Shown: piece after piece, positions 1-64,000 of the stretch | Numbering within the stretch: the first letter of the stretch is position 1 | Layout of the letters: every line of letters begins with the position of its first letter | NCBI RefSeq assembly: GCF_040529335.1 | Contig: NZ_CP159534.1 | Span: forward strand, 6,758,001 to 6,822,000 | Length of the DNA stretch: 64,000 bases | Source: Streptomyces sp. HUAS MG91 | GTDB lineage: Bacteria > Actinomycetota > Actinomycetes > Streptomycetales > Streptomycetaceae | Reading direction: 5' to 3' | Made by a program: the position numbers and the translations under genes | Notes under the pieces: generated by a model | The model's input: the letters and a program-made list of their open reading frames with translations, nothing else | What the model was told of the DNA's origin: nothing | Databases searched by the model: none

Positions 1-1
1 C

Positions 2-211
2 GTCGAGGGCGTGGAGCACGCGGGAGTCGTCACCTTCCACCGGCTCAGCGCGACCACGAGCCGGGTCACGCTGCAGATCGAGTACGACCCCAAGGGGTTC
101 CTGGAACGTCTCGGCGCGCTGACCAACCTCGATTCCACCCTGGCCAACTACGACCTCGGCGAGTTCCAGAAGCTGGCCGAGACGGCCGCACGGGAACGGC
201 AGTCCGGCTGA
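2..211 (+). CDS. SRPBCC/polyketide cyclase-like protein, C-terminal fragment
   Basis: The first 69 codons of the window read open to a TGA at 209-211, so the gene begins upstream. The peptide has the last beta strand ('VTLQIEYDPKG') and long C-terminal helix of SRPBCC/cyclase-dehydrase (START-like) proteins, ending in 'ETAARERQSG'. These domains bind hydrophobic ligands. With only the tail visible, substrate and function cannot be assigned. A gap of about 170 bases separates it from the stress operon, so co-transcription is not implied. Confidence 0.6.
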   Translation, partial: VEGVEHAGVVTFHRLSATTSRVTLQIEYDPKGFLERLGALTNLDSTLANYDLGEFQKLAETAARERQSG

Positions 212-380
212 GCCGTTTCCGGCGCGCCGACGCACGCCTTCACGCGGCCCGCGAACAGGCCCTTGCCGTCGGCCGCGGTTCGGAGATGTCCCGTTATCAA
301 GAGCGCTGGGTGGACGTCTGTTCGTATGGCGTATCCTCACCCGGCATCGACCATTTGATCGTCCAGTCTGAAGGGCCGAC

Positions 381-1229
381 GTGACCAGTGAGACAGGCGC
401 GCAGCGTCTCCACGAGCTCCTGACGGGGCAGCGTGACGAGTTCCAGGCGAAGTGGATCCGCTCGGTGGCCACGACGCTGCGCGGACGACTGAGCGAGGCG
501 GAGCTCCACCGGGAGCTCGGAGACCTCTACGACGCCCTCACCGGCGCGATCGAGGCGGGCGGTCTGGCCGGTCGGGGGAGCGACTTCGGGGAGGTGCGCA
601 GCCTCCTCGTGGAACTGTCGCGCAACCGCGCGCGCCAGGGATTCACGCCGACGGAGACCGCTGTCAGCGTGTTCGCGCTCAAGGCCGTCCTCGAGCCCAG
701 CCTGGTCGGTGACGACGCGGCCGTCGGGTCCTATCTGGCACTGGCACGACTCCTCGACGACCTCGGTCTCTTCACGGTGGAGGAGCACGCCCGCACGCGC
801 GAGGAGATCATCTCCTCGCAGGCCGAGCAGCTGCTGGAGCTGTCGACCCCCGTGGTGAAGCTGTGGGAGGGCGTCGTCGGCGTGCCGCTGGTGGGCACAC
901 TCGACTCCGCGCGGACCCAGGTCGTCATGGAGAAGCTGCTCCAGGCGCTCGTGGACTCGAACTCCACCCAGGCCATCATCGACATCACCGGCGTCCCCAC
1001 GGTGGACACCCAGGTGGCACAGCACCTGCTGAAGACGGTGGTCGCCGCCCGCATGATGGGCGCCACCTGCACCATCTCCGGAGTCCGCCCCCAGATCGCG
1101 CAGACCCTGGTGGCGCTCGGCGTGGAGTTCGGCGACATTCCGACCAAGGCGACACTGGCCGACGCACTGCGGCTCGCGCTGGCCGACGCCGACCGTCAGC
1201 GCCGTCTGCTGGCGGAGGGCACGCTGTGA
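381..1229 (+). CDS. rsbR: RsbR-type stressosome protein (RsbRD_N plus STAS domain)
   Basis: 282-residue STAS protein, first gene of a six-gene overlapping operon. Residues about 1-140 form a helical non-haem-globin RsbR N-domain. A linker helix and STAS domain follow from about residue 150. In B. subtilis, RsbR co-forms the stressosome with RsbS and is phosphorylated by RsbT on two STAS threonines. Here Thr207 and Thr210 sit in 'VPTVDTQVA', the conserved phosphoacceptor loop. Its stop overlaps the rsbS GTG by four bases (GTGA), implying translational coupling and fixed stoichiometry. The stimulus sensed by the N-domain cannot be read from sequence. Family assignment is secure; the target sigma factor is unknown. 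Confidence 0.9.
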   Translation: MTSETGAQRLHELLTGQRDEFQAKWIRSVATTLRGRLSEAELHRELGDLYDALTGAIEAGGLAGRGSDFGEVRSLLVELSRNRARQGFTPTETAVSVFALKAVLEPSLVGDDAAVGSYLALARLLDDLGLFTVEEHARTREEIISSQAEQLLELSTPVVKLWEGVVGVPLVGTLDSARTQVVMEKLLQALVDSNSTQAIIDITGVPTVDTQVAQHLLKTVVAARMMGATCTISGVRPQIAQTLVALGVEFGDIPTKATLADALRLALADADRQRRLLAEGTL

Positions 1230-1603
1230 GTGACCGCGTTCCGGTCATGAAGATCGGCGATGTCCTGCTGGTCTCGATCCAGACGGATCTGGAGGACCAG
1301 ACGGTGCTCGATCTTCAGGAGGACCTCTCCGAGCGGATCGTCGCCGCCGGCGCCCGTGGTGTGATCATCGACATCTCCGCCGTGGAGATCGTCGACTCGT
1401 TCGTCGGCCGCATGCTGGCCACCATCGCCTCGATCTCCCGGATCCTGGGCGCCACGACGATCGTCTGCGGCATGCGGCCGGCCGTCGCCATCACCCTGGT
1501 GGAGCTGGGTCTGTCGCTGAACGGCGTCCGCACGGCCCTCAACCTCGAACAGGGTCTCGCGCTGCTGCGCGCCTCGCGACCCGAGCCCGGCGTGCGGCCG
1601 TGA
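1226..1603 (+). CDS. rsbS: RsbS-type STAS anti-sigma antagonist
   Basis: 125-residue single STAS domain; RsbS is the stressosome scaffold that holds the RsbT kinase. GTG at 1226 is chosen because it overlaps the rsbR stop in GTGA and puts the fold directly at the N-terminus ('MSDRVPVMKIGDVLLVSI'). The phosphoacceptor serine is Ser58 in 'VDSFVGRML', matching Ser59 of B. subtilis RsbS. Phosphorylation there releases RsbT. The stop overlaps the rsbT start (GTGA at 1600). Confidence 0.92.
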   Translation: MSDRVPVMKIGDVLLVSIQTDLEDQTVLDLQEDLSERIVAAGARGVIIDISAVEIVDSFVGRMLATIASISRILGATTIVCGMRPAVAITLVELGLSLNGVRTALNLEQGLALLRASRPEPGVRP

Positions 1604-2019
1604 ACGACCACGGGGCCGACTCCGCCCCGACCGAGACGGTCACCGTCGTCCGCAACGCCGACGTGGTCGCCGCCCGCCAGCTGGTGCGCACCCTGGCACA
1701 GCAGGCGGGACTGTCCCTGGTGCACCAGACGAAGCTGGTCACCGCCGCGAGCGAGCTCGGGCGCAACATGCTGCTCTACGGGCACGGCGGCGTCATCCGC
1801 GTCCGCGTCACCGCGAAGGACAGCCGTACCGGTGTGTGGGTGGAGTTCCGCGACGAGGGTCCCGGTATCGAGAACGTGGAGCTGGCCCTGACCGACGGCT
1901 GGACCTCCGGAGGCGGCATGGGCCTCGGGCTCAGCGGCGCCCGGCGCCTCGTCGACGAGTTCGACCTGCAGACGGGGCCGCAGGGCACCACCGTGAGCGT
2001 GATCAAGTGGAACCGGTGA
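1600..2019 (+). CDS. rsbT: RsbT-type serine/threonine kinase (GHKL anti-sigma factor)
   Basis: 139-residue GHKL ATPase. It has the N box ('SELGRNMLLYGHGG'), G1 box ('DEGPGI') and G2 region ('GGGMGLGLSGARRLVDEF') of the RsbT/RsbW family. It should phosphorylate RsbR and RsbS and, once released, activate a downstream PP2C phosphatase. GTG start at 1600 overlaps the rsbS stop, and its own stop overlaps the next GTG at 2016. The rsbR-rsbS-rsbT order is the canonical stressosome cassette. Confidence 0.92.
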   Translation: MNDHGADSAPTETVTVVRNADVVAARQLVRTLAQQAGLSLVHQTKLVTAASELGRNMLLYGHGGVIRVRVTAKDSRTGVWVEFRDEGPGIENVELALTDGWTSGGGMGLGLSGARRLVDEFDLQTGPQGTTVSVIKWNR

Positions 2020-3074
2020 ACAGCGCCTCGGTGACCGAACCCGAGGACGTGGTGTGGCTGCGCGCCGGGGACGCCCTGGCCGCTTCGGCGCGCCGCGAGG
2101 CGGCGGCACTGGCCCGCCGCATCGGGTTCACCGACCGCCGCGTCGCCGACGTGTCGCTGGCCGTGACCGAGATCGCCACGAACCTCGTACGGCACGCCGA
2201 GGACGGCGCGATCGCCCTGCGGCCCAGCCGGACCGGCGGCCGCGTCGAGGTCGAGTGCCTGTGCCTCGACACGGGGCCCGGCATGGCCGACGTGGCCGGA
2301 GCGGTCCGCGACGGACACTCCAGCACCGGAACCCTCGGGATCGGCCTCGGGGCGATCGACCGGCTCGCCGACACCTTCGACGTGCACTCCCTGCCGGGGC
2401 GCGGGACGGTACTGCTCGCCCGGTTCCGTGCCGAACGGCCCGTGAGCACCGGGGAGTTCCACGGCCCGCGCCCCGCGGCCGCCGGCCTGACCCGGCCGAT
2501 CAGCGGCGAGACCGTCTGCGGCGACACCTGGGCGGTGCGGACCGCCGCTCCGGCCGGGGACGACGGGCCCGGCTCGCTCACGGTCCTCATGTGCGACGGA
2601 CTCGGCCACGGCCCGCTGGCCGCCCGCGTCAGCGACCGCGCACGCCAGATCTTCCGGGAGACGACCGCCGAACACCCCCGCGACGTGGTCGCCCTGCTGC
2701 ACGAGGGACTGCGCGGCACCCGGGGCGCCGCCCTGGCCGTGGCCCAGGTCGACCTGCGCCTCGGACAGGTGACCCTGTGCGGGATCGGCAACATCAGCGC
2801 CTTCGTCGTGGAGCACTCCCGGCGCTCGGCCCTGCTGTCCCATCCCGGCATCGTGGGGATGCAGATGCCCACGGCGCGCACCTACACCGTCGACCTGCCG
2901 CCGGGGTCCGCACTGGTCATGCACTCCGACGGTCTGCACCAGCGCTGGTCGCCGACCGACCTGCCGGGGCTGCTCACCCGCCACCCGTCGGTGATCGCCG
3001 GGCAGATCCTCAACCAGGCGGGCCTGCGCCGCGACGACGCGGGAATCGTCGTGGTTCCCGCGGCGAACCGATGA
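2016..3074 (+). CDS. ATP-binding SpoIIE-family protein (RsbT-like ATPase fused to RsbX-like phosphatase)
   Basis: 352 residues. The N-terminal ~135 residues are a second GHKL ATPase domain ('VTEIATNLVRHAEDG' N box, 'DTGPGMADV' G1 box). The C-terminal half is a compact PP2C/SpoIIE phosphatase ('MCDGLGHGPLAARVSDRARQ', 'GIGNISAFV', 'HSDGLHQRW'). B. subtilis RsbX is a phosphatase that resets RsbR and RsbS; this is the likely role, with the added ATPase possibly opposing it. GTG 2016 overlaps the rsbT stop, and the 3' end overlaps the next ATG. Which phosphoprotein it acts on is inferred only from context. Confidence 0.82.
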   Translation: MNSASVTEPEDVVWLRAGDALAASARREAAALARRIGFTDRRVADVSLAVTEIATNLVRHAEDGAIALRPSRTGGRVEVECLCLDTGPGMADVAGAVRDGHSSTGTLGIGLGAIDRLADTFDVHSLPGRGTVLLARFRAERPVSTGEFHGPRPAAAGLTRPISGETVCGDTWAVRTAAPAGDDGPGSLTVLMCDGLGHGPLAARVSDRARQIFRETTAEHPRDVVALLHEGLRGTRGAALAVAQVDLRLGQVTLCGIGNISAFVVEHSRRSALLSHPGIVGMQMPTARTYTVDLPPGSALVMHSDGLHQRWSPTDLPGLLTRHPSVIAGQILNQAGLRRDDAGIVVVPAANR

Positions 3075-4888
3075 ACGAGGCGCCGGTGAGGTACGAGCTG
3101 TACGCCACCGCCCTGGACGACCAGAAGTCCGTACTGATGCTGCGCCGGTGCCTCCAGGCCGTGTGCCGGGCCGCCGGCGTCCGCGGGCAGGCGCTGGTGC
3201 GTATGGTCACCGTGCTCAGCGAGGCCGGCCAGGACCTGCTGCGGACGCCCGGACTGAGCGGACACCTGAGCCTGGCGGTCGCGGCGCACGGGATACGGGT
3301 CGAGGCGCGGCTGGACTGGGCGGAGCCACGGTCGCTCTCCCCGCGGATCGCGGCGGCCGCCGAGCGGCTGCTGGACGCGGTGACGCTCGCCCCGGACGGC
3401 CGCGGCGTGCTCTTCGCCCAGCGGACGTCCCTCGCGGCCGACCGCCCGGACGACGCGGCGGTGGCCTGCCGTGCGGCCCTGCACACGGTCGACGGCGTCG
3501 ACCTGGAGGAGGTGCTGCGGCTGCAGAACCGGAACCTGCTGGCGGCCCTGGACGAATCGCGCGGCCAGCAGGAGGAGCTGACGCGGCTCAACGCCGAGCT
3601 GGAGGAGACCAACAGCGGCGTCGTGGCCATGTACTCCGAGCTGGCGCGCGAACTGGAGGAGACCAACAGCGGTGTCGTCGCGCTCTACGCGGAGCTCGAG
3701 GACAAGTCCCGGCAGCTGCGGCTCGCGTCGGAGAGCAAGACCCGCTTCTGGGCCAACGTCAGCCACGAGCTGCGCTCTCCCATCAACTCGGTGATCGCCC
3801 TGGCCCGGCTGCTGCTCGCCCCGGACTCGCAGGAACTGACAGCAGAACAGCGTCAGCAGGTCACGATGATCTCGGCGTCGGGCACCACCGTGCTCGCCCT
3901 CGTGGAAGAGCTGCTGGACGTGGCCAAGGCGGAGTCGGGCCGGCTCGATCCGCATCACGCGCCGGTCGACCTGCGCACACTCCATCACCTGCTCAGGGGC
4001 ACGATGCAGGGCATGACCCGCGAGGGCGTGCGGCTGCGCGTCGAGGACCCTCAGGGGGAGTCGGCCCTGGTCACCGACGAGGTCATCCTCACCCGCGTCC
4101 TGCGCAACGTCCTGTCCAACGCGCTGAAGTTCACCGAGCACGGCGAGGTGAGCCTCACGCTCACCAGGGAACGGCGCGCGGACGAGGACTGGTACGTCTG
4201 GACCGTCCAGGACACCGGCGTGGGCATCCCCGAGGACCAACTCGACAAGGTTTTCGAGGAGTTCTACCAGGTACGGGGCGTGCACCAGCGCGGCAGAGCG
4301 GGCACCGGTCTCGGCCTGCCCTACGCCCGCCGGCTCACCGCCCTCCTCGGCGGCCGCCTCGCGCTGACGAGCAGGCCCGGCCACGGCACCCGGGCGACGG
4401 TGGAACTGCCCGCCGTACCACCCGCGCAGCCCGCCGCCTCCCCGCCACCCGCGCTCCCGATCGCCTCGCTGGTGATCGTGGACGACGACCCGGCGTCCCT
4501 GGCCGCCCTCCGCTCCGCGCTGCACGAACTCGCCCGTCACCACACGGAGGTGACCGACAGCGGGCAGGCCCTGGAGACGATCCGGCGGGTGCGTCCCGAT
4601 GCCGTGCTCCTGGACCTGATGATGCCGTCCCCGGACGGGTACGCGCTGCTGTCGGCACTGGACGCGGACCCCGACACCCGGGGGCTGCCGGTGGCCGTGC
4701 TCACCTCCGCCGACCTCGCCGAGGTGGACCGGGCACGGTTGAGAGGCCGGACGGTACTGCCCAAGTCGGGGGTCGGCGCCGCCGATCTGGCCGCCGCGCT
4801 GTTCCCCGGGAGCGCCCTCGGCGACGGCGGATCCGACTCCGGCCCGGACCCGGGTCCCGAACCCGGGAAGGGCGTCGGCCGGCCATGA
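3071..4888 (+). CDS. Hybrid histidine kinase with C-terminal receiver domain
   Basis: 605 residues with no transmembrane segment, so cytoplasmic. The N-terminal ~150 residues resemble a degenerate anti-sigma ATPase fold. A coiled coil follows with two near-identical copies of 'LEETNSGVVA-YAEL' at about residues 176-210. Next come HisKA with phospho-acceptor His232 in 'NVSHELRSP', HATPase_c ('NVLSNALKF', 'DTGVGIPED', 'GTGLGLPYAR') and a receiver domain from about residue 467 with Asp515 in 'LLDLMMP'. The tail after the receiver is low-complexity Gly/Pro/Asp. It overlaps both neighbours by four bases, so it belongs to the stress operon and may feed phosphate to the next gene's receiver. Confidence 0.88.
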   Translation: MNEAPVRYELYATALDDQKSVLMLRRCLQAVCRAAGVRGQALVRMVTVLSEAGQDLLRTPGLSGHLSLAVAAHGIRVEARLDWAEPRSLSPRIAAAAERLLDAVTLAPDGRGVLFAQRTSLAADRPDDAAVACRAALHTVDGVDLEEVLRLQNRNLLAALDESRGQQEELTRLNAELEETNSGVVAMYSELARELEETNSGVVALYAELEDKSRQLRLASESKTRFWANVSHELRSPINSVIALARLLLAPDSQELTAEQRQQVTMISASGTTVLALVEELLDVAKAESGRLDPHHAPVDLRTLHHLLRGTMQGMTREGVRLRVEDPQGESALVTDEVILTRVLRNVLSNALKFTEHGEVSLTLTRERRADEDWYVWTVQDTGVGIPEDQLDKVFEEFYQVRGVHQRGRAGTGLGLPYARRLTALLGGRLALTSRPGHGTRATVELPAVPPAQPAASPPPALPIASLVIVDDDPASLAALRSALHELARHHTEVTDSGQALETIRRVRPDAVLLDLMMPSPDGYALLSALDADPDTRGLPVAVLTSADLAEVDRARLRGRTVLPKSGVGAADLAAALFPGSALGDGGSDSGPDPGPEPGKGVGRP

Positions 4889-6468
4889 CGCACTCCGTGT
4901 CCGACGGGGGCCCCGCCCTCGTCCTGATCGTCGACGACAACCCCATCAACCGCTACGTCCTGGGCACCACCCTGCGGCGGGCCGGCCACGAGATCCTGGA
5001 GGCGGAGGACGGCACGCAGGCCCTGGAGGTGCTCCAGCACACGCCCCGGGTCCCGGACGCCGCCATCATCGACGTACAGCTGCCGGACATGACGGGCTTC
5101 GAGGTGTGCGAGCGCGTCAAGGCGTCACCGCGCACGGCCGGGGTCCCGGTCCTGCACATCTCCGCGACCGCCGTCTCCGTCGACGACCGCACCCAGGGCC
5201 TGAACCGGGGCGCCGACGCCTACCTCACCGAACCCGTCGCCCCCGACGAGCTGATCGCCACACTCGCGGCGACCCTGCGCTACACCCGGGCCCGCCGCCG
5301 CGCCGAGACGCTCGCCGAGCGCCTGCACCAGCTGCACCGGACCACGCTCGCCCTGTACAGCGCGCCCGACGCCCAGCAGCTCGCCGACGCGGCGGCCTTC
5401 GGCGCGGCCGCGGTGCTCGACCGCCCGGCCGTCGTCCGGCTCACCGCCTCCGACGGCACCGTGTACACCCGTCGCGCCCCGGACGCCGCGGCCCTCGAAC
5501 CGCAGGCCCTCGACACCGTGGCGGCCGCGCTGCAGGGCAGCGGTGTCCACGTGATGCCGTACGAGTCGCCCGGTGACGGACGCCGCCACCTCCTGGCGGC
5601 CGCCCGCACCAAGAGCGGACGTCCCCCGACCTGCATCGCCGTGCCCGTCGCGGAGCGGCACGCGGCGACGGACGGCGAGGAGCAGGACGCGGAACTCCTC
5701 GCCCAGGTGACCCATACCACCGCGCTCGCACTGGAGACCCTGCGCACCTACAGCGAGGAGCACACCCTCGCGCTGACCCTCCAGCGCTCCTTCCTCCCCG
5801 AGAAGCTGCCCGCCACGCCGCGCGCCCGGCTCGCGGTCCGCTATCTGCCCGCGAGCGAGCACGCCGAGATCGGCGGGGACTTCTACGAGGCCCTGACGAC
5901 ACCGTCCGGCCTCATGGTCGCCGTGGGTGACGTCGCGGGGCACTCGCTGGAAGCGGCGATGGTCATGGGCCAGATCCGGCACGGCCTGCGCGCGTACGCC
6001 CTGGAGGGGCACCCTCCGCACGTGGTCCTGGAGCGCCTGGACATGCTGCTGCGCACCGTGGCCCGCGGCGCGACCCTCACCCTGTGCATCATGCTCCTGG
6101 AGGAGGCGGCCCCCGTTCTCCACATCGCCAACGCCGGGCACCTGCCGCCGCTGCTGCTGCGCGGGGACGCCGACGAGACCTACCTCCGTGACCACGGCCC
6201 GCTGCTGGGGCTCGGCCTGCCGCAGCCCCCCGCCACGCGCGTCACCGTCACCGAGGGAGACGTCCTGATGATGATCACGGACGGTCTCGTCGAACGGCGC
6301 GACGAGGACATCGACACCTCGCTGTCCCGCCTGTCGGCCATCGCGGTGAAGGGCCCCCGCGCCCCCGAGAACATGTGTGAGCATCTCCTCAGGAACCTGC
6401 CTCCGGACGGCCGTGACGACATCGCCCTCATGGTCGTCTCCGTGGGCCCGACGGCACCCCGGGAGTAG
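4885..6468 (+). CDS. Receiver-domain PP2C (SpoIIE/RsbU-like) phosphatase
   Basis: 527 residues. The N-terminal receiver ('LIVDDNPINRYVL', phospho-Asp63 in 'IIDVQLPDM') is followed by a short coiled coil, a GAF-like segment at about 160-290, and a PP2C domain from 'LQRSFLPEKLP'. Metal-ligand motifs 'GGDFYEAL', 'VGDVAGHSLEAAM', 'ITDGLVERRDEDID' and 'DDIALMV' are intact, so activity is expected. This is the RsbU-type output of the operon: it would dephosphorylate an RsbV-like antagonist encoded elsewhere. ATG at 4885 overlaps the kinase stop (ATGA). Confidence 0.9.
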   Translation: MTHSVSDGGPALVLIVDDNPINRYVLGTTLRRAGHEILEAEDGTQALEVLQHTPRVPDAAIIDVQLPDMTGFEVCERVKASPRTAGVPVLHISATAVSVDDRTQGLNRGADAYLTEPVAPDELIATLAATLRYTRARRRAETLAERLHQLHRTTLALYSAPDAQQLADAAAFGAAAVLDRPAVVRLTASDGTVYTRRAPDAAALEPQALDTVAAALQGSGVHVMPYESPGDGRRHLLAAARTKSGRPPTCIAVPVAERHAATDGEEQDAELLAQVTHTTALALETLRTYSEEHTLALTLQRSFLPEKLPATPRARLAVRYLPASEHAEIGGDFYEALTTPSGLMVAVGDVAGHSLEAAMVMGQIRHGLRAYALEGHPPHVVLERLDMLLRTVARGATLTLCIMLLEEAAPVLHIANAGHLPPLLLRGDADETYLRDHGPLLGLGLPQPPATRVTVTEGDVLMMITDGLVERRDEDIDTSLSRLSAIAVKGPRAPENMCEHLLRNLPPDGRDDIALMVVSVGPTAPRE

Positions 6469-6479
6469 GCCGACCCGGG

Positions 6480-7601
6480 TCAGGCCCCGGTGCGCTGCCG
6501 GGGAACCTCGCCGTACACCTTGCGGTAGTCGTCCAGGAACCGGCGCCGACTGGTCCAGCCCCACCGGGCCGACACCTGGGCGACCGAGGCACCGGCGGGC
6601 AGGGCGGACAGCTCGTCATGGGCCCTGCGCAGTCGGGTCCGCCCGACGAAGTCCGTGACCGAGCAGGAGAGATGCCGACGGAACCCGTCCTCGAGCGCCG
6701 CCGCGGACAGCTGGACATGTGCGGCGACGACGGCGGGCGTCAGCGGTTCCGCGGCACAGGCCTCGACGAACGCCTGGGCCCGCCGCACGGTCGCCGCGCC
6801 GGCGAACCGCGCCCGCGTGTAGTGCAGGTCGTCCAGCTCGAAGGTGTTGGGGAACACGGCGAGCGCGGTGCCCGCGAGGGCGCGGGCCACGGTGTCGTGG
6901 AACAGCGGGTTCGCGGCGCTCTCCGTCGCGAGCGCGCGAGCCGCGTAGTCGGCCGTGGTCAGCCACGCCTGGCGCAGTCCATGGGTGGGTGCGGTGAGAC
7001 TGGTGAAGCGGAGCCGCCGCCGGTCGTCGTCCGCCGTGTCGCTCACGGAACGCACGAGGGCCATGTCGATGGTGACGGTACGGGTGTCCATGTGATCCAC
7101 CGTGCCGATGGCGTTGCTGCCCGGCTGGAAGGCGATCAGCGGCTCCCAGCCACGTACCCGCGCGGAGACACCGCCCGTCGTGGTCTCGTACGTACCGTCG
7201 CGCAGGTGGAGCACCATGAGACTGTCGATGGGCCCGGCGTCGAAGGAGAACCTGCTGTTGGACACGACGCGGTCCACGGCGACGGCACCGCGTTCGTGAC
7301 GCTGGATCATCAGCTGTGAGCCGCTGTGCAGGTCCTGCAGCCCGACGCCCATGCCGTACAGATCGTGCAGGGCCGTCAGAACCCGGTTCTCGCCGCGTGC
7401 CACGACGGACACGGGCCTGAACGGGTCCTCCTCGGACGGGACGTCGACGTCAACCAACGGGGAAAAGCCTGTCTGCAGAGGAGGTGGTGCTGTGGGCGAG
7501 CCGTCGGGAGCGGGGCGGCGCCACGCACCGACACCCGGAACAGTACTCGCTTTCTGCCGGTCACCTCGCGAATCCTTCCGGACGACTCCGTACGTGGGCA
7601 T
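6480..7601 (-). CDS. AraC family transcriptional regulator
   Basis: Protein with the AraC_binding_2-type N-domain ('FQPGSNAIGTVDHMDT') and a C-terminal double HTH ending 'SVAQVSARWGWTSRRRFLDDYRKVYGEVPRQ', the AraC/XylS signature. It converges on the stress operon, with 11 bases between stops. The start is uncertain. The frame is open further upstream, but ATG 7601 gives 373 aa and leaves about 50 bases for promoters toward the divergent DUF6328 gene. A GTG start near 7454 is also possible. The target is unknown; the divergent neighbour is the obvious candidate. Confidence 0.8.
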   Translation of the reverse strand: MPTYGVVRKDSRGDRQKASTVPGVGAWRRPAPDGSPTAPPPLQTGFSPLVDVDVPSEEDPFRPVSVVARGENRVLTALHDLYGMGVGLQDLHSGSQLMIQRHERGAVAVDRVVSNSRFSFDAGPIDSLMVLHLRDGTYETTTGGVSARVRGWEPLIAFQPGSNAIGTVDHMDTRTVTIDMALVRSVSDTADDDRRRLRFTSLTAPTHGLRQAWLTTADYAARALATESAANPLFHDTVARALAGTALAVFPNTFELDDLHYTRARFAGAATVRRAQAFVEACAAEPLTPAVVAAHVQLSAAALEDGFRRHLSCSVTDFVGRTRLRRAHDELSALPAGASVAQVSARWGWTSRRRFLDDYRKVYGEVPRQRTGA

Positions 7602-7652
7602 ACGTAACCGGCTGCGCTGCGGGCATCCGACGTGTCTACGGAGGAGGCACCG

Positions 7653-8174
7653 ATGAGCACGGACGAGATCGCGAGACCGGAGACGACCCGGCACAGCGCC
7701 CGGGAGGAGGCCCACGAGAGGGCCAACCGGCGGTGGGCCGAGGTGCTCCAGGAGACCCGGGTCGCGCAGACCGGGGTCCAGATCCTCTTCGGCTTCCTGC
7801 TGAGTGTGGCGTTCACCTCACGCTTCGACGGCCTCGGCGCCTTCGACACCAACGTCTACGTGGCCACCGTGATTCTCGGAGCGGCCGCCACCGGCGCCCT
7901 GATAGCACCCGTCGCGCTGCACCGGCTCCTGACCGGCGAGCGGATGAAGGACGACCTGGTGACGGTCGCCGGACGGCTGATGGTGACCGGCCTGGTGCTC
8001 CTGTCGCTCACCATCAGCGGCACGGTGCTCCTGATCCTCCACGTGGTGCTGCCGGACCTGCTCGCCGAGATCTTCGCGGGAGCGATCCTCGTCTGGTTCG
8101 CCCTGTGCTGGTACGGCCTTCCGCTCTACCTCAAGAAGCGCTCCGCACGCCGTGAGCGGCGGACGCCGCAATGA
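7653..8174 (+). CDS. DUF6328 family integral membrane protein
   Basis: 173 residues. A charged N-terminal cytoplasmic segment is followed by four predicted helices ('GVQILFGFLLSVAF', 'VATVILGAAATGALIAPV', 'GLVLLSLTISGTVLLILHVV', 'IFAGAILVWFALCWYGL') and a Lys/Arg-rich tail. ATG 7653 is preferred over the upstream in-frame GTG at 7632 because GGAGGAGG at 7640-7647 sits just before it. Function is unknown; the family is common in actinobacteria. Confidence 0.75.
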   Translation: MSTDEIARPETTRHSAREEAHERANRRWAEVLQETRVAQTGVQILFGFLLSVAFTSRFDGLGAFDTNVYVATVILGAAATGALIAPVALHRLLTGERMKDDLVTVAGRLMVTGLVLLSLTISGTVLLILHVVLPDLLAEIFAGAILVWFALCWYGLPLYLKKRSARRERRTPQ

Positions 8175-8280
8175 GCGCACCGGACGTCCCGCACCTCGTG
8201 CTGTTCGGCGCGCTGACGCGCATGCGGACGGACGGGTGCGTCGGGCGCATGTCCGCGGACGCTGCGGACATGCGGTTCAT

Positions 8281-8937
8281 ATGGACGCGACAAGGACGAA
8301 AACCATCAGGAAGAGCAGGAGTACGAGCCTGTGCGCGGCGGCGCTGGTGACCGTCGGCGTCGTCGCCGTGACCGCGTGCGGCGCCGACGGCGGCAGCGGG
8401 AACCAGGCACACGCGACCGGGCGGAGTCAGGAGTCGGCCGGGACCTCGCGGCCCCCCACGCCGTCGGCCGCCCCGCCCACCTCCGCGACCGCCACGACCA
8501 GGACCGACGCGCAGCCCGCGAGGGGCAGCGGCTGCACCACCGCCGACCTGAAGGCCGCGATGAAGGCGACAGGGCAGGAGATGAACAGCAAGTACTTCGA
8601 CCTGACCCTGACCAACACCACGGACAGGACCTGCGCGCTCAGGGGCTACCCCGGTCTCTCGCTGACCGACGGCGCGGGCAAGCGCATCGGCGAACCCGCC
8701 ACGCGGTCGAACAACGGCAGCGTCCAGGACGTCGTGCTCAAGCCGGGGCGGGCCGCCCACGCGGTGGTGCAGACCCCCGACCGGGGAGTGACGGACGGCA
8801 AGTGCTGGGGCAAGCCCTCCCGCGTCAAGGTCTACCCGCCCGACAACACCGCGTCGCTGACCACGGCCGCCCCCGCCACGCTCGAGGTGTGCGGGAACAC
8901 CTTCACCGTCGGACCCTTCACCGCGCGGGCGCTGTGA
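8281..8937 (+). CDS. DUF4232 domain lipoprotein
   Basis: 218 residues. The N-terminus is basic, then a hydrophobic segment ends in the lipobox 'VTAC', so the mature protein should be membrane-anchored outside the cell. A Ser/Thr/Pro/Ala-rich linker of about 45 residues leads to the DUF4232 domain, which holds four cysteines ('GSGCTTADL', 'RTCALRGYPG', 'GKCWGKPS', 'LEVCGNTF') likely paired as two disulfides. ATG 8281 is chosen because it places the signal peptide at the N-terminus. Molecular function of the family is not established. Confidence 0.8.
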   Translation: MDATRTKTIRKSRSTSLCAAALVTVGVVAVTACGADGGSGNQAHATGRSQESAGTSRPPTPSAAPPTSATATTRTDAQPARGSGCTTADLKAAMKATGQEMNSKYFDLTLTNTTDRTCALRGYPGLSLTDGAGKRIGEPATRSNNGSVQDVVLKPGRAAHAVVQTPDRGVTDGKCWGKPSRVKVYPPDNTASLTTAAPATLEVCGNTFTVGPFTARAL

Positions 8938-9034
8938 ACCGGAGGTGTCCGGGTGAACGGGACGGTCCCCGTGCCGCCACAGGGGTATTGCCGGGTAGGG
9001 GAGAGGGACCACGCCGTGAGAGGAGCAGGGACAC

Positions 9035-9223
9035 ATGGCCGCCTGGGAGTACAAGGTGCTGAAGTACAAGCTGCGGATGAAGGGCTTCGACTACGAGCAG
9101 ATCGAGAAGGACCTCAATGAGCTCGGCGCGGAGGGCTGGGAGGCGTTCAGCACGATCGCTCCCAGCTACGGCACGGGCCAGGCCGTGGAGCTCGCCGTCG
9201 CCGTGAAGCGCCCCCGCCTGTGA
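9035..9223 (+). CDS. DUF4177-like small protein
   Basis: 62 residues beginning 'MAAWEYKVLKYKLRMKGF' and containing 'LNELGAEGWEAFST', the pattern of DUF4177 proteins (WEYKv...LN.LG.EGWE). GAGGAGCAGGG upstream gives a good ribosome site. Its stop overlaps the next GTG by four bases (GTGA at 9220), so the two are likely co-translated. Function unknown. Confidence 0.75.
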   Translation: MAAWEYKVLKYKLRMKGFDYEQIEKDLNELGAEGWEAFSTIAPSYGTGQAVELAVAVKRPRL

Positions 9224-9885
9224 GAGGGGCGGCCCCGCGGAGCCGCCGGCTGCGCTTCGACGGCTGGATCGCGGGCGTCGGCACGGCCTCCGGGACGCGC
9301 CTGGTCGTCGGCCACTGGCCCGGGTCGCCCTGGGGGGCGTTCGCCGACGTGATGGTGGAACACCCGGACGGACACCGGGAGTTGCTCGCCCCCACGCCCC
9401 GGGTCGCCGACTTCGTCGCGGCGACGTACACCTTCGACGCCGTCACGCACTGCCCCGTGACGGTCGTACCGTCGGTTGCCGCGTGGCGGGTGACCGCCGG
9501 ACCCCTGCGGCTGACGATCACGCCGGGGCGCCGGGACGCGCTCGGCCGGGTGCTGCGTGCCGTCCCGCGCCGGGTGGCGGTCGAACCGGCCTGGGCGGCC
9601 GTCTGCGACCTGCCCGCCCGCTTGCTGATGCCGGGCGTTCGCACGCGCGGCAGCGCCGGGGGCGGCCGGCGCGAGTGGTACGCGGCGCTCGACCACCACC
9701 TGATCACCGCCGTCGACGCGACCTGGGACGGTACGGACCTCGGAGCGCTGCGCGCCGTCGATCCTCCCGTCCGTTTCGGGTTCGGGTCCGTGCCCCGCGG
9801 GCCGTCGCTCACCCGTGTCGTCTCCACTGTGGAGCTGCCGCCCGCACACCCCGCATCGACGCAAAATCTCAACAGAAGTACGTAG
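9220..9885 (+). CDS. Conserved hypothetical protein
   Basis: 221 residues with no recognised catalytic motif, no signal peptide and no membrane helix. It opens 'RSRRLRFDGWIAGVGTASG' followed by a beta-rich stretch ('VVGHWPGSPWGAFADVMVEHPDG'). Streptomyces proteins of this type often annotate only as hypothetical. It overlaps the DUF4177 gene by four bases, so the pair is probably one operon. The last ~15 residues are lower in GC3 and poorly conserved-looking. Confidence 0.65.
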   Translation: MRGAAPRSRRLRFDGWIAGVGTASGTRLVVGHWPGSPWGAFADVMVEHPDGHRELLAPTPRVADFVAATYTFDAVTHCPVTVVPSVAAWRVTAGPLRLTITPGRRDALGRVLRAVPRRVAVEPAWAAVCDLPARLLMPGVRTRGSAGGGRREWYAALDHHLITAVDATWDGTDLGALRAVDPPVRFGFGSVPRGPSLTRVVSTVELPPAHPASTQNLNRST

Positions 9886-9982
9886 ATTGCTGATTCGGCG
9901 ACGAAAACTCCTCGCTCTTCTCTTGTGGGAGCGGCCACGGCCGCCCTACTGTCACCGCACCCGTGAGAGAAACGAGGAACTG

Positions 9983-12049
9983 ATGTCGTGGTACAGCACC
10001 CGCGCGGCCGCGGGACGGCTCGACGTCCCGCCGCGAAGACCCGTCAGGATCGCCACCGCGCTCGTCGCGGCGTCCGCCGCCCTCGGCCTCACGCTGGTCG
10101 GCACCGACGCCGTGGCCGGACCGGGCGCGGCCGCCCGGCCCGTCGTGACGCGCGCGGGCCTCGACCCCGCACTCGTCGCGGGCCGCGGCGCCGAGGTGCC
10201 CTTCGCCGAACAGGAGGCCGAGAACGCCTCGACGAACGGCACGGTCATCGGCCCCGACCGCACCGCGTACACCCTCCCGTCCGAGGCCTCGGGCCGCAGC
10301 GCCGTCAAGCTCCGGCCGGGCCAGTACGTCGACTTCACCCTGCCGCGCACCGCCAACGCCGTCACCGTCCGCTACAGCATCCCGGACTCCGCGAACGGCG
10401 GCGGCATCACCGCCCCGCTGGACGTCTCGGTGAACGGCTCCCGCCGCGCCTCGATGACGCTCACCTCGCAGTACTCCTGGCTCTACAACCAGTACCCCTT
10501 CAGCAACGACCCGCGGGCGGATCTGCTCCACCCGGACTGGTGGATCACCGAGTGCCAGTGCGTGCCGAGCGCGACGACACCCGCGCCGGTCGTCGACAAG
10601 CCGTTCCGGCCGAGCCACTTCTACGACGAGCAGCGGCTGAAGCTGGGCCGGACCTACCACGCGGGTGACACGGTGCGGCTCAGCGTGCCCGCCCGCACCC
10701 CGGCCGCCTGGACCGTGATCGACCTGCTCGACTCGGAACTCGTGGCCCCGCCGCGCGTCGTGCCGGGCGCCGCGAACGTACTGGCCTTCGGCGCCGACCC
10801 GCTGGGCCGCCGCGACTCCGCCGGCGCCCTGGACAAGGCCATCGCCTTCGCCCAGCGCAAGCACCTGAAGGTGTACGTCCCGCCGGGCACGTACAAGGTC
10901 GACCGGCACATCGTCGTGGACGACGTGACGATCGTCGGCGCGGGCAGCTGGTACACGGTCTTCAAGGGCCGCGAGGTCGCCCTGAGCACCCCGGCACCGG
11001 ACGGCTCGGTGCACACCGGGGTCGGCTTCTACGGCAAGGACGCGGCGGACGGCGGCAGCAGCGACGTCCACCTGTCGGGCTTCGCCGTCGAGGGCGACGT
11101 CCGCGAGCGGATCGACACCGACCAGGTGAACGCCGTGGGCGGCGCGCTCAACGACTCCACCGTCTCCGGCCTCTACCTGCACCACACCAAGGTCGGCCTG
11201 TGGTTCGACGGCCCGATGCGCGGACTGCGCGTCACCGGCAACGTCATCGCCGACCAGATCGCCGACGGCCTCAACTTCCACACGGGCGTGACCGATTCGA
11301 CGGTCTCCGGCAACTTCGTGCGCAACACGGGCGACGACGGGCTCGCCATGTGGTCCGAGAAGACCGGCAACGCGCGCGACACCTTCGCCCGCAACACCGT
11401 CCAGACCCCCGTCCTCGCCAACGGCATCGCCCTCTACGGCGGCACGGACAACACCGTCACCGGCAACCTGATCGCCGACCCGATCAGGGAGGGCAGCGCC
11501 ATCCACGTCGGCTCCCGCTTCGGCGCCGAGCCGTTCACCGGAAAGCTCGGCATCACCGACAACACCACCGTGCGCGCCGGCACGTTCGAGCTGAACTGGC
11601 GGATCGGGCTCGGCGCCATCTGGTTCTACGCGCTGGAGAAGGACATCGACGCGGACATCCAGGTCACCGGCGACCATTTCCTGGACAACACCTACAACGC
11701 GATCATGTTCGTCTCCGACTTCCCGGTGAAGGACAAGTACAAGATCGAAGGCGTCCATTTCAAGGACATCCGCGTGGACGGCACCGGCACCTCGGTCCTC
11801 AGCGCCCGCTCGGCCGGTTCGGCCTCCTTCGAGAATGTCGACGCCCGCAATGTCGGTGCCGTCGGAATCAACAATTGCGGTTCCTTCAACTTCCCCTCGA
11901 CGGGATCGGAATTCTCCGTCCGGGACCTCGGAGGCAACGACGGGGGCGGCACCACGGGCCCCTGGCTCGCCCCCTGGGAACTGCCCAACACCATCACCTG
12001 CGACGACCGTCCGCCCGTCGTCGCACCGCCCGCTCCCGGAGCGTGGTGA
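9983..12049 (+). CDS. Secreted GH87-type alpha-1,3-glucanase (mycodextranase) with right-handed beta-helix
   Basis: 688 residues. A Sec signal peptide occupies about residues 1-45 ('IATALVAASAALGLTLVGTDAVA'). A CBM-like beta-sandwich ('AENASTNGTVIG', 'GQYVDFTL') follows, then a parallel beta-helix from about residue 265 with repeated 'VTGN', 'VSGNFV', 'VTGNLI' turns. 'RNTGDDGLAMWSEK' supplies the paired aspartates used as acid/base in GH87 enzymes; 'ADGLNFHTG' just before is also typical. The predicted role is extracellular cleavage of fungal or biofilm alpha-1,3-glucan. ATG 9983 has GAGGAAC upstream and matches the signal peptide. A hairpin follows the gene. Glycan specificity remains inferred. 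Confidence 0.82.
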   Translation: MSWYSTRAAAGRLDVPPRRPVRIATALVAASAALGLTLVGTDAVAGPGAAARPVVTRAGLDPALVAGRGAEVPFAEQEAENASTNGTVIGPDRTAYTLPSEASGRSAVKLRPGQYVDFTLPRTANAVTVRYSIPDSANGGGITAPLDVSVNGSRRASMTLTSQYSWLYNQYPFSNDPRADLLHPDWWITECQCVPSATTPAPVVDKPFRPSHFYDEQRLKLGRTYHAGDTVRLSVPARTPAAWTVIDLLDSELVAPPRVVPGAANVLAFGADPLGRRDSAGALDKAIAFAQRKHLKVYVPPGTYKVDRHIVVDDVTIVGAGSWYTVFKGREVALSTPAPDGSVHTGVGFYGKDAADGGSSDVHLSGFAVEGDVRERIDTDQVNAVGGALNDSTVSGLYLHHTKVGLWFDGPMRGLRVTGNVIADQIADGLNFHTGVTDSTVSGNFVRNTGDDGLAMWSEKTGNARDTFARNTVQTPVLANGIALYGGTDNTVTGNLIADPIREGSAIHVGSRFGAEPFTGKLGITDNTTVRAGTFELNWRIGLGAIWFYALEKDIDADIQVTGDHFLDNTYNAIMFVSDFPVKDKYKIEGVHFKDIRVDGTGTSVLSARSAGSASFENVDARNVGAVGINNCGSFNFPSTGSEFSVRDLGGNDGGGTTGPWLAPWELPNTITCDDRPPVVAPPAPGAW

Positions 12050-12066
12050 CGGCACTGAGCTCGGTG

Positions 12067-12103
12067 GGGGCGCGCCGGTCCGGCGAGAGGTCCGGCGCGC
12101 CCC
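12067..12103. terminator. Bidirectional hairpin between convergent genes
   Basis: 12-bp perfect GC arms (12067-12078 and 12092-12103) separated by 13 bases, placed between the stop of the GH87 gene and that of the facing small ORF. No T tract, as is usual in Streptomyces. Confidence 0.65.
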
Positions 12104-12112
12104 GTCCCCCGT

Positions 12113-12355
12113 TCAGAGGTGCTGCTGGAGCCAGACGACCAGCAGACCCACCGCTCCGGAACCGGCGCTGTAGGCGGCACCGCGCACCATTTCGTCGATG
12201 AGCGACCGCCCGTTCTTCAGCCGCCATTCGCGAAGATGGCGCGCTACGCGGACCAGTCGTCCCGGACCGGACGGGCGGGTGTTGCTAAGCTGTTGCAAAA
12301 CGGCATCTCCGTTGGGTTCGAGTTCCGGATGGTGAAGGCCGCGCAGGGAGTTCAC
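12113..12355 (-). CDS. Small protein with C-terminal hydrophobic helix
   Basis: Up to 80 residues. The C-terminal half is coherent: basic 'HLREWRLKNGRSLIDEMVRGAAY' leading to a hydrophobic 'SAGSGAVGLLVVWLQQHL', resembling a small tail-anchored peptide. The start is uncertain. GTG at 12355 gives 80 aa without a clear ribosome site, TTG at 12298 is possible, and ATG 12190 would leave only 25 aa. The repeat GTTGCTAAGCTGTTGC (12281-12296) lies inside the long form and looks more like promoter/operator DNA, favouring a shorter product. An opposing 122-codon frame on the + strand covers the same bases but looks less protein-like. Confidence 0.4.
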   Translation of the reverse strand: MNSLRGLHHPELEPNGDAVLQQLSNTRPSGPGRLVRVARHLREWRLKNGRSLIDEMVRGAAYSAGSGAVGLLVVWLQQHL

Positions 12356-12494
12356 GTCGGCGGGTTCTCAGGCCTGATGCCGGAAGAACTCCCTTTTGCG
12401 TTGACGAAATCCTACGAGGCCCTACACGCGGAATTGTTCTCGTTCCGCCGCGCCACGCGCACAAATCTTTACGCATTCATTCCGTGACGCTCCG

Positions 12495-13268
12495 TCACCG
12501 ATCCGCCTGTGCGTGCGCGGCCAGTAGCCCGAGCGCCGCCGCGCGCGTACCGGCCACGTGGGTCCGCGCCAGGGCCCGGGCCGCCTCCTCGTCCCCCGCG
12601 CCGATCGCCTCGTAGAGCCGCTCGTGCTCGCCGCACATGGGTCCGGCGTCGTCCGGCGCCGACGTCAGGTGGAAGAGGCGGCGGAGCCGTGAGTCCAGCG
12701 GCGCCATCAGATCGATGAGCACCGGGTTCCCCGACGCCTCGGCGACGGCCTGGTGGAAGTCCGCGTTGAGGTTCACCACATCGCGCAGCCGGCCCGCGTC
12801 GGAGGCCCTGCGGGTGCGCTTGAGCAGCTGTGCCAGGGTGCGCAGCCCGGCCGGGTCGCGGCGCCGCGCGGCCAGCCCCGCGGCCAGTTCCTCCAGGTTC
12901 TCCCGTACGTCGAAGAGGTGCTCGGCGTCGTCGGGGCCGAAGTCGGTGACCATGGCGCCGCGCCGCGCCTGCACCGTGAGGAACCGCTCCGCCTCCAGGC
13001 GCTGCATCGCCTCGCGCACCGGGACGCGCGACACCCCCAGCTCCTCCGCGAGTTCGCGTTCCACCAGGCGCAGTCCCGCCGGGTACCGGCCCTCGATGAT
13101 CCGCTCGCGCAACTCCACGTAGACCCGGTCGCGCAGGGACAGGTGCGTGTCTCCGATGGCGGAGGTGCGGGGCCCGGTGGGGCGCGAGGTCGGCACGGTC
13201 GGCACAGGGGGCTCCGGTCGGGGTCGAAGGGCGGGCGGTGCGGCGGCGAGGGGCGTCTCACCGGGCAT
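12495..13268 (-). CDS. GntR family regulator (FadR/FCD subfamily)
   Basis: 257 residues from ATG 13268. The winged HTH ('LRDRVYVELRERIIEGRYPAG', 'LAEELGVSRVPVREAMQRLEAE') is at about residues 42-105. An FCD ligand domain follows with the metal-binding Asp/His pattern ('LNADFHQAV', 'GEHERLYEAI', 'ALARTHVAG'). It is divergent from the amidohydrolase-permease pair, and a TGGTATACCA palindrome lies between them. It therefore probably represses that pair in response to its substrate. The open frame continues far upstream, but that part is antisense to the amidohydrolase. Confidence 0.85.
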   Translation of the reverse strand: MPGETPLAAAPPALRPRPEPPVPTVPTSRPTGPRTSAIGDTHLSLRDRVYVELRERIIEGRYPAGLRLVERELAEELGVSRVPVREAMQRLEAERFLTVQARRGAMVTDFGPDDAEHLFDVRENLEELAAGLAARRRDPAGLRTLAQLLKRTRRASDAGRLRDVVNLNADFHQAVAEASGNPVLIDLMAPLDSRLRRLFHLTSAPDDAGPMCGEHERLYEAIGAGDEEAARALARTHVAGTRAAALGLLAAHAQADR

Positions 13269-13324
13269 CCTCGCAGATTCCGGGCGCGGCCGAAAAATCT
13301 TCCCCGAGACCGTTGCCTGGTATT

Positions 13325-13334
13325 TGGTATACCA
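13325..13334. promoter_or_regulatory. GntR-type operator palindrome TGGTATACCA
   Basis: Perfect 10-bp palindrome in the divergent interval, fitting the TNGTNNACNA consensus of FadR-subfamily GntR regulators. It lies 57 bases before the regulator start and 89 before the amidohydrolase start, so one bound protein could control both promoters. Confidence 0.6.
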
Positions 13335-13422
13335 GTTAGCTTGACGCGGCGCCCCGCTGAACAGGGCACTTACCGGCAGTGTCCGATTCCGGGAGCGCGA
13401 AACCCACGCACGAAGGAGCACC

Positions 13423-14676
13423 ATGCGCACACCCACCGCACCGCAGGCCCCGGCCGTCCTCGTCGATGCCGTGCTGCCCGACGGCCGGCGCGCCGATGTC
13501 GAGCTGCGCGACGGGCGCGTGCACGCGATCCGTGACCGCCGGGACGACGCCTCCGATTCTCGGCTCCCGCCCGGTGCCGTGGATCTGGGCGGGGCGCTGC
13601 TGCTGCCCGCCCTCGTCGACGGCCACGCCCACCTCGACAAGACCCTCCTGGGCGGCCCGTGGCAGCCCCACCGGGCCACGGCCGACCTGCGCGAGCAGAT
13701 CGCGAGCGAGCGCGCCGCCCGCCGCGAGGCCGCCGTCCCGGTCGCCGAACGGGCCGCCGCCCTCGCGCGCCGCATGGTCGCGCTCGGCACCGGACACGTC
13801 CGCTCCCACGTCGACGTCGACCCCGACGTCAAGCTCGACGGACTGCACCAACTGCTCGCGGTGCGCGAGCAGTTCGCGGACCGGCTCGGCATCCAGCTGG
13901 TGGCCTTCCCGCAGAGCGGCGTGGTCACCGCGCCCGGCGTCGCCGACCTCCTGGACGCGGCCCTCGCCGAGGGCGCCGACCTGATCGGCGGCCTCGACCC
14001 GGCGGGCTTCGACGGCGATGTCGACGGCCAGCTCGACGTCGTCTTCGGCCTCGCCGAACGGCACGGCGCCGGCATCGACATCCACCTCCACGACGGCGGC
14101 ACCGTCGGCACCGAGCAGCTGCGCGCGATCGCCGACCGCACCGCCGCGCTCGGCCTGTCCGGCAAGGTCGCCGTCAGCCACGCGTACTGCCTCGGCGAGG
14201 TCGACGACGCCGAACTCGACCGCACGGCCGCCGCGTTGAGCGCCGCGGACGTCGCCATCATGACGAACGGGCCGCGCCACTCGATCCCGCCCGTGCTGCG
14301 GCTGCGCGAGCTCGGCGTGCGGGTCTTCGCGGGCTCGGACAACATCCGTGACACCTGGTGGCCGTTCGGCACCGCCGACATGCTGGAGCGCGCCACCATC
14401 ATCGGCCTGCAGAGCGGGTTCGCCACCGACGAAGAGCTGCACGCCGCCGCCTCCCTCGTCACCGACGAGGCCGCCGCCGCGCTCGGCCTGACCGACTACG
14501 GGCTGCGTGAAGGCGCCCGCGCGGACCTCGTCGCCGTCGCCGCGGGCGGCGTCCCCGAAGCCGTGGCCGCCCACCCCCGACGCGTACTCGTCCTGCACGG
14601 GGGCCGGGTCGTCGGCCCCTCCGACGTGGACGCGGCCTACCCGTCCTTCGAGGTGGAGACGGCCCCTCGCCGCTGA
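13423..14676 (+). CDS. Cytosine deaminase/AtzC-like amidohydrolase
   Basis: 417-residue metallo-amidohydrolase. Metal-ligand motifs are 'DGHAHLDKTLLGG' (HxH at the end of strand 1), 'HVRSHVDVD', 'IHLHDGG', 'VSHAYCLG' and the catalytic Asp in 'GSDNIRDTWWPFG', the layout of E. coli CodA and AtzC-type N-heterocycle deaminases. It should hydrolytically deaminate a cyclic amidine (cytosine, isocytosine, creatinine or similar); the exact substrate cannot be told. ATG 13423 has GAAGGAG upstream. The permease 68 bases downstream and the divergent GntR regulator suggest a self-contained uptake-and-use locus. Confidence 0.8.
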   Translation: MRTPTAPQAPAVLVDAVLPDGRRADVELRDGRVHAIRDRRDDASDSRLPPGAVDLGGALLLPALVDGHAHLDKTLLGGPWQPHRATADLREQIASERAARREAAVPVAERAAALARRMVALGTGHVRSHVDVDPDVKLDGLHQLLAVREQFADRLGIQLVAFPQSGVVTAPGVADLLDAALAEGADLIGGLDPAGFDGDVDGQLDVVFGLAERHGAGIDIHLHDGGTVGTEQLRAIADRTAALGLSGKVAVSHAYCLGEVDDAELDRTAAALSAADVAIMTNGPRHSIPPVLRLRELGVRVFAGSDNIRDTWWPFGTADMLERATIIGLQSGFATDEELHAAASLVTDEAAAALGLTDYGLREGARADLVAVAAGGVPEAVAAHPRRVLVLHGGRVVGPSDVDAAYPSFEVETAPRR

Positions 14677-14744
14677 GGCCCGTCCCCGAATCCCCTTCCC
14701 CGTCCCGTTCCCGCCCCGTCAGACCTGCCCACCGGAGTGCACCC

Positions 14745-16238
14745 ATGACGACCACCGACCCCAGAACTCCCCGCAGAGGCGCGGGAGGTGCGCCCGCCGA
14801 GCCGCAGTCCGGCGGCGGGCGGCTCGCCTCGGGCCGCATCGGCACGTTCGACCTGGTCTTCTTCGTCGTCGCGGCCGCCGCGCCGCTGACCGTCCTTGCC
14901 GGTGTCGCCCCGTTCGCGATCGGCATCGGCGGGGCGGGCGCCCCGCTCGCCTACCTCGTCTCCGGCGTCCTGCTCGTCCTGTTCGCCGCCGGGTTCACCG
15001 CGATGAGCCTCTACGTGCGCAACGCGGGCGCCTTCTACGCGTACGTGGCGCACGGCCTCGGCCGGGTCCTCGGCGTCGGTACCGCCTATGTCGCCGTCGT
15101 CTCCTACAACCTGATCACCCCCGGAGTCGCCGCCGCCTTCGGCTACTTCGCGGCAGACTCCGTGCACGACGCCACCGGCGCCGACATACCGTGGTGGGTG
15201 CTGTCCGGCGTGTGCGTGGCCGCCGTCGGAGTCCTCGGCTGGCTGAAGGTCACGCTCAGCGCGAAGGTGCTCGGCGTCGCCCTCGTCCTCGAAGTGCTCT
15301 CGCTCGTCGTCATGGACGGGGGCATCCTCGGCGACCGCGGCACCGCCGCCCTCGACCCGGCCTCCTTCGACCCGTCCACGCTCGCCACCGGCGGCGTCGC
15401 CGGCATGTTCGTCCTCATCATCGGCGCGTTCACCGGCTTCGAGGCGACCGCGATCTACGCGGAGGAGGCCCGCGACCCGCGCCGCACGGTGCCCCGCGCC
15501 ACCTTCATCGCCATCGGATTCCTCGCCGTCTTCTACGCGGTGGGCTGCTGGCTGATCATGGGCGCCTTCGGCACCGAGCGCGCCGTCGACCTCGCCGGAG
15601 CCGCCGCCGGACCCGATCTGACCTTCACCGCCGCCGAACTCCACGTCGGAGCCTGGCTCGCCGACGCCATGCACGGCCTGATCATCGTCAGCGCGTTCGC
15701 CGCGACCCTCGCCTTCCACAACGCCGCCGCCCGCTACCTCTACGCCCTCGGCCGCGAGGGCCTGCTGCCGCGCCGCCTCGGCACCGTCAGCGGGCGGCAC
15801 GGCTCGCCCGGCGGCGCGGTCGTCGCCCAGAGCGCCTTCAATCTGGTGCTCATCGCCGTCGGCGCGCTGCTCGCCGCCGATCCGTACGGCGAGGTGTTCC
15901 TGTGGACCAACGGCATCGGCGTCCTCGGCATCATGGCCATGCAGGCGCTCGCCGCGCTCGCCGTCTGGGCGTACTTCCGGCGGGACCGGCGCGGCATGAG
16001 CGCCGCCCGCGTCGTCTGGTCGCCGCTGCTCGCGTGCGCGGGGCTCGTCGTCCTCTCGGTCCTCGCCGTCGTCCACTTCGACCTGCTGACCGGCCGCACC
16101 GGCGCCGTGAACGCCGTACTCCTGGTGCCCCTGCCGCTGGTGCTGATCGCCGGGTTCGCGGTGGCCCTGCGGATCAAGCGCCGCGAACCCGAGCGGTACG
16201 CGTCGCTGACCACGGTCGACGTGGAACGGGAGGGGTGA
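14745..16238 (+). CDS. APC superfamily amino acid/nucleobase-type permease
   Basis: 497 residues with about 12 predicted membrane helices. It has the APC features 'GSGRIGTFDLVFFVVAAAAPL' near helix 1 (written here from about residue 27), 'FTGFEATAIYAEEARDPRRTVPRA' in the helix 6-7 region and 'AFHNAAARYLYALGREGLLPRRL' near helix 8. APC carriers import amino acids or amines with protons. Position directly after the amidohydrolase suggests it imports that enzyme's substrate. ATG 14745 follows an unremarkable ribosome site. Confidence 0.82.
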   Translation: MTTTDPRTPRRGAGGAPAEPQSGGGRLASGRIGTFDLVFFVVAAAAPLTVLAGVAPFAIGIGGAGAPLAYLVSGVLLVLFAAGFTAMSLYVRNAGAFYAYVAHGLGRVLGVGTAYVAVVSYNLITPGVAAAFGYFAADSVHDATGADIPWWVLSGVCVAAVGVLGWLKVTLSAKVLGVALVLEVLSLVVMDGGILGDRGTAALDPASFDPSTLATGGVAGMFVLIIGAFTGFEATAIYAEEARDPRRTVPRATFIAIGFLAVFYAVGCWLIMGAFGTERAVDLAGAAAGPDLTFTAAELHVGAWLADAMHGLIIVSAFAATLAFHNAAARYLYALGREGLLPRRLGTVSGRHGSPGGAVVAQSAFNLVLIAVGALLAADPYGEVFLWTNGIGVLGIMAMQALAALAVWAYFRRDRRGMSAARVVWSPLLACAGLVVLSVLAVVHFDLLTGRTGAVNAVLLVPLPLVLIAGFAVALRIKRREPERYASLTTVDVEREG

Positions 16239-16256
16239 GCCTCAGCGCCGACTAGA

Positions 16257-16278
16257 CATATTCCCATATCGGAATATG
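16257..16278. promoter_or_regulatory. ArsR autoregulatory palindrome containing the start codon
   Basis: Perfect 8-bp inverted repeat CATATTCC-N6-GGAATATG. The last three bases are the ATG of the ArsR gene. A dimer bound here would cover the initiation site of a probably leaderless message. Confidence 0.6.
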
Positions 16279-16629
16279 ATGACTGCCATGGCACGAGCAG
16301 CGACGACGTCGGACGTCTTCAACGCGATCGCCGAGCCGCAGCGCCGGGACATCCTGATGCTGCTGCGGGCGGGGGAGCGGCCGGTGAGCGAGTTGGCCCA
16401 GGAGCTGGGGATGAGCCAGCCGGGGGCGTCCAAGCACCTGCGGGTGCTCCGGGAGGTCGGGCTGGTGCGGGACCGCAGGGCGGGCAAGCAGCGCCTCTAC
16501 GGCCTCGACGCCCGCGGGCTGCGACCGGTCCACGAGTGGACCGGCGGCTTCGAGCGGTTCTGGAACGGAGCCTTCGACCGGCTGGACGCGTATGTGCAGG
16601 ACCTGGGGCAGGCACAACAGGAGGAGTGA
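16276..16629 (+). CDS. ArsR family winged-helix regulator
   Basis: 117 residues with the ArsR HTH ('IAEPQRRDILMLL', 'VSELAQELGMSQPGASKHLRVLREVGLV', 'RRAGKQRLYGL'). No Cys-rich metal box is present, so it belongs to the non-metal group often found with AHSA1 proteins. Start at ATG 16276 has no Shine-Dalgarno sequence and is embedded in the palindrome at 16257-16278. In-frame ATG 16288 is an alternative. It is followed by AHSA1 and RibD-like genes in one operon. Confidence 0.85.
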   Translation: MMTAMARAATTSDVFNAIAEPQRRDILMLLRAGERPVSELAQELGMSQPGASKHLRVLREVGLVRDRRAGKQRLYGLDARGLRPVHEWTGGFERFWNGAFDRLDAYVQDLGQAQQEE

Positions 16630-16632
16630 CCG

Positions 16633-17139
16633 ATGTCAGCGACAGAACCGGACGCGACGGAGCGGTCGGCGACGACCGACCGGGAAATCGTGATCTCCCG
16701 GGCCATCGGCGCCCCGCGTGAGGTGGTGTTCGAGGCCTTCACCGAGGTGCGGCACCTGTCGCGCTGGTGGGGACCGGAGGGATTCACCACCACCACGCGG
16801 GCGTTCGAGTTCCGCGTCGGCGGCGAGTGGGACTTCGTGATGCACGGACCGGACGGGACGGACTACCAGGAGTGGATCACCTGGACCGCGCTCGTCCCGC
16901 CGGAACGGATCGCGATGCTCCACGGCGAGCGACGTGACGACCCGAACGCCTTCGAGTCGGTGCTCACCTTCGAGCCCGACGGCGCGGCGACCCGGATCGA
17001 GATGCGCACGCTGTTCCCCACCAAGGAGCTGCGTGACGAGGCGGCCGAGAAGTACCACGCGATCGAGGCCGGCCGGCAGACCCTGGACAACCTGGCGGCC
17101 TACGTCACCGGGACGGACCACGAGGGGGCGGAGGGCTGA
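16633..17139 (+). CDS. AHSA1/SRPBCC domain protein
   Basis: 168 residues. The SRPBCC fold of the Aha1 C-terminal type is marked by 'ISRAIGAPREVVFEAFTEV', 'LSRWWGPEGFT', 'GGEWDFVMHGPDG' and 'GRQTLDNLAAYV'. The family binds small hydrophobic ligands; no catalytic residues are known for this branch. It lies three bases after the ArsR stop, and its TGA shares a base with the next ATG. ArsR-AHSA1-RibD gene triplets recur in actinobacteria, but their function is unsettled. Confidence 0.85.
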   Translation: MSATEPDATERSATTDREIVISRAIGAPREVVFEAFTEVRHLSRWWGPEGFTTTTRAFEFRVGGEWDFVMHGPDGTDYQEWITWTALVPPERIAMLHGERRDDPNAFESVLTFEPDGAATRIEMRTLFPTKELRDEAAEKYHAIEAGRQTLDNLAAYVTGTDHEGAEG

Positions 17140-17759
17140 TGGCCCGAAAGGTGTTCTTCAGCGTGTCGATGTCGCTGGACGGCTTCGTCGCACCCGAGTC
17201 CCCCGAGGAGCTGATGGGGCCGCTGTGGCGGGAACTCCAGCAGTGGATCTTCCCGCAGCGGTTCTTCCGGGAGAACCTGAACCTCGGCACGGGCGGCGAG
17301 GAGGGGCGCGACAACGACATCGTGCGGGAGACGTTCGAGCGCACCGGCGCGAGCGTGATGGGCAAGCGCATGTTCGACGCCGGCGAGCGGATGTGGCCGG
17401 AGGACCCGCCGTTCCACACGCCGGTCTTCGTCGTGACCCACGAGAAGCGCGACCCCTGGGAGCGGCTGGGCGGGACCACGTTCCACTTCGTGAACGACGG
17501 CGTCGAGAGCGCGCTCGACCGGGCCCGCGAGGCCGCCGGCGACCGCGACGTCCGCATCGCGGGCGGCGGCACGACGATCCTGGAGTACGTGAACGCCGGC
17601 CTGGTCGACGAGTTCTCGATCGCGCTCTCGCCCGTGCTGTTCGGCTCCGGAATCCGCCTGTTCGAGGGCGTCGACGCCGGCCGCGTGGCCCTGGAGCAGA
17701 TCCGCTCGGAGCCCTCCCCGAGGGCGACGCACGTGACCTACGCCGTCCGCAGGCGGTAG
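17139..17759 (+). CDS. Dihydrofolate reductase-like (RibD C-terminal domain) protein
   Basis: 206 residues. RibD_C/DHFR-like fold with 'FSVSMSLDGFVAP' at the N-terminus, 'GASVMGKRMFD', the NADPH-binding 'IAGGGTTILEYVNAGLVDEF' and 'SPVLFGSGIRLFEG'. Such stand-alone proteins are predicted NADPH-dependent reductases of unknown substrate. It overlaps the AHSA1 stop by one base, so it is the third gene of the ArsR-controlled operon. Confidence 0.85.
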   Translation: MARKVFFSVSMSLDGFVAPESPEELMGPLWRELQQWIFPQRFFRENLNLGTGGEEGRDNDIVRETFERTGASVMGKRMFDAGERMWPEDPPFHTPVFVVTHEKRDPWERLGGTTFHFVNDGVESALDRAREAAGDRDVRIAGGGTTILEYVNAGLVDEFSIALSPVLFGSGIRLFEGVDAGRVALEQIRSEPSPRATHVTYAVRRR

Positions 17760-18001
17760 CCGCCCGGAACCCGGCGCGCTCCCGCCCCGCGACAGGCGCC
17801 CGTCAGCGGTCGCGGAGCGCGGATGCGGGCGCTCTCCGGATGGTTCCGCCAGGTCGCGGCGGACCCGGCGGCGGGTGACGCCGGCCGCCGGCGCCGTCAC
17901 CGGGCGGTGCGCGAAGCGCGGCATCCGCGACCCGGTCGGCGCGCCGAACGCGGCGTACGGACCGTGGCCGCGGCGCGTCTGCTGTGGAAGGCGGTGGCGG
18001 A

Positions 18002-18736
18002 GTGGCCAGGACGGAGTCGACCGTGTTGTTCGCGGTCACGGAGGACCCGGACGGCAAGAGACGTGTGGCGGAGTCGCTGCGTCGGATCCGCGAGGTGCTC
18101 CGCGCGGAGGGAGTGGGCGTCCGGTGGCTCACGGACATCGCCGACGCGGTCGCCGTGGTCCGCTCGGACGCTTCGCCGGTGGGGCTGGTGACGCAGTGGC
18201 TGCCACCCGGTGAGAACGGCTCGGAGAGCCGCTCCGCCGAACTGCTGCGGGCCGTGGCGCGCTCGTTCCGCGGTCTGCCCGTGTACCTGCTGGAGCGGGG
18301 CGGCACCCTTCAGGAGATGCCCTTGTGGGTGTCGGACGTGGCGACCGGCTACCTCTGGCCGGACGAGGACACCCCGGCCTCGGTCGGGGGCCGCATCGCC
18401 AACGCCGTGGCCGAGTACCGGCGCGCCGTCCTCCCGCCGTTCTTCGGCGCGCTGAGCGAATTCCATGACACCCACGAGTACTCCTGGCACACGCCCGCCC
18501 ACGGCGGCGGCGTGGCCTTCCTGCGCTCGGCGGCGGGCCGGGAGGCGTCGGGGGACGGCATCCAGGCCTCCCGGATCCTCCGCTGCGCGACTCGCGCGGC
18601 ATCTTTCCACGCCGCCGAGAAGCCTGAAGGCGTGAGCGCGTGGGCGCTTGTCGGCGGCGCGGCGGCGGCCCTGGTGGCGGGGGCGGTCGGCGTACGGGGC
18701 TTGCGCAGGCGGCGCGGGGTGGCGCGGGCCGCGTAG
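18002..18736 (+). pseudogene. Orn/Lys/Arg decarboxylase N-terminal fragment with unrelated hydrophobic tail
   Basis: 244-residue frame. Residues about 1-125 look like the flavodoxin-like N-domain of group III PLP decarboxylases ('VLFAVTEDPDGKRRVAESL', 'GLPVYLLERGGTL'). 'HEYSWHTPAHGGGVAFLRS' is the well-conserved entry into the PLP domain. Just after that, at about base 18540, homology stops: the PLP lysine and whole catalytic domain (some 500 residues) are missing. The remaining ~70 residues end in an Ala/Gly/Val helix followed by Arg residues. GTG 18002 has GGAAGG upstream. Most likely an internal deletion joined it to a membrane-anchor tail; it may still be translated. Confidence 0.6.
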
Positions 18737-18770
18737 TCCCGTTCCGGACGGAAACCGATGCGGCTCCGCG

Positions 18771-20249
18771 TCAGTCGATGCTCGCCTTGGCCTCCGGGGC
18801 GACGGGCGGGACGTCCGGGTACGGCCGCGGGTAGCGGGCACCGATACCGAAGCGGGAGGCGAGCGAGTCGGCGAAGGCCGCGGCGATGCGGAGTTCGCCG
18901 TGCGGGTTGGGATGGGTGCCGTCCCAGGTGTGGTCGGCGGCGACGAACTCCGCCGCCGTCTCGGCGACCACGACGGGCGCGGACGGGCTGTCGAGATCCT
19001 CGGCGACGGCCCGGATCCTGTCGTTGGTGGCCCCGACCCGCGCTCCGAAATCGGCCTCGTCGACGGCCTTCTGGCACTCCAGAACGGTGCCGACCACGAT
19101 GCGGAGGTTCGGCTCGGCCCGCCGGGCGTTGGCGATGAACTCGCGCAGGTTCTCCTCGAACCGGGGCGGCTCGACGCCGTACCAGAACAGGTCGTTGATA
19201 CCGAGGAGCACCAGCAGATAGCCCGGCCGGTGCTCACGCACCTTGGCCTCGATCTCGTCCTTCTCGGTGACGTACGGACGGCCCCACTGGGCGTCGTGGT
19301 CGGGGTCGAACTCCGGGTCGGCGTAGGTGGAGTCGTCGTCACCGACCTCGGCGGTGCGGATGTTGTCGAGGGTGGCCTTCGGCCCGACCAGATCGAGGCT
19401 GACGCCGTGCTCGCGCAGGTGCTTCCAGAAGCGGTAGCGCCAGGTCCAGTCACCGCTGCTGCCGTGGCTGATCGAGTCGCCGACGATCATGATGTCGATC
19501 ATGTCGGGGGTGCGTTCCGGGTGGGCCAGGGACATGAGATCCTCCGGTGTCGTCGAGGCCGCGGGCGGCGGCGTCCAGCCGTGCGCCGCGTCGTAACTGC
19601 GCAGGATGCGGGCGGGCACGCCGCCCACGAGACAGTGGTCGGGAAACTCGCCGCGGACGACCGAACCGCCGGCCACCGCGACGTTCCGCCCCAGCCGGGT
19701 GCCGGGCAGCACCAGGGCGCCGGCGCCGATCCAGCAGCCGTCGCCGATCAGCACTGGCCGATTGCGCGGCGGCTGACAGCCGATGGGCAGGCCGGGATCG
19801 GTGTAGCCGTGATTCTGGTCGGTGATGTACGCGTACGGGGCGATGAAGACGTCGTCTCCGATCGTCACGGAGTCGTGGGCCACGATGTGGCTGCCCCGTC
19901 CGATCAGGCAGCCGTCACCGATCCGCAGCACCGGCGACGGGCCCAGGTCCATGCCGGGCAGCAGACCGGCCGTGAGGGTGACGTGGCTCCCGACCAGGGT
20001 GCCGTCGCCGATCTCCATCCACGGCTCTCCGTAGAGCGACGCCACCGGGAAGCCGATGCAGACCCCGCGGCCGAGGCGGCCGAAGTGCCGGCCTCCCGGG
20101 TCCTCGGACGTGATGCGCCCGTGCTGTTCGGCCCACGCCCACGCGCCTCGGACCAGGGCGGCCCGAACGCGCCGCAGCCGCAGGGCCGCGCGTTGCCGCA
20201 GCGGATCAGCGACTCCGGGCATCCGCATCACCTTTTCCCCGGGCGTCAT
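18771..20249 (-). CDS. Fusion of left-handed beta-helix acetyltransferase and SGNH/GDSL hydrolase
   Basis: 492 residues. Residues about 60-225 carry hexapeptide repeats of an O-acetyltransferase ('IGDGTLVGSHVTL', 'IGDDVFIAPYAYI', 'IGDGCWIGAGALVLPG', 'VVRGEFPDHCLVGGVPARI'). From about residue 255 an SGNH esterase begins: block I 'IMIVGDSISHG', 'LGINDLFWYG' with the oxyanion Asn, and block V 'DGTHPN' with the catalytic His. One chain thus has acetyl-adding and acetyl-removing type domains. ATG 20249 overlaps the stop of a 52-codon ORF. A GGAGG at 19541-19545 precedes an in-frame ATG at 19535, exactly at the domain junction, so a separate hydrolase may also be made. No signal peptide. Confidence 0.8.
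   Translation of the reverse strand: MTPGEKVMRMPGVADPLRQRAALRLRRVRAALVRGAWAWAEQHGRITSEDPGGRHFGRLGRGVCIGFPVASLYGEPWMEIGDGTLVGSHVTLTAGLLPGMDLGPSPVLRIGDGCLIGRGSHIVAHDSVTIGDDVFIAPYAYITDQNHGYTDPGLPIGCQPPRNRPVLIGDGCWIGAGALVLPGTRLGRNVAVAGGSVVRGEFPDHCLVGGVPARILRSYDAAHGWTPPPAASTTPEDLMSLAHPERTPDMIDIMIVGDSISHGSSGDWTWRYRFWKHLREHGVSLDLVGPKATLDNIRTAEVGDDDSTYADPEFDPDHDAQWGRPYVTEKDEIEAKVREHRPGYLLVLLGINDLFWYGVEPPRFEENLREFIANARRAEPNLRIVVGTVLECQKAVDEADFGARVGATNDRIRAVAEDLDSPSAPVVVAETAAEFVAADHTWDGTHPNPHGELRIAAAFADSLASRFGIGARYPRPYPDVPPVAPEAKASID
19533..19545 (-). promoter_or_regulatory. Internal ribosome binding site at the domain junction
   Basis: On the minus strand, GGAGG then a five-base spacer then ATG (19535), in frame with the fusion. 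Initiation here would produce a free SGNH hydrolase of about 254 residues starting 'MSLAHPERTP'. It is the best ribosome site of this locus, better than that of the full-length start. Confidence 0.5.
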
Positions 20250-20404
20250 TCAGCGGCGACCGGGCCCCAGAGCCAGTTCGCGGACGCGGTCTCGTCAGCG
20301 ACGTCGTCGTCGTACTCGTCGAATCCGTTGCCGCTCGCGTCCAAGTGGCGAAAGCTCTTGAGGATCCGGCCCTCCCGGGGGATCGTCTCGCTCGCTGTAG
20401 TCAT
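20246..20404 (-). CDS. 52-residue acidic peptide coupled to the acetyltransferase-hydrolase
   Basis: ATG 20404 to TGA 20246, whose last bases overlap the downstream ATG as ATGA. Reading from the start: 'MTTASETIPREGRILKSF', a helical basic stretch, then the acidic run 'FDEYDDDVADET', then a hydrophobic end 'ASANWLWGPVAAE'. It has no Cys. A TACATA ten bases before the ATG could be a -10 box for a leaderless transcript. I recognise no family. The leader-like front, acidic linker and Trp-containing tail recall precursor peptides, but no classical modifying enzyme is adjacent. It may instead be a small partner subunit. Confidence 0.55.
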   Translation of the reverse strand: MTTASETIPREGRILKSFRHLDASGNGFDEYDDDVADETASANWLWGPVAAE

Positions 20405-20973
20405 ATGCGTACTTTATGTAGCATGGTCACAAACGTCCTGTTGACCGGCGCATGTCCCGGCCAGCCCCCTTCGCCGCACCGGCCGTCGTCGTGCACCGCC
20501 AATGCCGACCCATGATCACCCGGAATGGTCCGGGCGCGTGCGCACGGTCGCGAGCGGCCATAGAGTCGCCCCGGCCGGACGGCCCGCGGGGCCGGGGCGG
20601 GGAGTCCGACGTCACGACCCGGGACGGAAAACCCATGCCGTGACCGTCCTCGGTGTGACCCCCGGGGTCGCGGCGACGGACCGGGCGGCGGTCGCGTGCC
20701 CGAAAGTCAGTCACGGACGCACGGCCTGCGTGGATCTGACGCGGCAGAAGATGTGGATGCGTCAGGGGCGCGAGAGCGCCTGCGGATCCGTGGACATCCG
20801 CTCGGGAAGCCGGGCCCAACCCACCCGGACCGGTGGAAGAAGATCTACCTCCGGGGCGTACTGCGCCTCGGCGACCGCGTCGTCGTCTTCGGGCGCAGGA
20901 CGTAGGGCGTAGGGCCGGACGTAGGGCTGACGCCGGGTGGAGGGACGGCCCGGCAGCCATGGTGGTCAGCGAC
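20405..20973. other. Intergenic stretch of about 570 bases
   Basis: No confident gene in most of it. An imperfect inverted repeat GGTCACA...TGTTGACC (about 20425-20446) lies just upstream of the 52-residue peptide gene and could be its operator. The 20760-20905 part has coding-like GC3 on the + strand (see the small ORF listed). Confidence 0.4.
20696..20905 (+). CDS. Possible small ORF or gene remnant
   Basis: 69 codons from GTG 20696. The last ~30 codons ('HPDRWKKIYLRGVLRLGDR') have strong third-position GC and a protein-like pattern. The first half does not, and no ribosome site is evident. Either a small real protein with a later start or the tail of a decayed gene. No family recognised. 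Confidence 0.25.
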   Translation: MPESQSRTHGLRGSDAAEDVDASGARERLRIRGHPLGKPGPTHPDRWKKIYLRGVLRLGDRVVVFGRRT

Positions 20974-22614
20974 TCAGGAGGGGTCGTCCGGGACGGCGGA
21001 CAGCAGTTGGTGCAGGATCGGGCCGGCCGAGCCGCCGCCCGTCACTCCCTGTTCGACCACGCACGCCACGGCGACGTTGCCGCGCCGGGCCACGAGCCAG
21101 CCGTTGTTCTCCTCGTCATCGGCGACTTCGGCCGTGCCCGTCTTCGCGCCTATCCCGCCCGGCAGGTCGGCCAGGACGTGTGCCGTCCCGTCGGTGACGG
21201 TCGCCCGCATCATCGTGCGCAACTGGCCGACCACGGACGCCGGCAGGGGCGTGGTGGAGGTGTTGTCCTTCTTGCCGGGCACGATCGTGGGCTGGTGGAA
21301 GCGGCCGGACGCCGCGGTCGCGGTGACTGACGCCATGACCAGCGGGTTCGCCTGCACGCGGCCCTGGCCGATCATCGCCGCCGCCTTCTCGGTCTCGTCC
21401 TTCGGCACCGGCACCGCCCCGTCGTACGAGGGGATGCCGACGTGCCACTCCTGGCCGACGCCGAAGTACTTGCGCGCCACGTCGCCGCTCTCCGCGTCCC
21501 CGAGTTTGCCGCGCAGGCTGATGAACGCGGTGTTGCAGGACTCCGTGAAGTCCTTCTGGAAGGTGGCGCCGCGGAACTCGGACGTCTCCACGTTGTGGAA
21601 CTCCTTGCCCACGATGAGGTGCTTGGGACAGTCCACGACGGTGTCAGGCGTCACGGCGTTCTTCAGTAGAAGCGCGCTGCTGGTGACGATCTTCCAGGTC
21701 GAGCCGGGGGCGTAGGTTCCCGAGACGGCCCGGTTGAAGCCGGTGGCGGGGGAGTTGGCCATCGCGAGCACCTCACCGTTGTCGACGCGCAGCGCGACCA
21801 GTGAAGCGTTCTTTCCCCCGGCTTCGGAGGCGAGCGCGGCGTCGGCGGCGGACTGCCAGGCGGCGTCCAGAGTGGTCTTGACCGGTGCGTCGTCCGCTGC
21901 TCCGGCCTCGGCCCCGCCGCCCTTCGGTCCCTTCCCGAACGTGGTCTCCGTCCCCGTCGTCTCTCCGGTGACCCTGTCGACGAGCCGGATCGCCCCGCGG
22001 GCCGCGCCACTGCCGTCGCCTGCGAACTGGGTGAGGAGAGGCTGCAACGAAGGGTATGCGTCACCGGTCAGCGACTTGCCGTGACGGTCCGAGACCTGGG
22101 GCGCGCTGGTGTCCTCGCGCTCGAGGCGGAACTTGGCCTTCTCGCTGAGGTGTGGGTGAACGATTCCCAGGGACCAGTCGACTTTCCAGTCGCCGTCGCC
22201 GCTCTCGCGCAGCGGCACGTGCGAGGTGTACGTCCAGGTGCCGAGCCCCTTCACCGGCATCTTCGCCGTGAAGGGCACCCGTACGGTGCCGTCGTCCGTG
22301 GTCTCGGCCGCGGACGCGGTCAGCCGCGGCTCGGTGATGTCGAGGCCCGCGGTGAAGCTCTGCAGCACGTCCTCGGCGCGCGCGGGGTTGGTGGTGCGGG
22401 CGGCGGCCCCGCCGTAGCGGCCGTGGGACCAGTCGGCGAGGAAGTCCCGTGCCTGCTTGGCGGCGGCGGGGTCGCGCGCGTCCGAGCCGCGGTCGAAGGG
22501 GCCGAGCTCCGCGGCGTAGGCGCCGCCGGCCGCGACGGCACAGACCACGGCGACAGCACAGACGGTTCTGAGCGGAGAGCGCGGGGCTCTCCTCCTGGTC
22601 GGAAGGTGTGTCAT
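20974..22614 (-). CDS. Penicillin-binding protein (NTF2-like N-domain plus transpeptidase)
   Basis: 546 residues. A single N-terminal anchor helix at about 17-36 is followed by a MecA-type NTF2-like domain (about 48-160), a short linker and a transpeptidase domain. Active-site motifs are complete: Ser305-x-x-Lys in 'PGSTWK', Ser359-Cys-Asn, and 'AKTGT' starting at Lys491. It therefore should cross-link peptidoglycan outside the membrane and bind beta-lactams. The start codon is only 86 bases from the divergent LysR gene; no clear ribosome site precedes ATG 22614, so a leaderless message is possible. The divergent LysR/beta-lactamase-like pair suggests joint control of a beta-lactam response. 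Confidence 0.88.
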   Translation of the reverse strand: MTHLPTRRRAPRSPLRTVCAVAVVCAVAAGGAYAAELGPFDRGSDARDPAAAKQARDFLADWSHGRYGGAAARTTNPARAEDVLQSFTAGLDITEPRLTASAAETTDDGTVRVPFTAKMPVKGLGTWTYTSHVPLRESGDGDWKVDWSLGIVHPHLSEKAKFRLEREDTSAPQVSDRHGKSLTGDAYPSLQPLLTQFAGDGSGAARGAIRLVDRVTGETTGTETTFGKGPKGGGAEAGAADDAPVKTTLDAAWQSAADAALASEAGGKNASLVALRVDNGEVLAMANSPATGFNRAVSGTYAPGSTWKIVTSSALLLKNAVTPDTVVDCPKHLIVGKEFHNVETSEFRGATFQKDFTESCNTAFISLRGKLGDAESGDVARKYFGVGQEWHVGIPSYDGAVPVPKDETEKAAAMIGQGRVQANPLVMASVTATAASGRFHQPTIVPGKKDNTSTTPLPASVVGQLRTMMRATVTDGTAHVLADLPGGIGAKTGTAEVADDEENNGWLVARRGNVAVACVVEQGVTGGGSAGPILHQLLSAVPDDPS

Positions 22615-22699
22615 GCCGTGAGGAGAGCAAGCGAGTCCACTGCATGTCCAAGTCTGATAAGAGTTGCCTACTGATTAAAACTGGATATGGTTGCTGGTC

Positions 22700-23659
22700 G
22701 TGGACCTGATCCGGCACTTGGAGTGCTTCGTGGCTGTTGCAGAAGAGTCACACTTCGGCCGGGCCGCGACCCGCCTCGGCATGGCGCAGCCTCCTTTGTC
22801 GCAGCGCATCCAGCGCCTCGAGCGGGAGCTTGAGGTGCGGCTTTTCGACCGCACGAGCCGTCAGGTCGCCCTCACCAAGGCCGGGACGCTGCTGCTGCCC
22901 GAGGCGCGGGAACTGCTCGCGAGGGCCGGGACACTGCGTGCCGCCGCCCGCCGCATCAGGGACGGGGAGAGCGGTTTGCTGCGCGCGGCGCTGCCGCCCG
23001 ACATCGCGGGTGTCACGGTCGCCGCCGTGCTCACGGAGTTCCAGAAACGGTGCTCCGAGGTGGAGCTGGAACTGCACGAGCTGTCCACCGCCGAGCAACT
23101 CGACCGCTTCGGGACACGCGAGCTCGACGTAGGGCTGGTGCACCATCCCTGCGACGTGACCGGCCTGGAACTCGGCCCGGTGCTCCGCCGTGACCTGGGC
23201 GTCCTGCTGCCGCCCGGCGCACCCGCCGCCGAGCACACCGCGGTACCGCTCGCCGCGCTCACCGGCCACGACCTGGTCCTCTTCCCCCGTGCCGGATCCC
23301 CCGCGCTCTACGACGATCTGCTGACCACCTGTGCGCGCGGCGGCTACACGCCGCCCGCGGTCCGGCACGGCCGGGGAGCCAGCTTCACCCGCGGCCTCGT
23401 GATGTCCGCCGGGGCTGTCGCCTTCACTCCGCGCGACACCCGGGACGACACCGCGCACCCCGATCTCGTGTGGCGCCCGCTCGCCGGCGCGCCCTTGGCC
23501 TGGCGGCACTCCGTCGCCTGGCCCCAACTGCACGGCGACGCCGCCGTACGCGCCTTCACGGACGCCGCCGAGCACGCACTGCGCACCACGGCCGACGCCC
23601 GCCCCGACACCCCCGCACGTCCCATGCATCTGCGCCCCGCAGCGGAGTACTGGCTATGA
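22700..23659 (+). CDS. LysR family transcriptional regulator
   Basis: 319 residues from GTG 22700, the start that begins directly at the HTH ('IRHLECFVAVAEESHFGRAATRLGMAQPPLSQRI' region, residues about 3-37). TTG 22691 is an alternative. The substrate-binding domain follows from about residue 90. The stop overlaps the ATG of the beta-lactamase-like gene (23656), so the two are translationally coupled. The 86-base gap to the PBP contains repeated CTGAT elements (about 22663 and 22672) that may be LysR contacts. An AmpR-like role (regulation by cell-wall or beta-lactam signals) is an inference from neighbours. Confidence 0.85.
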   Translation: MDLIRHLECFVAVAEESHFGRAATRLGMAQPPLSQRIQRLERELEVRLFDRTSRQVALTKAGTLLLPEARELLARAGTLRAAARRIRDGESGLLRAALPPDIAGVTVAAVLTEFQKRCSEVELELHELSTAEQLDRFGTRELDVGLVHHPCDVTGLELGPVLRRDLGVLLPPGAPAAEHTAVPLAALTGHDLVLFPRAGSPALYDDLLTTCARGGYTPPAVRHGRGASFTRGLVMSAGAVAFTPRDTRDDTAHPDLVWRPLAGAPLAWRHSVAWPQLHGDAAVRAFTDAAEHALRTTADARPDTPARPMHLRPAAEYWL

Positions 23660-24540
23660 CCGACACGTCCACCGCCATCGGTACGGCGTTCGCCGACGCC
23701 GGAGTCACCGGGTGGCTGCACGCCCTCGACATCGACACCGGCGCCGAACTCGACTGGCAGGGAAACCAGTCGGTGTGCACCGCCAGCGTTCACAAGCTGC
23801 CCCTGCTGGTCGCCCTGCACGAGCGGGCGGCGGCCGGCGACCTGGACCTCACCGAGCAGGTCGAGTGCCCGCCCACCGGGCGCACCGCGGGGCCGACCGG
23901 TCTCGCGGCCATGCTGGACGGGGCCCGGCTCTCCCTGCGCGACCTGGCCTACCTGATGATGGCCGTCAGCGACAACGCCGCCGCCGATCTGCTCCTGACG
24001 CGCGTCGGCCTGGACGCCGTCAACCGTACGACGCTCCGCATCGGCCTCACCCGCACCCAGGCCGTGCACTCCTTCGGGGCGGCCATGGCCATGATCAAGG
24101 AGGACGCGGGACCCGACGGCGTCCGCGCCCTGGCCGACCCGCACGTCATCGCCCGGCTGCGCGCGCTCGACCCGGCGCGGGCCAACCACAGCACCCCGCG
24201 CGACCTGACCCGGCTGCTCGCCGCCATCTGGCGCGATACCGCCGGCACACCCGAACACTGCGCCGCCATGCGGCGCCTGATGGCCCTTCAGGTGTGGCCG
24301 CATCGGCTCGCGTCCGGCTTTCCCTTCGACGACGTGCACGTCGCGGGCAAGACCGGGTCGCTGCCGACCCTGCGGGGCGAGGTCGGCACCGTGGAGTACC
24401 CGGACGGCGGCCGCTACGCCCTCGCCGTGTTCACCCGCTCCGTACGCAGCTCCGCGATCCTGCCCGCCGCCGACGCCGTGATCGGCACAGCCGCGAGGAT
24501 CGCCGTGGACACGCTCCGCGCGAACAGGAAGGCGAGCTGA
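23656..24540 (+). CDS. Class A beta-lactamase-like serine hydrolase without export signal
   Basis: 294 residues with the class A fold: Ser44-Val-His-Lys47, Ser105-Asp-Asn, and Lys232-Thr-Gly-Ser. There is no signal peptide, unlike secreted Streptomyces beta-lactamases; the protein starts 'MTDTSTAIGTAFADAGV'. The omega-loop Glu166 motif (ExxLN) that drives deacylation is not visible; 'RLRALDPARANHSTPRDL' occupies that region. So it may acylate but deacylate poorly, or act on another substrate in the cytoplasm. It overlaps the LysR gene by four bases. The family is sure; beta-lactam hydrolysis is doubtful. Confidence 0.82.
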   Translation: MTDTSTAIGTAFADAGVTGWLHALDIDTGAELDWQGNQSVCTASVHKLPLLVALHERAAAGDLDLTEQVECPPTGRTAGPTGLAAMLDGARLSLRDLAYLMMAVSDNAAADLLLTRVGLDAVNRTTLRIGLTRTQAVHSFGAAMAMIKEDAGPDGVRALADPHVIARLRALDPARANHSTPRDLTRLLAAIWRDTAGTPEHCAAMRRLMALQVWPHRLASGFPFDDVHVAGKTGSLPTLRGEVGTVEYPDGGRYALAVFTRSVRSSAILPAADAVIGTAARIAVDTLRANRKAS

Positions 24541-24888
24541 AGATCCCACCTCTGGTCGGGGCGAGGTCCGTACGCGGGGGAAAGAAGCTGCGCTGCAAGG
24601 CCGCCGACACGTAGTCGACCCCGGTGGTATGCGGTGGCGTCGATGGGTAGCGCTGCCGGCATCGGTCTGATGGCACTGGAACAACCCTGTGGGCCGGTCG
24701 GAAGTTTCGGCATCGGAGCTTCGCGTGCCCTGCAAAACGAGCCGACCCAGAACTTGACGCAGCACTAGGGAGGGGTGCCGCCTCCGAAGGGAGGTTGCCG
24801 CTGCCTTGGCTTGGGGGTCCTGATGCTCAGCAGGACGTAGCCGGGGGCGCACACCGATGTGAGCGGGTGCGGCTGGGCGTGGAAGCTG
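24541..24888. other. Intergenic stretch, nothing recognised
   Basis: About 350 bases between convergent genes, with stop codons in all frames at short intervals and lower GC3 order than the flanks. I see no gene, tRNA or clear repeat. It ends at the hairpin at 24889-24931. Confidence 0.4.
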
Positions 24889-24931
24889 GGACTGGGCGGC
24901 GTGACTTGGTGTCTGTCACGTCGCCCAGTCC
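24889..24931. terminator. Hairpin after the FG-GAP gene
   Basis: 17-bp arms (24889-24905, 24915-24931) with one G-T mismatch and a nine-base loop, located 20 bases beyond the stop of the minus-strand FG-GAP gene. Confidence 0.7.
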
Positions 24932-24951
24932 TCAGATGCACAGGCGGGGTG

Positions 24952-27900
24952 TCAGCTGATGGCCTTGTAGCCGGTGAATTCTTCGGATGCCACGATCACG
25001 GGGCCCATGCCGGTGGCGGTCAGGTCGTGGAAGAGCCGGAGGCGGCCGGAGTTGGGGGTGGTGGCCCAGAGGTCGAGCTTGCCGTTGTTGTCGGCGTCCG
25101 GAGCCGCGGTGAACAGGGGCACGGTGGTGGTGCTGAAGTTGCTGCCGATGGCGGTGCGGTCGGAGACGCTGATGTCGTAGCCGTCATCGCCTTCCTTGCC
25201 GTGGAAGACGTAGAGTCCGCCGGTGTCGGCGCGGTCGTAGCGCACGACGAGGTCGGGCTGCCCGTCCCCGTTCCAGTCGCCGGGGGCGGCCAGGGTGACG
25301 TCGTTGACGGTGGAGACGCCGTCGGAGATGGGATCGTCGGGTCCGGCCAGCAGGACGGGGTCGCGTTCGGAGTCGAGGCGGTTGTCGTTGCTGCCGTAGT
25401 AGAGCCAGATGAATGTGCCGTCGTTGACGATGAGGTCTGGGTAGCTGTCGGTGTCGGGTATGCCGTCGTTGTCGAGGTCGAGGGGGCCATCGACGTCACC
25501 TACGGCCAGGATCTGCTTGGCGCCGTTCTTCCAGTGGTTGTTGGCGGCGGCGTAGACGGTGAGTTCCTGGCGTTCGCTGCTGGTTCCGGTTCCCTCGCAG
25601 GCGGTGCAGGCGAAGCCGAACCCGTTGTTGGGGTGGAGCCACAGCCGGTCGGTGTCGGTGGCGGCGTCGTGGCGAAGGGCGACGAGGTCTTCGTAGCCGT
25701 CGTCGGTCCAGTCGCCGCGGTGGGTGATCTGTACGTCGTTCCAGGTCGAGTTGGAGGCCGGGGTCGCGGCGTCCTTGACGGTGCCGTCGCCGGCTCCGTA
25801 GGCACGGTGCAGGACGCCCTCGGCGTCGACGGCCCAGAGGTCGGCGTTGCCGTCGCCGTTGATGTCTCCTGGCTTGTCCTTCTGCTTGAGGCCGTTGGCG
25901 TAGAAGAGGTAGTCGGCGGTGTCGGAGCGGTTGCCGGCCTTGTCCAGGCTGCGGGCGTAGAGGTGGTTGGCGCCCGAGGCGGTCGGGGTGAATTTCACGG
26001 TGACGCTGCCGCCGGCCGAGGCGGGGGAGGCGGTGCGGACGGTGGGCTCGGTGTCGGTCCAGTACTCGTACTTGGTGACGTCGCTGACGCCACCGCTGGA
26101 GAGGGTGAAGGTGCCTTCGGTGCGCACGGAGTTGGTGCCGGCGGGCCAGCCTTCGCTGCCGTCGGGGAACTGACTGGACTTGATGGCGGGCGGGGTGCTG
26201 GGGCGGTTGGGGTCGAAGACGAACCGGCAGCCGGCGGCGCCGAGGGTGGGAGTCCAGTCCGATGTGGCTTTGCCGTCGTCGGCCTGTGCCTTCCAGGAGA
26301 AGTTGCCGTTCGCCGTGGTCAGGTACTGGCTGAGGGTGGCCTTGGGAATTTTGATCTTGGCGACGGTGCCGGAGGTGACGGAGACGGTCTTGTTGAAGAA
26401 CACGCCGGGGCCGTCGTCGTGGTGGCCGGTGGCCCACAGGTGGAAGCGGGCGGTGAGGGTCCCGCCGTCCTTGTCGCTGATCTTCGCGGTGAGGTAGACG
26501 TCCGTGTTGCCGATGAGGCCGTAGGGGGCCACGTCACCGCAGCCCTTGCTGTTCTTGGTGGAGGGCACCGTGTCCAGGCCGCTGGGCGCGCTGGGGACGG
26601 TGTTGTACTCGGTGGACATCACCGCGGACTTGGCGTCGAACTTCTTCCACCCGTACACGTCCGACTCGCTGGACGCGGCGAGTTCCAGGCTGATGGTGTT
26701 CCACTTGCCGGACGCGGCGTCCTTGGCACCCTTGCTGACGTCGAAGGCGAGGTTGCCTGCGGGGCAGTCACCGCTCCAGCCCTTGGCGTCGGTGACGCTG
26801 TCCATCTGTTCACGGCGGTCGGGACGGTTGTTCCAGGTCGTCGACGAGCCGATTGTCGCCGTGCGCCACAACTGCACGGGTTTGGCGGTGCACGACCATG
26901 ACCACGTGTTCTTGATCCGGAACGTGGACTTGATGACCTGCTTGTCGGTGCTCCACAGGTTCTTGGTGTTCATGCGGAAGTAGGAGCGGGCCAGGCCATT
27001 GGTCACGTTCTCATAGCCGGCCCGGGCCGTGGTCGTGGTCTTGCCGTCCCAGCCCGCGCCGTTGAAGTACGAGGTCGTGGGGTACTTCTTGTAGGCGATC
27101 GTCCAGGAGTAGCGCGAGCCTTCGACGTAGGGGTCGATGTACACCGGATATGTGGTGTCCTTCCCCGTCATCAGGTCCGGGTCCGGGGTGAGTCTCAGTG
27201 TGTCGTCGGTGACCGCGACGGGCATGGAGGCTTCCTGAGCGCCCGGAGCCGGCTCGAACTCGCCGGGTGATGCGGGGCCTTGCGAGGTGTCGGCCTTGGC
27301 CGGCCGGCGGGCGACGTCGTGGGAGGTGCTGTCCCACATCCGCGGGGTCGGAGCCGTGAACACCTGCTGCCCGGCAGGGTTCGTGGCGCTGAGGTTGCCT
27401 GCCTCGTCCGCAGTGACGTCCACGCCGTTGCTGGACAGCTTGTAGGTGATGTCCTCCAGCTCCGGGCTGGCCGCGGCCTGGGCCGTCTTGACCACGAGGA
27501 GCTGGCCGAAGCCGGAGGCACCGGCCCGCAGTTTGAGATCGACGTCGGGAAGCACGTCCGCGTAGGTGACGGTGTCGTCCTCGATCGTGGGGGCCGGCAG
27601 CGCAGTGGGCCAGGTCAGTGAAACGCTGCGGCCGTCCCGAGTGATCGTGGCCAGCGGCCCTTTGCCTCCGCCGGAGAACTCGAGACCCACCCCGGTGGCC
27701 TCCGGGCTGATGGTGCCGTCGGAGTTCTCGGACAGGCTGGTGTCGATGTCGACGAGCCGGTTGCCCTTACGAACCCACTGCGCGATCGCGTACCGGTCCT
27801 CGGTGAACGTGCCGGAGGGGTTGGCGAACACCTGGGAGGCCTCCGTGCGCCGGGACAGCACCTCCGCCGGGTCCCCGGTCTCCTCCGCCTTGGCCAGAGC

Positions 27901-28071
27901 CTTCGTCTCTTCCGGCGTGAGGTCCGAGTCGATTTTCGTTGCCGCGCCGGGGTCGGCTGCGGCACTAGGCCCAGCGGTGGCCAACGGGGCGACAAGCCCG
28001 ACGGATATCGCTGCCACGACAGCAACGCGGAATCTCGCTTTTTTACGAGGCCATCTCTGGCGATGTCTCAT
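24952..28071 (-). CDS. Secreted FG-GAP/VCBS repeat protein with DNRLRE-like region
   Basis: 1039 residues from ATG 28071, which has AAGGAAGAG upstream and places a twin-Arg-free Sec signal ('RVAVVAAISVGLVAPLATAGPSAAA') at the N-terminus. The frame is open 29 codons further but lacks a better start. After an extracellular region common to Streptomyces RHS partners ('YPVYIDPYVEG'), a DNRLRE-type region ('SYFRMNTKNLW', 'TTWNNRPD') is followed by fibronectin-like parts. The C-terminal third has five VCBS/FG-GAP Ca-binding loops ('DINGDGNADLW', 'DWTDDGYEDLV', 'DLDNDGIPDTD', 'DWNGDGQPDLV', 'DADNNGKLDLW'), likely a beta-propeller. It is divergent from the RHS gene and probably works with it outside the cell. 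Confidence 0.8.
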   Translation of the reverse strand: MRHRQRWPRKKARFRVAVVAAISVGLVAPLATAGPSAAADPGAATKIDSDLTPEETKALAKAEETGDPAEVLSRRTEASQVFANPSGTFTEDRYAIAQWVRKGNRLVDIDTSLSENSDGTISPEATGVGLEFSGGGKGPLATITRDGRSVSLTWPTALPAPTIEDDTVTYADVLPDVDLKLRAGASGFGQLLVVKTAQAAASPELEDITYKLSSNGVDVTADEAGNLSATNPAGQQVFTAPTPRMWDSTSHDVARRPAKADTSQGPASPGEFEPAPGAQEASMPVAVTDDTLRLTPDPDLMTGKDTTYPVYIDPYVEGSRYSWTIAYKKYPTTSYFNGAGWDGKTTTTARAGYENVTNGLARSYFRMNTKNLWSTDKQVIKSTFRIKNTWSWSCTAKPVQLWRTATIGSSTTWNNRPDRREQMDSVTDAKGWSGDCPAGNLAFDVSKGAKDAASGKWNTISLELAASSESDVYGWKKFDAKSAVMSTEYNTVPSAPSGLDTVPSTKNSKGCGDVAPYGLIGNTDVYLTAKISDKDGGTLTARFHLWATGHHDDGPGVFFNKTVSVTSGTVAKIKIPKATLSQYLTTANGNFSWKAQADDGKATSDWTPTLGAAGCRFVFDPNRPSTPPAIKSSQFPDGSEGWPAGTNSVRTEGTFTLSSGGVSDVTKYEYWTDTEPTVRTASPASAGGSVTVKFTPTASGANHLYARSLDKAGNRSDTADYLFYANGLKQKDKPGDINGDGNADLWAVDAEGVLHRAYGAGDGTVKDAATPASNSTWNDVQITHRGDWTDDGYEDLVALRHDAATDTDRLWLHPNNGFGFACTACEGTGTSSERQELTVYAAANNHWKNGAKQILAVGDVDGPLDLDNDGIPDTDSYPDLIVNDGTFIWLYYGSNDNRLDSERDPVLLAGPDDPISDGVSTVNDVTLAAPGDWNGDGQPDLVVRYDRADTGGLYVFHGKEGDDGYDISVSDRTAIGSNFSTTTVPLFTAAPDADNNGKLDLWATTPNSGRLRLFHDLTATGMGPVIVASEEFTGYKAIS

Positions 28072-28511
28072 TACTCTTCCTTTTCCATATCTAAACATGG
28101 TGCAGCGGCACCCTACAACCAGTCGGCACCTTTCCTTCTGGGGAGATCGGGCATCCAAGAGGGTGGGGGAGGGGGTCGGTCCCGACGTTGCTTCAGTCGG
28201 TGAGGGTGACCTCCTGGTTGGTCATACCTGCACCTCAGGGCGTCCTGGCGGCGGCCTGACGCATGAGCCGGGTCAATGGTTGTACAGGCCACGGGTGGTC
28301 TTCTGCTGTGCCGTGGAGTACGCCCCCGATCTGTAATTCAACGCGCCGCGATAATTTTGCGTACGAATGGTGCAATGTCGGACATAATTGAAATGTTGGA
28401 AATCGACATAACGAGATCATTAAGTTTCCTTGAATCTCTCTTGACTCAACTAGATTCTCTCTACATTTGATTTGTTGTTTTTGATTTCTAGACAGTGAGG
28501 GGGGACTTCAC
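28072..28511. other. AT-rich divergent intergenic region
   Basis: 440 bases separating the FG-GAP and RHS genes. The last ~170 bases (from about 28335) are strikingly AT-rich for this genome and carry several TTGA and TAATTT blocks plus ATGTCG/CGACAT half-sites (28375-28380, 28404-28409). A 64-codon frame exists (28276-28470) but looks non-coding. It probably holds both promoters and binding sites for xenogeneic silencers or dedicated regulators. Confidence 0.5.
28441..28467 (+). promoter_or_regulatory. Possible promoter of the RHS gene
   Basis: TTGACT at 28441-28446 and TACATT at 28462-28467, spacing 15 bases (short), 45 bases before the RHS start. Ribosome site GAGGGGGG precedes GTG 28512. 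Confidence 0.35.
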
Positions 28512-31500
28512 GTGAGAGAAACGAGCCGAAGAAGACCCGGCCTGCCACGAGGGCGCGCCCGGCTTCGCTGGACGGCGGTCTCGCTTGCCGGGTTCCTGCT
28601 GACCGGAGCACTGGCCGGACCCGTCGCCGCGGCCGCGGAGCTGGAACTGCGCAAGCTGACGGAAACGGAGCCGGTCCCGACGCGTGCGGTCAAGGCCAAG
28701 GAGCTCAAGCCGGTCGACCAGACGCGCGGCAAGGAGTTCCGGCCCGACAGCAAGGCCCGGTGGCCCAAGGCCGGTGCGGCCAGGCTGAAGGTTCCCGGTC
28801 CGGGCCGCACCACGGCACGCGCTCAGGCGGGCGACCTGCCCGTGGCAGCGACCGCATCGGCCGGGCGCGACCGCGGCCAGACCACGGACCTGGACGTGCA
28901 GGTCCTCAGCCATGACGACGCCCGCGACGCCGGCGTCAACGGAGTCCTGCTGGCTGTGCGCGGAGCAGCGGCGAAGAAGGCCGACGACTCCGTGCAACTG
29001 AAGGTCGACTACTCGTCGTTCGCCGGAATGTACGGCGGTGACTGGGCCTTGCGCCTGACCGCCACCGTGCTGGACGACTGTGTACTGACCGCCCCCACGG
29101 CCCGCTCGTGCAAGCCGGGCACACCGCTGAAGACCGACAACGACCCCAAGGCGCAGACGCTCACCGCCGACGTGCCGGTGAGCGTGGTCGCGGACACCTC
29201 GTCAGACGCGACCGACGATCAGGGCGCCGCGGCGCTGGTCACACCTTCTCCAAGCAAGACATCCGCCACCGGACTGGCCGCCGGCAGCGGCGTGCGGCTG
29301 GTGGCCCTGGCCGCCGCAGCATCAGGCCCCACGGGCAACTATGGCGCCACACCGGTTTCCCCGTCGGGCAACTGGTCGGCAGGCGGCTCCTCAGGCGGTT
29401 TCGCCTGGAGCTACGACATGCCCACTCCCAGTGTGCCGGGCGACCTTGCCCCCGACCTGGGCCTGTCCTACTCCTCGCAGTCGATCGACGGCCGCACCGC
29501 CGCGACCAACAACCAGGCCAACTGGGTTGCCGACGGCTGGTCCCTGTCGCCCGGTTCGATCGAGCGCCGCTACGTCTCCTGCGAGGACGACAAGGACGGC
29601 GGCAACAACCCCTCGACCAAGGTCGGCGACCTGTGCTGGAAGAACGACAACGCCACCCTCAGCCTGGGCGGCGAGTCCAGCGAGCTGGTCAAGGACGACA
29701 AGACCGGCGTGTGGAAGAAGAAGCAGGACGACGGCACCCGCGTCGAGCGCTTCACCAACAGCACTCTCACCAACGGTGACAACGATGGCGAGTACTGGCG
29801 CGTCGCCACGTCCGACGGCACCCAGTACTACTTCGGCCGCAACAAGATGGCCGGCTGGGCCACCGGGAAGGACGTGACCAACTCCGCCTGGACGGTCCCG
29901 GTGTACGGAAACCAGTCCGGCGAGCCCTGCCACGCGTCGGCGTTCGCCGACTCCTGGTGTCAGCAGGCCTGGCGCTGGAACCTCGACGCGGTCGTCGACC
30001 CGCACGGCAATGCGATGGTCTATTACTGGGGCAAGGAGTCCAACTACTACCAGCGCAACATCGACAGCAGCTACAAGGGCACCATGACGCCCTACACACG
30101 CGGCGGCTACCTCAAGCGCATCGAGTACGGCCTGCGCAGCAGCGACTACTACGCCGACCCGGCCGCGAAGGCCGAGTTCACCGTGGCCGAGCGGTGTCTG
30201 CCCACCAGTTCCTTCGACTGCGCGACGGACAAGTTCACCAAGACAAACGCCAAGTACTGGCCGGACGTCCCCTTCGACAAGTACTGCACATCCTCCTCCG
30301 CCTGCGAAGGAAACTCCTCCCCGTCCTACTTCACCCGCAAGATGCTGACCAGCGTGTCCACCTACGGGCGCAACGACAGCGGACTGCAGAAGGTCGACAC
30401 CTGGGCGCTGCGGCACCAGTACCCCGCCACCGGCGACGGCACCGATCCCTCTCTGTGGCTGGCCGGCATCACCCGCACCGGGCACGCGGGGGGCACCGAC
30501 ACCAGCCTGCCCGAGGTCCTCACCTACGGCGTCCAACTGCCCAACCGCGTCGAGGGTGCCGTCGACGAGATCCCGCCGTACGTCCGCTACCGGATCAGCG
30601 CGATCAAGAACGAGACCGGCTCCACGCTCGGCGTGACCTACTCCTCCGGCGACTGCACCGCCACGTCACTGCCGACCCCCTCGTCGAACACCAAGCGCTG
30701 TTACCCCGTGATCTGGTCACCGCCGGACGCACCGGCCGCCGACTACAAGCCCTACCAGGACTGGTTCCACACCTACGTGGTGACCAAGATGCTGGAGTCC
30801 GACGACGTCGCGGGAGCCCCGGTCAAGCGCACCGACTACCGCTACCTCGGCGGCATGGCCTGGGGCAAGGACGACGACGAGTTCACCAAGGCCGACGAGC
30901 GCACCTGGGGCAACCGCCTCGGCTACGGCCGGGTCCAGACCCTCACCGGCGACCCGGCCGAGGGCAAGCAGACCCTCAGCGAAACCCGCTACTTCCGCGG
31001 CATCGACGGAGCCAAGGTCGCCGACTCCACCGGCACCGAAGTCAGCGACCACGAATCGTTCGCCGGCCAGAGCCGGGAAGAAGCCACCTACAACGGCGAC
31101 GGCGGCGCTCTCGTAGAGGCCACCAGCTACACCCCCTGGCACTCCGCCGCAGTGGCGATCCACTCTCGCACGGCCGACAAGCTGCCCGAGGTGAACGCCT
31201 GGCAGACGGGCGTGAAGGAGGACCAGACTCGCACCACCGTCTCCGGCGTCAGCGCCCCGCGACTGACGAAGACGACGCGCACGTTCGACTCCTACGGCAT
31301 GGTCGACTCCGTCTCCGAGACCGGAGACACCGCCAAGTCCGGTGACGAACAGTGCACGATCACCAGCTACACCCGCAACACCACCACCAATCTGCTCAAC
31401 CTGATCGCCGAGACCAAGACCGTCGCCAAGCCCTGCGGCGCCACGCCGTCCCTGCCGGACGACCTCATCTCGGCCTCCCGCACCTACTACGACAACGCCA

Positions 31501-34500
31501 CCGCCCTGACCACCGCACCGACCAAGGGCGATGTCACCAAGGAAGAAGAGCAGGACGGCAAGGGCACCGGCTACCTCACCACGGCCACGAACAAGTACGA
31601 CGTCTACGGCCGCCAGACCCACTCCACCGACGCCGAAGGCGCCACCACCGACGTCACCTTCACCCCGGCCACCGGGCGCGCCCCGACCGAGACACAGACG
31701 ACCAACGCCCTCGGGCACACCAGCAAGGAGATCACCGAGCCGCTGCGCGGGCTGACCACGGCCACCATCGACGCCAACGGCAAGCGCGCCGACCTGGAGT
31801 ACGACGCACTCGGCCACCTCGTCAAGGCCTGGGACACCGGCTGGCCCAAGGCCGACCACGCCACCCAGCCCTCAGCCCAGTACACCTACGCCATCACCCG
31901 CACCAAGCCCACCGTCATCACCGTCAAGACCCTCAACTACCAGGGCTCGTACGACACGGCGTACGCCTTCTACGACGGCCTGATGCGCGAGCGGGAGACC
32001 CAGTCCGCGGCCATCGGCGCCAGCACCGGAAAGCTCGTCACAGAGAACCTCTACGACACCCGCGGCCTGACCTGGAAGAGCTACAGCTCCTACTACGCCG
32101 GCGGAGCCCCCTCGGCCACTCTGGTGACCGGCGACGACACCAAGGTCCCGGCCGCGACCGAGAACCGCTTCGACGGCGCCGGACGCACCACCGCCTCACT
32201 CGCCCTGCGCTTCGGCGACGAGACCCGCCGCACCGCCACCGAGTACTCAGGCGACCGCACCACCGTCATCCCGCCCCAGGGTGGCACCGCCACCACCACC
32301 GTCGTCGACGCCCTCGGCCGCACCAGCGAAAAGCGCGAATACACCGACGCCGCACGCACCAAGTACCTGACCACCAGCTACAGCTACAGCCCCCTCGGCA
32401 ACCTCGACAAGATCACCGGCCCCGAAGGCACCGTCTGGAACTGGACCTACGACCACCGCGGCCGCCAGACCAAGACCGTCGACCCGGACAAGGGCACCAG
32501 CACCACCACCTACGACGACGACGATCGTCCCCTCACCAGCACCGACGCCCGCAACATCACCCTGACCAACAAGTACGACGACCTCGGCCGCACCACCGAA
32601 CTCAAGCAGGGCGACACCGTGCGCGCCGCCTGGTCCTACGACACGGTCGCCAAGGGCCAACTCGCCTCCGACACTCGCTACATCGACGGCCAGGCCTACA
32701 CCAACCGCATCGACACCTACGACGACCGCTACCAGGTCACCAAGAGCACCAGCACCCTGCCCGCCGACGCGGGAGGCCTCGCCGGAAGCTACAGCTGGAC
32801 CTTCGGATACAACAGCTACACCGGCGCCCAGGAATGGACGCTCAACCCCGCCCTCGGCAACCTTCCTTCCGAACGCGTCACCACCGTCTACGGCGAGGGC
32901 AACCTGCCCATCAAGACCACCGCCGGACAGGTCACCCTGGTCAACAGCGTCAACTACGACGTGTTCGGCCGCGCCGGCCGCACCGAGTACGGCGTCCTGG
33001 GCCGCAAGGTCTATGACACCCGCGTCTTCGACGAACACACAGGCCGCCTCACCCAGCACACCATCGACGGCGACGTGGCCCTGCGCATCGATGACACCCA
33101 GTATGGCTACGACCCCGCCGGCAACGTCACCCGCATCACCGAAAGCGCAGGCCAGGGCGCCGCCACCACCTACGACACCCAGTGCTTCGCCACCGACGCG
33201 CTGCAGCGCATGACCGAGGCGTGGACCGCCAAGAACCGTGCCGACACCTGCGCCGGCGCACCCACCAGCAGCACCGTGGGCGGACCGGACTCGTACTGGC
33301 ACAGCTATAAGTACGACGACTCCGGTAACCGCACCCAACTCGTCCAGCACGCCACCACCACCGGCGTGGACACTGTCACCCGCACCTACGCCACCGCAGA
33401 GCCCACCGCGGCCAACCCGCACGCCCTGCGCAGCGTCACCACCACCGGCGGGAAAGACGCCGGAACCGAGACCTTCGCCTACGACGACGGAGCCGGCAAC
33501 ACCACCGGCCGCAGCGGCGGCGACCGGGACCAGAAACTTGCCTGGGACCCGGAGGGACATCTGCAGAAGGTCACCGAGAACGGCAAGAGCACCGAGTACC
33601 TCTACGACGCCGGCGGCAACCGCATGCTGGCCAGACAGGCCGACGGCTCCACCACGGCCTACCTGCCCGGCGGCAACGAACTGACCGTCACCGGCGCCGG
33701 GACAAAGCAGGCCACCCGGTACTACACGCACAACGGCGAGAACATCGCGATGCGCAACGCCTCGGGATTCCAGTTCCTCCTCGCCGACCAGCAAGGCACC
33801 GCGCTCCTCGCCGTCGCCTTCGGCACCGGCCAGGCCGTCACCCGCCGCAAGCAACTCCCCTTCGGAGGCGAACGCTCCACCACCGGCTCCACCGCATGGC
33901 CCGGCGACCGCGGCTTCCTCAGTGGCACCAGCGACCCCACCGGCTACACCCACCTCGGAGCCCGCGAATACAACCCGGAAACCGGCAGATTCCTCTCCGT
34001 CGACCCACTCTTCACCACCGACGACCCCTCCCAGCACAACGCCTACCAATACGGAAACAACAACCCCGCCACCTACTCCGATCCCACCGGCGAAGCATTC
34101 GTAGAATGCCGATCCGGCCAGTACAGCTGCTCTTACGGAAAGAACACCGCCGACGTCACCAAGGTCGAATTCGGCAAGAACTACGAACAGGTCACTCGAG
34201 CCCAGGGCGGCACGCCCTCCAAGCACTACTACACACAGGTGACCACAGGTAAGAAGTACACCTACGTCAAGGGACGTGGCGTCACTAAATACACCAGCTC
34301 GCAGCTCAGCGCCGGCGAAAAGCTTCAGAAGCAGCGCGAGGCTGAGTACAAGAGATATATCGCCTGGGTGAAGGCAGAGCGAAAGAAGGCCGAGGCACGC
34401 TCGGAAGCGAACCAAAAGGAGCAAGGCTTCTGGGGGAAGCTAAAGTCCGGCCTTCACAATACATTCGGCACCTGGGACGGCTGGAAAAACAGAGTTCTGC

Positions 34501-34904
34501 CGGCCGTCGGCTTCGGAGCTTGCCTCGTGGTCTCCGCTGGTGCCTGTGTTGTTGTGGGAGCAGTTGCGGCCACGGCAACATTCGTAGGCGAAGGTGCAAT
34601 CAACGGGAACTGGGACGCCGGGACCTACGCAAAGGGCTTGGCGTGGGGCGCCCTTGGGGGGTTCGCCGCCGTCAAATATGCTCGCTGGGGAGGAGCTACG
34701 GCGAAGGAAGCTCTGTGGGGAGGCGCAGTGGCACGCACGACGGTACGTGTGAAACCTGCGACTACCACGAGCGGCGCGATCTGGCGGGACGGTCCGATTG
34801 ACTGGGCCGCGACGCGGGGCAACATCGGAGTCAATGCCGGATTCAACTTCGGGTTCTGTGGCGCCGGCGCGTTCAGTGTCGGAAGCCAAGTCGGATCCTG
34901 TTGA
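28512..34904 (+). CDS. RHS/YD-repeat polymorphic toxin-like protein
   Basis: 2130 residues. A signal peptide (about 1-42, 'LRWTAVSLAGFLLTGALAGPVAAAA') precedes the N-terminal region shared by Streptomyces RHS proteins ('GNYGATPVSPSGNWS' near residue 275). Many YD repeats ('YDALGHLVKAWD', 'YDDLGRTTELKQ', 'YDPAGNVTRI') form the shell at about 1000-1850. The RHS core end ('LGAREYNPETGRFLSVDP', 'YQYGNNNPATYSDPTGEA' near 1858) marks the junction after which toxin tails are swapped. The ~270-residue tail has a Lys-rich helix and a Gly/Ala-rich hydrophobic block (about 2000-2060), then a short Cys-containing end. I recognise no nuclease motif; a membrane-active or pretoxin tail is possible. A candidate immunity gene follows. 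Confidence 0.85.
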   Translation: MRETSRRRPGLPRGRARLRWTAVSLAGFLLTGALAGPVAAAAELELRKLTETEPVPTRAVKAKELKPVDQTRGKEFRPDSKARWPKAGAARLKVPGPGRTTARAQAGDLPVAATASAGRDRGQTTDLDVQVLSHDDARDAGVNGVLLAVRGAAAKKADDSVQLKVDYSSFAGMYGGDWALRLTATVLDDCVLTAPTARSCKPGTPLKTDNDPKAQTLTADVPVSVVADTSSDATDDQGAAALVTPSPSKTSATGLAAGSGVRLVALAAAASGPTGNYGATPVSPSGNWSAGGSSGGFAWSYDMPTPSVPGDLAPDLGLSYSSQSIDGRTAATNNQANWVADGWSLSPGSIERRYVSCEDDKDGGNNPSTKVGDLCWKNDNATLSLGGESSELVKDDKTGVWKKKQDDGTRVERFTNSTLTNGDNDGEYWRVATSDGTQYYFGRNKMAGWATGKDVTNSAWTVPVYGNQSGEPCHASAFADSWCQQAWRWNLDAVVDPHGNAMVYYWGKESNYYQRNIDSSYKGTMTPYTRGGYLKRIEYGLRSSDYYADPAAKAEFTVAERCLPTSSFDCATDKFTKTNAKYWPDVPFDKYCTSSSACEGNSSPSYFTRKMLTSVSTYGRNDSGLQKVDTWALRHQYPATGDGTDPSLWLAGITRTGHAGGTDTSLPEVLTYGVQLPNRVEGAVDEIPPYVRYRISAIKNETGSTLGVTYSSGDCTATSLPTPSSNTKRCYPVIWSPPDAPAADYKPYQDWFHTYVVTKMLESDDVAGAPVKRTDYRYLGGMAWGKDDDEFTKADERTWGNRLGYGRVQTLTGDPAEGKQTLSETRYFRGIDGAKVADSTGTEVSDHESFAGQSREEATYNGDGGALVEATSYTPWHSAAVAIHSRTADKLPEVNAWQTGVKEDQTRTTVSGVSAPRLTKTTRTFDSYGMVDSVSETGDTAKSGDEQCTITSYTRNTTTNLLNLIAETKTVAKPCGATPSLPDDLISASRTYYDNATALTTAPTKGDVTKEEEQDGKGTGYLTTATNKYDVYGRQTHSTDAEGATTDVTFTPATGRAPTETQTTNALGHTSKEITEPLRGLTTATIDANGKRADLEYDALGHLVKAWDTGWPKADHATQPSAQYTYAITRTKPTVITVKTLNYQGSYDTAYAFYDGLMRERETQSAAIGASTGKLVTENLYDTRGLTWKSYSSYYAGGAPSATLVTGDDTKVPAATENRFDGAGRTTASLALRFGDETRRTATEYSGDRTTVIPPQGGTATTTVVDALGRTSEKREYTDAARTKYLTTSYSYSPLGNLDKITGPEGTVWNWTYDHRGRQTKTVDPDKGTSTTTYDDDDRPLTSTDARNITLTNKYDDLGRTTELKQGDTVRAAWSYDTVAKGQLASDTRYIDGQAYTNRIDTYDDRYQVTKSTSTLPADAGGLAGSYSWTFGYNSYTGAQEWTLNPALGNLPSERVTTVYGEGNLPIKTTAGQVTLVNSVNYDVFGRAGRTEYGVLGRKVYDTRVFDEHTGRLTQHTIDGDVALRIDDTQYGYDPAGNVTRITESAGQGAATTYDTQCFATDALQRMTEAWTAKNRADTCAGAPTSSTVGGPDSYWHSYKYDDSGNRTQLVQHATTTGVDTVTRTYATAEPTAANPHALRSVTTTGGKDAGTETFAYDDGAGNTTGRSGGDRDQKLAWDPEGHLQKVTENGKSTEYLYDAGGNRMLARQADGSTTAYLPGGNELTVTGAGTKQATRYYTHNGENIAMRNASGFQFLLADQQGTALLAVAFGTGQAVTRRKQLPFGGERSTTGSTAWPGDRGFLSGTSDPTGYTHLGAREYNPETGRFLSVDPLFTTDDPSQHNAYQYGNNNPATYSDPTGEAFVECRSGQYSCSYGKNTADVTKVEFGKNYEQVTRAQGGTPSKHYYTQVTTGKKYTYVKGRGVTKYTSSQLSAGEKLQKQREAEYKRYIAWVKAERKKAEARSEANQKEQGFWGKLKSGLHNTFGTWDGWKNRVLPAVGFGACLVVSAGACVVVGAVAATATFVGEGAINGNWDAGTYAKGLAWGALGGFAAVKYARWGGATAKEALWGGAVARTTVRVKPATTTSGAIWRDGPIDWAATRGNIGVNAGFNFGFCGAGAFSVGSQVGSC

Positions 34905-34945
34905 GCGGAACGCGCTCCGCCTCAACATCTTGACATCGTGAAATG

Positions 34946-34993
34946 GGGGCTGGCCATGGGAGCCAAGGTCAGCCCCTGCCGCCTTTGGCGGCA
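34946..34993 (+). terminator. Two hairpins between RHS gene and candidate immunity gene
   Basis: First stem 34946-34955 with 34967-34976 (10 bp, one G-U), second stem 34977-34983 with 34987-34993 (7 bp, TTT loop). They would separate transcription of the immunity gene from that of the toxin. Confidence 0.5.
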
Positions 34994-35013
34994 TCTATTG
35001 AAAGTTGTGAGAC

Positions 35014-35577
35014 GTGGCTAGATATCGGCGCATAACCGGCGGAACTGTACTGCACAGGAAGTCATTCAAGATATTTTCTTGGATCCTCCCCGCTCTCTTT
35101 GTGGGTGGTGCGCTATTTGCCGCGCTGAGTGGTTTCCGTGAGTCGAACCCGGATGCTTTGCGGGGCGGGGCTCTGATATGCCTGGTTGCCTGCGCGTGCC
35201 GATTCGTCACCCAGTCCAGGATCCATTTGCAGGGAGAATCCCTCATCGTGGTCAACCCTGCGTCCTGGTACGAGGTTCCCTACGGGAAGCTCTACCGAGC
35301 GGAAGCAGGGCGTGGTCGAGGTCTGATGCTGCGCCTCAAAGGGGTACCTGTCGACGAATCCGAAATTTACGTAGTGGGATATGCCGGATCCTTTCTGGAC
35401 AGGTACTTTCGGACCGCAGAGTCAGCCGGGAAGTCCCTGAATAAGGCGGCCAAGAGGAATTCTTCGCCATCCTCAAGTGTGGAAGGTCGCATACTCCGAG
35501 GAATTCCCAGAGATTCTCTGGTGGAAGGGCTCGTCGTCCTTTCGATTGCGCTGTTCATCGCTTCACTTGCTGTGTAG
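35014..35577 (+). CDS. PH-domain-like membrane protein, candidate RHS immunity
   Basis: 187 residues. Two predicted helices near the N-terminus ('WILPALFVGGALFAALSG', 'GGALICLVACACRF'), a beta-rich bacterial PH-like segment ('IHLQGESLIVVNPASW', 'VPYGKLYRAEAGRGRGLML', 'IYVVGYAGSFLDRYF') and a C-terminal helix ('LVVLSIALFIASLAV'). Lower GC than the chromosome average. Its place directly after the toxin tail, separated by terminator-like hairpins, is typical of immunity genes that must be expressed independently. A membrane immunity protein would suit the membrane-active-looking tail. GTG 35014 is accepted although its ribosome site is weak. Confidence 0.6.
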   Translation: MARYRRITGGTVLHRKSFKIFSWILPALFVGGALFAALSGFRESNPDALRGGALICLVACACRFVTQSRIHLQGESLIVVNPASWYEVPYGKLYRAEAGRGRGLMLRLKGVPVDESEIYVVGYAGSFLDRYFRTAESAGKSLNKAAKRNSSPSSSVEGRILRGIPRDSLVEGLVVLSIALFIASLAV

Positions 35578-35778
35578 AAGGGCGTCCCTCCTGCGCTGCC
35601 AGCACGCCGCCCCATGTTCAGAGGCCAATGCGCTAAAATCAACGCCGGCACCTTTTCCGATCCAGTCGGTGAAATCCTACTTAGGATTCCACTACAGTCA
35701 TTATAGCCGCCCCTTCGGAAAGGGGTTCTACACGCAGGTGGCAACGGGTAAGAAGTACACCTAAGAACGGCTAACACG
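35578..35778 (+). pseudogene. Remnant of a second RHS tail junction
   Basis: Bases 35656-35673 encode 'SDPVGE', matching the 'SDPTGE' core end of the RHS gene (34080-34094 region). Bases about 35722-35764 encode 'GFYTQVATGKKYT', matching 'HYYTQVTTGKKYT' of its tail, then a stop. The two pieces are in different frames, so at least one frameshift has occurred. This is a decayed displaced tail cassette or leftover from a tail replacement. Confidence 0.6.
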
Positions 35779-35865
35779 CTGAGCGCTTTCCAACCTCATG
35801 CTGACGCATGTGAAGGGCGAGGACGGCCTTCACCATGCGTCAGCATGAGGTTGGAAAGCGCTCAG
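35779..35865. repeat. 38-bp near-perfect inverted repeat
   Basis: Arms 35779-35816 and 35827-35865 are complementary over 38 positions with a single one-base bulge; the loop is ten bases. Each arm contains CTGAGCGCTTTCCAACC. The right arm and following bases lead into the dead integrative element. Too long for an ordinary terminator; it could be an element end, a cruciform, or a very strong bidirectional terminator. Confidence 0.75.
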
Positions 35866-35929
35866 TGCATCGCTCACAGCAGACAGATAGCGCTTCCGTT
35901 AAGGGCTGGGCGGAAGTTGCAACACAACC

Positions 35930-36204
35930 ATGCCCCCGCATTCTCTCGAAATAGAGCCCGCAGGACAGGCCGCCGCCCGCGCCATCGAACGCACCCGCAC
36001 CGCATGTGGCTACTCCCAGCGTCTGCTCGCCACTCGCGTCACCGCGCAGGGCCGGCACATGACCTTCACCGCATCGAACGCACGGTCCGACGCTGCGACA
36101 TCGACGATCTCGTTGCCATCGCCGCCGCCCTCGGCGTCTCCCCATGCGCCCTCCTCGGCGGCCCCTCCCGAGCCTCGGAGACGGTCGGCGCGGGCGCAAA
36201 ATAG
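35930..36204 (+). pseudogene. Frameshifted XRE family regulator
   Basis: The front half in one frame ('AIERTRTACGYSQRLLATRVTAQGRHMTF') and the back half in another ('IERTVRRCDIDDLVAIAAALGV') together make one helix-turn-helix_XRE domain. The junction at about 36070 lacks the residues expected between the recognition helix and 'RIER', so a small deletion shifted the frame. The protein would otherwise be a typical short element-borne regulator. Confidence 0.6.
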
Positions 36205-36413
36205 CCGACGATCGCCGGTTACTCAAACCGGTGATTCTCCGCATCATTGAACTTACCCAGCGAGGCCCCCGCCTCCGTTGGTTTCGTGATTCCTTGCGCA
36301 GCAAGTTCTCCGGCCAGTGGAAAACGGGGATCTCCGGGATATTTTTCGCGACGCGCTGTCTCAGTCGTCGTATCGGGCCGCTCTTCATTCCGTCTCCCAT
36401 TGAAGGACCTCTC

Positions 36414-36730
36414 TTGCCTGAAATCTCCTCGATTCCCGCTGGCCGTGCGTCCGCATTCCCGGATTCCCCCGTCGTCGACCGCGCATTTCTTGGCGTGCGG
36501 GAAGCTGCCGCCTACCTCGGCCTCTCGCCCCGCACGCTCTACGTCTGGCGGCACCGTCGGCAGGGGCCACCGAGCTTCCGCCTGGGTGCCGTGGGCGGGT
36601 GACGTACCGGCTCGACGCACTCGACGCCTGGATACGCGAGCAGGAACAGGCCGACTCGCGCTCCAACCTGGCCCTGGACCCCGTGAGCGCCGTCCCGCAG
36701 AGCCGCGTCGACTTCTCGGCCACAGCCTGA
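36414..36730 (+). pseudogene. xis: Frameshifted excisionase (MerR-type HTH)
   Basis: TTG 36414 with GAAGGA upstream starts a frame with the excisionase HTH 'LGVREAAAYLGLSPRTLYVWRHRRQGP' and 'SFRLG'. The frame ends at 36602, but 'VTYRLDALDAWIREQEQAD' continues in the next frame from 36599. So one or two bases were lost at about 36590-36600. Position right before the integrase gene is normal for actinobacterial integrative elements. Confidence 0.7.
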
Positions 36731-36776
36731 CGTCCCAGAGCCGACGGCACCTCCACTCCCGATCCTGAGGAAATAC

Positions 36777-38024
36777 TTGGCCGGCTACATCGAAGACCGC
36801 TGGATCAACAAGAAGAAGGACCCCACCAGCGGCAAGCGGGAGCGCACCACCCGCTACGGGAAGGGCTCGCGGTACCGCGTGGCCGGAATCCCCGGCGTCC
36901 GGAACATGTCGTTCGACACGCTGGAGGACGCCAAGGCGTGGCTCCGCAGGGCCGGAACCGACAGTGAGCGCGGCGAGTTCGTCGACCCCCGTGACGGCTC
37001 CGTCGCCCTGGCCGACTACGTGACCCGCTTCTGGAAGGAGGGCGTGCGGGGTGCTCCGGGCACGGTCAAACGTGTCGACGAGCGCGTGCGCCTCCACATC
37101 CTCCCGCACCTCGGCACGGTGGGCCTGAGGGACATCTCGGCGACCGTCCTGCGCAGCTACATCGCCACGCTCGAAAGCCAGTGCGCGCCGCGCTATGCCC
37201 GGCAGATCCTCACGACCCTCTCGAACATCTTCGAGACGGCCATCGACGACAAGCGCCTCGTACGCAACCCAATGCGCGCGAAGTCGGTGCGCTGGCCCAA
37301 GGTGCCGGAGGACCAGCGGGAAGCGTGGCCGCTGGAGACAGCGCAACGCGTGCGGGACGTGATCAAAGCGCGCTACCGCATCGCGGTCGTGGTCGCTCTC
37401 GGCTGCGGGCTGCGCCAAGGGGAGGTCTTCGGCCTCTCTCCGGAGGACATCGACTTCCAGCGCGGAGTCATTCGCGTGCGTCGACAGGTATAACTGCTCA
37501 ACGGCCGGCTGTACTTCGCCCTGCCCAAGGGCGGGAAGACGCGCATCGTCGACATGCCGGGGTCGGTCGCCGCCGAGCTGGCCGCGTACTTCCTTCAGTA
37601 CACGGCGGTCGAGGTCGAGTTGCCGTGGGGCGGGCCGGAACCGGAGAGGGAGAAGCGGCGGTTCTAGCTCGTCCTGACGACGACGTACGGCAACGCGATC
37701 CGCGCGAACATTTTCAACGTCGAGGTCTGGAAGCCTGCCATCGCCGCGGCCGGGGTCATCCCTCTGCGGGAGAAAGGGGAGCGGTGGAAGGCGTCACGCA
37801 AGGACGGGTTCCACGTGCTCCGGCACACCTTCGCCTCGGTCATTCTCGAAGCGGGCGAGTCCGTCGTCACGTTGGCTCGATGGCTGGGCCACTCCAGTCC
37901 GACCATCACGCTCGACCACTACGCGCACTTCATGCCGGAGGCAGGCGGGAAGGGGCGCGCGGCGGTCGACGCACTGCTCGGTGTGGTTCCCGAGTACGTT
38001 CCGGACGACCTAACTCGGGCGTGA
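36777..38024 (+). pseudogene. int: Tyrosine recombinase integrase with two in-frame stops
   Basis: TTG 36777 (TGAGG seven bases before) opens a phage/AICE-type integrase. The frame carries the arm-binding N-domain, SAM-like core domain ('ADYVTRFWKEGV', 'ATVLRSYIATLESQCAPRYARQIL') and catalytic Arg in 'GCGLRQGEVFGL'. TAA at 37491-37493 and TAG at 37665-37667 interrupt it without a frame change. Beyond them the same frame still encodes the catalytic Lys ('PKGGKTR'), 'HVLRHTFAS' and 'LGHSSPTITLDHYAHF' with the nucleophilic Tyr. Two nonsense mutations in otherwise preserved sequence point to recent inactivation. No tRNA or att duplication was found nearby. Confidence 0.85.
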
Positions 38025-38062
38025 GGGTAAGAAATGGGTGGACCCTGGCGGCCCGATGGGGG

Positions 38063-38547
38063 TCAGTCCGTAAGGCTCTTGCGGCGAACACGCAGTGAGT
38101 ACGTCCGCTTTCCCTCGGGGCGGCCGCTGCTGCCCCAGCCGCCGCTCGAAGCCACGTTCCACCCACGCTGTTCCTTCATCTGGGCGGCGAAGGCGCACAG
38201 GTCGTTGATCTCGCAGCCGCAGTCCAGTGTGACGCTGACGCCGATGTACGGGCTTCGAGGGCTGTCCGTCGCGTAGGGGTTCGGCTCCCATCGCACTTCG
38301 TGTACGTGCTCCTTGAGGCCGGTGCGCTCGACGTCGTGCTTGATGCCGTGGGCTTTCGCGTACTCGTCCAGGTCATCGATCACGAACAAGTGACTCGACC
38401 ACTCGCCGGGCCAGACCGCGAGCAGGCGGACTCGTGGATCTCGATGTAGCACGTCTTACGAGCGGTGCAGGGGAAGTCCTTCCCTGCCTTCGCGGCACTT
38501 CTCGGTTCCAACTGATCTTCCCGGCCTGCGCGGTTCCATGTGGCCAT
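38063..38547 (-). pseudogene. Frameshifted element-borne hypothetical protein
   Basis: From ATG 38547 one frame reads 'MATWNRAGREDQLEPRS' to 'TCYIEIHESA'. The continuation 'RLLAVWPGEWSSHLFVIDD' to the stop at 38063 is in another frame, the shift being one missing base at about 38430. The combined ~160-residue protein, with 'DCGCEINDLCAF', resembles hypothetical proteins carried on actinobacterial integrative elements. Function unknown. Confidence 0.55.
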
Positions 38548-38694
38548 CCAGTCAGGGTGATGGCCTGCGCAGGGAAGTCGGCGGAAGTCGGCTGCACGAT
38601 GCTCGTGCAAGGGCTGGCGGTGAGTGCGGGGCCGTGCTCCCCAGCGCCGCCCGTTCTCCCCAGATTCTCCCCAGAGGGCTCCGCAGAGGCGCCG

Positions 38695-39825
38695 CTACAG
38701 CCAGTCCCGCCGCTTGAAGATCAAGTACAGGCTGACGCAGACGACCCCCATCAGCCCGATCGCGAACGGATACCCGAAGCTCCAGCCCAGCTCCGGCATG
38801 TTCTCGAAGTTCATGCCGTAGATCGTGCCGACCAGCGTGGGGGCGAAGAGGATGGCTGCCCAGGACGAGATTTTCTTGATCTCCTCGTTCTGTTCGAAGC
38901 CCGCCTCCGCCAGCGCCCGCATCTCCGCGTTCTGCTGCTGGGTCACCAGGGTCGCGTTCACCGTCAGGATGTCGGCGAGGGCCTCGCGGAAGCCGTCGAC
39001 GCGTTCGCTGGTGTGGGTGACGTGGTCCGCGACGTCGCGGAGGTAGCTCTGGAGTTCCTCGTCCGTGCCGTACTTGGCGAAGCCCGCCATCAGGCCGTGC
39101 AGCATGCCGACCAGGGGGCGGGTGGCGCGCTGGAACTCGACCATTTCGCGGGAGAGTTCGTAGATGCGGCGGGAGACCTCGGGGGCGCCGGAGAAGACCT
39201 CGGTCTCGATCTCGTCGATGTCGTTCTGGACGCCGTCCACGACCGGGGCGTAGCCGTCGACGACCGCGTCGAGGATCGCGTACAGGATCGCCTCGGGGCC
39301 GAGTTTGAGGAGGTCGGGGGAGTCCTCCATGCGGCGGCGCACCGCCGACAGGTCCGGTGCCGCGCCGTGCCGGACGGTGATCACGAAGTCCGCGCCGACG
39401 AACACGTGCAGTTCGCCGAAGTCGACCTCCTCGGCCGCGTCGAGATAACGGGCCGCGCTCAGGACGACGAAGAGCGTCTCGCCGTACCGCTCCAGCTTCG
39501 GCCGCTGATGCGCCTCCAGCGCGTCCTCGACGGCGAGTTCGTGCAGGTCGAACTCGGCCGCGAGGGACTTGAGCTCCGCCTCCGTGGGGCGGGCCAGGCC
39601 GATCCACGCCGTCGTCCGCGGCTTCTCGCGCAACTGCCGGTACGTGTCCGTGAGCGACGCGGGACTCGCCACCCGCACCCCGTCCCGGTACAGCGCCGCG
39701 TGCACCACGCTGTCGGGCTGCGGGTCCTGCGGCCCGGCGGGCTCCGCGCCCGGCGATCCGGCCGGCGGGCGCGGGTCCAGGCCCCGGCGCCAGGTGTAGC
39801 GGCGTCCATCCTGCCGTCGCGGCAT
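38695..39825 (-). CDS. corA: CorA family magnesium/cobalt transporter
   Basis: 376 residues. A large cytoplasmic alpha/beta domain with long stalk helices precedes two C-terminal membrane helices ('ISSWAAILFAPTLVGTIYGMNF', 'YPFAIGLMGVVCVSLYLIF'). The GMN signature in 'YGMNFENMPEL' is the ion-selectivity loop of CorA pentamers, and the C-terminus 'KRRDWL' is a typical basic end. It transports Mg2+ down the membrane potential. ATG 39825 fits the family start. Its 3' end lies about 150 bases from the dead element. Confidence 0.9.
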   Translation of the reverse strand: MPRRQDGRRYTWRRGLDPRPPAGSPGAEPAGPQDPQPDSVVHAALYRDGVRVASPASLTDTYRQLREKPRTTAWIGLARPTEAELKSLAAEFDLHELAVEDALEAHQRPKLERYGETLFVVLSAARYLDAAEEVDFGELHVFVGADFVITVRHGAAPDLSAVRRRMEDSPDLLKLGPEAILYAILDAVVDGYAPVVDGVQNDIDEIETEVFSGAPEVSRRIYELSREMVEFQRATRPLVGMLHGLMAGFAKYGTDEELQSYLRDVADHVTHTSERVDGFREALADILTVNATLVTQQQNAEMRALAEAGFEQNEEIKKISSWAAILFAPTLVGTIYGMNFENMPELGWSFGYPFAIGLMGVVCVSLYLIFKRRDWL

Positions 39826-39941
39826 CGCCGCCTCCTTCCGCTGTTGCGAGGGGTCCCGAGCAGCCTAACCAGCGAAGCCCACCCACCCGGGCAGCGGCAT
39901 CGCGGACAGAAGATGACCTCATCGGCCGTTACCGTCCCCTC

Positions 39942-41060
39942 ATGACGACGAAGCCGATCACCACCCGCGCCCTCGGCCGGGCCACCCTGGAGCGGCAACT
40001 CCTGCTCCGCCGCAGCCCGATGAAGGCCGAGGAGGCCGTCGCCCACCTCGTCGGACTCCAGGCGCAGGAGGTCCGCCCGCCCTACCTCGCGCTCGCCGCC
40101 CGCCTCGACGGCTTCACCCCCGCCGACCTCTCCGACGCCCTCGCCGCGCGGCGCGTGGCCCGCATCGTCACCATGCGCTCCACGATCCACCTGCACACCG
40201 CCGAGGACGCCATGACGCTGCGCCCGCTGGTGCAGCCCGCCCGCGAGCGCGAACTGCGGCTCTTCCGCAAGGGCCTCGACGGGGTCGACCTCGACCGGCT
40301 CACCGCCCTGACCCGTCCGTACGTCGAGGAGGAGCCGCGCACCCCGAAGGAGATCCGCCACCTGCTCCTCGCCGAGTGGCCGGACGCCGACCCGCAGGCC
40401 CTGATGATCGCGGCCCGCGCCGGTCTTCCGCTCGTCCAGGTCACCCCGCGCGGCCTGTGGCGGCGCAGCGGCGGCGTGCGCCTGACCACGGCCGAGCGCT
40501 GGCTCGACCTGCCCACCGCACCCACCCCCGCCCCCGACGACACGATCCTGCGCTACCTCGGCGCCTTCGGCCCCGCCTCGGTGAAGGACTTCCAGCAGTG
40601 GGCCGGCCTCACCCGCACCAAGGAGGCCTTCGAGCAGCTGCGGCCCCGGCTCGTCACCTTCCGCGACGAGCACGGCGTGGAGCTGTTCGACCTGCCCGAT
40701 GCCCCGCGCCCCGACGAGGACACCCCGGCACCGCCGCGGCTGCTCGCCGAGTTCGACAACCTCCTCCTGTCCCACGCCGACCGCACCCGCGTGATCGCCG
40801 AGGCCGACCGGGGCCGCAACTGGCAGGTCAACACCGTCTACTTGACCTTCCTCGTCGACGGGATGCTCGCCGGTCTGTGGACCTTGAAGGAGCCGAAGGG
40901 GGCCGGGACCGAAGACGCCGGCAGCCGGCTCACCCTCGAACCCTTCCGGCCCCTCACCCGCGCCCAGCGCGACGAACTCGTCGCCGAGGCCGAACGCACC
41001 GCCGCCGTCCTGGAGGCGCCCGGCCCGGTCACCGTCGACTTCGGCACCGTCCGCACCTGA
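39942..41060 (+). CDS. Winged-helix DNA-binding protein (AlkZ-like, HTH_42 family)
   Basis: 372 residues. Tandem winged-helix architecture with 'LLLRRSPMKAEEAVAHLVGLQAQE', 'RIVTMRSTIHLHTAEDA' and 'FDNLLLSHADRTRVI', the hallmarks of the family that includes AlkZ and YcaQ DNA glycosylases, which unhook alkylated or cross-linked bases. The AlkZ catalytic QxQ motif maps to 'LQAQE' here. Divergent from corA by about 115 bases. Exact lesion specificity unknown. Confidence 0.82.
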   Translation: MTTKPITTRALGRATLERQLLLRRSPMKAEEAVAHLVGLQAQEVRPPYLALAARLDGFTPADLSDALAARRVARIVTMRSTIHLHTAEDAMTLRPLVQPARERELRLFRKGLDGVDLDRLTALTRPYVEEEPRTPKEIRHLLLAEWPDADPQALMIAARAGLPLVQVTPRGLWRRSGGVRLTTAERWLDLPTAPTPAPDDTILRYLGAFGPASVKDFQQWAGLTRTKEAFEQLRPRLVTFRDEHGVELFDLPDAPRPDEDTPAPPRLLAEFDNLLLSHADRTRVIAEADRGRNWQVNTVYLTFLVDGMLAGLWTLKEPKGAGTEDAGSRLTLEPFRPLTRAQRDELVAEAERTAAVLEAPGPVTVDFGTVRT

Positions 41061-41078
41061 ACCAGAGGCACCGAGGCC

Positions 41079-41723
41079 TCAGTCGGCGCGGCCCGTCGCC
41101 GCCACCGTCACCCCGAGACCTATCAGCGCGAAGCCACCCGTCCCGCCGATCATCGACAACCGACGGTCCGAGCGCGCGAACCAGTCGCGCGCCGCCGACG
41201 CCGTCAGCCCCCACAGCGTGTCCGTGACCAGGCCGATGCCGATCGGTATCAGACCGAGCAGCAGCATCTGGAGCGGGACGTGCCCCGCGTCGTGGTTCAC
41301 GAACTGCGGCAGCACCGCCGCGAAGAACACGATCCCCTTCGGATTGGTGACGCCCACCAGGATGCCGTCGGCCACCGTGCGGCCGGTGCCCTTCGCGGGC
41401 TCCGTCGGGCCGCGCAGGTCCGACACCTTCATGGCGTGCCGGTGCCGGAACGCCTGGACGCCCAGGTACACCAGATACGCCGCGCCCGCCAGCTTCACGG
41501 CCACGAACAGCGCCGCCGACCGCTCCACCAGCGAACCGACGCCGAGAGCCACCGCCACCACCAGCAGGTACGACCCGACGAGATTGCCCAGCGCCGTCGC
41601 CACCGCCGTGCGTCTGCCGTGCGCGAGCGCCCGTCCGATCACGAACAGCACGCTCGGTCCCGGGATCACGATCACCAGCAGCGACATCGCCGCGAAGGCC
41701 AGAAACCTGTCCGTCGACACCAC
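41079..41723 (-). CDS. LysE family amino acid exporter
   Basis: 214 residues from GTG 41723, which follows GAGGGGGTGG; the next codon is also GTG. Six predicted helices, with the family start 'FLAFAAMSLLVIVIPGPSVLFVIGRAL' near residue 5 and 'GVTNPKGIVFFAAVLPQFV' in the middle. LysE/RhtB proteins export amino acids or homoserine lactones. It converges on the AlkZ-like gene with 18 bases between stops. Confidence 0.88.
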   Translation of the reverse strand: MVSTDRFLAFAAMSLLVIVIPGPSVLFVIGRALAHGRRTAVATALGNLVGSYLLVVAVALGVGSLVERSAALFVAVKLAGAAYLVYLGVQAFRHRHAMKVSDLRGPTEPAKGTGRTVADGILVGVTNPKGIVFFAAVLPQFVNHDAGHVPLQMLLLGLIPIGIGLVTDTLWGLTASAARDWFARSDRRLSMIGGTGGFALIGLGVTVAATGRAD

Positions 41724-41834
41724 ACGCCCACCCCCTCGTCCGCCACGACGGCTCCGGGCCGCCGTCGACGCCATCCCACCATCCGCTCGTACGCCATTGA
41801 AGACCACGGCACTGACAATCGGCCCTGCCAGGCC

Positions 41835-42668
41835 CTACGGCAGCAGCCCCGCCCGCCGCGCCTGGGCCACCGCCTCACCCCGGGTGTGCGCCCCCAGCCT
41901 GCGCATCGCCGAGCGCAGATAGCCCTTGACGGTCTCCGGGCGCAGCCCGAGCCGCTCGGCCGCCACCGCGTTCGTCGCGCCCGCCGCCACGCACGCCAGC
42001 ACATCGACCTCGCGGGGCGCGAGCGTGAGAGCCGTCTCCCGTTCCGGCGGCGCCCCGGCGGACGCCAACCGGCCGCACACCGCGAGGAGTTCGTCCCGCA
42101 GCGCCGGGTCGACGATCCTCGGGGCGAGAGCCCGCAGCGCCCCGTGCGCCTCGCGCACCTCCTCCCACGCCCCGCTGTCCTCGGCCGCCGGCGCGGTCGC
42201 CGCGGACAGCAGCTCGTGCGCCTCGTCGCGTACCACCAGCGCCTGTTCCACGTCACGGGCCGCCGCGAGCGCCGCGGTCAGCACCCGGTCGCCCAGCGGC
42301 TGGGCGGTGCGCAGCGCCCCGTACAGCACGCCCCGTACCCGGCGCCGTACGACGACGGGCACCGCAAGGACCGAGCGCAGGCCCTCGGCCGCGACGGCGG
42401 TGTCGTACTCGTGGCTGATGTGCCGCGAGTCGTGGTAGTCCGTGACGGCGCAGGCCCGGGCCAGGGAGAGCGCCTTGCCGCCGAGGCCGTTGCCCGTGGC
42501 CACCGCGAGACCGCGCAGCGAATGGGTCGCCGCGCCGCTCAGCTCGCCGATGCGCACCTGTCCCGGGCCCGCCGTCAGCCCGCCGAACGCGACCGGCAGC
42601 TCGGTGCTCCGGCGCAGCCGCACCAGTGCCGTCCGCAGCTCCACGGCCTCGGAGATGTCCGCGCTCAC
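41835..42668 (-). CDS. GAF domain LuxR-type regulator
   Basis: 277 residues from GTG 42668 (GGGAGA upstream; the frame is open to 42728). A GAF domain ('GNGLGGKALSLARACAVTDYHDS', 'RSVLAVPVVVRRRVRGVLYG') is followed by a LuxR HTH at the C-terminus ('LTLAPREVDVLACVAAGATNAVAAERLGLRPETVKGYLRSAM' region). It resembles regulators that sense a small effector. It is divergent from the acyl-CoA synthetase by about 140 bases and may control it. Confidence 0.82.
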   Translation of the reverse strand: MSADISEAVELRTALVRLRRSTELPVAFGGLTAGPGQVRIGELSGAATHSLRGLAVATGNGLGGKALSLARACAVTDYHDSRHISHEYDTAVAAEGLRSVLAVPVVVRRRVRGVLYGALRTAQPLGDRVLTAALAAARDVEQALVVRDEAHELLSAATAPAAEDSGAWEEVREAHGALRALAPRIVDPALRDELLAVCGRLASAGAPPERETALTLAPREVDVLACVAAGATNAVAAERLGLRPETVKGYLRSAMRRLGAHTRGEAVAQARRAGLLP

Positions 42669-42805
42669 CCTCGATCTCCCTGCTGTGCTCTGTTCACCCC
42701 CGTTCGGGGGTGGTGAGATCCGCGTCACGGACTACACGATGTCAGACACGGTCCGCAAGGGCCGGGTCCGCGGCGCCGCGGGTACCCAGGGAGCAGGAGA
42801 GAACG

Positions 42806-44347
42806 ATGCGCGTTCCGATGACGATCAGCGACTTCTTGGACCGGGCCGAACTGGGGTTCGCCCACAGTCCCGGGGTGATCGACGAACCCGAGCAGCCGGG
42901 CACGCCCGTGCCCACGTCCACGTACGGTCGTCTGGGCGAGCGGGTGCGGGCCTGGCAGGCCGGGCTCGACGCGCTCGGGGTCGGCGAGGGCGAGCGCGTC
43001 GCGGTGCTCAGCCACAACTCGGCCCGCATGTTGGAACTGCTGTTCGCCGTGCCGATGAGCGGTCGGATCGCCGTACCGGTCAACTTCCGGCTGAAGGCCG
43101 AGGAGATCGAGTACGTGGTCCGGCAGAGCGGCGCGTCGGTGCTGCTCGTCGACCCCGAGGTGCAGGAGACCAGCGCGCACGCCAAGACGGCCCACCGGTT
43201 CGTCCTCGGCGAGCAGACCGAGACCGAGCTGATGCGGTTCGGGGTGGAGCCGCGCCCCTGGTCGGCCCCCGACGAGGACGCCACCGCGACCATCAACTAC
43301 ACGTCGGGAACGACCGCGCGCCCCAAGGGCGTTCAGCTCACCCACCGCAACATCTGGGTGAACGGGCTGACCTTCGGCCTGCACACCCGCGCCTGGGAGC
43401 AGGACGTGTACATGCACACCCTGCCGATGTTCCACTGCAACGGCTGGGGCATGCCGTTCGTCGCCGCCGGCCTCGGCATGAAGCAGGTCGTGCTCCGCAA
43501 GGTCGACGGCGCGGAGATCCTGCGCCGCGTGGACGAGCACGGCGTGACGCTGATGTGCGGCGCGCCCGCGGTGTGGAACGCGGTGCTCGACGCGGCGGCC
43601 GGCTGGGACGGCGCGATCCCGGGCCGCGACCGGGTGCGGATCGTGTGCGCGGGCGCCCCGCCGCCGAGCCGCATGATCCAGCGCGTGGAGCAGGAGCTGG
43701 GCTGGGAGTTCACCCAGATCTACGGTCTCACCGAGACGTCCCCGGTGCTGACCTTCAACCGCGCGCGCCCGGAGGAGTCCCTGCTGCCCGCGGAGGACCG
43801 GGCCCGGCGCCAGTCGCGGGCCGGTGTGCCCGCGCTGGGCGTGAAGCTGCGCGTCGCCGACTCCGGCGAGGTGCTCGCCCGGTCGAACGTCGTGCTCGAC
43901 GGCTACTGGGAGAAGCCCGAGGAGACCGCCGCGGCCCTGGAGGGCGACTGGTTCCACACCGGCGACGGCGGCACCATCGACCCGGCGGACGGCCACCTCA
44001 CGATCTCCGACCGCAAGAAGGACGTCATCATCACGGGCGGGGAGAACGTGTCGTCGATCGAGGTCGAGGACACCGTCTTCAGCCACCCGGCGGTGGCCGA
44101 GGTCGCGGTGATCGGCGTGCCGGACGCCAAGTGGGGCGAGACGATCAAGGCCCTGGTGGTGCTCGTGGAGGGCGCGACGGTGACGGAGGCCGAGATCATC
44201 GCGTACTGCAAGAAGCGGGTGGCCGGGTACAAGGCGCCGACGACCGTGGAGTTCCGGGACGCCATCCCCCGTACGGCCACGGGCAAGATCCAGAAGTTCA
44301 AGCTGCGGGAGCCGTACTGGGAGGGGCGGGACCGGGGCGTCAACTGA
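42806..44347 (+). CDS. AMP-dependent acyl-CoA synthetase
   Basis: 513 residues. ANL-superfamily motifs in order: P-loop 'YTSGTTARPKG', 'GLTETSPV', 'TGDGG', 'SDRKKDVIITGGEN' hinge and the C-terminal catalytic Lys in 'TATGKIQKFKL'. It activates a carboxylic acid with ATP and CoA. The closest general type is medium/long-chain fatty acyl-CoA synthetase. ATG 42806 has AGGAGA upstream; the frame is open further but without a better start. Divergent from the GAF-LuxR regulator. Confidence 0.88.
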   Translation: MRVPMTISDFLDRAELGFAHSPGVIDEPEQPGTPVPTSTYGRLGERVRAWQAGLDALGVGEGERVAVLSHNSARMLELLFAVPMSGRIAVPVNFRLKAEEIEYVVRQSGASVLLVDPEVQETSAHAKTAHRFVLGEQTETELMRFGVEPRPWSAPDEDATATINYTSGTTARPKGVQLTHRNIWVNGLTFGLHTRAWEQDVYMHTLPMFHCNGWGMPFVAAGLGMKQVVLRKVDGAEILRRVDEHGVTLMCGAPAVWNAVLDAAAGWDGAIPGRDRVRIVCAGAPPPSRMIQRVEQELGWEFTQIYGLTETSPVLTFNRARPEESLLPAEDRARRQSRAGVPALGVKLRVADSGEVLARSNVVLDGYWEKPEETAAALEGDWFHTGDGGTIDPADGHLTISDRKKDVIITGGENVSSIEVEDTVFSHPAVAEVAVIGVPDAKWGETIKALVVLVEGATVTEAEIIAYCKKRVAGYKAPTTVEFRDAIPRTATGKIQKFKLREPYWEGRDRGVN

Positions 44348-44405
44348 CCCCGCCGGCGACCGGGACGTCACCTGACCCCGCCGGTCCCGCCCGGGCCCGG
44401 CGGCA

Positions 44406-46025
44406 TCACGCCCCGAGCCGCAGCTCCCGCCCCTGCCACCGGCGCCGCAGCCACCGGTCGTGGCTCGCGACGACGATCGCGCCGGGGCCGCCGCCCAGGG
44501 CCTCCTCCAGCTCGTCGCACAGCCGCGGCGAGAGATGGTTCGTGGGCTCGTCGAGCAGCAGCAGGTGGGGCGGGCGGGCCACCAGGAGCGCCAGCGCGAG
44601 CCGCCTGCGCTGCCCGACGGAGAGCCGCCCGACGGGTTTGTCCAGGTCGGCCGCGTGCATCAGGCCGAGCGAGAGCAGCGGCACCCGCTCGGCCCGCGCC
44701 GCTCCCACCCCGGACTCGTAGACCGCCGCGACCGTCCGGTCGGGGCGGTCGAACACGGTGTCCTGGGCGAGCAGCCCCACCGTGAGGCCGGGCCGTACGC
44801 GCCGCTCGCCCTCGGCGGCGAGCCGCCCGGCGACCACGGCGAGCAGCGTGGACTTGCCCGTGCCGTTGCCGCCCGTGACCAGCAGCCGGTCGTCCGCCGC
44901 CAGCTCCAGGCCGGTCGGCGCGAGCCGGCCCGGCACCCGGACGTCCCGCAGCTCCACCAGCGGCCGGGGATCGTCCGCGGCAGCCGCGGCCAGCTCCCCG
45001 GCGGCGAACCGCAGCGGGCTCGGCGGCTCGGCGACCCCGGTGCGGGTCAGCTCGTCGAGGCGCCGCGTCGCGTTGCGCACCCGGCGTGAGATCTGGCTCT
45101 GCACCCGGCCCGCCCGGTGGCCGTAGCCCATCTTCTCGTTGTCGCGCGGTCCCCGGTCCGGCGCGACCCGGTGCGCGGTCACGCCCGCCGAGTGGCGCAG
45201 CCGGACCAGCTCCTCCTGCTCCTCGGCCCACCGCCGCTCCCAGCGCTCCCGCTCGGCGTGCTTCTCGCCCAGGTAGGCGCTGTAGTTGCCGCCGTAGCGG
45301 ACCGGGCCGTCCACCGCCGGATCGAGGTCGATCACATCGGTGCAGACGGCGTCCAGGAACGCCCGGTCGTGGCTGGCGATCACCACGGCCGCGGGCAGGT
45401 CCCTGATCTGCTCCTCCAGGAACGCGGCGGCCTCGTCGTCGAGGTGGTTCGTCGGCTCGTCGAGCAGCAGCGCCGAAGGCCGCCGTACGAGGAGCGCGGC
45501 CAGGGCGAGCCGGCCGCGCTGCCCGCCGGACAGTCCGCCCAGCGTGCGGTCGTGGCCGAGCGCGCCGAGCCCGAGGCCTTCCAGCATCAGGGCCGCACGC
45601 CGGTCGGCGTCCCAGGACTCCCGGTCCTGGGCCTGTTCGAGCCGTCGGCCGTAGGCGTCGAGGAGGTCCTGATGGCCGGGGGAGTCCTCGGGGAGAGTGG
45701 CCAGCTCAGCGCCGAGCCGGTCCAGCTCCGCGAGGTCCTCGCGGGCCTCGTGCAGGGCCTCGTCCAGCACTTCGGCGATGGTGGTCGCCGGGTCGAAGGG
45801 CATCTCCTGGTGCAGCAGGCCGAGGTCGTCGGGGCGTTCGACGCTTCCCGAGTCGGGCGCGTCCACCCCGGCAAGCACCCGCAGCAGGGTGGACTTGCCG
45901 ACGCCGTTCTCACCGATCAGGCCGATGCGGTGGCCGGGCGACGCGGTGAGGCCGACGCCGTCGAGGACGCGCCGGTCCCCGAGGACACGGACGAGGTCAT
46001 GGGCGAGCAGAGCGGTCTTTGGCAC
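44406..46025 (-). CDS. ABC-F family ATPase (antibiotic-resistance/ribosome-protection type)
   Basis: 539 residues from GTG 46025. Two ABC domains without membrane segments: Walker A 'GENGVGKST' and 'GGNGTGKST', signatures 'LSGGQRGRLALA' and 'LSVGQRRRLALA', and Walker B 'LLLDEPTNHL' in both. The inter-domain linker is Arg/Glu-rich with 'HRAGRVQSQISRRVRNATRRL', the P-site tRNA interaction motif region. ABC-F proteins act on the ribosome, many giving macrolide, lincosamide or pleuromutilin resistance. It is second in an apparent operon after another ABC-F gene. The start is not certain; the frame is open to 46094. Confidence 0.85.
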   Translation of the reverse strand: MPKTALLAHDLVRVLGDRRVLDGVGLTASPGHRIGLIGENGVGKSTLLRVLAGVDAPDSGSVERPDDLGLLHQEMPFDPATTIAEVLDEALHEAREDLAELDRLGAELATLPEDSPGHQDLLDAYGRRLEQAQDRESWDADRRAALMLEGLGLGALGHDRTLGGLSGGQRGRLALAALLVRRPSALLLDEPTNHLDDEAAAFLEEQIRDLPAAVVIASHDRAFLDAVCTDVIDLDPAVDGPVRYGGNYSAYLGEKHAERERWERRWAEEQEELVRLRHSAGVTAHRVAPDRGPRDNEKMGYGHRAGRVQSQISRRVRNATRRLDELTRTGVAEPPSPLRFAAGELAAAAADDPRPLVELRDVRVPGRLAPTGLELAADDRLLVTGGNGTGKSTLLAVVAGRLAAEGERRVRPGLTVGLLAQDTVFDRPDRTVAAVYESGVGAARAERVPLLSLGLMHAADLDKPVGRLSVGQRRRLALALLVARPPHLLLLDEPTNHLSPRLCDELEEALGGGPGAIVVASHDRWLRRRWQGRELRLGA

Positions 46026-46103
46026 GGGGAACCGTCCGATGCGATCGAGGGGCGGCCCGCCGGGCGGCAGCCTCGGGCGCGGGCCATCGAGCACACCGGC
46101 GGG

Positions 46104-47738
<1,635 letters not shown>

Positions 47739-47797
47739 GGAAGTGACCTCGCGGAAGAGCGGGCAGACAGACAGAGCTCTGCCCTGAGTGACGTGGG

Positions 47798-47858
47798 AAA
47801 AAGGGGTACGACGAACCGGCCACTCCGGCACAGCGCTCTTTCAGCGCCCTCCGGTGGC
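47798..47858 (-). promoter_or_regulatory. Stem-loop and T run upstream of the ABC-F gene (possible attenuator)
   Basis: On the minus strand, GCCACCGG (47858-47851) can pair with CCGGAGTGGC (47828-47819, one bulge), enclosing a small GCGCT hairpin. A run of five T lies 16 bases further, at 47802-47798. It sits between the 20-codon leader ORF and the ABC-F start. The distance to the T run is longer than in standard intrinsic terminators. Confidence 0.35.
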
Positions 47859-47874
47859 CTGCCGGATCCGGGTC

Positions 47875-47937
47875 TCACCCGGAGATGTCGTCGTCACCCG
47901 CCACGACTGCCACTCCTCGCTCACAGACTGTTCGCAT
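47875..47937 (-). CDS. Possible 20-residue leader peptide of the ABC-F operon
   Basis: ATG 47937 to TGA 47875, 'MRTVCERGVAVVAGDDDISG', 136 bases before the ABC-F start. No Shine-Dalgarno site; the palindrome CCGTA-N5-TACGG (47955-47969) just upstream may be an operator. Leader peptides are common in front of ABC-F resistance genes, but there is no independent proof this one is translated. Confidence 0.35.
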   Translation of the reverse strand: MRTVCERGVAVVAGDDDISG

Positions 47938-47987
47938 ACAACAGATCACATAAACCGTATCAGGTACGGCGTCGGTACGGTCGTCCG

Positions 47988-48422
47988 TCAGCCGCGGAGG
48001 TGGCGGCTCACGTCGCCCACCAGGTGGATGCGCACCCGGCGTTCGACGAACCGCCACTCCCCGTCGCGGCGGGCGAAGCGGTCGCGGTAACGGCCCGCGG
48101 CCACCGGCTGCAACGGCAGCTCGGGCAGCTCCTGGAAGACCGTGACGTAGGAGCGGGCCGAGGCGGTGCCGGCCGCGTCGTCGACGTCCACCGCGATGTT
48201 GGTCGTCACGTGGTGGGTGCGCGGTGTGCCGTCCTCGTACAGGATCACGCTCTCCCGGAGCATCCGCTCGACGGCCTCGGCGCCCTCGACCGGCGGGCCG
48301 CTGCCGATGAACACGGCCTCGGCCAGCAGCGCGCCGACCCCGGCGAAGTCCCCGGTGTCGACCAGCTCCGCGTACCGGGTGATGAGGTGGGTCACGGCGA
48401 AGGTGTCCGCGGCGGTGTCCAT
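47988..48422 (-). CDS. SnoaL/NTF2-like domain protein
   Basis: 144 residues with the NTF2 cone fold: helix 'AVTHLITRYAELVDTGDFAGVGALL', strand 'EAVFIGSG', and 'THHVTTNIAVDVDDAAGTASARSYVTVFQ' followed by 'RYRDRFARRDGEWRFVERRVRIH', the SnoaL-like ketosteroid-isomerase-type pattern. Such proteins may be enzymes (isomerase, dehydratase) or ligand binders; specificity unknown. Divergent from the acyl-CoA synthetase by about 145 bases. Confidence 0.82.
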   Translation of the reverse strand: MDTAADTFAVTHLITRYAELVDTGDFAGVGALLAEAVFIGSGPPVEGAEAVERMLRESVILYEDGTPRTHHVTTNIAVDVDDAAGTASARSYVTVFQELPELPLQPVAAGRYRDRFARRDGEWRFVERRVRIHLVGDVSRHLRG

Positions 48423-48566
48423 GTCCGCGAGCGTAGACGATCATCCGCCGCGACTCGCGAAATGCCCGGTGACGAGGGGGTACGAACTCGTGGCGGGCGC
48501 GGTTAGGTTGCTCACCGGGCGGGCCCGAGCGGGGCCCGCCCGCCGGGCAATCAAGGAGGACCGCCG

Positions 48567-50189
48567 GTGACCGCCCCCTCGACCGCACTCTCGTACACGC
48601 ACGGCACCAGTGCGACGCCCCTGCTCGGCGACACCATCGGCGCCAATCTCCAGCGCGCCGTCGACGCCTGGCCCGACCGCGAGGCGCTCGTCGACGTGCC
48701 GAGCGGCCGCCGCTGGACGTACCGCCGGTTCGGCGCGGACGTCGAGGAGCTGGCGCGCGGACTGCTCGCGCGGGGCGTCGCGAAGGGGGACCGGGTCGGC
48801 ATCTGGGCGGTCAACTGCCCCGAGTGGGTGCTCGTCCAGTACGCGACCGCGCGCATCGGCGCCATCATGGTGAACATCAACCCGGCCTACCGGGCGCACG
48901 AACTGGGCTACGTGCTGCGGCAGTCGGGCGTCGGCGTGCTCATCGCGTCGACCGGGCACAAGGGCACCGACTATCGCGACCTCGTGCGGCAGGTGGCGCC
49001 CGACTGCCCCGAGCTGCGCGAGCGCGTCTTCATCGGCGAGGACAGCTGGGACGCGCTCGTCGGGGCCGCGCAGACGGTGACGGCCGGGCAACTGGCCGAG
49101 CGCGAGGCCGAGTTGTCCTGCGACGACCCGGTCAACATCCAGTACACCTCGGGCACGACCGGCTTCCCCAAGGGCGCCACCCTCTCCCACCACAACATCC
49201 TCAACAACGGCTTCTGGGTGGGCGAGACCGTCGGGTACAGCGAGCAGGACCGGGTGTGCCTGCCCGTGCCCTTCTACCACTGCTTCGGGATGGTGATGGG
49301 CAACCTCGGCGTCACCTCGCACGGTGCCTGCATCGTCATCCCCGCCCCGTCGTTCGAACCGGCGGCCACGCTGCGCGCCGTGCAGGAGGAGCGGTGCACC
49401 TCGCTGTACGGCGTGCCGACCATGTTCATCGCCGAGCTGAACCTGCCGGACTTCGCCGACTACGACCTGTCGAGCCTGCGCACCGGGATCATGGCGGGCT
49501 CGCCGTGTCCCGTGGAGGTGATGAAGCGGGTCGTCGCCGAGATGCACATGGCCGAGGTCTCCATCTGCTACGGCATGACCGAGACCTCGCCCGTCTCGCT
49601 GCAGACCCGCCGCGACGACGATCTGGAGCGCCGCACCGGCACCGTCGGCCGCGTCCTGCCGCACATCGAGGTCAAGGTGATCGACCCGGTCACCGGCGTC
49701 ACCCTGCCGCGCGGCGAACCCGGCGAGCTGTGCACCCGCGGCTACAGCGTCATGCTCGGCTACTGGGGAGAGCCGGAGAAGACCGCCGAGGTCGTCGACG
49801 CCGGACGCTGGATGCACACCGGCGACCTGGCGGTGCTGCGCGAGGACGGGTACGCGCAGATCGTCGGCCGCATCAAGGACATGATCATCCGCGGCGGCGA
49901 GAACATCTACCCGCGCGAGATCGAGGAGTTCCTGTACGGGCATCCGAGGATCGCCGATGTCCAGGTGGTCGGGGTGCCGCACGAGAAGTACGGGGAAGAG
50001 GTCCTGGCCTGCGTGATCCTGCGGGACCCCGCGGACCCCCTCACCCTGGACGAGCTGCGCGCGTACTGCCGCGACCGGCTCGCGCACTACAAGGTGCCGA
50101 CCCGGCTGCGGCTGCTCGACGCGTTCCCGATGACGGTCAGCGGCAAGGTCCGCAAGATCGAGCTGCGCGAGGAGTACCGGCCGCGGTGA
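48567..50189 (+). CDS. Fatty acyl-CoA synthetase, AMP-binding
   Basis: 540 residues. Motifs: '[11 protein letters not shown]', '[10 protein letters not shown]', 'TGDLAVL', '[16 protein letters not shown]' and the C-terminal Lys in '[10 protein letters not shown]'. It belongs to the FadD3/acsA-like medium/long-chain group. GTG 48567 is preceded by AAGGAGGA. No other fatty acid genes are adjacent, so its substrate cannot be refined. Confidence 0.9.
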
Positions 50190-50199
50190 GCCGCGCGGT

Positions 50200-50706
50200 T
50201 CAGCCGTCCCGCCGCATGCACACCCGGGGCCACCGGTCCAGGCCGAGCTCCGCCTCCGCCGCGCGGATCCGGCGCAGGCCCGGGGTGAGCGCGGCCCCGG
50301 TCAGACGGCGGAAGCCGAGCCGCTCGTAGTACGGGGCGTTCCACGGCACCTCGGTGAAGGTCGTCAGGGTCAGCCCCGCCAGGCCCTTGCGGTGGGAGTG
50401 CTCGGCGGCATGCGCGATGAGGGCCCGGCCGACCCCGCGCCGGGCGGTGTCCGGGTGGACGGTGACCTGCTCGATGTGGAAGGCGCCGTCCACCGTCTCG
50501 CCGATCAGGTACGCGAGCACGCTCCCGGAGTCGTCGACGGCCACCCAGGCGTGCCCGGCGGCGCGGTAGCGCTCCAGGTCGGCGAGCGCGGGCGGCTCGT
50601 CGTCGGCGACGGCGTCCATGCCGAGCGGGCGGAACAGCTCGCCCGCGGCCCTCTCCAGCTCTCGCAGGCGGGGCAGTTCGGCCGGCTCGGCGATACGAAT
50701 GATCAT
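50200..50706 (-). CDS. GNAT family N-acetyltransferase
   Basis: 168 residues from ATG 50706. GNAT motif A with the acetyl-CoA loop 'VHPDTARRGVGRALIAHA' and motif B 'NAPYYERLGFRRL'. The long upstream open frame is antisense noise. Substrate unknown. It is 11 bases from the stop of the convergent acyl-CoA synthetase. Confidence 0.86.
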   Translation of the reverse strand: MIIRIAEPAELPRLRELERAAGELFRPLGMDAVADDEPPALADLERYRAAGHAWVAVDDSGSVLAYLIGETVDGAFHIEQVTVHPDTARRGVGRALIAHAAEHSHRKGLAGLTLTTFTEVPWNAPYYERLGFRRLTGAALTPGLRRIRAAEAELGLDRWPRVCMRRDG

Positions 50707-50732
50707 GGAGTCAGTATGCGGCCGGGCACGCC

Positions 50733-51425
50733 CTAGGCGCTCCCGGCGATCATCTCGTCCGCCGGGCTGTTCACCGGCTGCGGCTCCCCGGTCAGGTCGA
50801 GCACGAACAGGGGCACCAACAGTTCGTCCGCGCGGGTGCGGGCCTCGTCCGCGTAGCCCGCGAGGGAGAAGTAGACGCAGGCCGCCGACTCGGTCATCGA
50901 CTGGAGCCACAGGCACTCCACGTCGCGCACCGTCGCGGGCCGCACCGAGGGCTCCAGCTGGGCCACGAGTCCGCGCGCGGCGAGTCCGATGCCGGACGGC
51001 GGGCGCTGGTCGGCGCGGCGCACGTCCGGATAGCCCAGCCAGCGCAGGTACAGCGCGACGGCGGTCACCGCGTCGCGCGCGGTACGGATGGCGACGGGCC
51101 GGAACGCGGGCCGGGGCGGGGTCACGGTCCGCGGCAGCGGTATGTGCTGGGGCGGCGGCGCCTGGTCGTCCTGGACCGGCAGGCGCAGCAGGGCGCCGCA
51201 GTCGCAGCCCAGTTCCGGCCGCGGCCAGCGGTCGCGGCGGCCGCAGACCGGGCACCGCAGGGTGACCCAGTCGTCGTCCCAGGTGTGGTCGCTGACCTCC
51301 TCGGCGGCGGCGCCGCGCACCAGCGGCGGGGCCACCGGCGCACCGCACGCGCACGGCAGTGCCGCGGGCACGTACGTGTGTTCGCGCGGGCAGGCCGGGC
51401 AGCGCACGCGCACGGGCTCGGCCAT
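50733..51425 (-). CDS. Zinc-ribbon-containing hypothetical protein
   Basis: 230 residues from ATG 51425 (AGGGGG four bases upstream; GTG 51428 precedes it). The N-terminal third carries four Cys pairs ('VRCPACPRE', 'PCACGAP', 'RCPVCGRRD', 'GCDCGALL') suited to two zinc ribbons. The rest is alpha-helical ('TARDAVTAVALYLRWLGYPDV'), reminiscent of a restriction-endonuclease-like or TPR module, but no function is recognised. Confidence 0.65.
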   Translation of the reverse strand: MAEPVRVRCPACPREHTYVPAALPCACGAPVAPPLVRGAAAEEVSDHTWDDDWVTLRCPVCGRRDRWPRPELGCDCGALLRLPVQDDQAPPPQHIPLPRTVTPPRPAFRPVAIRTARDAVTAVALYLRWLGYPDVRRADQRPPSGIGLAARGLVAQLEPSVRPATVRDVECLWLQSMTESAACVYFSLAGYADEARTRADELLVPLFVLDLTGEPQPVNSPADEMIAGSA

Positions 51426-51511
51426 CACACCCCCTAGTGGGCCGAAGGATTCCGGATCGTTCGCGTCTCATCATCCACCTTGACGGCCTTCCTGGCCCCC
51501 CTCTACATTGC

Positions 51512-51547
51512 TTCCATATAGCAGAAGCTAGTTTCCACAATACGGAA
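51512..51547. promoter_or_regulatory. Tandem operator upstream of gcl
   Basis: Two 15-bp sites, TTCCATATAGCAGAA (51512-51526) and TTCCACAATACGGAA (51533-51547), start 21 bp apart, 116-151 bases before the gcl start. A mirror-image copy lies upstream of hyi (57897-57932). The second site is a near palindrome with TTCC/GGAA arms. Confidence 0.7.
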
Positions 51548-51662
51548 ATGCACGACGGAATTCAGAGCTCGCCGCGGGGCGCGACGGGAGCGCGAATCCG
51601 ACATCCGAAGAACCAGCAGACAAGACAGTGACCGCCAGTCACCGCAGGAGTCGGGAGCACTC

Positions 51663-53450
<1,788 letters not shown>

Positions 53451-53476
53451 TGCCGTAAGGGAAGTCCACAGGGCCA

Positions 53477-53512
53477 CGGGCGGGCCACCGGTGCACACCG
53501 GTGGCCCGCCCG
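53477..53512 (+). terminator. Strong hairpin after gcl
   Basis: 17-bp perfect arms (53477-53493, 53496-53512) with a two-base centre, 26 bases after the gcl stop. Confidence 0.85.
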
Positions 53513-53575
53513 CTTGTGCTGTCGGTGCGGTGGCCTACCGTTCATGACATCGGCCCAAGATCCGCGGGGAGTCGC

Positions 53576-54007
53576 ATGGGTGCATGGATGGACTACTTCA
53601 GCGCAGTCGACGACGAGGCGGCGGCGGAGCAGCTGGACGCCGGCGAGGTGCCCGGCGCGGTGTGCGGCAACGGCATCGACCCGGCCGTGATGATCGCCCA
53701 TCTGGAGGCCCTGCTGACCGGCCGCGGCTACGAGGAGGTGCGGGCCCAGCCCCGCCAGTGCGCCCTCGTCGCGCAGGAGGGCGACTGCGCGGTCGTCGTG
53801 ACCACGCTGACGGACGCGCTGCGGGACGCGCTGGCCGGCGCCGGGCCGCGGGAGCTGCGGTCGGCCGCGGTGGCCTGGGGCCGCACCGAGGAGTTCGACG
53901 GGGACGAGGCCGAGGACGAACTGGCGGCGCTGGTCGAGTCGTTCGCCGAGCTGGCGCGCGAGGCGCGGGCGTCCGGCCACCGGCTGTACTGCCGCGTCAG
54001 CATGTGA
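53576..54007 (+). CDS. Conserved hypothetical protein
   Basis: 143 residues from ATG 53576 (GGGGA upstream). The open frame begins at 53501, but that lies within the gcl terminator. Acidic, starts 'MGAWMDYFSAVDDEAAAEQL', contains 'NGIDPAVMIAHLEALLTGRGYEEV' and a run of acidic residues near the C-terminus. No known domain recognised; a cytoplasmic soluble protein. Confidence 0.65.
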   Translation: MGAWMDYFSAVDDEAAAEQLDAGEVPGAVCGNGIDPAVMIAHLEALLTGRGYEEVRAQPRQCALVAQEGDCAVVVTTLTDALRDALAGAGPRELRSAAVAWGRTEEFDGDEAEDELAALVESFAELAREARASGHRLYCRVSM

Positions 54008-54021
54008 GCCCACGCAGGAAA

Positions 54022-54057
54022 GAGCCCCCGGGTACGGACCGTCGTACCCGGGGGCTC
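54022..54057 (+). terminator. Hairpin terminator
   Basis: 15-bp perfect arms (54022-54036, 54043-54057) with a six-base loop, just after the hypothetical gene's stop. Confidence 0.8.
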
Positions 54058-54373
54058 CGGTGTGGGAAGTGGTGGCCGTCCGACGGCGCGCGACTGGCGA
54101 GACATGCATGCGCGCCACCGGACGGAGCTTCGGTGGCTGGGACCGCGGCGGCGGTACGAACGGTCTCCGGGCCGCCTGCCTCAGGTCGACAGGGGGCCGG
54201 GAACCTTCACCACCGCACTGGCGCGCACGGCCGCCGCGGTCCTCGTCCGCCCGTACCGCTCCGGGACCACCCCTCATCCGGGCCCCGAAGCGGTTCGGGT
54301 CTGCGCGTACGGAGCTGACCTCCCATCAGTCCCCGTACGCAGTCTGTGCGTCGCCTCGAAAGGCGGGTGCGGC
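54058..54373. other. Intergenic region before catalase stop, no gene seen
   Basis: About 315 bases between a + strand terminator and the minus-strand catalase end. Open frames exist but look random. A weak inverted repeat (54301-54312 with 54333-54342, one bulge) may end the catalase transcript. Confidence 0.35.
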
Positions 54374-55831
54374 TCAGTCCTCGCGCAGGGCGCGGACCGC
54401 CTCCTCCACGCGCTTGCCGTAGTCGGCGTCGGCGGCGTGGAAGTGGGCGAGGTTCTTCTCCACGATGTCGTCGTTCGAGACCTGGGAGAGCCCGCCGGCG
54501 ATGTTCGCCACCAGGCGTCCCTTCTCGTCCTCCGACATCAGGCGGTACAGCTCGCCCGCCTGGAAGAAGTCGTCGTCCTTGGTGTGGGCCGGGGCCTCGT
54601 GCGTGCCCGTGTACCCGGCGACGGCGTACGGCGCGGCCAGCGGGCGGCCGGTCTCGACGGGGCCGTCGAAGGAGTTCGGCTCGTAGTTCTTGCGGGCGCG
54701 GCCGTAGGCGTTGGTCGCCATCAGGCCGTCGCGGCCGTAGTTGTCCGCCTCGGTCGCCTTCGGCGCGTTGACCGGCAGCTGGGTGTGGTTGACGCCCAGG
54801 CGGTAGCGGTGCGCGTCCGCGTAGGCGAACAGCCGGCCCTGGAGCATCTTGTCCGGGGAGGGACCGATGCCGGGCACGAAGTTGTTCGGGGAGAACGCGG
54901 CCTGCTCGACCTCGGCGAAGACGTTGTCCGGGTTGCGGTCGAGGACCAGGCGGCCCACGCGCTGGAGCGGGTAGTCCTTGTGCGGCCACACCTTGGTGAG
55001 GTCGAAGGGGTTGAAGCGGTAGTCCGCCGCCTCGGCCGCGGGCATGATCTGCACGTAGAGCGTCCAGGACGGGTGCACACCGCGCTCGATGGCCTGGAGC
55101 AGGTCCGTCTGGTGCGAGTTGGCGTCCTTGCCGACGATCTCCTGGGCCTGCTCGGCGGAGAGCGAGCGGATGCCCTGGTTCGTCTTGAAGTGGTACTTCA
55201 CGAAGAAGGCTTCGCCCTGCTCGTTCGTCCACTGGTAGGTGTGCGAGCCGTAGCCGTTCATGTGCCGGTACGAGGCCGGGATGCCGCGGTCGCCCATCAG
55301 CCAGGTCACCTGGTGCGTGGCCTCGGGGGCGTGCGCCCAGAAGTCCCAGACGTTCTCCGGCTCCTGCTTGCCCGTGAACGGGTCGCGCTTCTGGGAGTGG
55401 ATGAAGTCGGGGAACTTCAGCGGGTCCTTGATGAAGAACACCGGGGTGTTGTTGCCGACGAGGTCGTAGTTGCCCTCTTCGGTGTAGAACTTCAGGGCGA
55501 AGCCGCGCGGGTCGCGGACGGCGTCCGCGCCGCCGAGGTTGTCGGCGACGGTCGAGAAGCGCAGGAAGACCTCGGTGCGCTTGCCGATCGTGTTCAGGAA
55601 GTCCGCGTGGGTGAAGCCGGTGACGTCGTCGGTCACCTCGAAGTGGCCGTAGGCGCCGGAGCCGCGGGCGTGCACCACGCGCTCCGGGATGCGCTCGCGG
55701 TTGAAGCGGGCGAGCTTCTCCAGGAGGTGCTGGTCCTGGAGCAGGATCGGGCCGCCGACGCCTGCGGTGGCGGAGTTCTGGTTGTCGGCGACTGGGGCGC
55801 CGGACTCGGTCGTGAGCACACGCTTCGGCAT
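54374..55831 (-). CDS. katA: Small-subunit monofunctional haem catalase
   Basis: 485 residues, clade 3 length. Catalytic His in '[20 protein letters not shown]', Asn in '[14 protein letters not shown]', and the proximal haem ligand Tyr in '[17 protein letters not shown]' are present. It destroys hydrogen peroxide. Upstream are two TCAACA-N3-TGTTGA palindromes identical in consensus to the one before the uricase operon, so its expression is likely linked to urate oxidation. No Fur-type catR gene is adjacent, contrary to some streptomycete catalase loci. Confidence 0.95.
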
Positions 55832-55912
55832 TGTTTCGAGGCGACCTTCCGTGCAATGGCTGCTGACGATGGCTGCGATGTGGGGGAGCGTAGGTACCCC
55901 TGAACTGCTACG

Positions 55913-55961
55913 TCAACAGTTTGTTGAAGTTATCGACGGAGCTTGTTCAACATTTTGTTGA
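55913..55961. promoter_or_regulatory. Two TCAACA-N3-TGTTGA palindromes upstream of katA
   Basis: Sites TCAACAGTTTGTTGA (55913-55927) and TCAACATTTTGTTGA (55947-55961); the second extends to a 19-bp perfect palindrome (55945-55963). They lie 82-130 bases upstream of katA. The same consensus occurs at 58713-58727 in front of the uricase operon. Confidence 0.75.
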
Positions 55962-55979
55962 ACAGTTGAGCATGCAGGG

Positions 55980-56041
55980 TTCCGGGCCGCGGCGACGCCT
56001 GGGCGCGACAGGACAGGTGTCAGCGCCGCCACGGCCCGGAA
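55980..56041 (-). terminator. Hairpin after the tartronate semialdehyde reductase gene
   Basis: 10-bp arms TTCCGGGCCG (55980-55989) and CGGCCCGGAA (56032-56041), with further inner pairing, located directly beyond the minus-strand stop at 56052. Confidence 0.6.
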
Positions 56042-56051
56042 GTCTTGGGGG

Positions 56052-56948
56052 TCAGGCCACCTGGTTGCCGGAGAGGCGCTCGACGGCGCGCAGCAGGGCG
56101 GAGTGGTCGAGGCCGCCGTCACCCTGGGCGCGCAGCGAGGCGACCAGCTGGGCGACCACGGCGCCGACCGGCAGGGCCGCGCCGACATTGCGGGCGGCGT
56201 CGGTGACGATGCCCATGTCCTTGTGGTGCAGGTCGATGCGGAAGCCCGGCTTGAAATCCCGGTTGAGGAAGTTGTCCTTCTTGCGGGTCAGCACGGTGGA
56301 GCCGGCGAGCCCGCCGTTGAGGACGTCGAGCGCGGCCGTCAGGTCCACGCCGGACTTCTCCAGGAAGACCACGGCCTCGGCGCACGCCTGGATGTTCACG
56401 GCGACGATCAGCTGGTTGGCGGCCTTCACGGTCTGGCCCGAGCCGTGCGGACCGCACAGCACGATGGTCTTGCCGAGGGCGTCCAGGAGCGGCTTCGCCT
56501 CGTCGAAGTCGGCCTGCTCGCCGCCGACCATGATGGACAGCACGGCCTCGATGGCGCCGGCCTCGCCGCCGGAGACGGGCGCGTCGATGACGCGGATGCC
56601 CTTCTCCTTGGCGTTCTTCGCCAGGTCGACCGAGGTCTGCGGGGTGATCGACGACATGTCGACGATCAGCGCGCCCGACCGCGCGTTCTCCAGGATGCCC
56701 TCGGGACCGTAGGCGATCGCCTCGACCTGCGGGGAGGCCGGGACCATGGTGACGATGACGTCGGCGTCCTTGACGGCCTCGGCGATCGACTTCACGGCCG
56801 TGCCGCCGGCCGCGGCGAGCCGGTCCAGCTTGTCCTGCTCCAGGGTGAAGCCCGTGACGTCGTAACCGGCCTTGATCAGGTTCTCCGACATGGGCGAACC
56901 CATGATGCCGAGACCGATCCACGCGACCTTGGGGAGGTTGTTGCTCAT
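56052..56948 (-). CDS. glxR: 2-hydroxy-3-oxopropionate (tartronate semialdehyde) reductase
   Basis: 298 residues of the beta-hydroxyacid dehydrogenase family. Rossmann 'IGLGIMGSPMSENL', 'DAPVSGGEAGA' substrate loop, catalytic Lys in 'GQTVKAANQ', and 'KDMGIVTDAA'. It reduces tartronate semialdehyde, the Gcl product, to D-glycerate with NAD(P)H. It lies 84 bases after hyi in the same direction, likely one operon. Confidence 0.92.
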   Translation of the reverse strand: MSNNLPKVAWIGLGIMGSPMSENLIKAGYDVTGFTLEQDKLDRLAAAGGTAVKSIAEAVKDADVIVTMVPASPQVEAIAYGPEGILENARSGALIVDMSSITPQTSVDLAKNAKEKGIRVIDAPVSGGEAGAIEAVLSIMVGGEQADFDEAKPLLDALGKTIVLCGPHGSGQTVKAANQLIVAVNIQACAEAVVFLEKSGVDLTAALDVLNGGLAGSTVLTRKKDNFLNRDFKPGFRIDLHHKDMGIVTDAARNVGAALPVGAVVAQLVASLRAQGDGGLDHSALLRAVERLSGNQVA

Positions 56949-57032
56949 GAGGGTGACACTCCAAAGGCTCTGAAAACGGTGATACGCCGATGAGTCGGCT
57001 GAGTCGGCTGAGTTGGCGCGGCCGGCGGGCGC

Positions 57033-57869
57033 TCAGGCCGCGCGGTGCTCGCGCGGGAGCCAGTCGAAGGCCTCGGCGCTCGGGCGGTCGCCCGGCTTGT
57101 ACTCCAGGCCGACATAGCCCTCGTAGCCGGCCTTCTTCAGCTGGTCGAGCAGCTCCTCGAGGGGCAGCGAGCCGGTGCCCGGCGCGCCGCGGCCCGGGTT
57201 GTCGGCGATCTGCACGTGGGCCGTCTTGTCGGCGTAGGCGCCGATGACCTGCGGCAGGTCCTCGCCGTTCATCGACAGGTGGTACAGGTCCATCAGGAAC
57301 TTGGCGTTGCCGAGGCCGGTCGCCGCGTTCACCTCGTCCACGATCTCGATCGCCTTGGGGGCGCTCACGATCGGGCACTTCGGCGACTCCGGCGCGTTGA
57401 GCGCCTCGATGAGGAGCACGGCGCCGACGCGGTCGGCCGCGCGGGCCGCGAGCACCAGGTTCTCCAGCGCGAGCGCGTCCTGCGCCGCCGGGTCCACGCC
57501 GTCCATGCGGTTGCCGTAGAGGGCGTTGAGCGCCTTGCAGCCGAGGGACTGCGCGAAGTCGGCCGCGATGTCGATGTTCGCGCGGAACTTGTCGCTCTCC
57601 TCGCCGGGGATCGACAGGGCGCCCCGGTCGGGGCCCGGCAGCTGGCCCGCGTAGAAGTTCAGGCCGGTCAGCTGGACGCCGGCCTCCGTGATCGCGGTGC
57701 GCAGGGCGTCGAGCTCCGACTGCGCGGGAGTGGGGGCGTCGACCCAGGGCCACCACAGCTCGACCGCGGTGAAGCCCGCCGCGGCGGCGGCCGCGGGACG
57801 CTCCAGGAGCGGGAGTTCCGTGAAGAGGATCGACAGGTTGACGTTGAAGCGCTGGTCTGCGAATCCCAT
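57033..57869 (-). CDS. hyi: Hydroxypyruvate isomerase (TIM barrel)
   Basis: 278 residues of the xylose-isomerase-like TIM barrel family. 'FNVNLSILFTELPLLERPAAAAAAGF' opens the barrel; metal/catalytic residues include Glu in 'LLIEALN' and 'GLEYKPG', and 'FLMDLYHLSMNGED', 'HVQIADNPGRGAPGTG'. Hyi interconverts hydroxypyruvate and tartronate semialdehyde. The operator 57897-57932 lies 28 bases before its ATG 57869. With glxR and gcl it completes the glycerate pathway. Confidence 0.92.
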   Translation of the reverse strand: MGFADQRFNVNLSILFTELPLLERPAAAAAAGFTAVELWWPWVDAPTPAQSELDALRTAITEAGVQLTGLNFYAGQLPGPDRGALSIPGEESDKFRANIDIAADFAQSLGCKALNALYGNRMDGVDPAAQDALALENLVLAARAADRVGAVLLIEALNAPESPKCPIVSAPKAIEIVDEVNAATGLGNAKFLMDLYHLSMNGEDLPQVIGAYADKTAHVQIADNPGRGAPGTGSLPLEELLDQLKKAGYEGYVGLEYKPGDRPSAEAFDWLPREHRAA

Positions 57870-57896
57870 GGGGGTCGGCGCTCCCTTCCGTAGTTA

Positions 57897-57932
57897 TTCC
57901 GTATTGCGGAAGTTCGTTTCTGCTTGATGGAA
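57897..57932. promoter_or_regulatory. Mirror-image operator upstream of hyi
   Basis: TTCCGTATTGCGGAA (57897-57911, near-perfect palindrome) and TTCTGCTTGATGGAA (57918-57932), 21 bp apart. Reverse-complemented, the pair matches the gcl operator at 51512-51547 in sequence, order and spacing. IclR-family AllR is the known regulator of such genes in S. coelicolor, but whether these sites are AllR boxes was not checked. Confidence 0.7.
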
Positions 57933-58004
57933 GACTGCCTGCGGGGTGCGGTGGCTGTCAAGAGGGGCTGCCGGAAAAACCGCCGACGGCGTTAGGTTGA
58001 GCGC

Positions 58005-58268
58005 GTGCGATTGAGAGTGGAGTTCACGACCGAGCCCTTCGACCTCGACGAGGCGCCGCCGCACGCGGTGGTCGCCCGGGACGTCCTGGAGGGGGCCGAC
58101 CTGGACGCGGTGGACGTCGGCCCGTTCGGCAACACCGCCGAGGGGGAGTCCGACGGCGTGCTGACCGCCGTCGACGCGCTGCTGCGCAAGGCGCTCGCCG
58201 CCGGGGCCACCCGGGTCTCGCTCCAGGTGAATGTGATCGGCGACGAGCCCGGGGAGGGCGATAAGTGA
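58005..58268 (+). CDS. MTH1187/YkoF-like small protein (DUF77-type, tentative)
   Basis: 87 residues. 'VDVGPFGNTAEGESDGVLTAVDALLRKAL' and the closing strand 'RVSLQVNVIG' match the pattern of thiamine-binding MTH1187/YkoF-fold proteins ('GP.GT..EG...ev'). Such proteins bind small ligands; no catalysis is expected. GTG 58005. Its stop overlaps the next GTG by four bases, so it is coupled to the HTH gene. The family call is moderate. Confidence 0.6.
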   Translation: MRLRVEFTTEPFDLDEAPPHAVVARDVLEGADLDAVDVGPFGNTAEGESDGVLTAVDALLRKALAAGATRVSLQVNVIGDEPGEGDK

Positions 58269-58642
58269 CCGGTCCCGCTGACGATGCCGCCGACCCCTTC
58301 GTCCGGGCGGTCAAGCCGCTCGTCGACGCCATGGGGGGCGAGATGATGCCGCCGCAGGCGGCAGGCAAGGACGACGTCGTGCTGAGCTGGGAGGGCGTGG
58401 ACGTGCTGGCCGTCCGGCTGCCCCAGCTGGCCGACTCCCTCGATCACATCCTGGCCGCCATGGAACGCAAGCGGGGCAGGCCGCTGGCCGACCTCGACCG
58501 CAAGGAGAAGCAGGAGGTCGTGCGCGTGCTCGAGGCGCGCGGCGCGTTCTCCGTGCGGCACGGGGTGGAGACCGTGGCCGGCGCCCTCGGTGTCTCGCGC
58601 TTCACCGTGTACAACTACCTCAATCGCGAGAAGGCCACCTGA
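58265..58642 (+). CDS. Helix-turn-helix protein, candidate local regulator
   Basis: 125 residues. A small N-domain ('VVLSWEGVDVLAVRLPQL') leads to a C-terminal Fis-like HTH 'GVETVAGALGVSRFTVYNYLNRE' (about 97-119). It starts at GTG 58265, overlapping the MTH1187-like gene, and is followed at once by an intrinsic terminator before the uricase operon. Homologous genes are frequent next to streptomycete purine-degradation genes. It could sense a purine or its ligand-binding partner and act on the TCAACA palindromes, but that link is inference. Confidence 0.7.
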   Translation: MTGPADDAADPFVRAVKPLVDAMGGEMMPPQAAGKDDVVLSWEGVDVLAVRLPQLADSLDHILAAMERKRGRPLADLDRKEKQEVVRVLEARGAFSVRHGVETVAGALGVSRFTVYNYLNREKAT

Positions 58643-58666
58643 CCTGCACGGATTCTCCGCTTCCCG

Positions 58667-58698
58667 AACCGCCGTCCGACTATCGGACGGCGGTTTTT
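58667..58698 (+). terminator. Rho-independent terminator
   Basis: 13-bp arms (58667-58679, 58683-58695), three-base loop, followed by five T (58694-58698). It separates the HTH gene from the uricase operon. Confidence 0.92.
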
Positions 58699-58712
58699 GT
58701 AACTCCAAGTTT

Positions 58713-58727
58713 TCAACAAAGTGTTGA
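58713..58727. promoter_or_regulatory. TCAACA-N3-TGTTGA operator of the uricase operon
   Basis: TCAACAAAGTGTTGA, 65 bases before the uraD start and same consensus as the two sites upstream of katA. It includes TGTTGAC, part of a possible -35 element (TTGACG at 58724), so binding could repress transcription. Confidence 0.72.
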
Positions 58728-58791
58728 CGCGGTGTTTCCGAGGGCGTTAGCTATCCGCAGCCCGTCCAGCACAAGGCCACGGAGGCATCCC

Positions 58792-59307
58792 GTGACTTCA
58801 GGTACCACGCCGGGACTGACCCGGTTCAACGCCTCGGACGAGAGCGCGGCCCAGGCCGAGCTCCACGAGGTGTGTGCTTCATCGGCGTGGGGGAGCAAGC
58901 TGCTCGCCCAGCGTCCCTTCGCCACCGTAGAGGCCCTCTTCGAGGCCAGCGACGCCGCGACGGCCGAGCTGACCGCCGACGACCTCGCCGAGGCGATGGC
59001 GGGGCACCCGCCGATCGGCCGCCCGAAGCCCGGCGACCCGACCTCCTCGCGCGAGCAGCGCGGCATGGCCGGGGCCTCCGAGGAGCTCAAGGCGGAGATG
59101 CTCGAACTGAACCTGGCCTACCAGGACCGGTTCGGACATGTCTTCCTCATCTGCGCCACCGGAGCCACCGGCGAGCAGATGCTCGAGGCGCTCAAGGCGC
59201 GCATCGCGAACACGCCCGACCAGGAGCGGGCGATCGTCCGCACCGAACTGGGCAAGATCAACCGCATCCGCCTCACCCGCCTCGCAGAAGAAGGGGACAA
59301 CACCTGA
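58792..59307 (+). CDS. uraD: 2-oxo-4-hydroxy-4-carboxy-5-ureidoimidazoline (OHCU) decarboxylase
   Basis: 171 residues from GTG 58792, which has GGAGG eight bases ahead; an upstream in-frame start (58732) lacks one. Family motifs: 'LTRFNASDESAAQAEL', 'HPPIGRPKPGD' with the catalytic His, 'SREQRGM' and 'FGHVFLICATGATGEQML'. It decarboxylates OHCU to S-allantoin, last step of urate oxidation. Its TGA overlaps the next ATG. Confidence 0.93.
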   Translation: MTSGTTPGLTRFNASDESAAQAELHEVCASSAWGSKLLAQRPFATVEALFEASDAATAELTADDLAEAMAGHPPIGRPKPGDPTSSREQRGMAGASEELKAEMLELNLAYQDRFGHVFLICATGATGEQMLEALKARIANTPDQERAIVRTELGKINRIRLTRLAEEGDNT

Positions 59308-59705
59308 TGAGCACCGAGACCACGGCGTCGGTGTCCACGCACATCCTGGACACCAGCATCGGACGCCCCGCCGAGGGCGTCGCCATCTCCCTTGCGGCAC
59401 GCGCCGGTTCGGGCGCCGCCTGGGTGGCGCTCGGCGGTTCGGCCACCGACGCGGACGGGCGCTGCAAGGACCTTCCGGCCCTGCCGGAGGGCACCACTCA
59501 CGTCCGACTCGACTTCGAGACGGAAGAGTATTTCGACAAGAAGCAAGCCGATGCGCAGCAGGACGCCCCCGCGAATCGGGACAGCGGTGCGACCGGAGCG
59601 TTCTTCCCGGAGGTGGCGATCACGTTCGCCGTCGTGCCGGGCGAGCACTACCACGTACCGCTGCTGCTCAACCCGTTCGGCTACTCCGTTTACCGAGGGA
59701 GCTAG
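59307..59705 (+). CDS. uraH: 5-hydroxyisourate hydrolase (transthyretin-like)
   Basis: 132 residues. HIUase signatures: N-terminal 'VSTHILDTSIGRPAEGV' with the catalytic His, 'DADGRCKDL', 'FFPEV' and the C-terminal 'YHVPLLLNPFGYSVYRGS' with the diagnostic Tyr-Arg-Gly-Ser end. It hydrolyses 5-hydroxyisourate from uricase to OHCU for UraD. Overlaps uraD by one base and precedes uricase by five. Confidence 0.95.
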   Translation: MSTETTASVSTHILDTSIGRPAEGVAISLAARAGSGAAWVALGGSATDADGRCKDLPALPEGTTHVRLDFETEEYFDKKQADAQQDAPANRDSGATGAFFPEVAITFAVVPGEHYHVPLLLNPFGYSVYRGS

Positions 59706-59710
59706 CAGAC

Positions 59711-60646
59711 ATGCCCACGATCCTGGGACAGAACCAGTACGGCAAGGCCGAGAACCGAGTCGTAAAGATCACGCGGGACGGCGACACTCACCACATCAAG
59801 GACCTGAACGTCTCGGTCGCCCTCAGCGGTGACCTCTCCGACGTCCACCTCACCGGGTCGAACGCCAACTGCCTGCCGACCGACACCACCAAGAACACCT
59901 GCTTCGCCTTCGCCAAGGAACACGGCATCGAGTCGGCCGAGCAGTACGGCATCGAGCTGGCCCGGCACTTCGTCGACAGCCAGCCGTCCATCCACCGGTC
60001 GCGCATCCGCATCGAGGAGTACTCCTGGGAGCGCATCGCCGGCTCCGACGCGGGCTCCAACTTCATCGGTGCCGACGAGGTCCAGCACTCCTTCGTCCGC
60101 AAGGGCCAGGAAGTGCGGCTGGTCCAGGTCACCTATGACGGCGAGAAGTTCGAGGTGCTGTCCGGTCTCAAGGACCTGACCGTCATGAACACCACGAACT
60201 CCGAGTTCTGGGGCTACATCAAGGACAAGTACACGACGCTCCAGGAGGACTACGACCGCATCCTCGCCACGTCGCTGTCGACCTGGTGGCGCCACAACTG
60301 GACGGGCACCGAGGGTGAGCGCACGCCTCAGTGGAACAAGTCCTACGAGCAGGCCAAGAAGCACATCCTCCAGGCCTTCGTCGAGACGTACTCGCTGTCG
60401 CTGCAGCAGACCCTCTTCCAGATGGGTTCGCGCGTCATCAACAACCGCGGCGAGATCGACGAGATCCGCTTCTCCGCGCCGAACAAGCACCACTTCCGCC
60501 AGGACCTCTCGGCCTTCGGCCTGGAGAACGACGCGAAGGACGGGGCCGTCTACTGGGCCGCCGACCGTCCCTACGGCCTGATCGAGGCCACCATCCTGCG
60601 GGACGGCGCCGAGCAGCGCATCCCGACCGACATGACCAACCTCTGA
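59711..60646 (+). CDS. uox: Urate oxidase (uricase)
   Basis: 311 residues. Two tandem T-fold halves. Active-site elements include 'GKAENRVVKITRDG' (catalytic Lys), 'TDTTKNTCF' (Thr/Lys dyad), 'QVTYDGEKFEVLSGLKDLTVMNTTNSEF' and 'IDEIRFSAPNKHHF'. It oxidises urate with O2, giving 5-hydroxyisourate and H2O2. Third gene of the uraD-uraH-uox operon, tightly spaced. The peroxide it makes explains why a katA with the same operator is close by. Confidence 0.95.
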   Translation: MPTILGQNQYGKAENRVVKITRDGDTHHIKDLNVSVALSGDLSDVHLTGSNANCLPTDTTKNTCFAFAKEHGIESAEQYGIELARHFVDSQPSIHRSRIRIEEYSWERIAGSDAGSNFIGADEVQHSFVRKGQEVRLVQVTYDGEKFEVLSGLKDLTVMNTTNSEFWGYIKDKYTTLQEDYDRILATSLSTWWRHNWTGTEGERTPQWNKSYEQAKKHILQAFVETYSLSLQQTLFQMGSRVINNRGEIDEIRFSAPNKHHFRQDLSAFGLENDAKDGAVYWAADRPYGLIEATILRDGAEQRIPTDMTNL

Positions 60647-60734
60647 GGTCATCGTCATGTCCTTGTGAGTCCTTGTGAGGCGTGCCCCCGCCCACCCGCA
60701 GTCGGCGGGGGCACCCCCTCCCGGAGGGAACAAC

Positions 60735-62150
60735 ATGGCAACGCCCGCAAAGGGGCCGGCTGAAGGCCCGTGTTCCACCCCCCTGCCGGACGGCACCATC
60801 GAAGTCACCAAGGTGCACCCGGTGGACGAAAAGCTCCACGCCTCGCGGCTCGTCCCCGCCGCTCTCCAGCACATCGCCGCCATGTACGCCGGCGTCGTCA
60901 CCCCTCCGCTCATCATCGGCCAGGCCGTCCACCTCGACACCGCCGGCCAGACGCGGCTGATCGCCGCGTCGCTGCTCATCGCCGGAGTGGCCACCCTGCT
61001 CCAGACGCTCGGCGTCAAGGGCTTCGTCGGCAACCGGCTGCCGTTCGTCAACGCCGCGTCCTCGGCGGGCATCGCACCCATGCTCGCCATCGCCGAGACC
61101 AACGCCCAGGGCGACCAACTGCCCGCCATCTACGGGGCGGTGATGGTCGCGGGCGTCTTCTGCCTCGCCATCGGACCCTTCTTCGGACGGCTCCTGCGCT
61201 TCTTCCCGCCGCTCGTCACCGGCGTCGTCATCACCCTCATCGGCGTGACCCTGATGCCCGTACCCGTCGGCTGGGCCCAGGGCGGCGACAAGACCGCCGC
61301 CGACTACGGCGACATGCGCTATCTCGCGCTCGCCGCCTTCACCCTCGTCGTCATCCTGCTGATCCAGCGCTTCGGCAAGGGCTTCGTCAAGCAAGTCGCC
61401 CTGCTCTTCGGCCTGTTGATCGGAACGCTCGCCGCGATCCCGTTCGGCATGGCGGACTTCAGCTCCATCAGGTCGGCGCCGATCGCGGCCGTGCCGACCC
61501 CGTTCGCCTTCGGCACCCCAGAGTTCCAGCCCGCCGCGATCGTCTCGCTCTGCCTCGTCATGCTCGTGCTGATGACCGAGTCGAGCGCCGGCATGCTGGC
61601 CATCGGCGAGATCTGCGAGCGCGACTGCGACGGGCGGACCATCACCCGCGGCCTGCGCACCGACGGCATCGCCACCTTCCTCGGCCCGGTCTTCGGCGGC
61701 TTCCCCACCTCCGCCTTCGCGCAGAACGTCGGCGTCGTCTCGCTCACCAAGGTGCGCAGCCGGTACGTCGTCGCCGTCGCGGGCGGCGCCCTGCTGATCC
61801 TCGGCGCCTTCCCGGTGCTCGGCGCGGTCGTCTCGATGGTCCCCATGCCGGTCCTCGGCGGCGCGGGCATCGTCCTCTTCGGCTCCATCGCCGTCAGCGG
61901 CATCCGTACGCTCTCCGAGGCGGGCCTCGACGACAGCTCCAACATCATCCTGGTGGCCGTCTCGCTCGGCGCGGGCATCATCCCGCTCGCCGCGCCCACC
62001 TTCTACGCCGACTTCCCGGCCTGGGCGCAGACCGTGCTCGGCTCCGGCATCAGCGCCGGCGCGCTCGTCGCCGTCTCGCTGAACCTCTTCTTCCACCATC
62101 TCGGCACCCGTAGCAGCGCCAACGCGGCTGCGGCACTCAAATCCTCCTAG
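60735..62150 (+). CDS. NCS2 family xanthine/uracil permease
   Basis: 471 residues with about 12-14 predicted helices. NCS2 motifs: 'LQHIAAMYAGVVTPPLIIG' near helix 1, 'FVNAASSAGIAPMLAIAE', the substrate-site 'TESSAGMLAIGE' and 'GGFPTSAFAQNVGVVSLTKVRSR', which matches the family NxG motif region. It imports xanthine, urate or a related purine with a cation. GGAGGGAA precedes ATG 60735. Likely transcribed with the uricase operon 89 bases upstream. Confidence 0.92.
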   Translation: MATPAKGPAEGPCSTPLPDGTIEVTKVHPVDEKLHASRLVPAALQHIAAMYAGVVTPPLIIGQAVHLDTAGQTRLIAASLLIAGVATLLQTLGVKGFVGNRLPFVNAASSAGIAPMLAIAETNAQGDQLPAIYGAVMVAGVFCLAIGPFFGRLLRFFPPLVTGVVITLIGVTLMPVPVGWAQGGDKTAADYGDMRYLALAAFTLVVILLIQRFGKGFVKQVALLFGLLIGTLAAIPFGMADFSSIRSAPIAAVPTPFAFGTPEFQPAAIVSLCLVMLVLMTESSAGMLAIGEICERDCDGRTITRGLRTDGIATFLGPVFGGFPTSAFAQNVGVVSLTKVRSRYVVAVAGGALLILGAFPVLGAVVSMVPMPVLGGAGIVLFGSIAVSGIRTLSEAGLDDSSNIILVAVSLGAGIIPLAAPTFYADFPAWAQTVLGSGISAGALVAVSLNLFFHHLGTRSSANAAAALKSS

Positions 62151-62195
62151 GGTCCTGCCGTGCCCAATCGCCACTCACGAAATGAAGGAAGCACC

Positions 62196-63581
62196 ATGGC
62201 ACCTTCTTCGGCAGACCGCATCGTCATCGAGAACGTCGCCATCGCGACGGTCGACGCCCAGGACACCGAGTACGCCTCGGGCCACATCGTCGTCGCGGGC
62301 AACGTCATCGAGTCCATCGGCGCGGGCGGCGCGCCCGAGGGCCTGGAGAACGTCGTCCGCCGCGTCGACGGCACCGGCCACCTCGCCACGCCCGGCCTGG
62401 TCAACACGCACCACCACTTCTACCAGTGGATCACCCGCGGTCTGGCGACGGACCACAACCTGTTCAACTGGCTGGTGGCGCTGTACCCGACCTGGGCGCG
62501 CATCGACGAGCAGATGACGTACGCGGCGGCGCAGGGCTCCCTCGCGATGATGGCCCGCGGCGGTGTGACCACCGCGATGGACCACCACTACGTGTTCCCG
62601 CAGGGCTCGGGCGACCTCTCCGGGTCGATCATCCGCGCCGCCTCCGAGATGGGCGTGCGCTTCACCCTGGCCCGCGGCTCCATGGACCGCAGCGAGAAGG
62701 ACGGCGGCCTGCCGCCGGACTTCGCCGTCGAGACCCTCGAAGGCGCACTCGCCGCGACCGAGGAGACCGTCAAGAAGCACCACGACGCCTCCTTCGGCGC
62801 GATGACCCAGGTGGCCGTCGCCCCCTGCTCGCCCTTCTCCGTCTCCACCGAACTCCTCAAGCAGGGCGCCGAGTTGGCGCGCCGGCTCGGCGTACGGCTG
62901 CACACCCACGGGAGCGAGACGGTCGAGGAGGAGAAGTTCTGCCACGAGCTGTTCGGCATGGGCCCGACCGACTACTTCGAGTCCACGGGCTGGCTCGGTG
63001 AGGACGTGTGGATGGCGCACAGCGTCCACATGAACGACTCCGACATCGCCGCGTTCGGCCGGACGAAGACGGGCGTCGCGCACTGCCCGTCCTCCAACGC
63101 CCGCCTCGCCGCCGGCATCGCCCGCGTCCCCGACATGCTCGCCGCCGGTGTCCCGGTCGGCCTCGGCGTCGACGGCACCGCCTCCAACGAGTCCGGCGAG
63201 CTCCACACCGAACTGCGCAACGCGCTCCTGATCAACCGCCTCGGCGCCCACCGCGAGGCCGCCCTGAACGCCCGTCAGGCGCTGCGCCTCGGCACGTACG
63301 GCGGCGCCCAAGTGCTGGGCAGGGCCGGGGAGATCGGCTCGCTGGAAACCGGCAAGCTCGCCGACCTCGTGCTGTGGAAGATGGACACCCTCGCCCACTC
63401 CTCCATCCTCGACCCGGTCACCGCGCTCGTCTTCGGCGCGGCCGCCCCGGTCACCCTCTCCCTCGTCAACGGCGTACCGGTGGTGGAGGACAGCCGCCTC
63501 CTGCACGTCGACGAGGACGCCATCGCCCGCTCCACGCGGGACGAGGCACAGCGCCTGGCGCGGATCGCCGCGCGGGCCTGA
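62196..63581 (+). CDS. 8-oxoguanine deaminase (amidohydrolase)
   Basis: 461 residues of the ATZ/TRZ-like amidohydrolase family. Metal and catalytic motifs: 'NTHHHFYQWITRG', 'HTHGSETVEEE', 'AHSVHMNDSDIAAF', 'HCPSSNARLAAGI' and 'VDGTASNESGEL'. Close to characterised 8-oxoguanine deaminases, converting 8-oxoguanine to urate and thus feeding uricase; other cyclic amidines are possible. ATG 62196 has GAAGGAAG upstream, 45 bases after the permease. Confidence 0.88.
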   Translation: MAPSSADRIVIENVAIATVDAQDTEYASGHIVVAGNVIESIGAGGAPEGLENVVRRVDGTGHLATPGLVNTHHHFYQWITRGLATDHNLFNWLVALYPTWARIDEQMTYAAAQGSLAMMARGGVTTAMDHHYVFPQGSGDLSGSIIRAASEMGVRFTLARGSMDRSEKDGGLPPDFAVETLEGALAATEETVKKHHDASFGAMTQVAVAPCSPFSVSTELLKQGAELARRLGVRLHTHGSETVEEEKFCHELFGMGPTDYFESTGWLGEDVWMAHSVHMNDSDIAAFGRTKTGVAHCPSSNARLAAGIARVPDMLAAGVPVGLGVDGTASNESGELHTELRNALLINRLGAHREAALNARQALRLGTYGGAQVLGRAGEIGSLETGKLADLVLWKMDTLAHSSILDPVTALVFGAAAPVTLSLVNGVPVVEDSRLLHVDEDAIARSTRDEAQRLARIAARA

Positions 63582-63602
63582 CGGTTCGACAACCCCTGAT
63601 CT

Positions 63603-63659
63603 CCGGCCGGGGAGGACGGTCCCCGGCCGGACCCGAGCTGCCGAGCGGGCAGTTCGGGT
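63603..63659 (+). terminator. Tandem hairpins after the deaminase gene
   Basis: First stem 63603-63613 with 63620-63630 (11 bp). Second stem 63631-63642 with about 63647-63659 (one mismatch). They mark the end of the first transcript. A further 9-bp stem (63661-63669 with 63694-63702) lies in the leader of the next gene. Confidence 0.7.
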
Positions 63660-63824
63660 GCCGCCCCGGAACGTGGCCCACAACTTCACGTCCCCGGGGC
63701 GGTCAGCACTGCCTGGGCGCACCACAACTTCATACGAGTCCGACCAGCACCACCTTGCACCACCTCCCAGAAGCGAAAAGTGCCGGCGGCCCGCCGGGAC
63801 TGGAAAACAACCGGAGGAGCCGCA

Positions 63825-64000
63825 GTGGCGACGAAGCCCAGGTTCACCAAGCAAGGCACCACCCCCGCCGAACAGGACGCGGGGCATACCAAACATCCGG
63901 TCGACGAGACCCTGCCCCCGCTGAAGATGGCGACGACCGGTCTTCAGCACGTGGCCGCCATGTACGCGGGCGTGGTCGCGCCCCCGCTCATCGTCGGCGC
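63825..64000 (+). CDS. NCS2 family purine permease, N-terminal fragment
   Basis: GTG 63825 with GGAGGAG five bases upstream; the frame runs off the window. The N-terminal tail ends in 'HPVDETLPPLKMATTGLQHVAAMYAGVVAPPLIVG', very like the start of the permease at 60735 ('LQHIAAMYAGVVTPPLIIG'). It is therefore a second NCS2 carrier in the same cluster, perhaps for a different purine. Confidence 0.88.
   Translation, partial: MATKPRFTKQGTTPAEQDAGHTKHPVDETLPPLKMATTGLQHVAAMYAGVVAPPLIVG

Follow-up and report, generated by a model that had tools for sequence, protein, structure and literature searches.

The window analysed here, a 64,000-nucleotide stretch of the Streptomyces sp. HUAS MG91 genome, carries a catalase gene (katA) and a uricase operon (uraD-uraH-uox) on opposite strands (Table 1). 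Two small genes that encode a Thiamine_BP-like protein and an HTH_22 protein, hereafter 'the pair', lie upstream of uraD, and the start of the second overlaps the stop of the first. The palindrome TCAACA-N3-TGTTGA is present in three copies, two of them 5' of katA and one 5' of uraD-uraH-uox. These copies had been noticed in a preliminary description of the sequence, and all of them prove to be exact at the coordinates listed. At katA, the distal operator is located 34 bp upstream of the proximal one.

Table 1. Genes, operators and predicted expression signals of the katA and uricase locus (window coordinates)
Feature	Position	Strand	Remark
katA, catalase (target)	54374..55831	-	Pfam Catalase 630.7 bits
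katA predicted promoter	-35 TTGACG 55911-55916; -10 TACGCT 55887-55892	-	spacer 18; prediction
Proximal katA operator	55913..55927	-	exact match; minus-strand reading TCAACAAACTGTTGA, running into TTGACG
Distal katA operator	55947..55961	-	exact match; within longer palindrome TGTTCAACA-N3-TGTTGAACA
Thiamine_BP-like protein, 87 aa, candidate ligand sensor of the regulator	58005..58268	+	PF01910 21.6 bits (cut-off 24.9 not reached)
HTH_22 protein, 125 aa, candidate DNA-binding part of the regulator	58265..58642	+	PF13309 75.5 bits (gathering score 29.6)
Terminator-like hairpin and T-run	58669..58699	+	between HTH gene and uraD promoter; from sequence
uraD-uraH-uox operator	58713..58727	+	exact match; kept in 80/80 Streptomyces uraD promoters
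uraD predicted promoter	-35 TTGACG 58724-58729; -10 TTAGCT/TAGCTA 58747-58753	+	prediction
uraD, OHCU decarboxylase, gene 1 of target operon	58792..59307	+	Pfam OHCU_decarbox 144.3 bits
uraH, hydroxyisourate hydrolase	59307..59705	+	Pfam Transthyretin 111 bits
uox, uricase	59711..60646	+	Pfam Uricase 190.4 bits

The three operators are the only places in the window that match the palindrome with up to two mismatches. Shuffled sequences give an expectation of 0.52 such matches, and 2 of 100 shuffles reach three. The whole genome (8.6 Mb) likewise holds three exact sites, all of them within the window, where a first-order Markov model expects 0.05. When a single mismatch is tolerated, 17 places are found genome-wide, compared to 3 for a reversed control pattern.

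A dedicated operator is common to katA and the uricase operon and is conserved in Streptomyces. We examined the best 80 of the 568 Streptomyces uricase loci found, 57 of which contain katA. An exact site resides 5' of uraD in all 80 and 5' of katA in all 57. The original suggestion that both transcription units share one operator has thus survived a check for loss of the palindromes in other Streptomyces, as both promoters keep the exact site. The tandem copy is not general: two sites occur at the katA promoter in 5 of the 57 katA loci, and a search of 150 same-genus genomes that targeted only the double site yields closely spaced copies in three, the window's own genome among them. One locus (L082:5850) has a site at the position expected for katA, yet no katA match.

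The Thiamine_BP-like gene accompanies the HTH gene in 78 of the 80 loci; the sequences of L041 and L056 begin too close to uraD for the pair to be visible. In a second sample of 35 genomes, the pair is present in 32, and at least 27 of these have a site beside uox, a count that leaves out five genomes with the pair whose sites were uncounted (G378, G421, G457, G572 and G579). Second uricase copies, which are found in four Streptomyces, lack the site.

More distant genomes are informative as to which protein might recognize the palindrome. Across a class-level sample of 44 genomes with uricase, an exact site lies beside uox in 9 of the 9 that encode the pair and in 0 of the 35 that do not. Uricase genomes of one family (f33) divide in the same way, with exact sites at uox or uraD in 6/6 with the pair and 0/15 without it. 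The pair recurs in four families besides that of Streptomyces. In representatives of three more families (G508, G551 and G562), the only exact site of the genome sits between the pair and uraD, and on a Tsukamurella plasmid the site separates the pair from a divergent uraD. Where 4 or 13 kb intervene between pair and uraD (L062, L128), the site remains with uraD. Both proteins are fused in a single open reading frame in four genomes (G195, G291, G551 and G562).

These co-occurrences strongly favour the HTH protein, which was among the candidate regulators first put forward; that list omitted its overlapping partner, the fusions, and the xdh and allB targets described below. Most likely, TCAACA-N3-TGTTGA is the operator of a dedicated repressor of purine and urate catabolism that consists of a Thiamine_BP-like sensor and an HTH_22 DNA-binding protein, both encoded by the pair.

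An unlinked regulator of the MarR, TetR, Fur or some other family might instead bind the palindrome, with the pair a bystander that merely accompanies uricase. In most loci the site is flanked by the HTH gene and uraD, so linkage accounts for part of the co-occurrence. Most near relatives also have one locus layout in common, and the urate sensors already known are MarR proteins, as far as the excerpted text of PMC5487221 goes. However, the site is missing from the pair-less uricase genomes of both samples, and among the genes searched for, a 3.2-kb contig (G308) contains only uox, uraH, uraD and the pair. Extra exact sites occur 5' of xdhA (three) and xdhC (one). Those of xdhA belong to genomes with the pair, where they are 17-18 kb away (G195, G266) or on other contigs. 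We consider it unlikely, given such distant targets, that the pair is a bystander. Together with those before allantoinase genes (see below), the sites before xanthine dehydrogenase genes and xdhC point to a purine-catabolism regulon.

The window HTH protein exceeds the gathering score of PF13309, as does the fused protein of locus L122 (65.4). A structure model of the fused L122 protein (pLDDT 87.4; an earlier single-sequence model was poor, at 63.1) has an MTH1187-type ferredoxin-like fold, and all 14 Foldseek matches below E 0.001 are of the MTH1187/TM0486/YkoF type. The VIA-align list consists mostly of microcompartment-shell proteins, which have the same ferredoxin-like fold, and places MTH1187 at rank 42; the family call rests on Foldseek and Pfam rather than on this ranking. 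A sequence search of the PDB returned no convincing structural relative of either protein. MTH1187, TM0486 and YkoF are thiamine- or HMP-binding proteins (PF01910), from which the window's Thiamine_BP-like protein differs in scoring below the family cut-off; its relatives L122 (41.2 bits) and L190 (41.9 bits), from other families, score above it. We know of no protein of this type that has been described as part of a transcription regulator. MTH1187-like members are described as being of unknown function in the excerpted text of PMC3779223.

Neither window protein has a Pfam match to MarR (at E 0.001), Fur or IclR domains. The MarR and Fur candidates of the preliminary description were consequently dropped, as Pfam yields only HTH_22 and Thiamine_BP for the neighbouring regulator. 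DauR/YheO-type regulators use the same HTH_22 DNA-binding domain. They differ in carrying PAS_6 on its N-terminal side (L125, L148) where the pair has its Thiamine_BP-like partner; PAS_6 matches neither the window HTH_22 protein nor fused L122. Purine genes and the operator are both absent around L125 and L148. A motif common to other HTH_22 proteins was considered and rejected: relatives outside the pair (10 loci, 7 genes) show no CAACA/TGTTG palindrome with exact halves and a gap of 0-8, so the domain family by itself is no predictor of the site.

At the katA and uraD promoters alike, the right half-site overlaps the predicted -35 element (TGTTGAC), which makes the palindrome look like a repressor operator. 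Mechanical picking in Streptomyces promoters places a near-consensus TTGACG -35 element 17-19 bp from a -10-like box. The same spacing, judged by eye, is 17 bp in L122, L188, L189 and L190. We infer direct binding by the pair, and repression rather than activation. Some activators do have binding sites that overlap or adjoin the -35 region, and the pair could in principle bind the palindrome to activate the uricase and catalase promoters. However, the half-site merges with a near-consensus -35 that has a -10-like box at the distance given above, so these promoters look able to fire unaided, and activation seems improbable.

If the pair is a repressor, its HTH_22 subunit would bind the palindrome while the Thiamine_BP-like subunit would sense a purine metabolite, as a first guess urate, which we favour slightly over other ligands. 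Without ligand, the complex would sit on the -35 elements of the uricase operon and of katA, so that RNA polymerase is blocked. Ligand binding would take the complex off the DNA and raise uricase and catalase in concert, with the co-induced catalase destroying the H2O2 that uricase releases. Urate may be the inducer, and peroxide removal may be the purpose. The shared palindrome suggests that one operator serves both an enzyme that makes peroxide and a catalase. The window scan finds no site with up to two mismatches 5' of position 58005, and in this respect the window does not show the autoregulation that is usual for such genes.

SCO6204 is presumably the katA orthologue of S. coelicolor. 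In this species expression of the uricase genes drops during oxidative stress by way of SenR, and the excerpted text of the paper does not mention SCO6204 beside them (PMC4991794), which argues against strictly linked expression of uox and katA. That the palindrome is the site of a regulator of peroxide stress, to which uricase is subject as an H2O2 maker, is the least likely reading: katA is among the targets and the S. coelicolor uricase genes answer oxidative stress via HbpS-SenS-SenR, but the SenR site predicted at SCO6209, CCAGCCGCCGTCCGGT, is a different sequence (PMC4991794, excerpted text), and the remaining targets, xdh genes and the allB region, include no further stress genes. In addition, the window pair has no cysteine and none is conserved (a cysteine occurs in 2 of 14 other proteins), so that the pair is unlikely to sense peroxide through thiols.

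HucR, a MarR-family repressor from Deinococcus radiodurans, is encoded beside uricase, which it represses from an intergenic site, and urate releases it (PMC5487221, excerpted text). The logic proposed for the pair would be the same as that of HucR, a uricase-adjacent repressor released by urate. Unlike HucR and PecS, the MarR-family urate repressors, which neither window protein matches, the window system has a separate or fused Thiamine_BP-like subunit, and a catalase shares its operator. The odds seem about even that a Thiamine_BP-fold purine (urate) sensor with a separate HTH_22 subunit, fused in some lineages, constitutes a new regulator class, which would control a purine-oxidation regulon and, in Streptomyces, a dedicated catalase. 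Text searches of the literature found no description of this regulator. The proposal provides urate breakdown in Streptomyces and related bacteria with a specific regulator and operator that can be tested, and it gives the poorly understood Thiamine_BP fold a possible role in regulation. Should urate prove to be the ligand, this sensor would be unrelated to HucR and useful for biosensors.

Streptomyces AllR, an IclR-family protein, acts on allantoin and glyoxylate genes of the same pathway, but the window proteins lack an IclR match. In E. coli, AllR has a motif, KTTGGAAWAWTWTTCCAAC, other than TCAACA-N3-TGTTGA (PMC8222616, excerpted text). The two systems overlap in that TCAACA-N3-TGTTGA is also found where an IclR-family gene adjoins allB in another part of the genome (L207), in the gap that separates the two genes; in Streptomyces, the gap before allB has one exact site and two with one mismatch. 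Some exact sites are without explanation. One is inside a 27-base perfect hairpin (G195:C5, L124:7850), another is in G067 (L131), and those of G234 (L126, L127) have no query gene near. The likewise unexplained exact site TCAACAGCCTGTTGA occurs in many Streptomyces, including two genomes without the pair (G395, G350).

The palindrome TCAACA-N3-TGTTGA is found three times in the window, twice before katA and once before uraD-uraH-uox, and all three copies are exact, as the preliminary description had reported. The window has no other site with two or fewer mismatches, and no other exact site is present in the whole 8,616,192-base genome, where a first-order Markov estimate predicts 0.05.

Operator copies, associated genes and candidate regulator genes (L, fetched locus, with position after a colon; G, sampled genome; f33, one distant family within the class)
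Feature	Position	Strand	Remarks
katA	54374-55831	-	two palindromes before gene; identity by Pfam
Operator, katA	55913-55927	-	exact
Operator, katA	55947-55961	-	exact
Thiamine_BP-like gene	58005-58268		first gene of pair
HTH_22 gene	58265-58642		second gene of pair, overlapping the first
Terminator-like hairpin			between pair and uraD; pair 5' of hairpin
Operator, uraD	58713-58727	+	exact
uraD-uraH-uox	58792-60646		one palindrome before operon; identities by Pfam
IclR-family gene/allB gap	6853751 (window's genome)		one mismatch
IclR-family gene/allB gap	L054		exact
IclR-family gene/allB gap	L062		one mismatch
Xanthine dehydrogenase small subunit, f33	L123, L152, L154		3 exact sites before gene
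xdhC, f33	L153		1 exact site before gene, behind ureidoglycine aminohydrolase gene
Urease ureABC	L193:9285 (G340)		exact, just upstream
DUF6986 (HpcH/HpaI-like)	L129:8881 (G095), L136:1143 (G087)		Streptomyces; exact, a few to about 45 bases upstream

In the Streptomyces loci examined, conservation is complete at both promoters. Among the best 80 of at least 568 uricase relatives kept from a scan of named genomes, all of them from Streptomyces, every locus has an exact palindrome before uraD, and so does katA in each of the 57 loci that include it. The spacer triplet is usually AAG at uraD (AAG 55, AAC 24, GAC 1) and AAC at katA (AAC 55, AAG 1, GAC 1). The tandem katA arrangement of the window is a minority trait, because only 5 of the 57 katA loci have two sites; a closely spaced double site is found in 3 of 150 genomes. 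One locus (L082:5850) carries an operator-like site at the expected place for katA, where no katA match was found.

At both promoters the right half-site runs on as TGTTGAC and so supplies a good -35 box, which in the window reads TTGACG. When the best -10 box at spacings of 16 to 19 is chosen mechanically, the predicted uraD element is TAGCTA or TAGCTG in 75 of 80 loci (spacer 18 in 69, 19 in 11), and the predicted katA element is TACGCT or TAGGCT in 57 of 57 (spacer 18 in 42, 17 in 15). By eye, uox or uraD promoters in other families have an equivalent layout; L188, for instance, has TTGACG and TACTTT separated by 17 bp. A dimer sitting on the palindrome would mask the -35 box, which is the usual geometry of a repressor, and this overlap suggests repressor-type control. 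Downstream of the operator, 30 of 57 Streptomyces katA promoters and 0 of 80 uraD promoters have another palindrome, CGGAA-N3..7-TTCCG. It was also seen by eye at the uraD promoters of L142, L144 and L145, is absent from the window's own katA promoter, and could be an additional operator of IclR-like type.

The best candidate regulator is encoded by the overlapping gene pair between katA and uraD. In a class sample of 118 genomes, 44 of which have uricase, the exact motif is beside uox in 9 of 9 uricase genomes with the pair (eight Streptomyces, which are mutually non-independent, and G195) versus 0 of 35 without it. Four of these 35 (G151, G166, G167 and G198) carry the motif on a contig other than that of uox. 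Among 59 f33 genomes, 21 of them with uricase, the motif precedes uox or uraD in 6 of 6 that have the pair beside purine genes versus 0 of 15 others, a split with a chance of 1 in 54,264 if genomes were independent, a figure weakened by shared ancestry. In three of the 15 (G269, G275 and G286) the motif is present but distant from uox or on a different contig, and another (G314) has an HTH_22 relative without a partner. The f33 HTH proteins are 38-48% identical to that of the window over the alignment, and the operon is rearranged.

A search of 394 class genomes with an alignment of the first ('sensor') protein gave strong matches in three more families (G508, G551 and G562), each genome having exactly one exact motif, located between the pair and uraD. 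A Tsukamurella tyrosinosolvens plasmid carries the pair, annotated as thiamine-binding and helix-turn-helix proteins, divergent from uraD-uraH-pucL; an exact motif between them is the only site with two or fewer mismatches in the 14-kb stretch. The pair is 13 kb from uraD in L128 and 4 kb away in L062, and the motif stays beside uraD in both. The site tracks its target promoter, not the regulator gene.

Streptomyces genome G350 keeps uricase and only a 33-residue remnant of the sensor gene, with no HTH match beside the remnant and no site with one or fewer mismatches in the uox region. This is consistent with a pair-operator link, but not independently, as one deletion could remove gene and site. 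The one exact site that G350 has elsewhere belongs to the common type with a GCC spacer. A strong pair match and uricase are both missing from G395 and G473. In four Streptomyces (G340, G489, G526 and G572) uricase is present in a second copy that shares 60-62% identity with that of the window. No operator was found near any of these four copies, which are therefore presumably under other control.

Both pair genes are present in 78 of the 80 Streptomyces loci; the other two contigs start about 200 bases before uraD. The first protein (87 aa) matches Thiamine_BP weakly, below the Pfam cut-off (21.6 versus 24.9 bits), and the second (125 aa) matches HTH_22 at 75.5 bits. In G195, G291, G562 and G551 the pair is a single open reading frame, and these natural fusions are good evidence that the two proteins act together. 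The fused G195 protein (L122) exceeds both cut-offs (Thiamine_BP 41.2 versus 24.9, HTH_22 65.4 versus 29.6). Its model, built from a 22-row alignment, is good (mean pLDDT 87.4); a pTM of 0.48 does not fix how the domains are oriented. Foldseek gave 14 hits below E 0.001, every one an MTH1187/TM0486/DUF77-type structure. Thiol-based peroxide sensing is disfavored because cysteine is absent from both window proteins and is not conserved (it occurs in 2 of 14 relatives examined). The proposal of one dedicated operator common to katA and the uricase operon is supported, and its regulator is narrowed to this putative two-part protein.

Further targets bear on the ligand. The six f33 genomes with the pair have 11 exact sites, six at uox or uraD, three before the xanthine dehydrogenase small subunit, one before xdhC and one with no assigned target. 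Neighboring genes were identified with Pfam and NCBIfam: in L123 the large subunit scores 911.7 against a xanthine dehydrogenase cut-off of 849.5, and the small subunit reaches 417.3, short of its cut-off of 467. All three fetched Streptomyces loci that hold the IclR-family gene/allB gap have an operator copy there, and the allB product was confirmed as allantoinase. Urease, which performs the last step in releasing urate nitrogen, and the DUF6986 gene are single cases. The operator thus appears to mark purine catabolism, with katA a probable part of that regulon in Streptomyces. From these targets, a purine intermediate is the likely kind of ligand; urate would be the first guess, and xanthine or 5-hydroxyisourate is possible.

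No description of the operator or the pair was found in the literature searched, mostly papers available without subscription. We take SCO6204 and SCO6208 to be the S. coelicolor orthologues of katA and the HTH gene, respectively. In the accessible part of one study, SCO6209-6211 (hpxQ-hpxT-hpxO) are lowered by oxidative stress through HbpS-SenS-SenR, and SCO6204 is not mentioned (PMC4991794). Because the uricase genes are stress-responsive while SCO6204 goes unmentioned in that portion, we caution against assuming strict co-expression with katA. Excerpts of other reports tabulate SCO6208 as a putative transposase (PMC3897704) and describe HucR as a urate-released repressor adjoining uricase (PMC5487221).

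Some exact sites occur in other contexts. The sequence TCAACAGCCTGTTGA recurs away from uox in Streptomyces genomes G013, G067, G087, G095, G107, G330, G350, G360, G387, G395, G404, G497, G511 and G542, two of which are without the pair; this is possibly a coding coincidence. An intergenic exact motif in G195 (L124:7850) lies inside a 27-base perfect hairpin, CGGGATTCAACACTCTGTTGAATCCCG, perhaps a terminator. Streptomyces angustmyceticus plasmid p3 (L211, NZ_CP104320.1) carries both operators and the complete module of katA, glyoxylate genes, pair, uraD-uraH-pucL, permease and deaminase. The record, 27 kb long and submitted as a circular plasmid, is either a mobile element or an assembly fragment.
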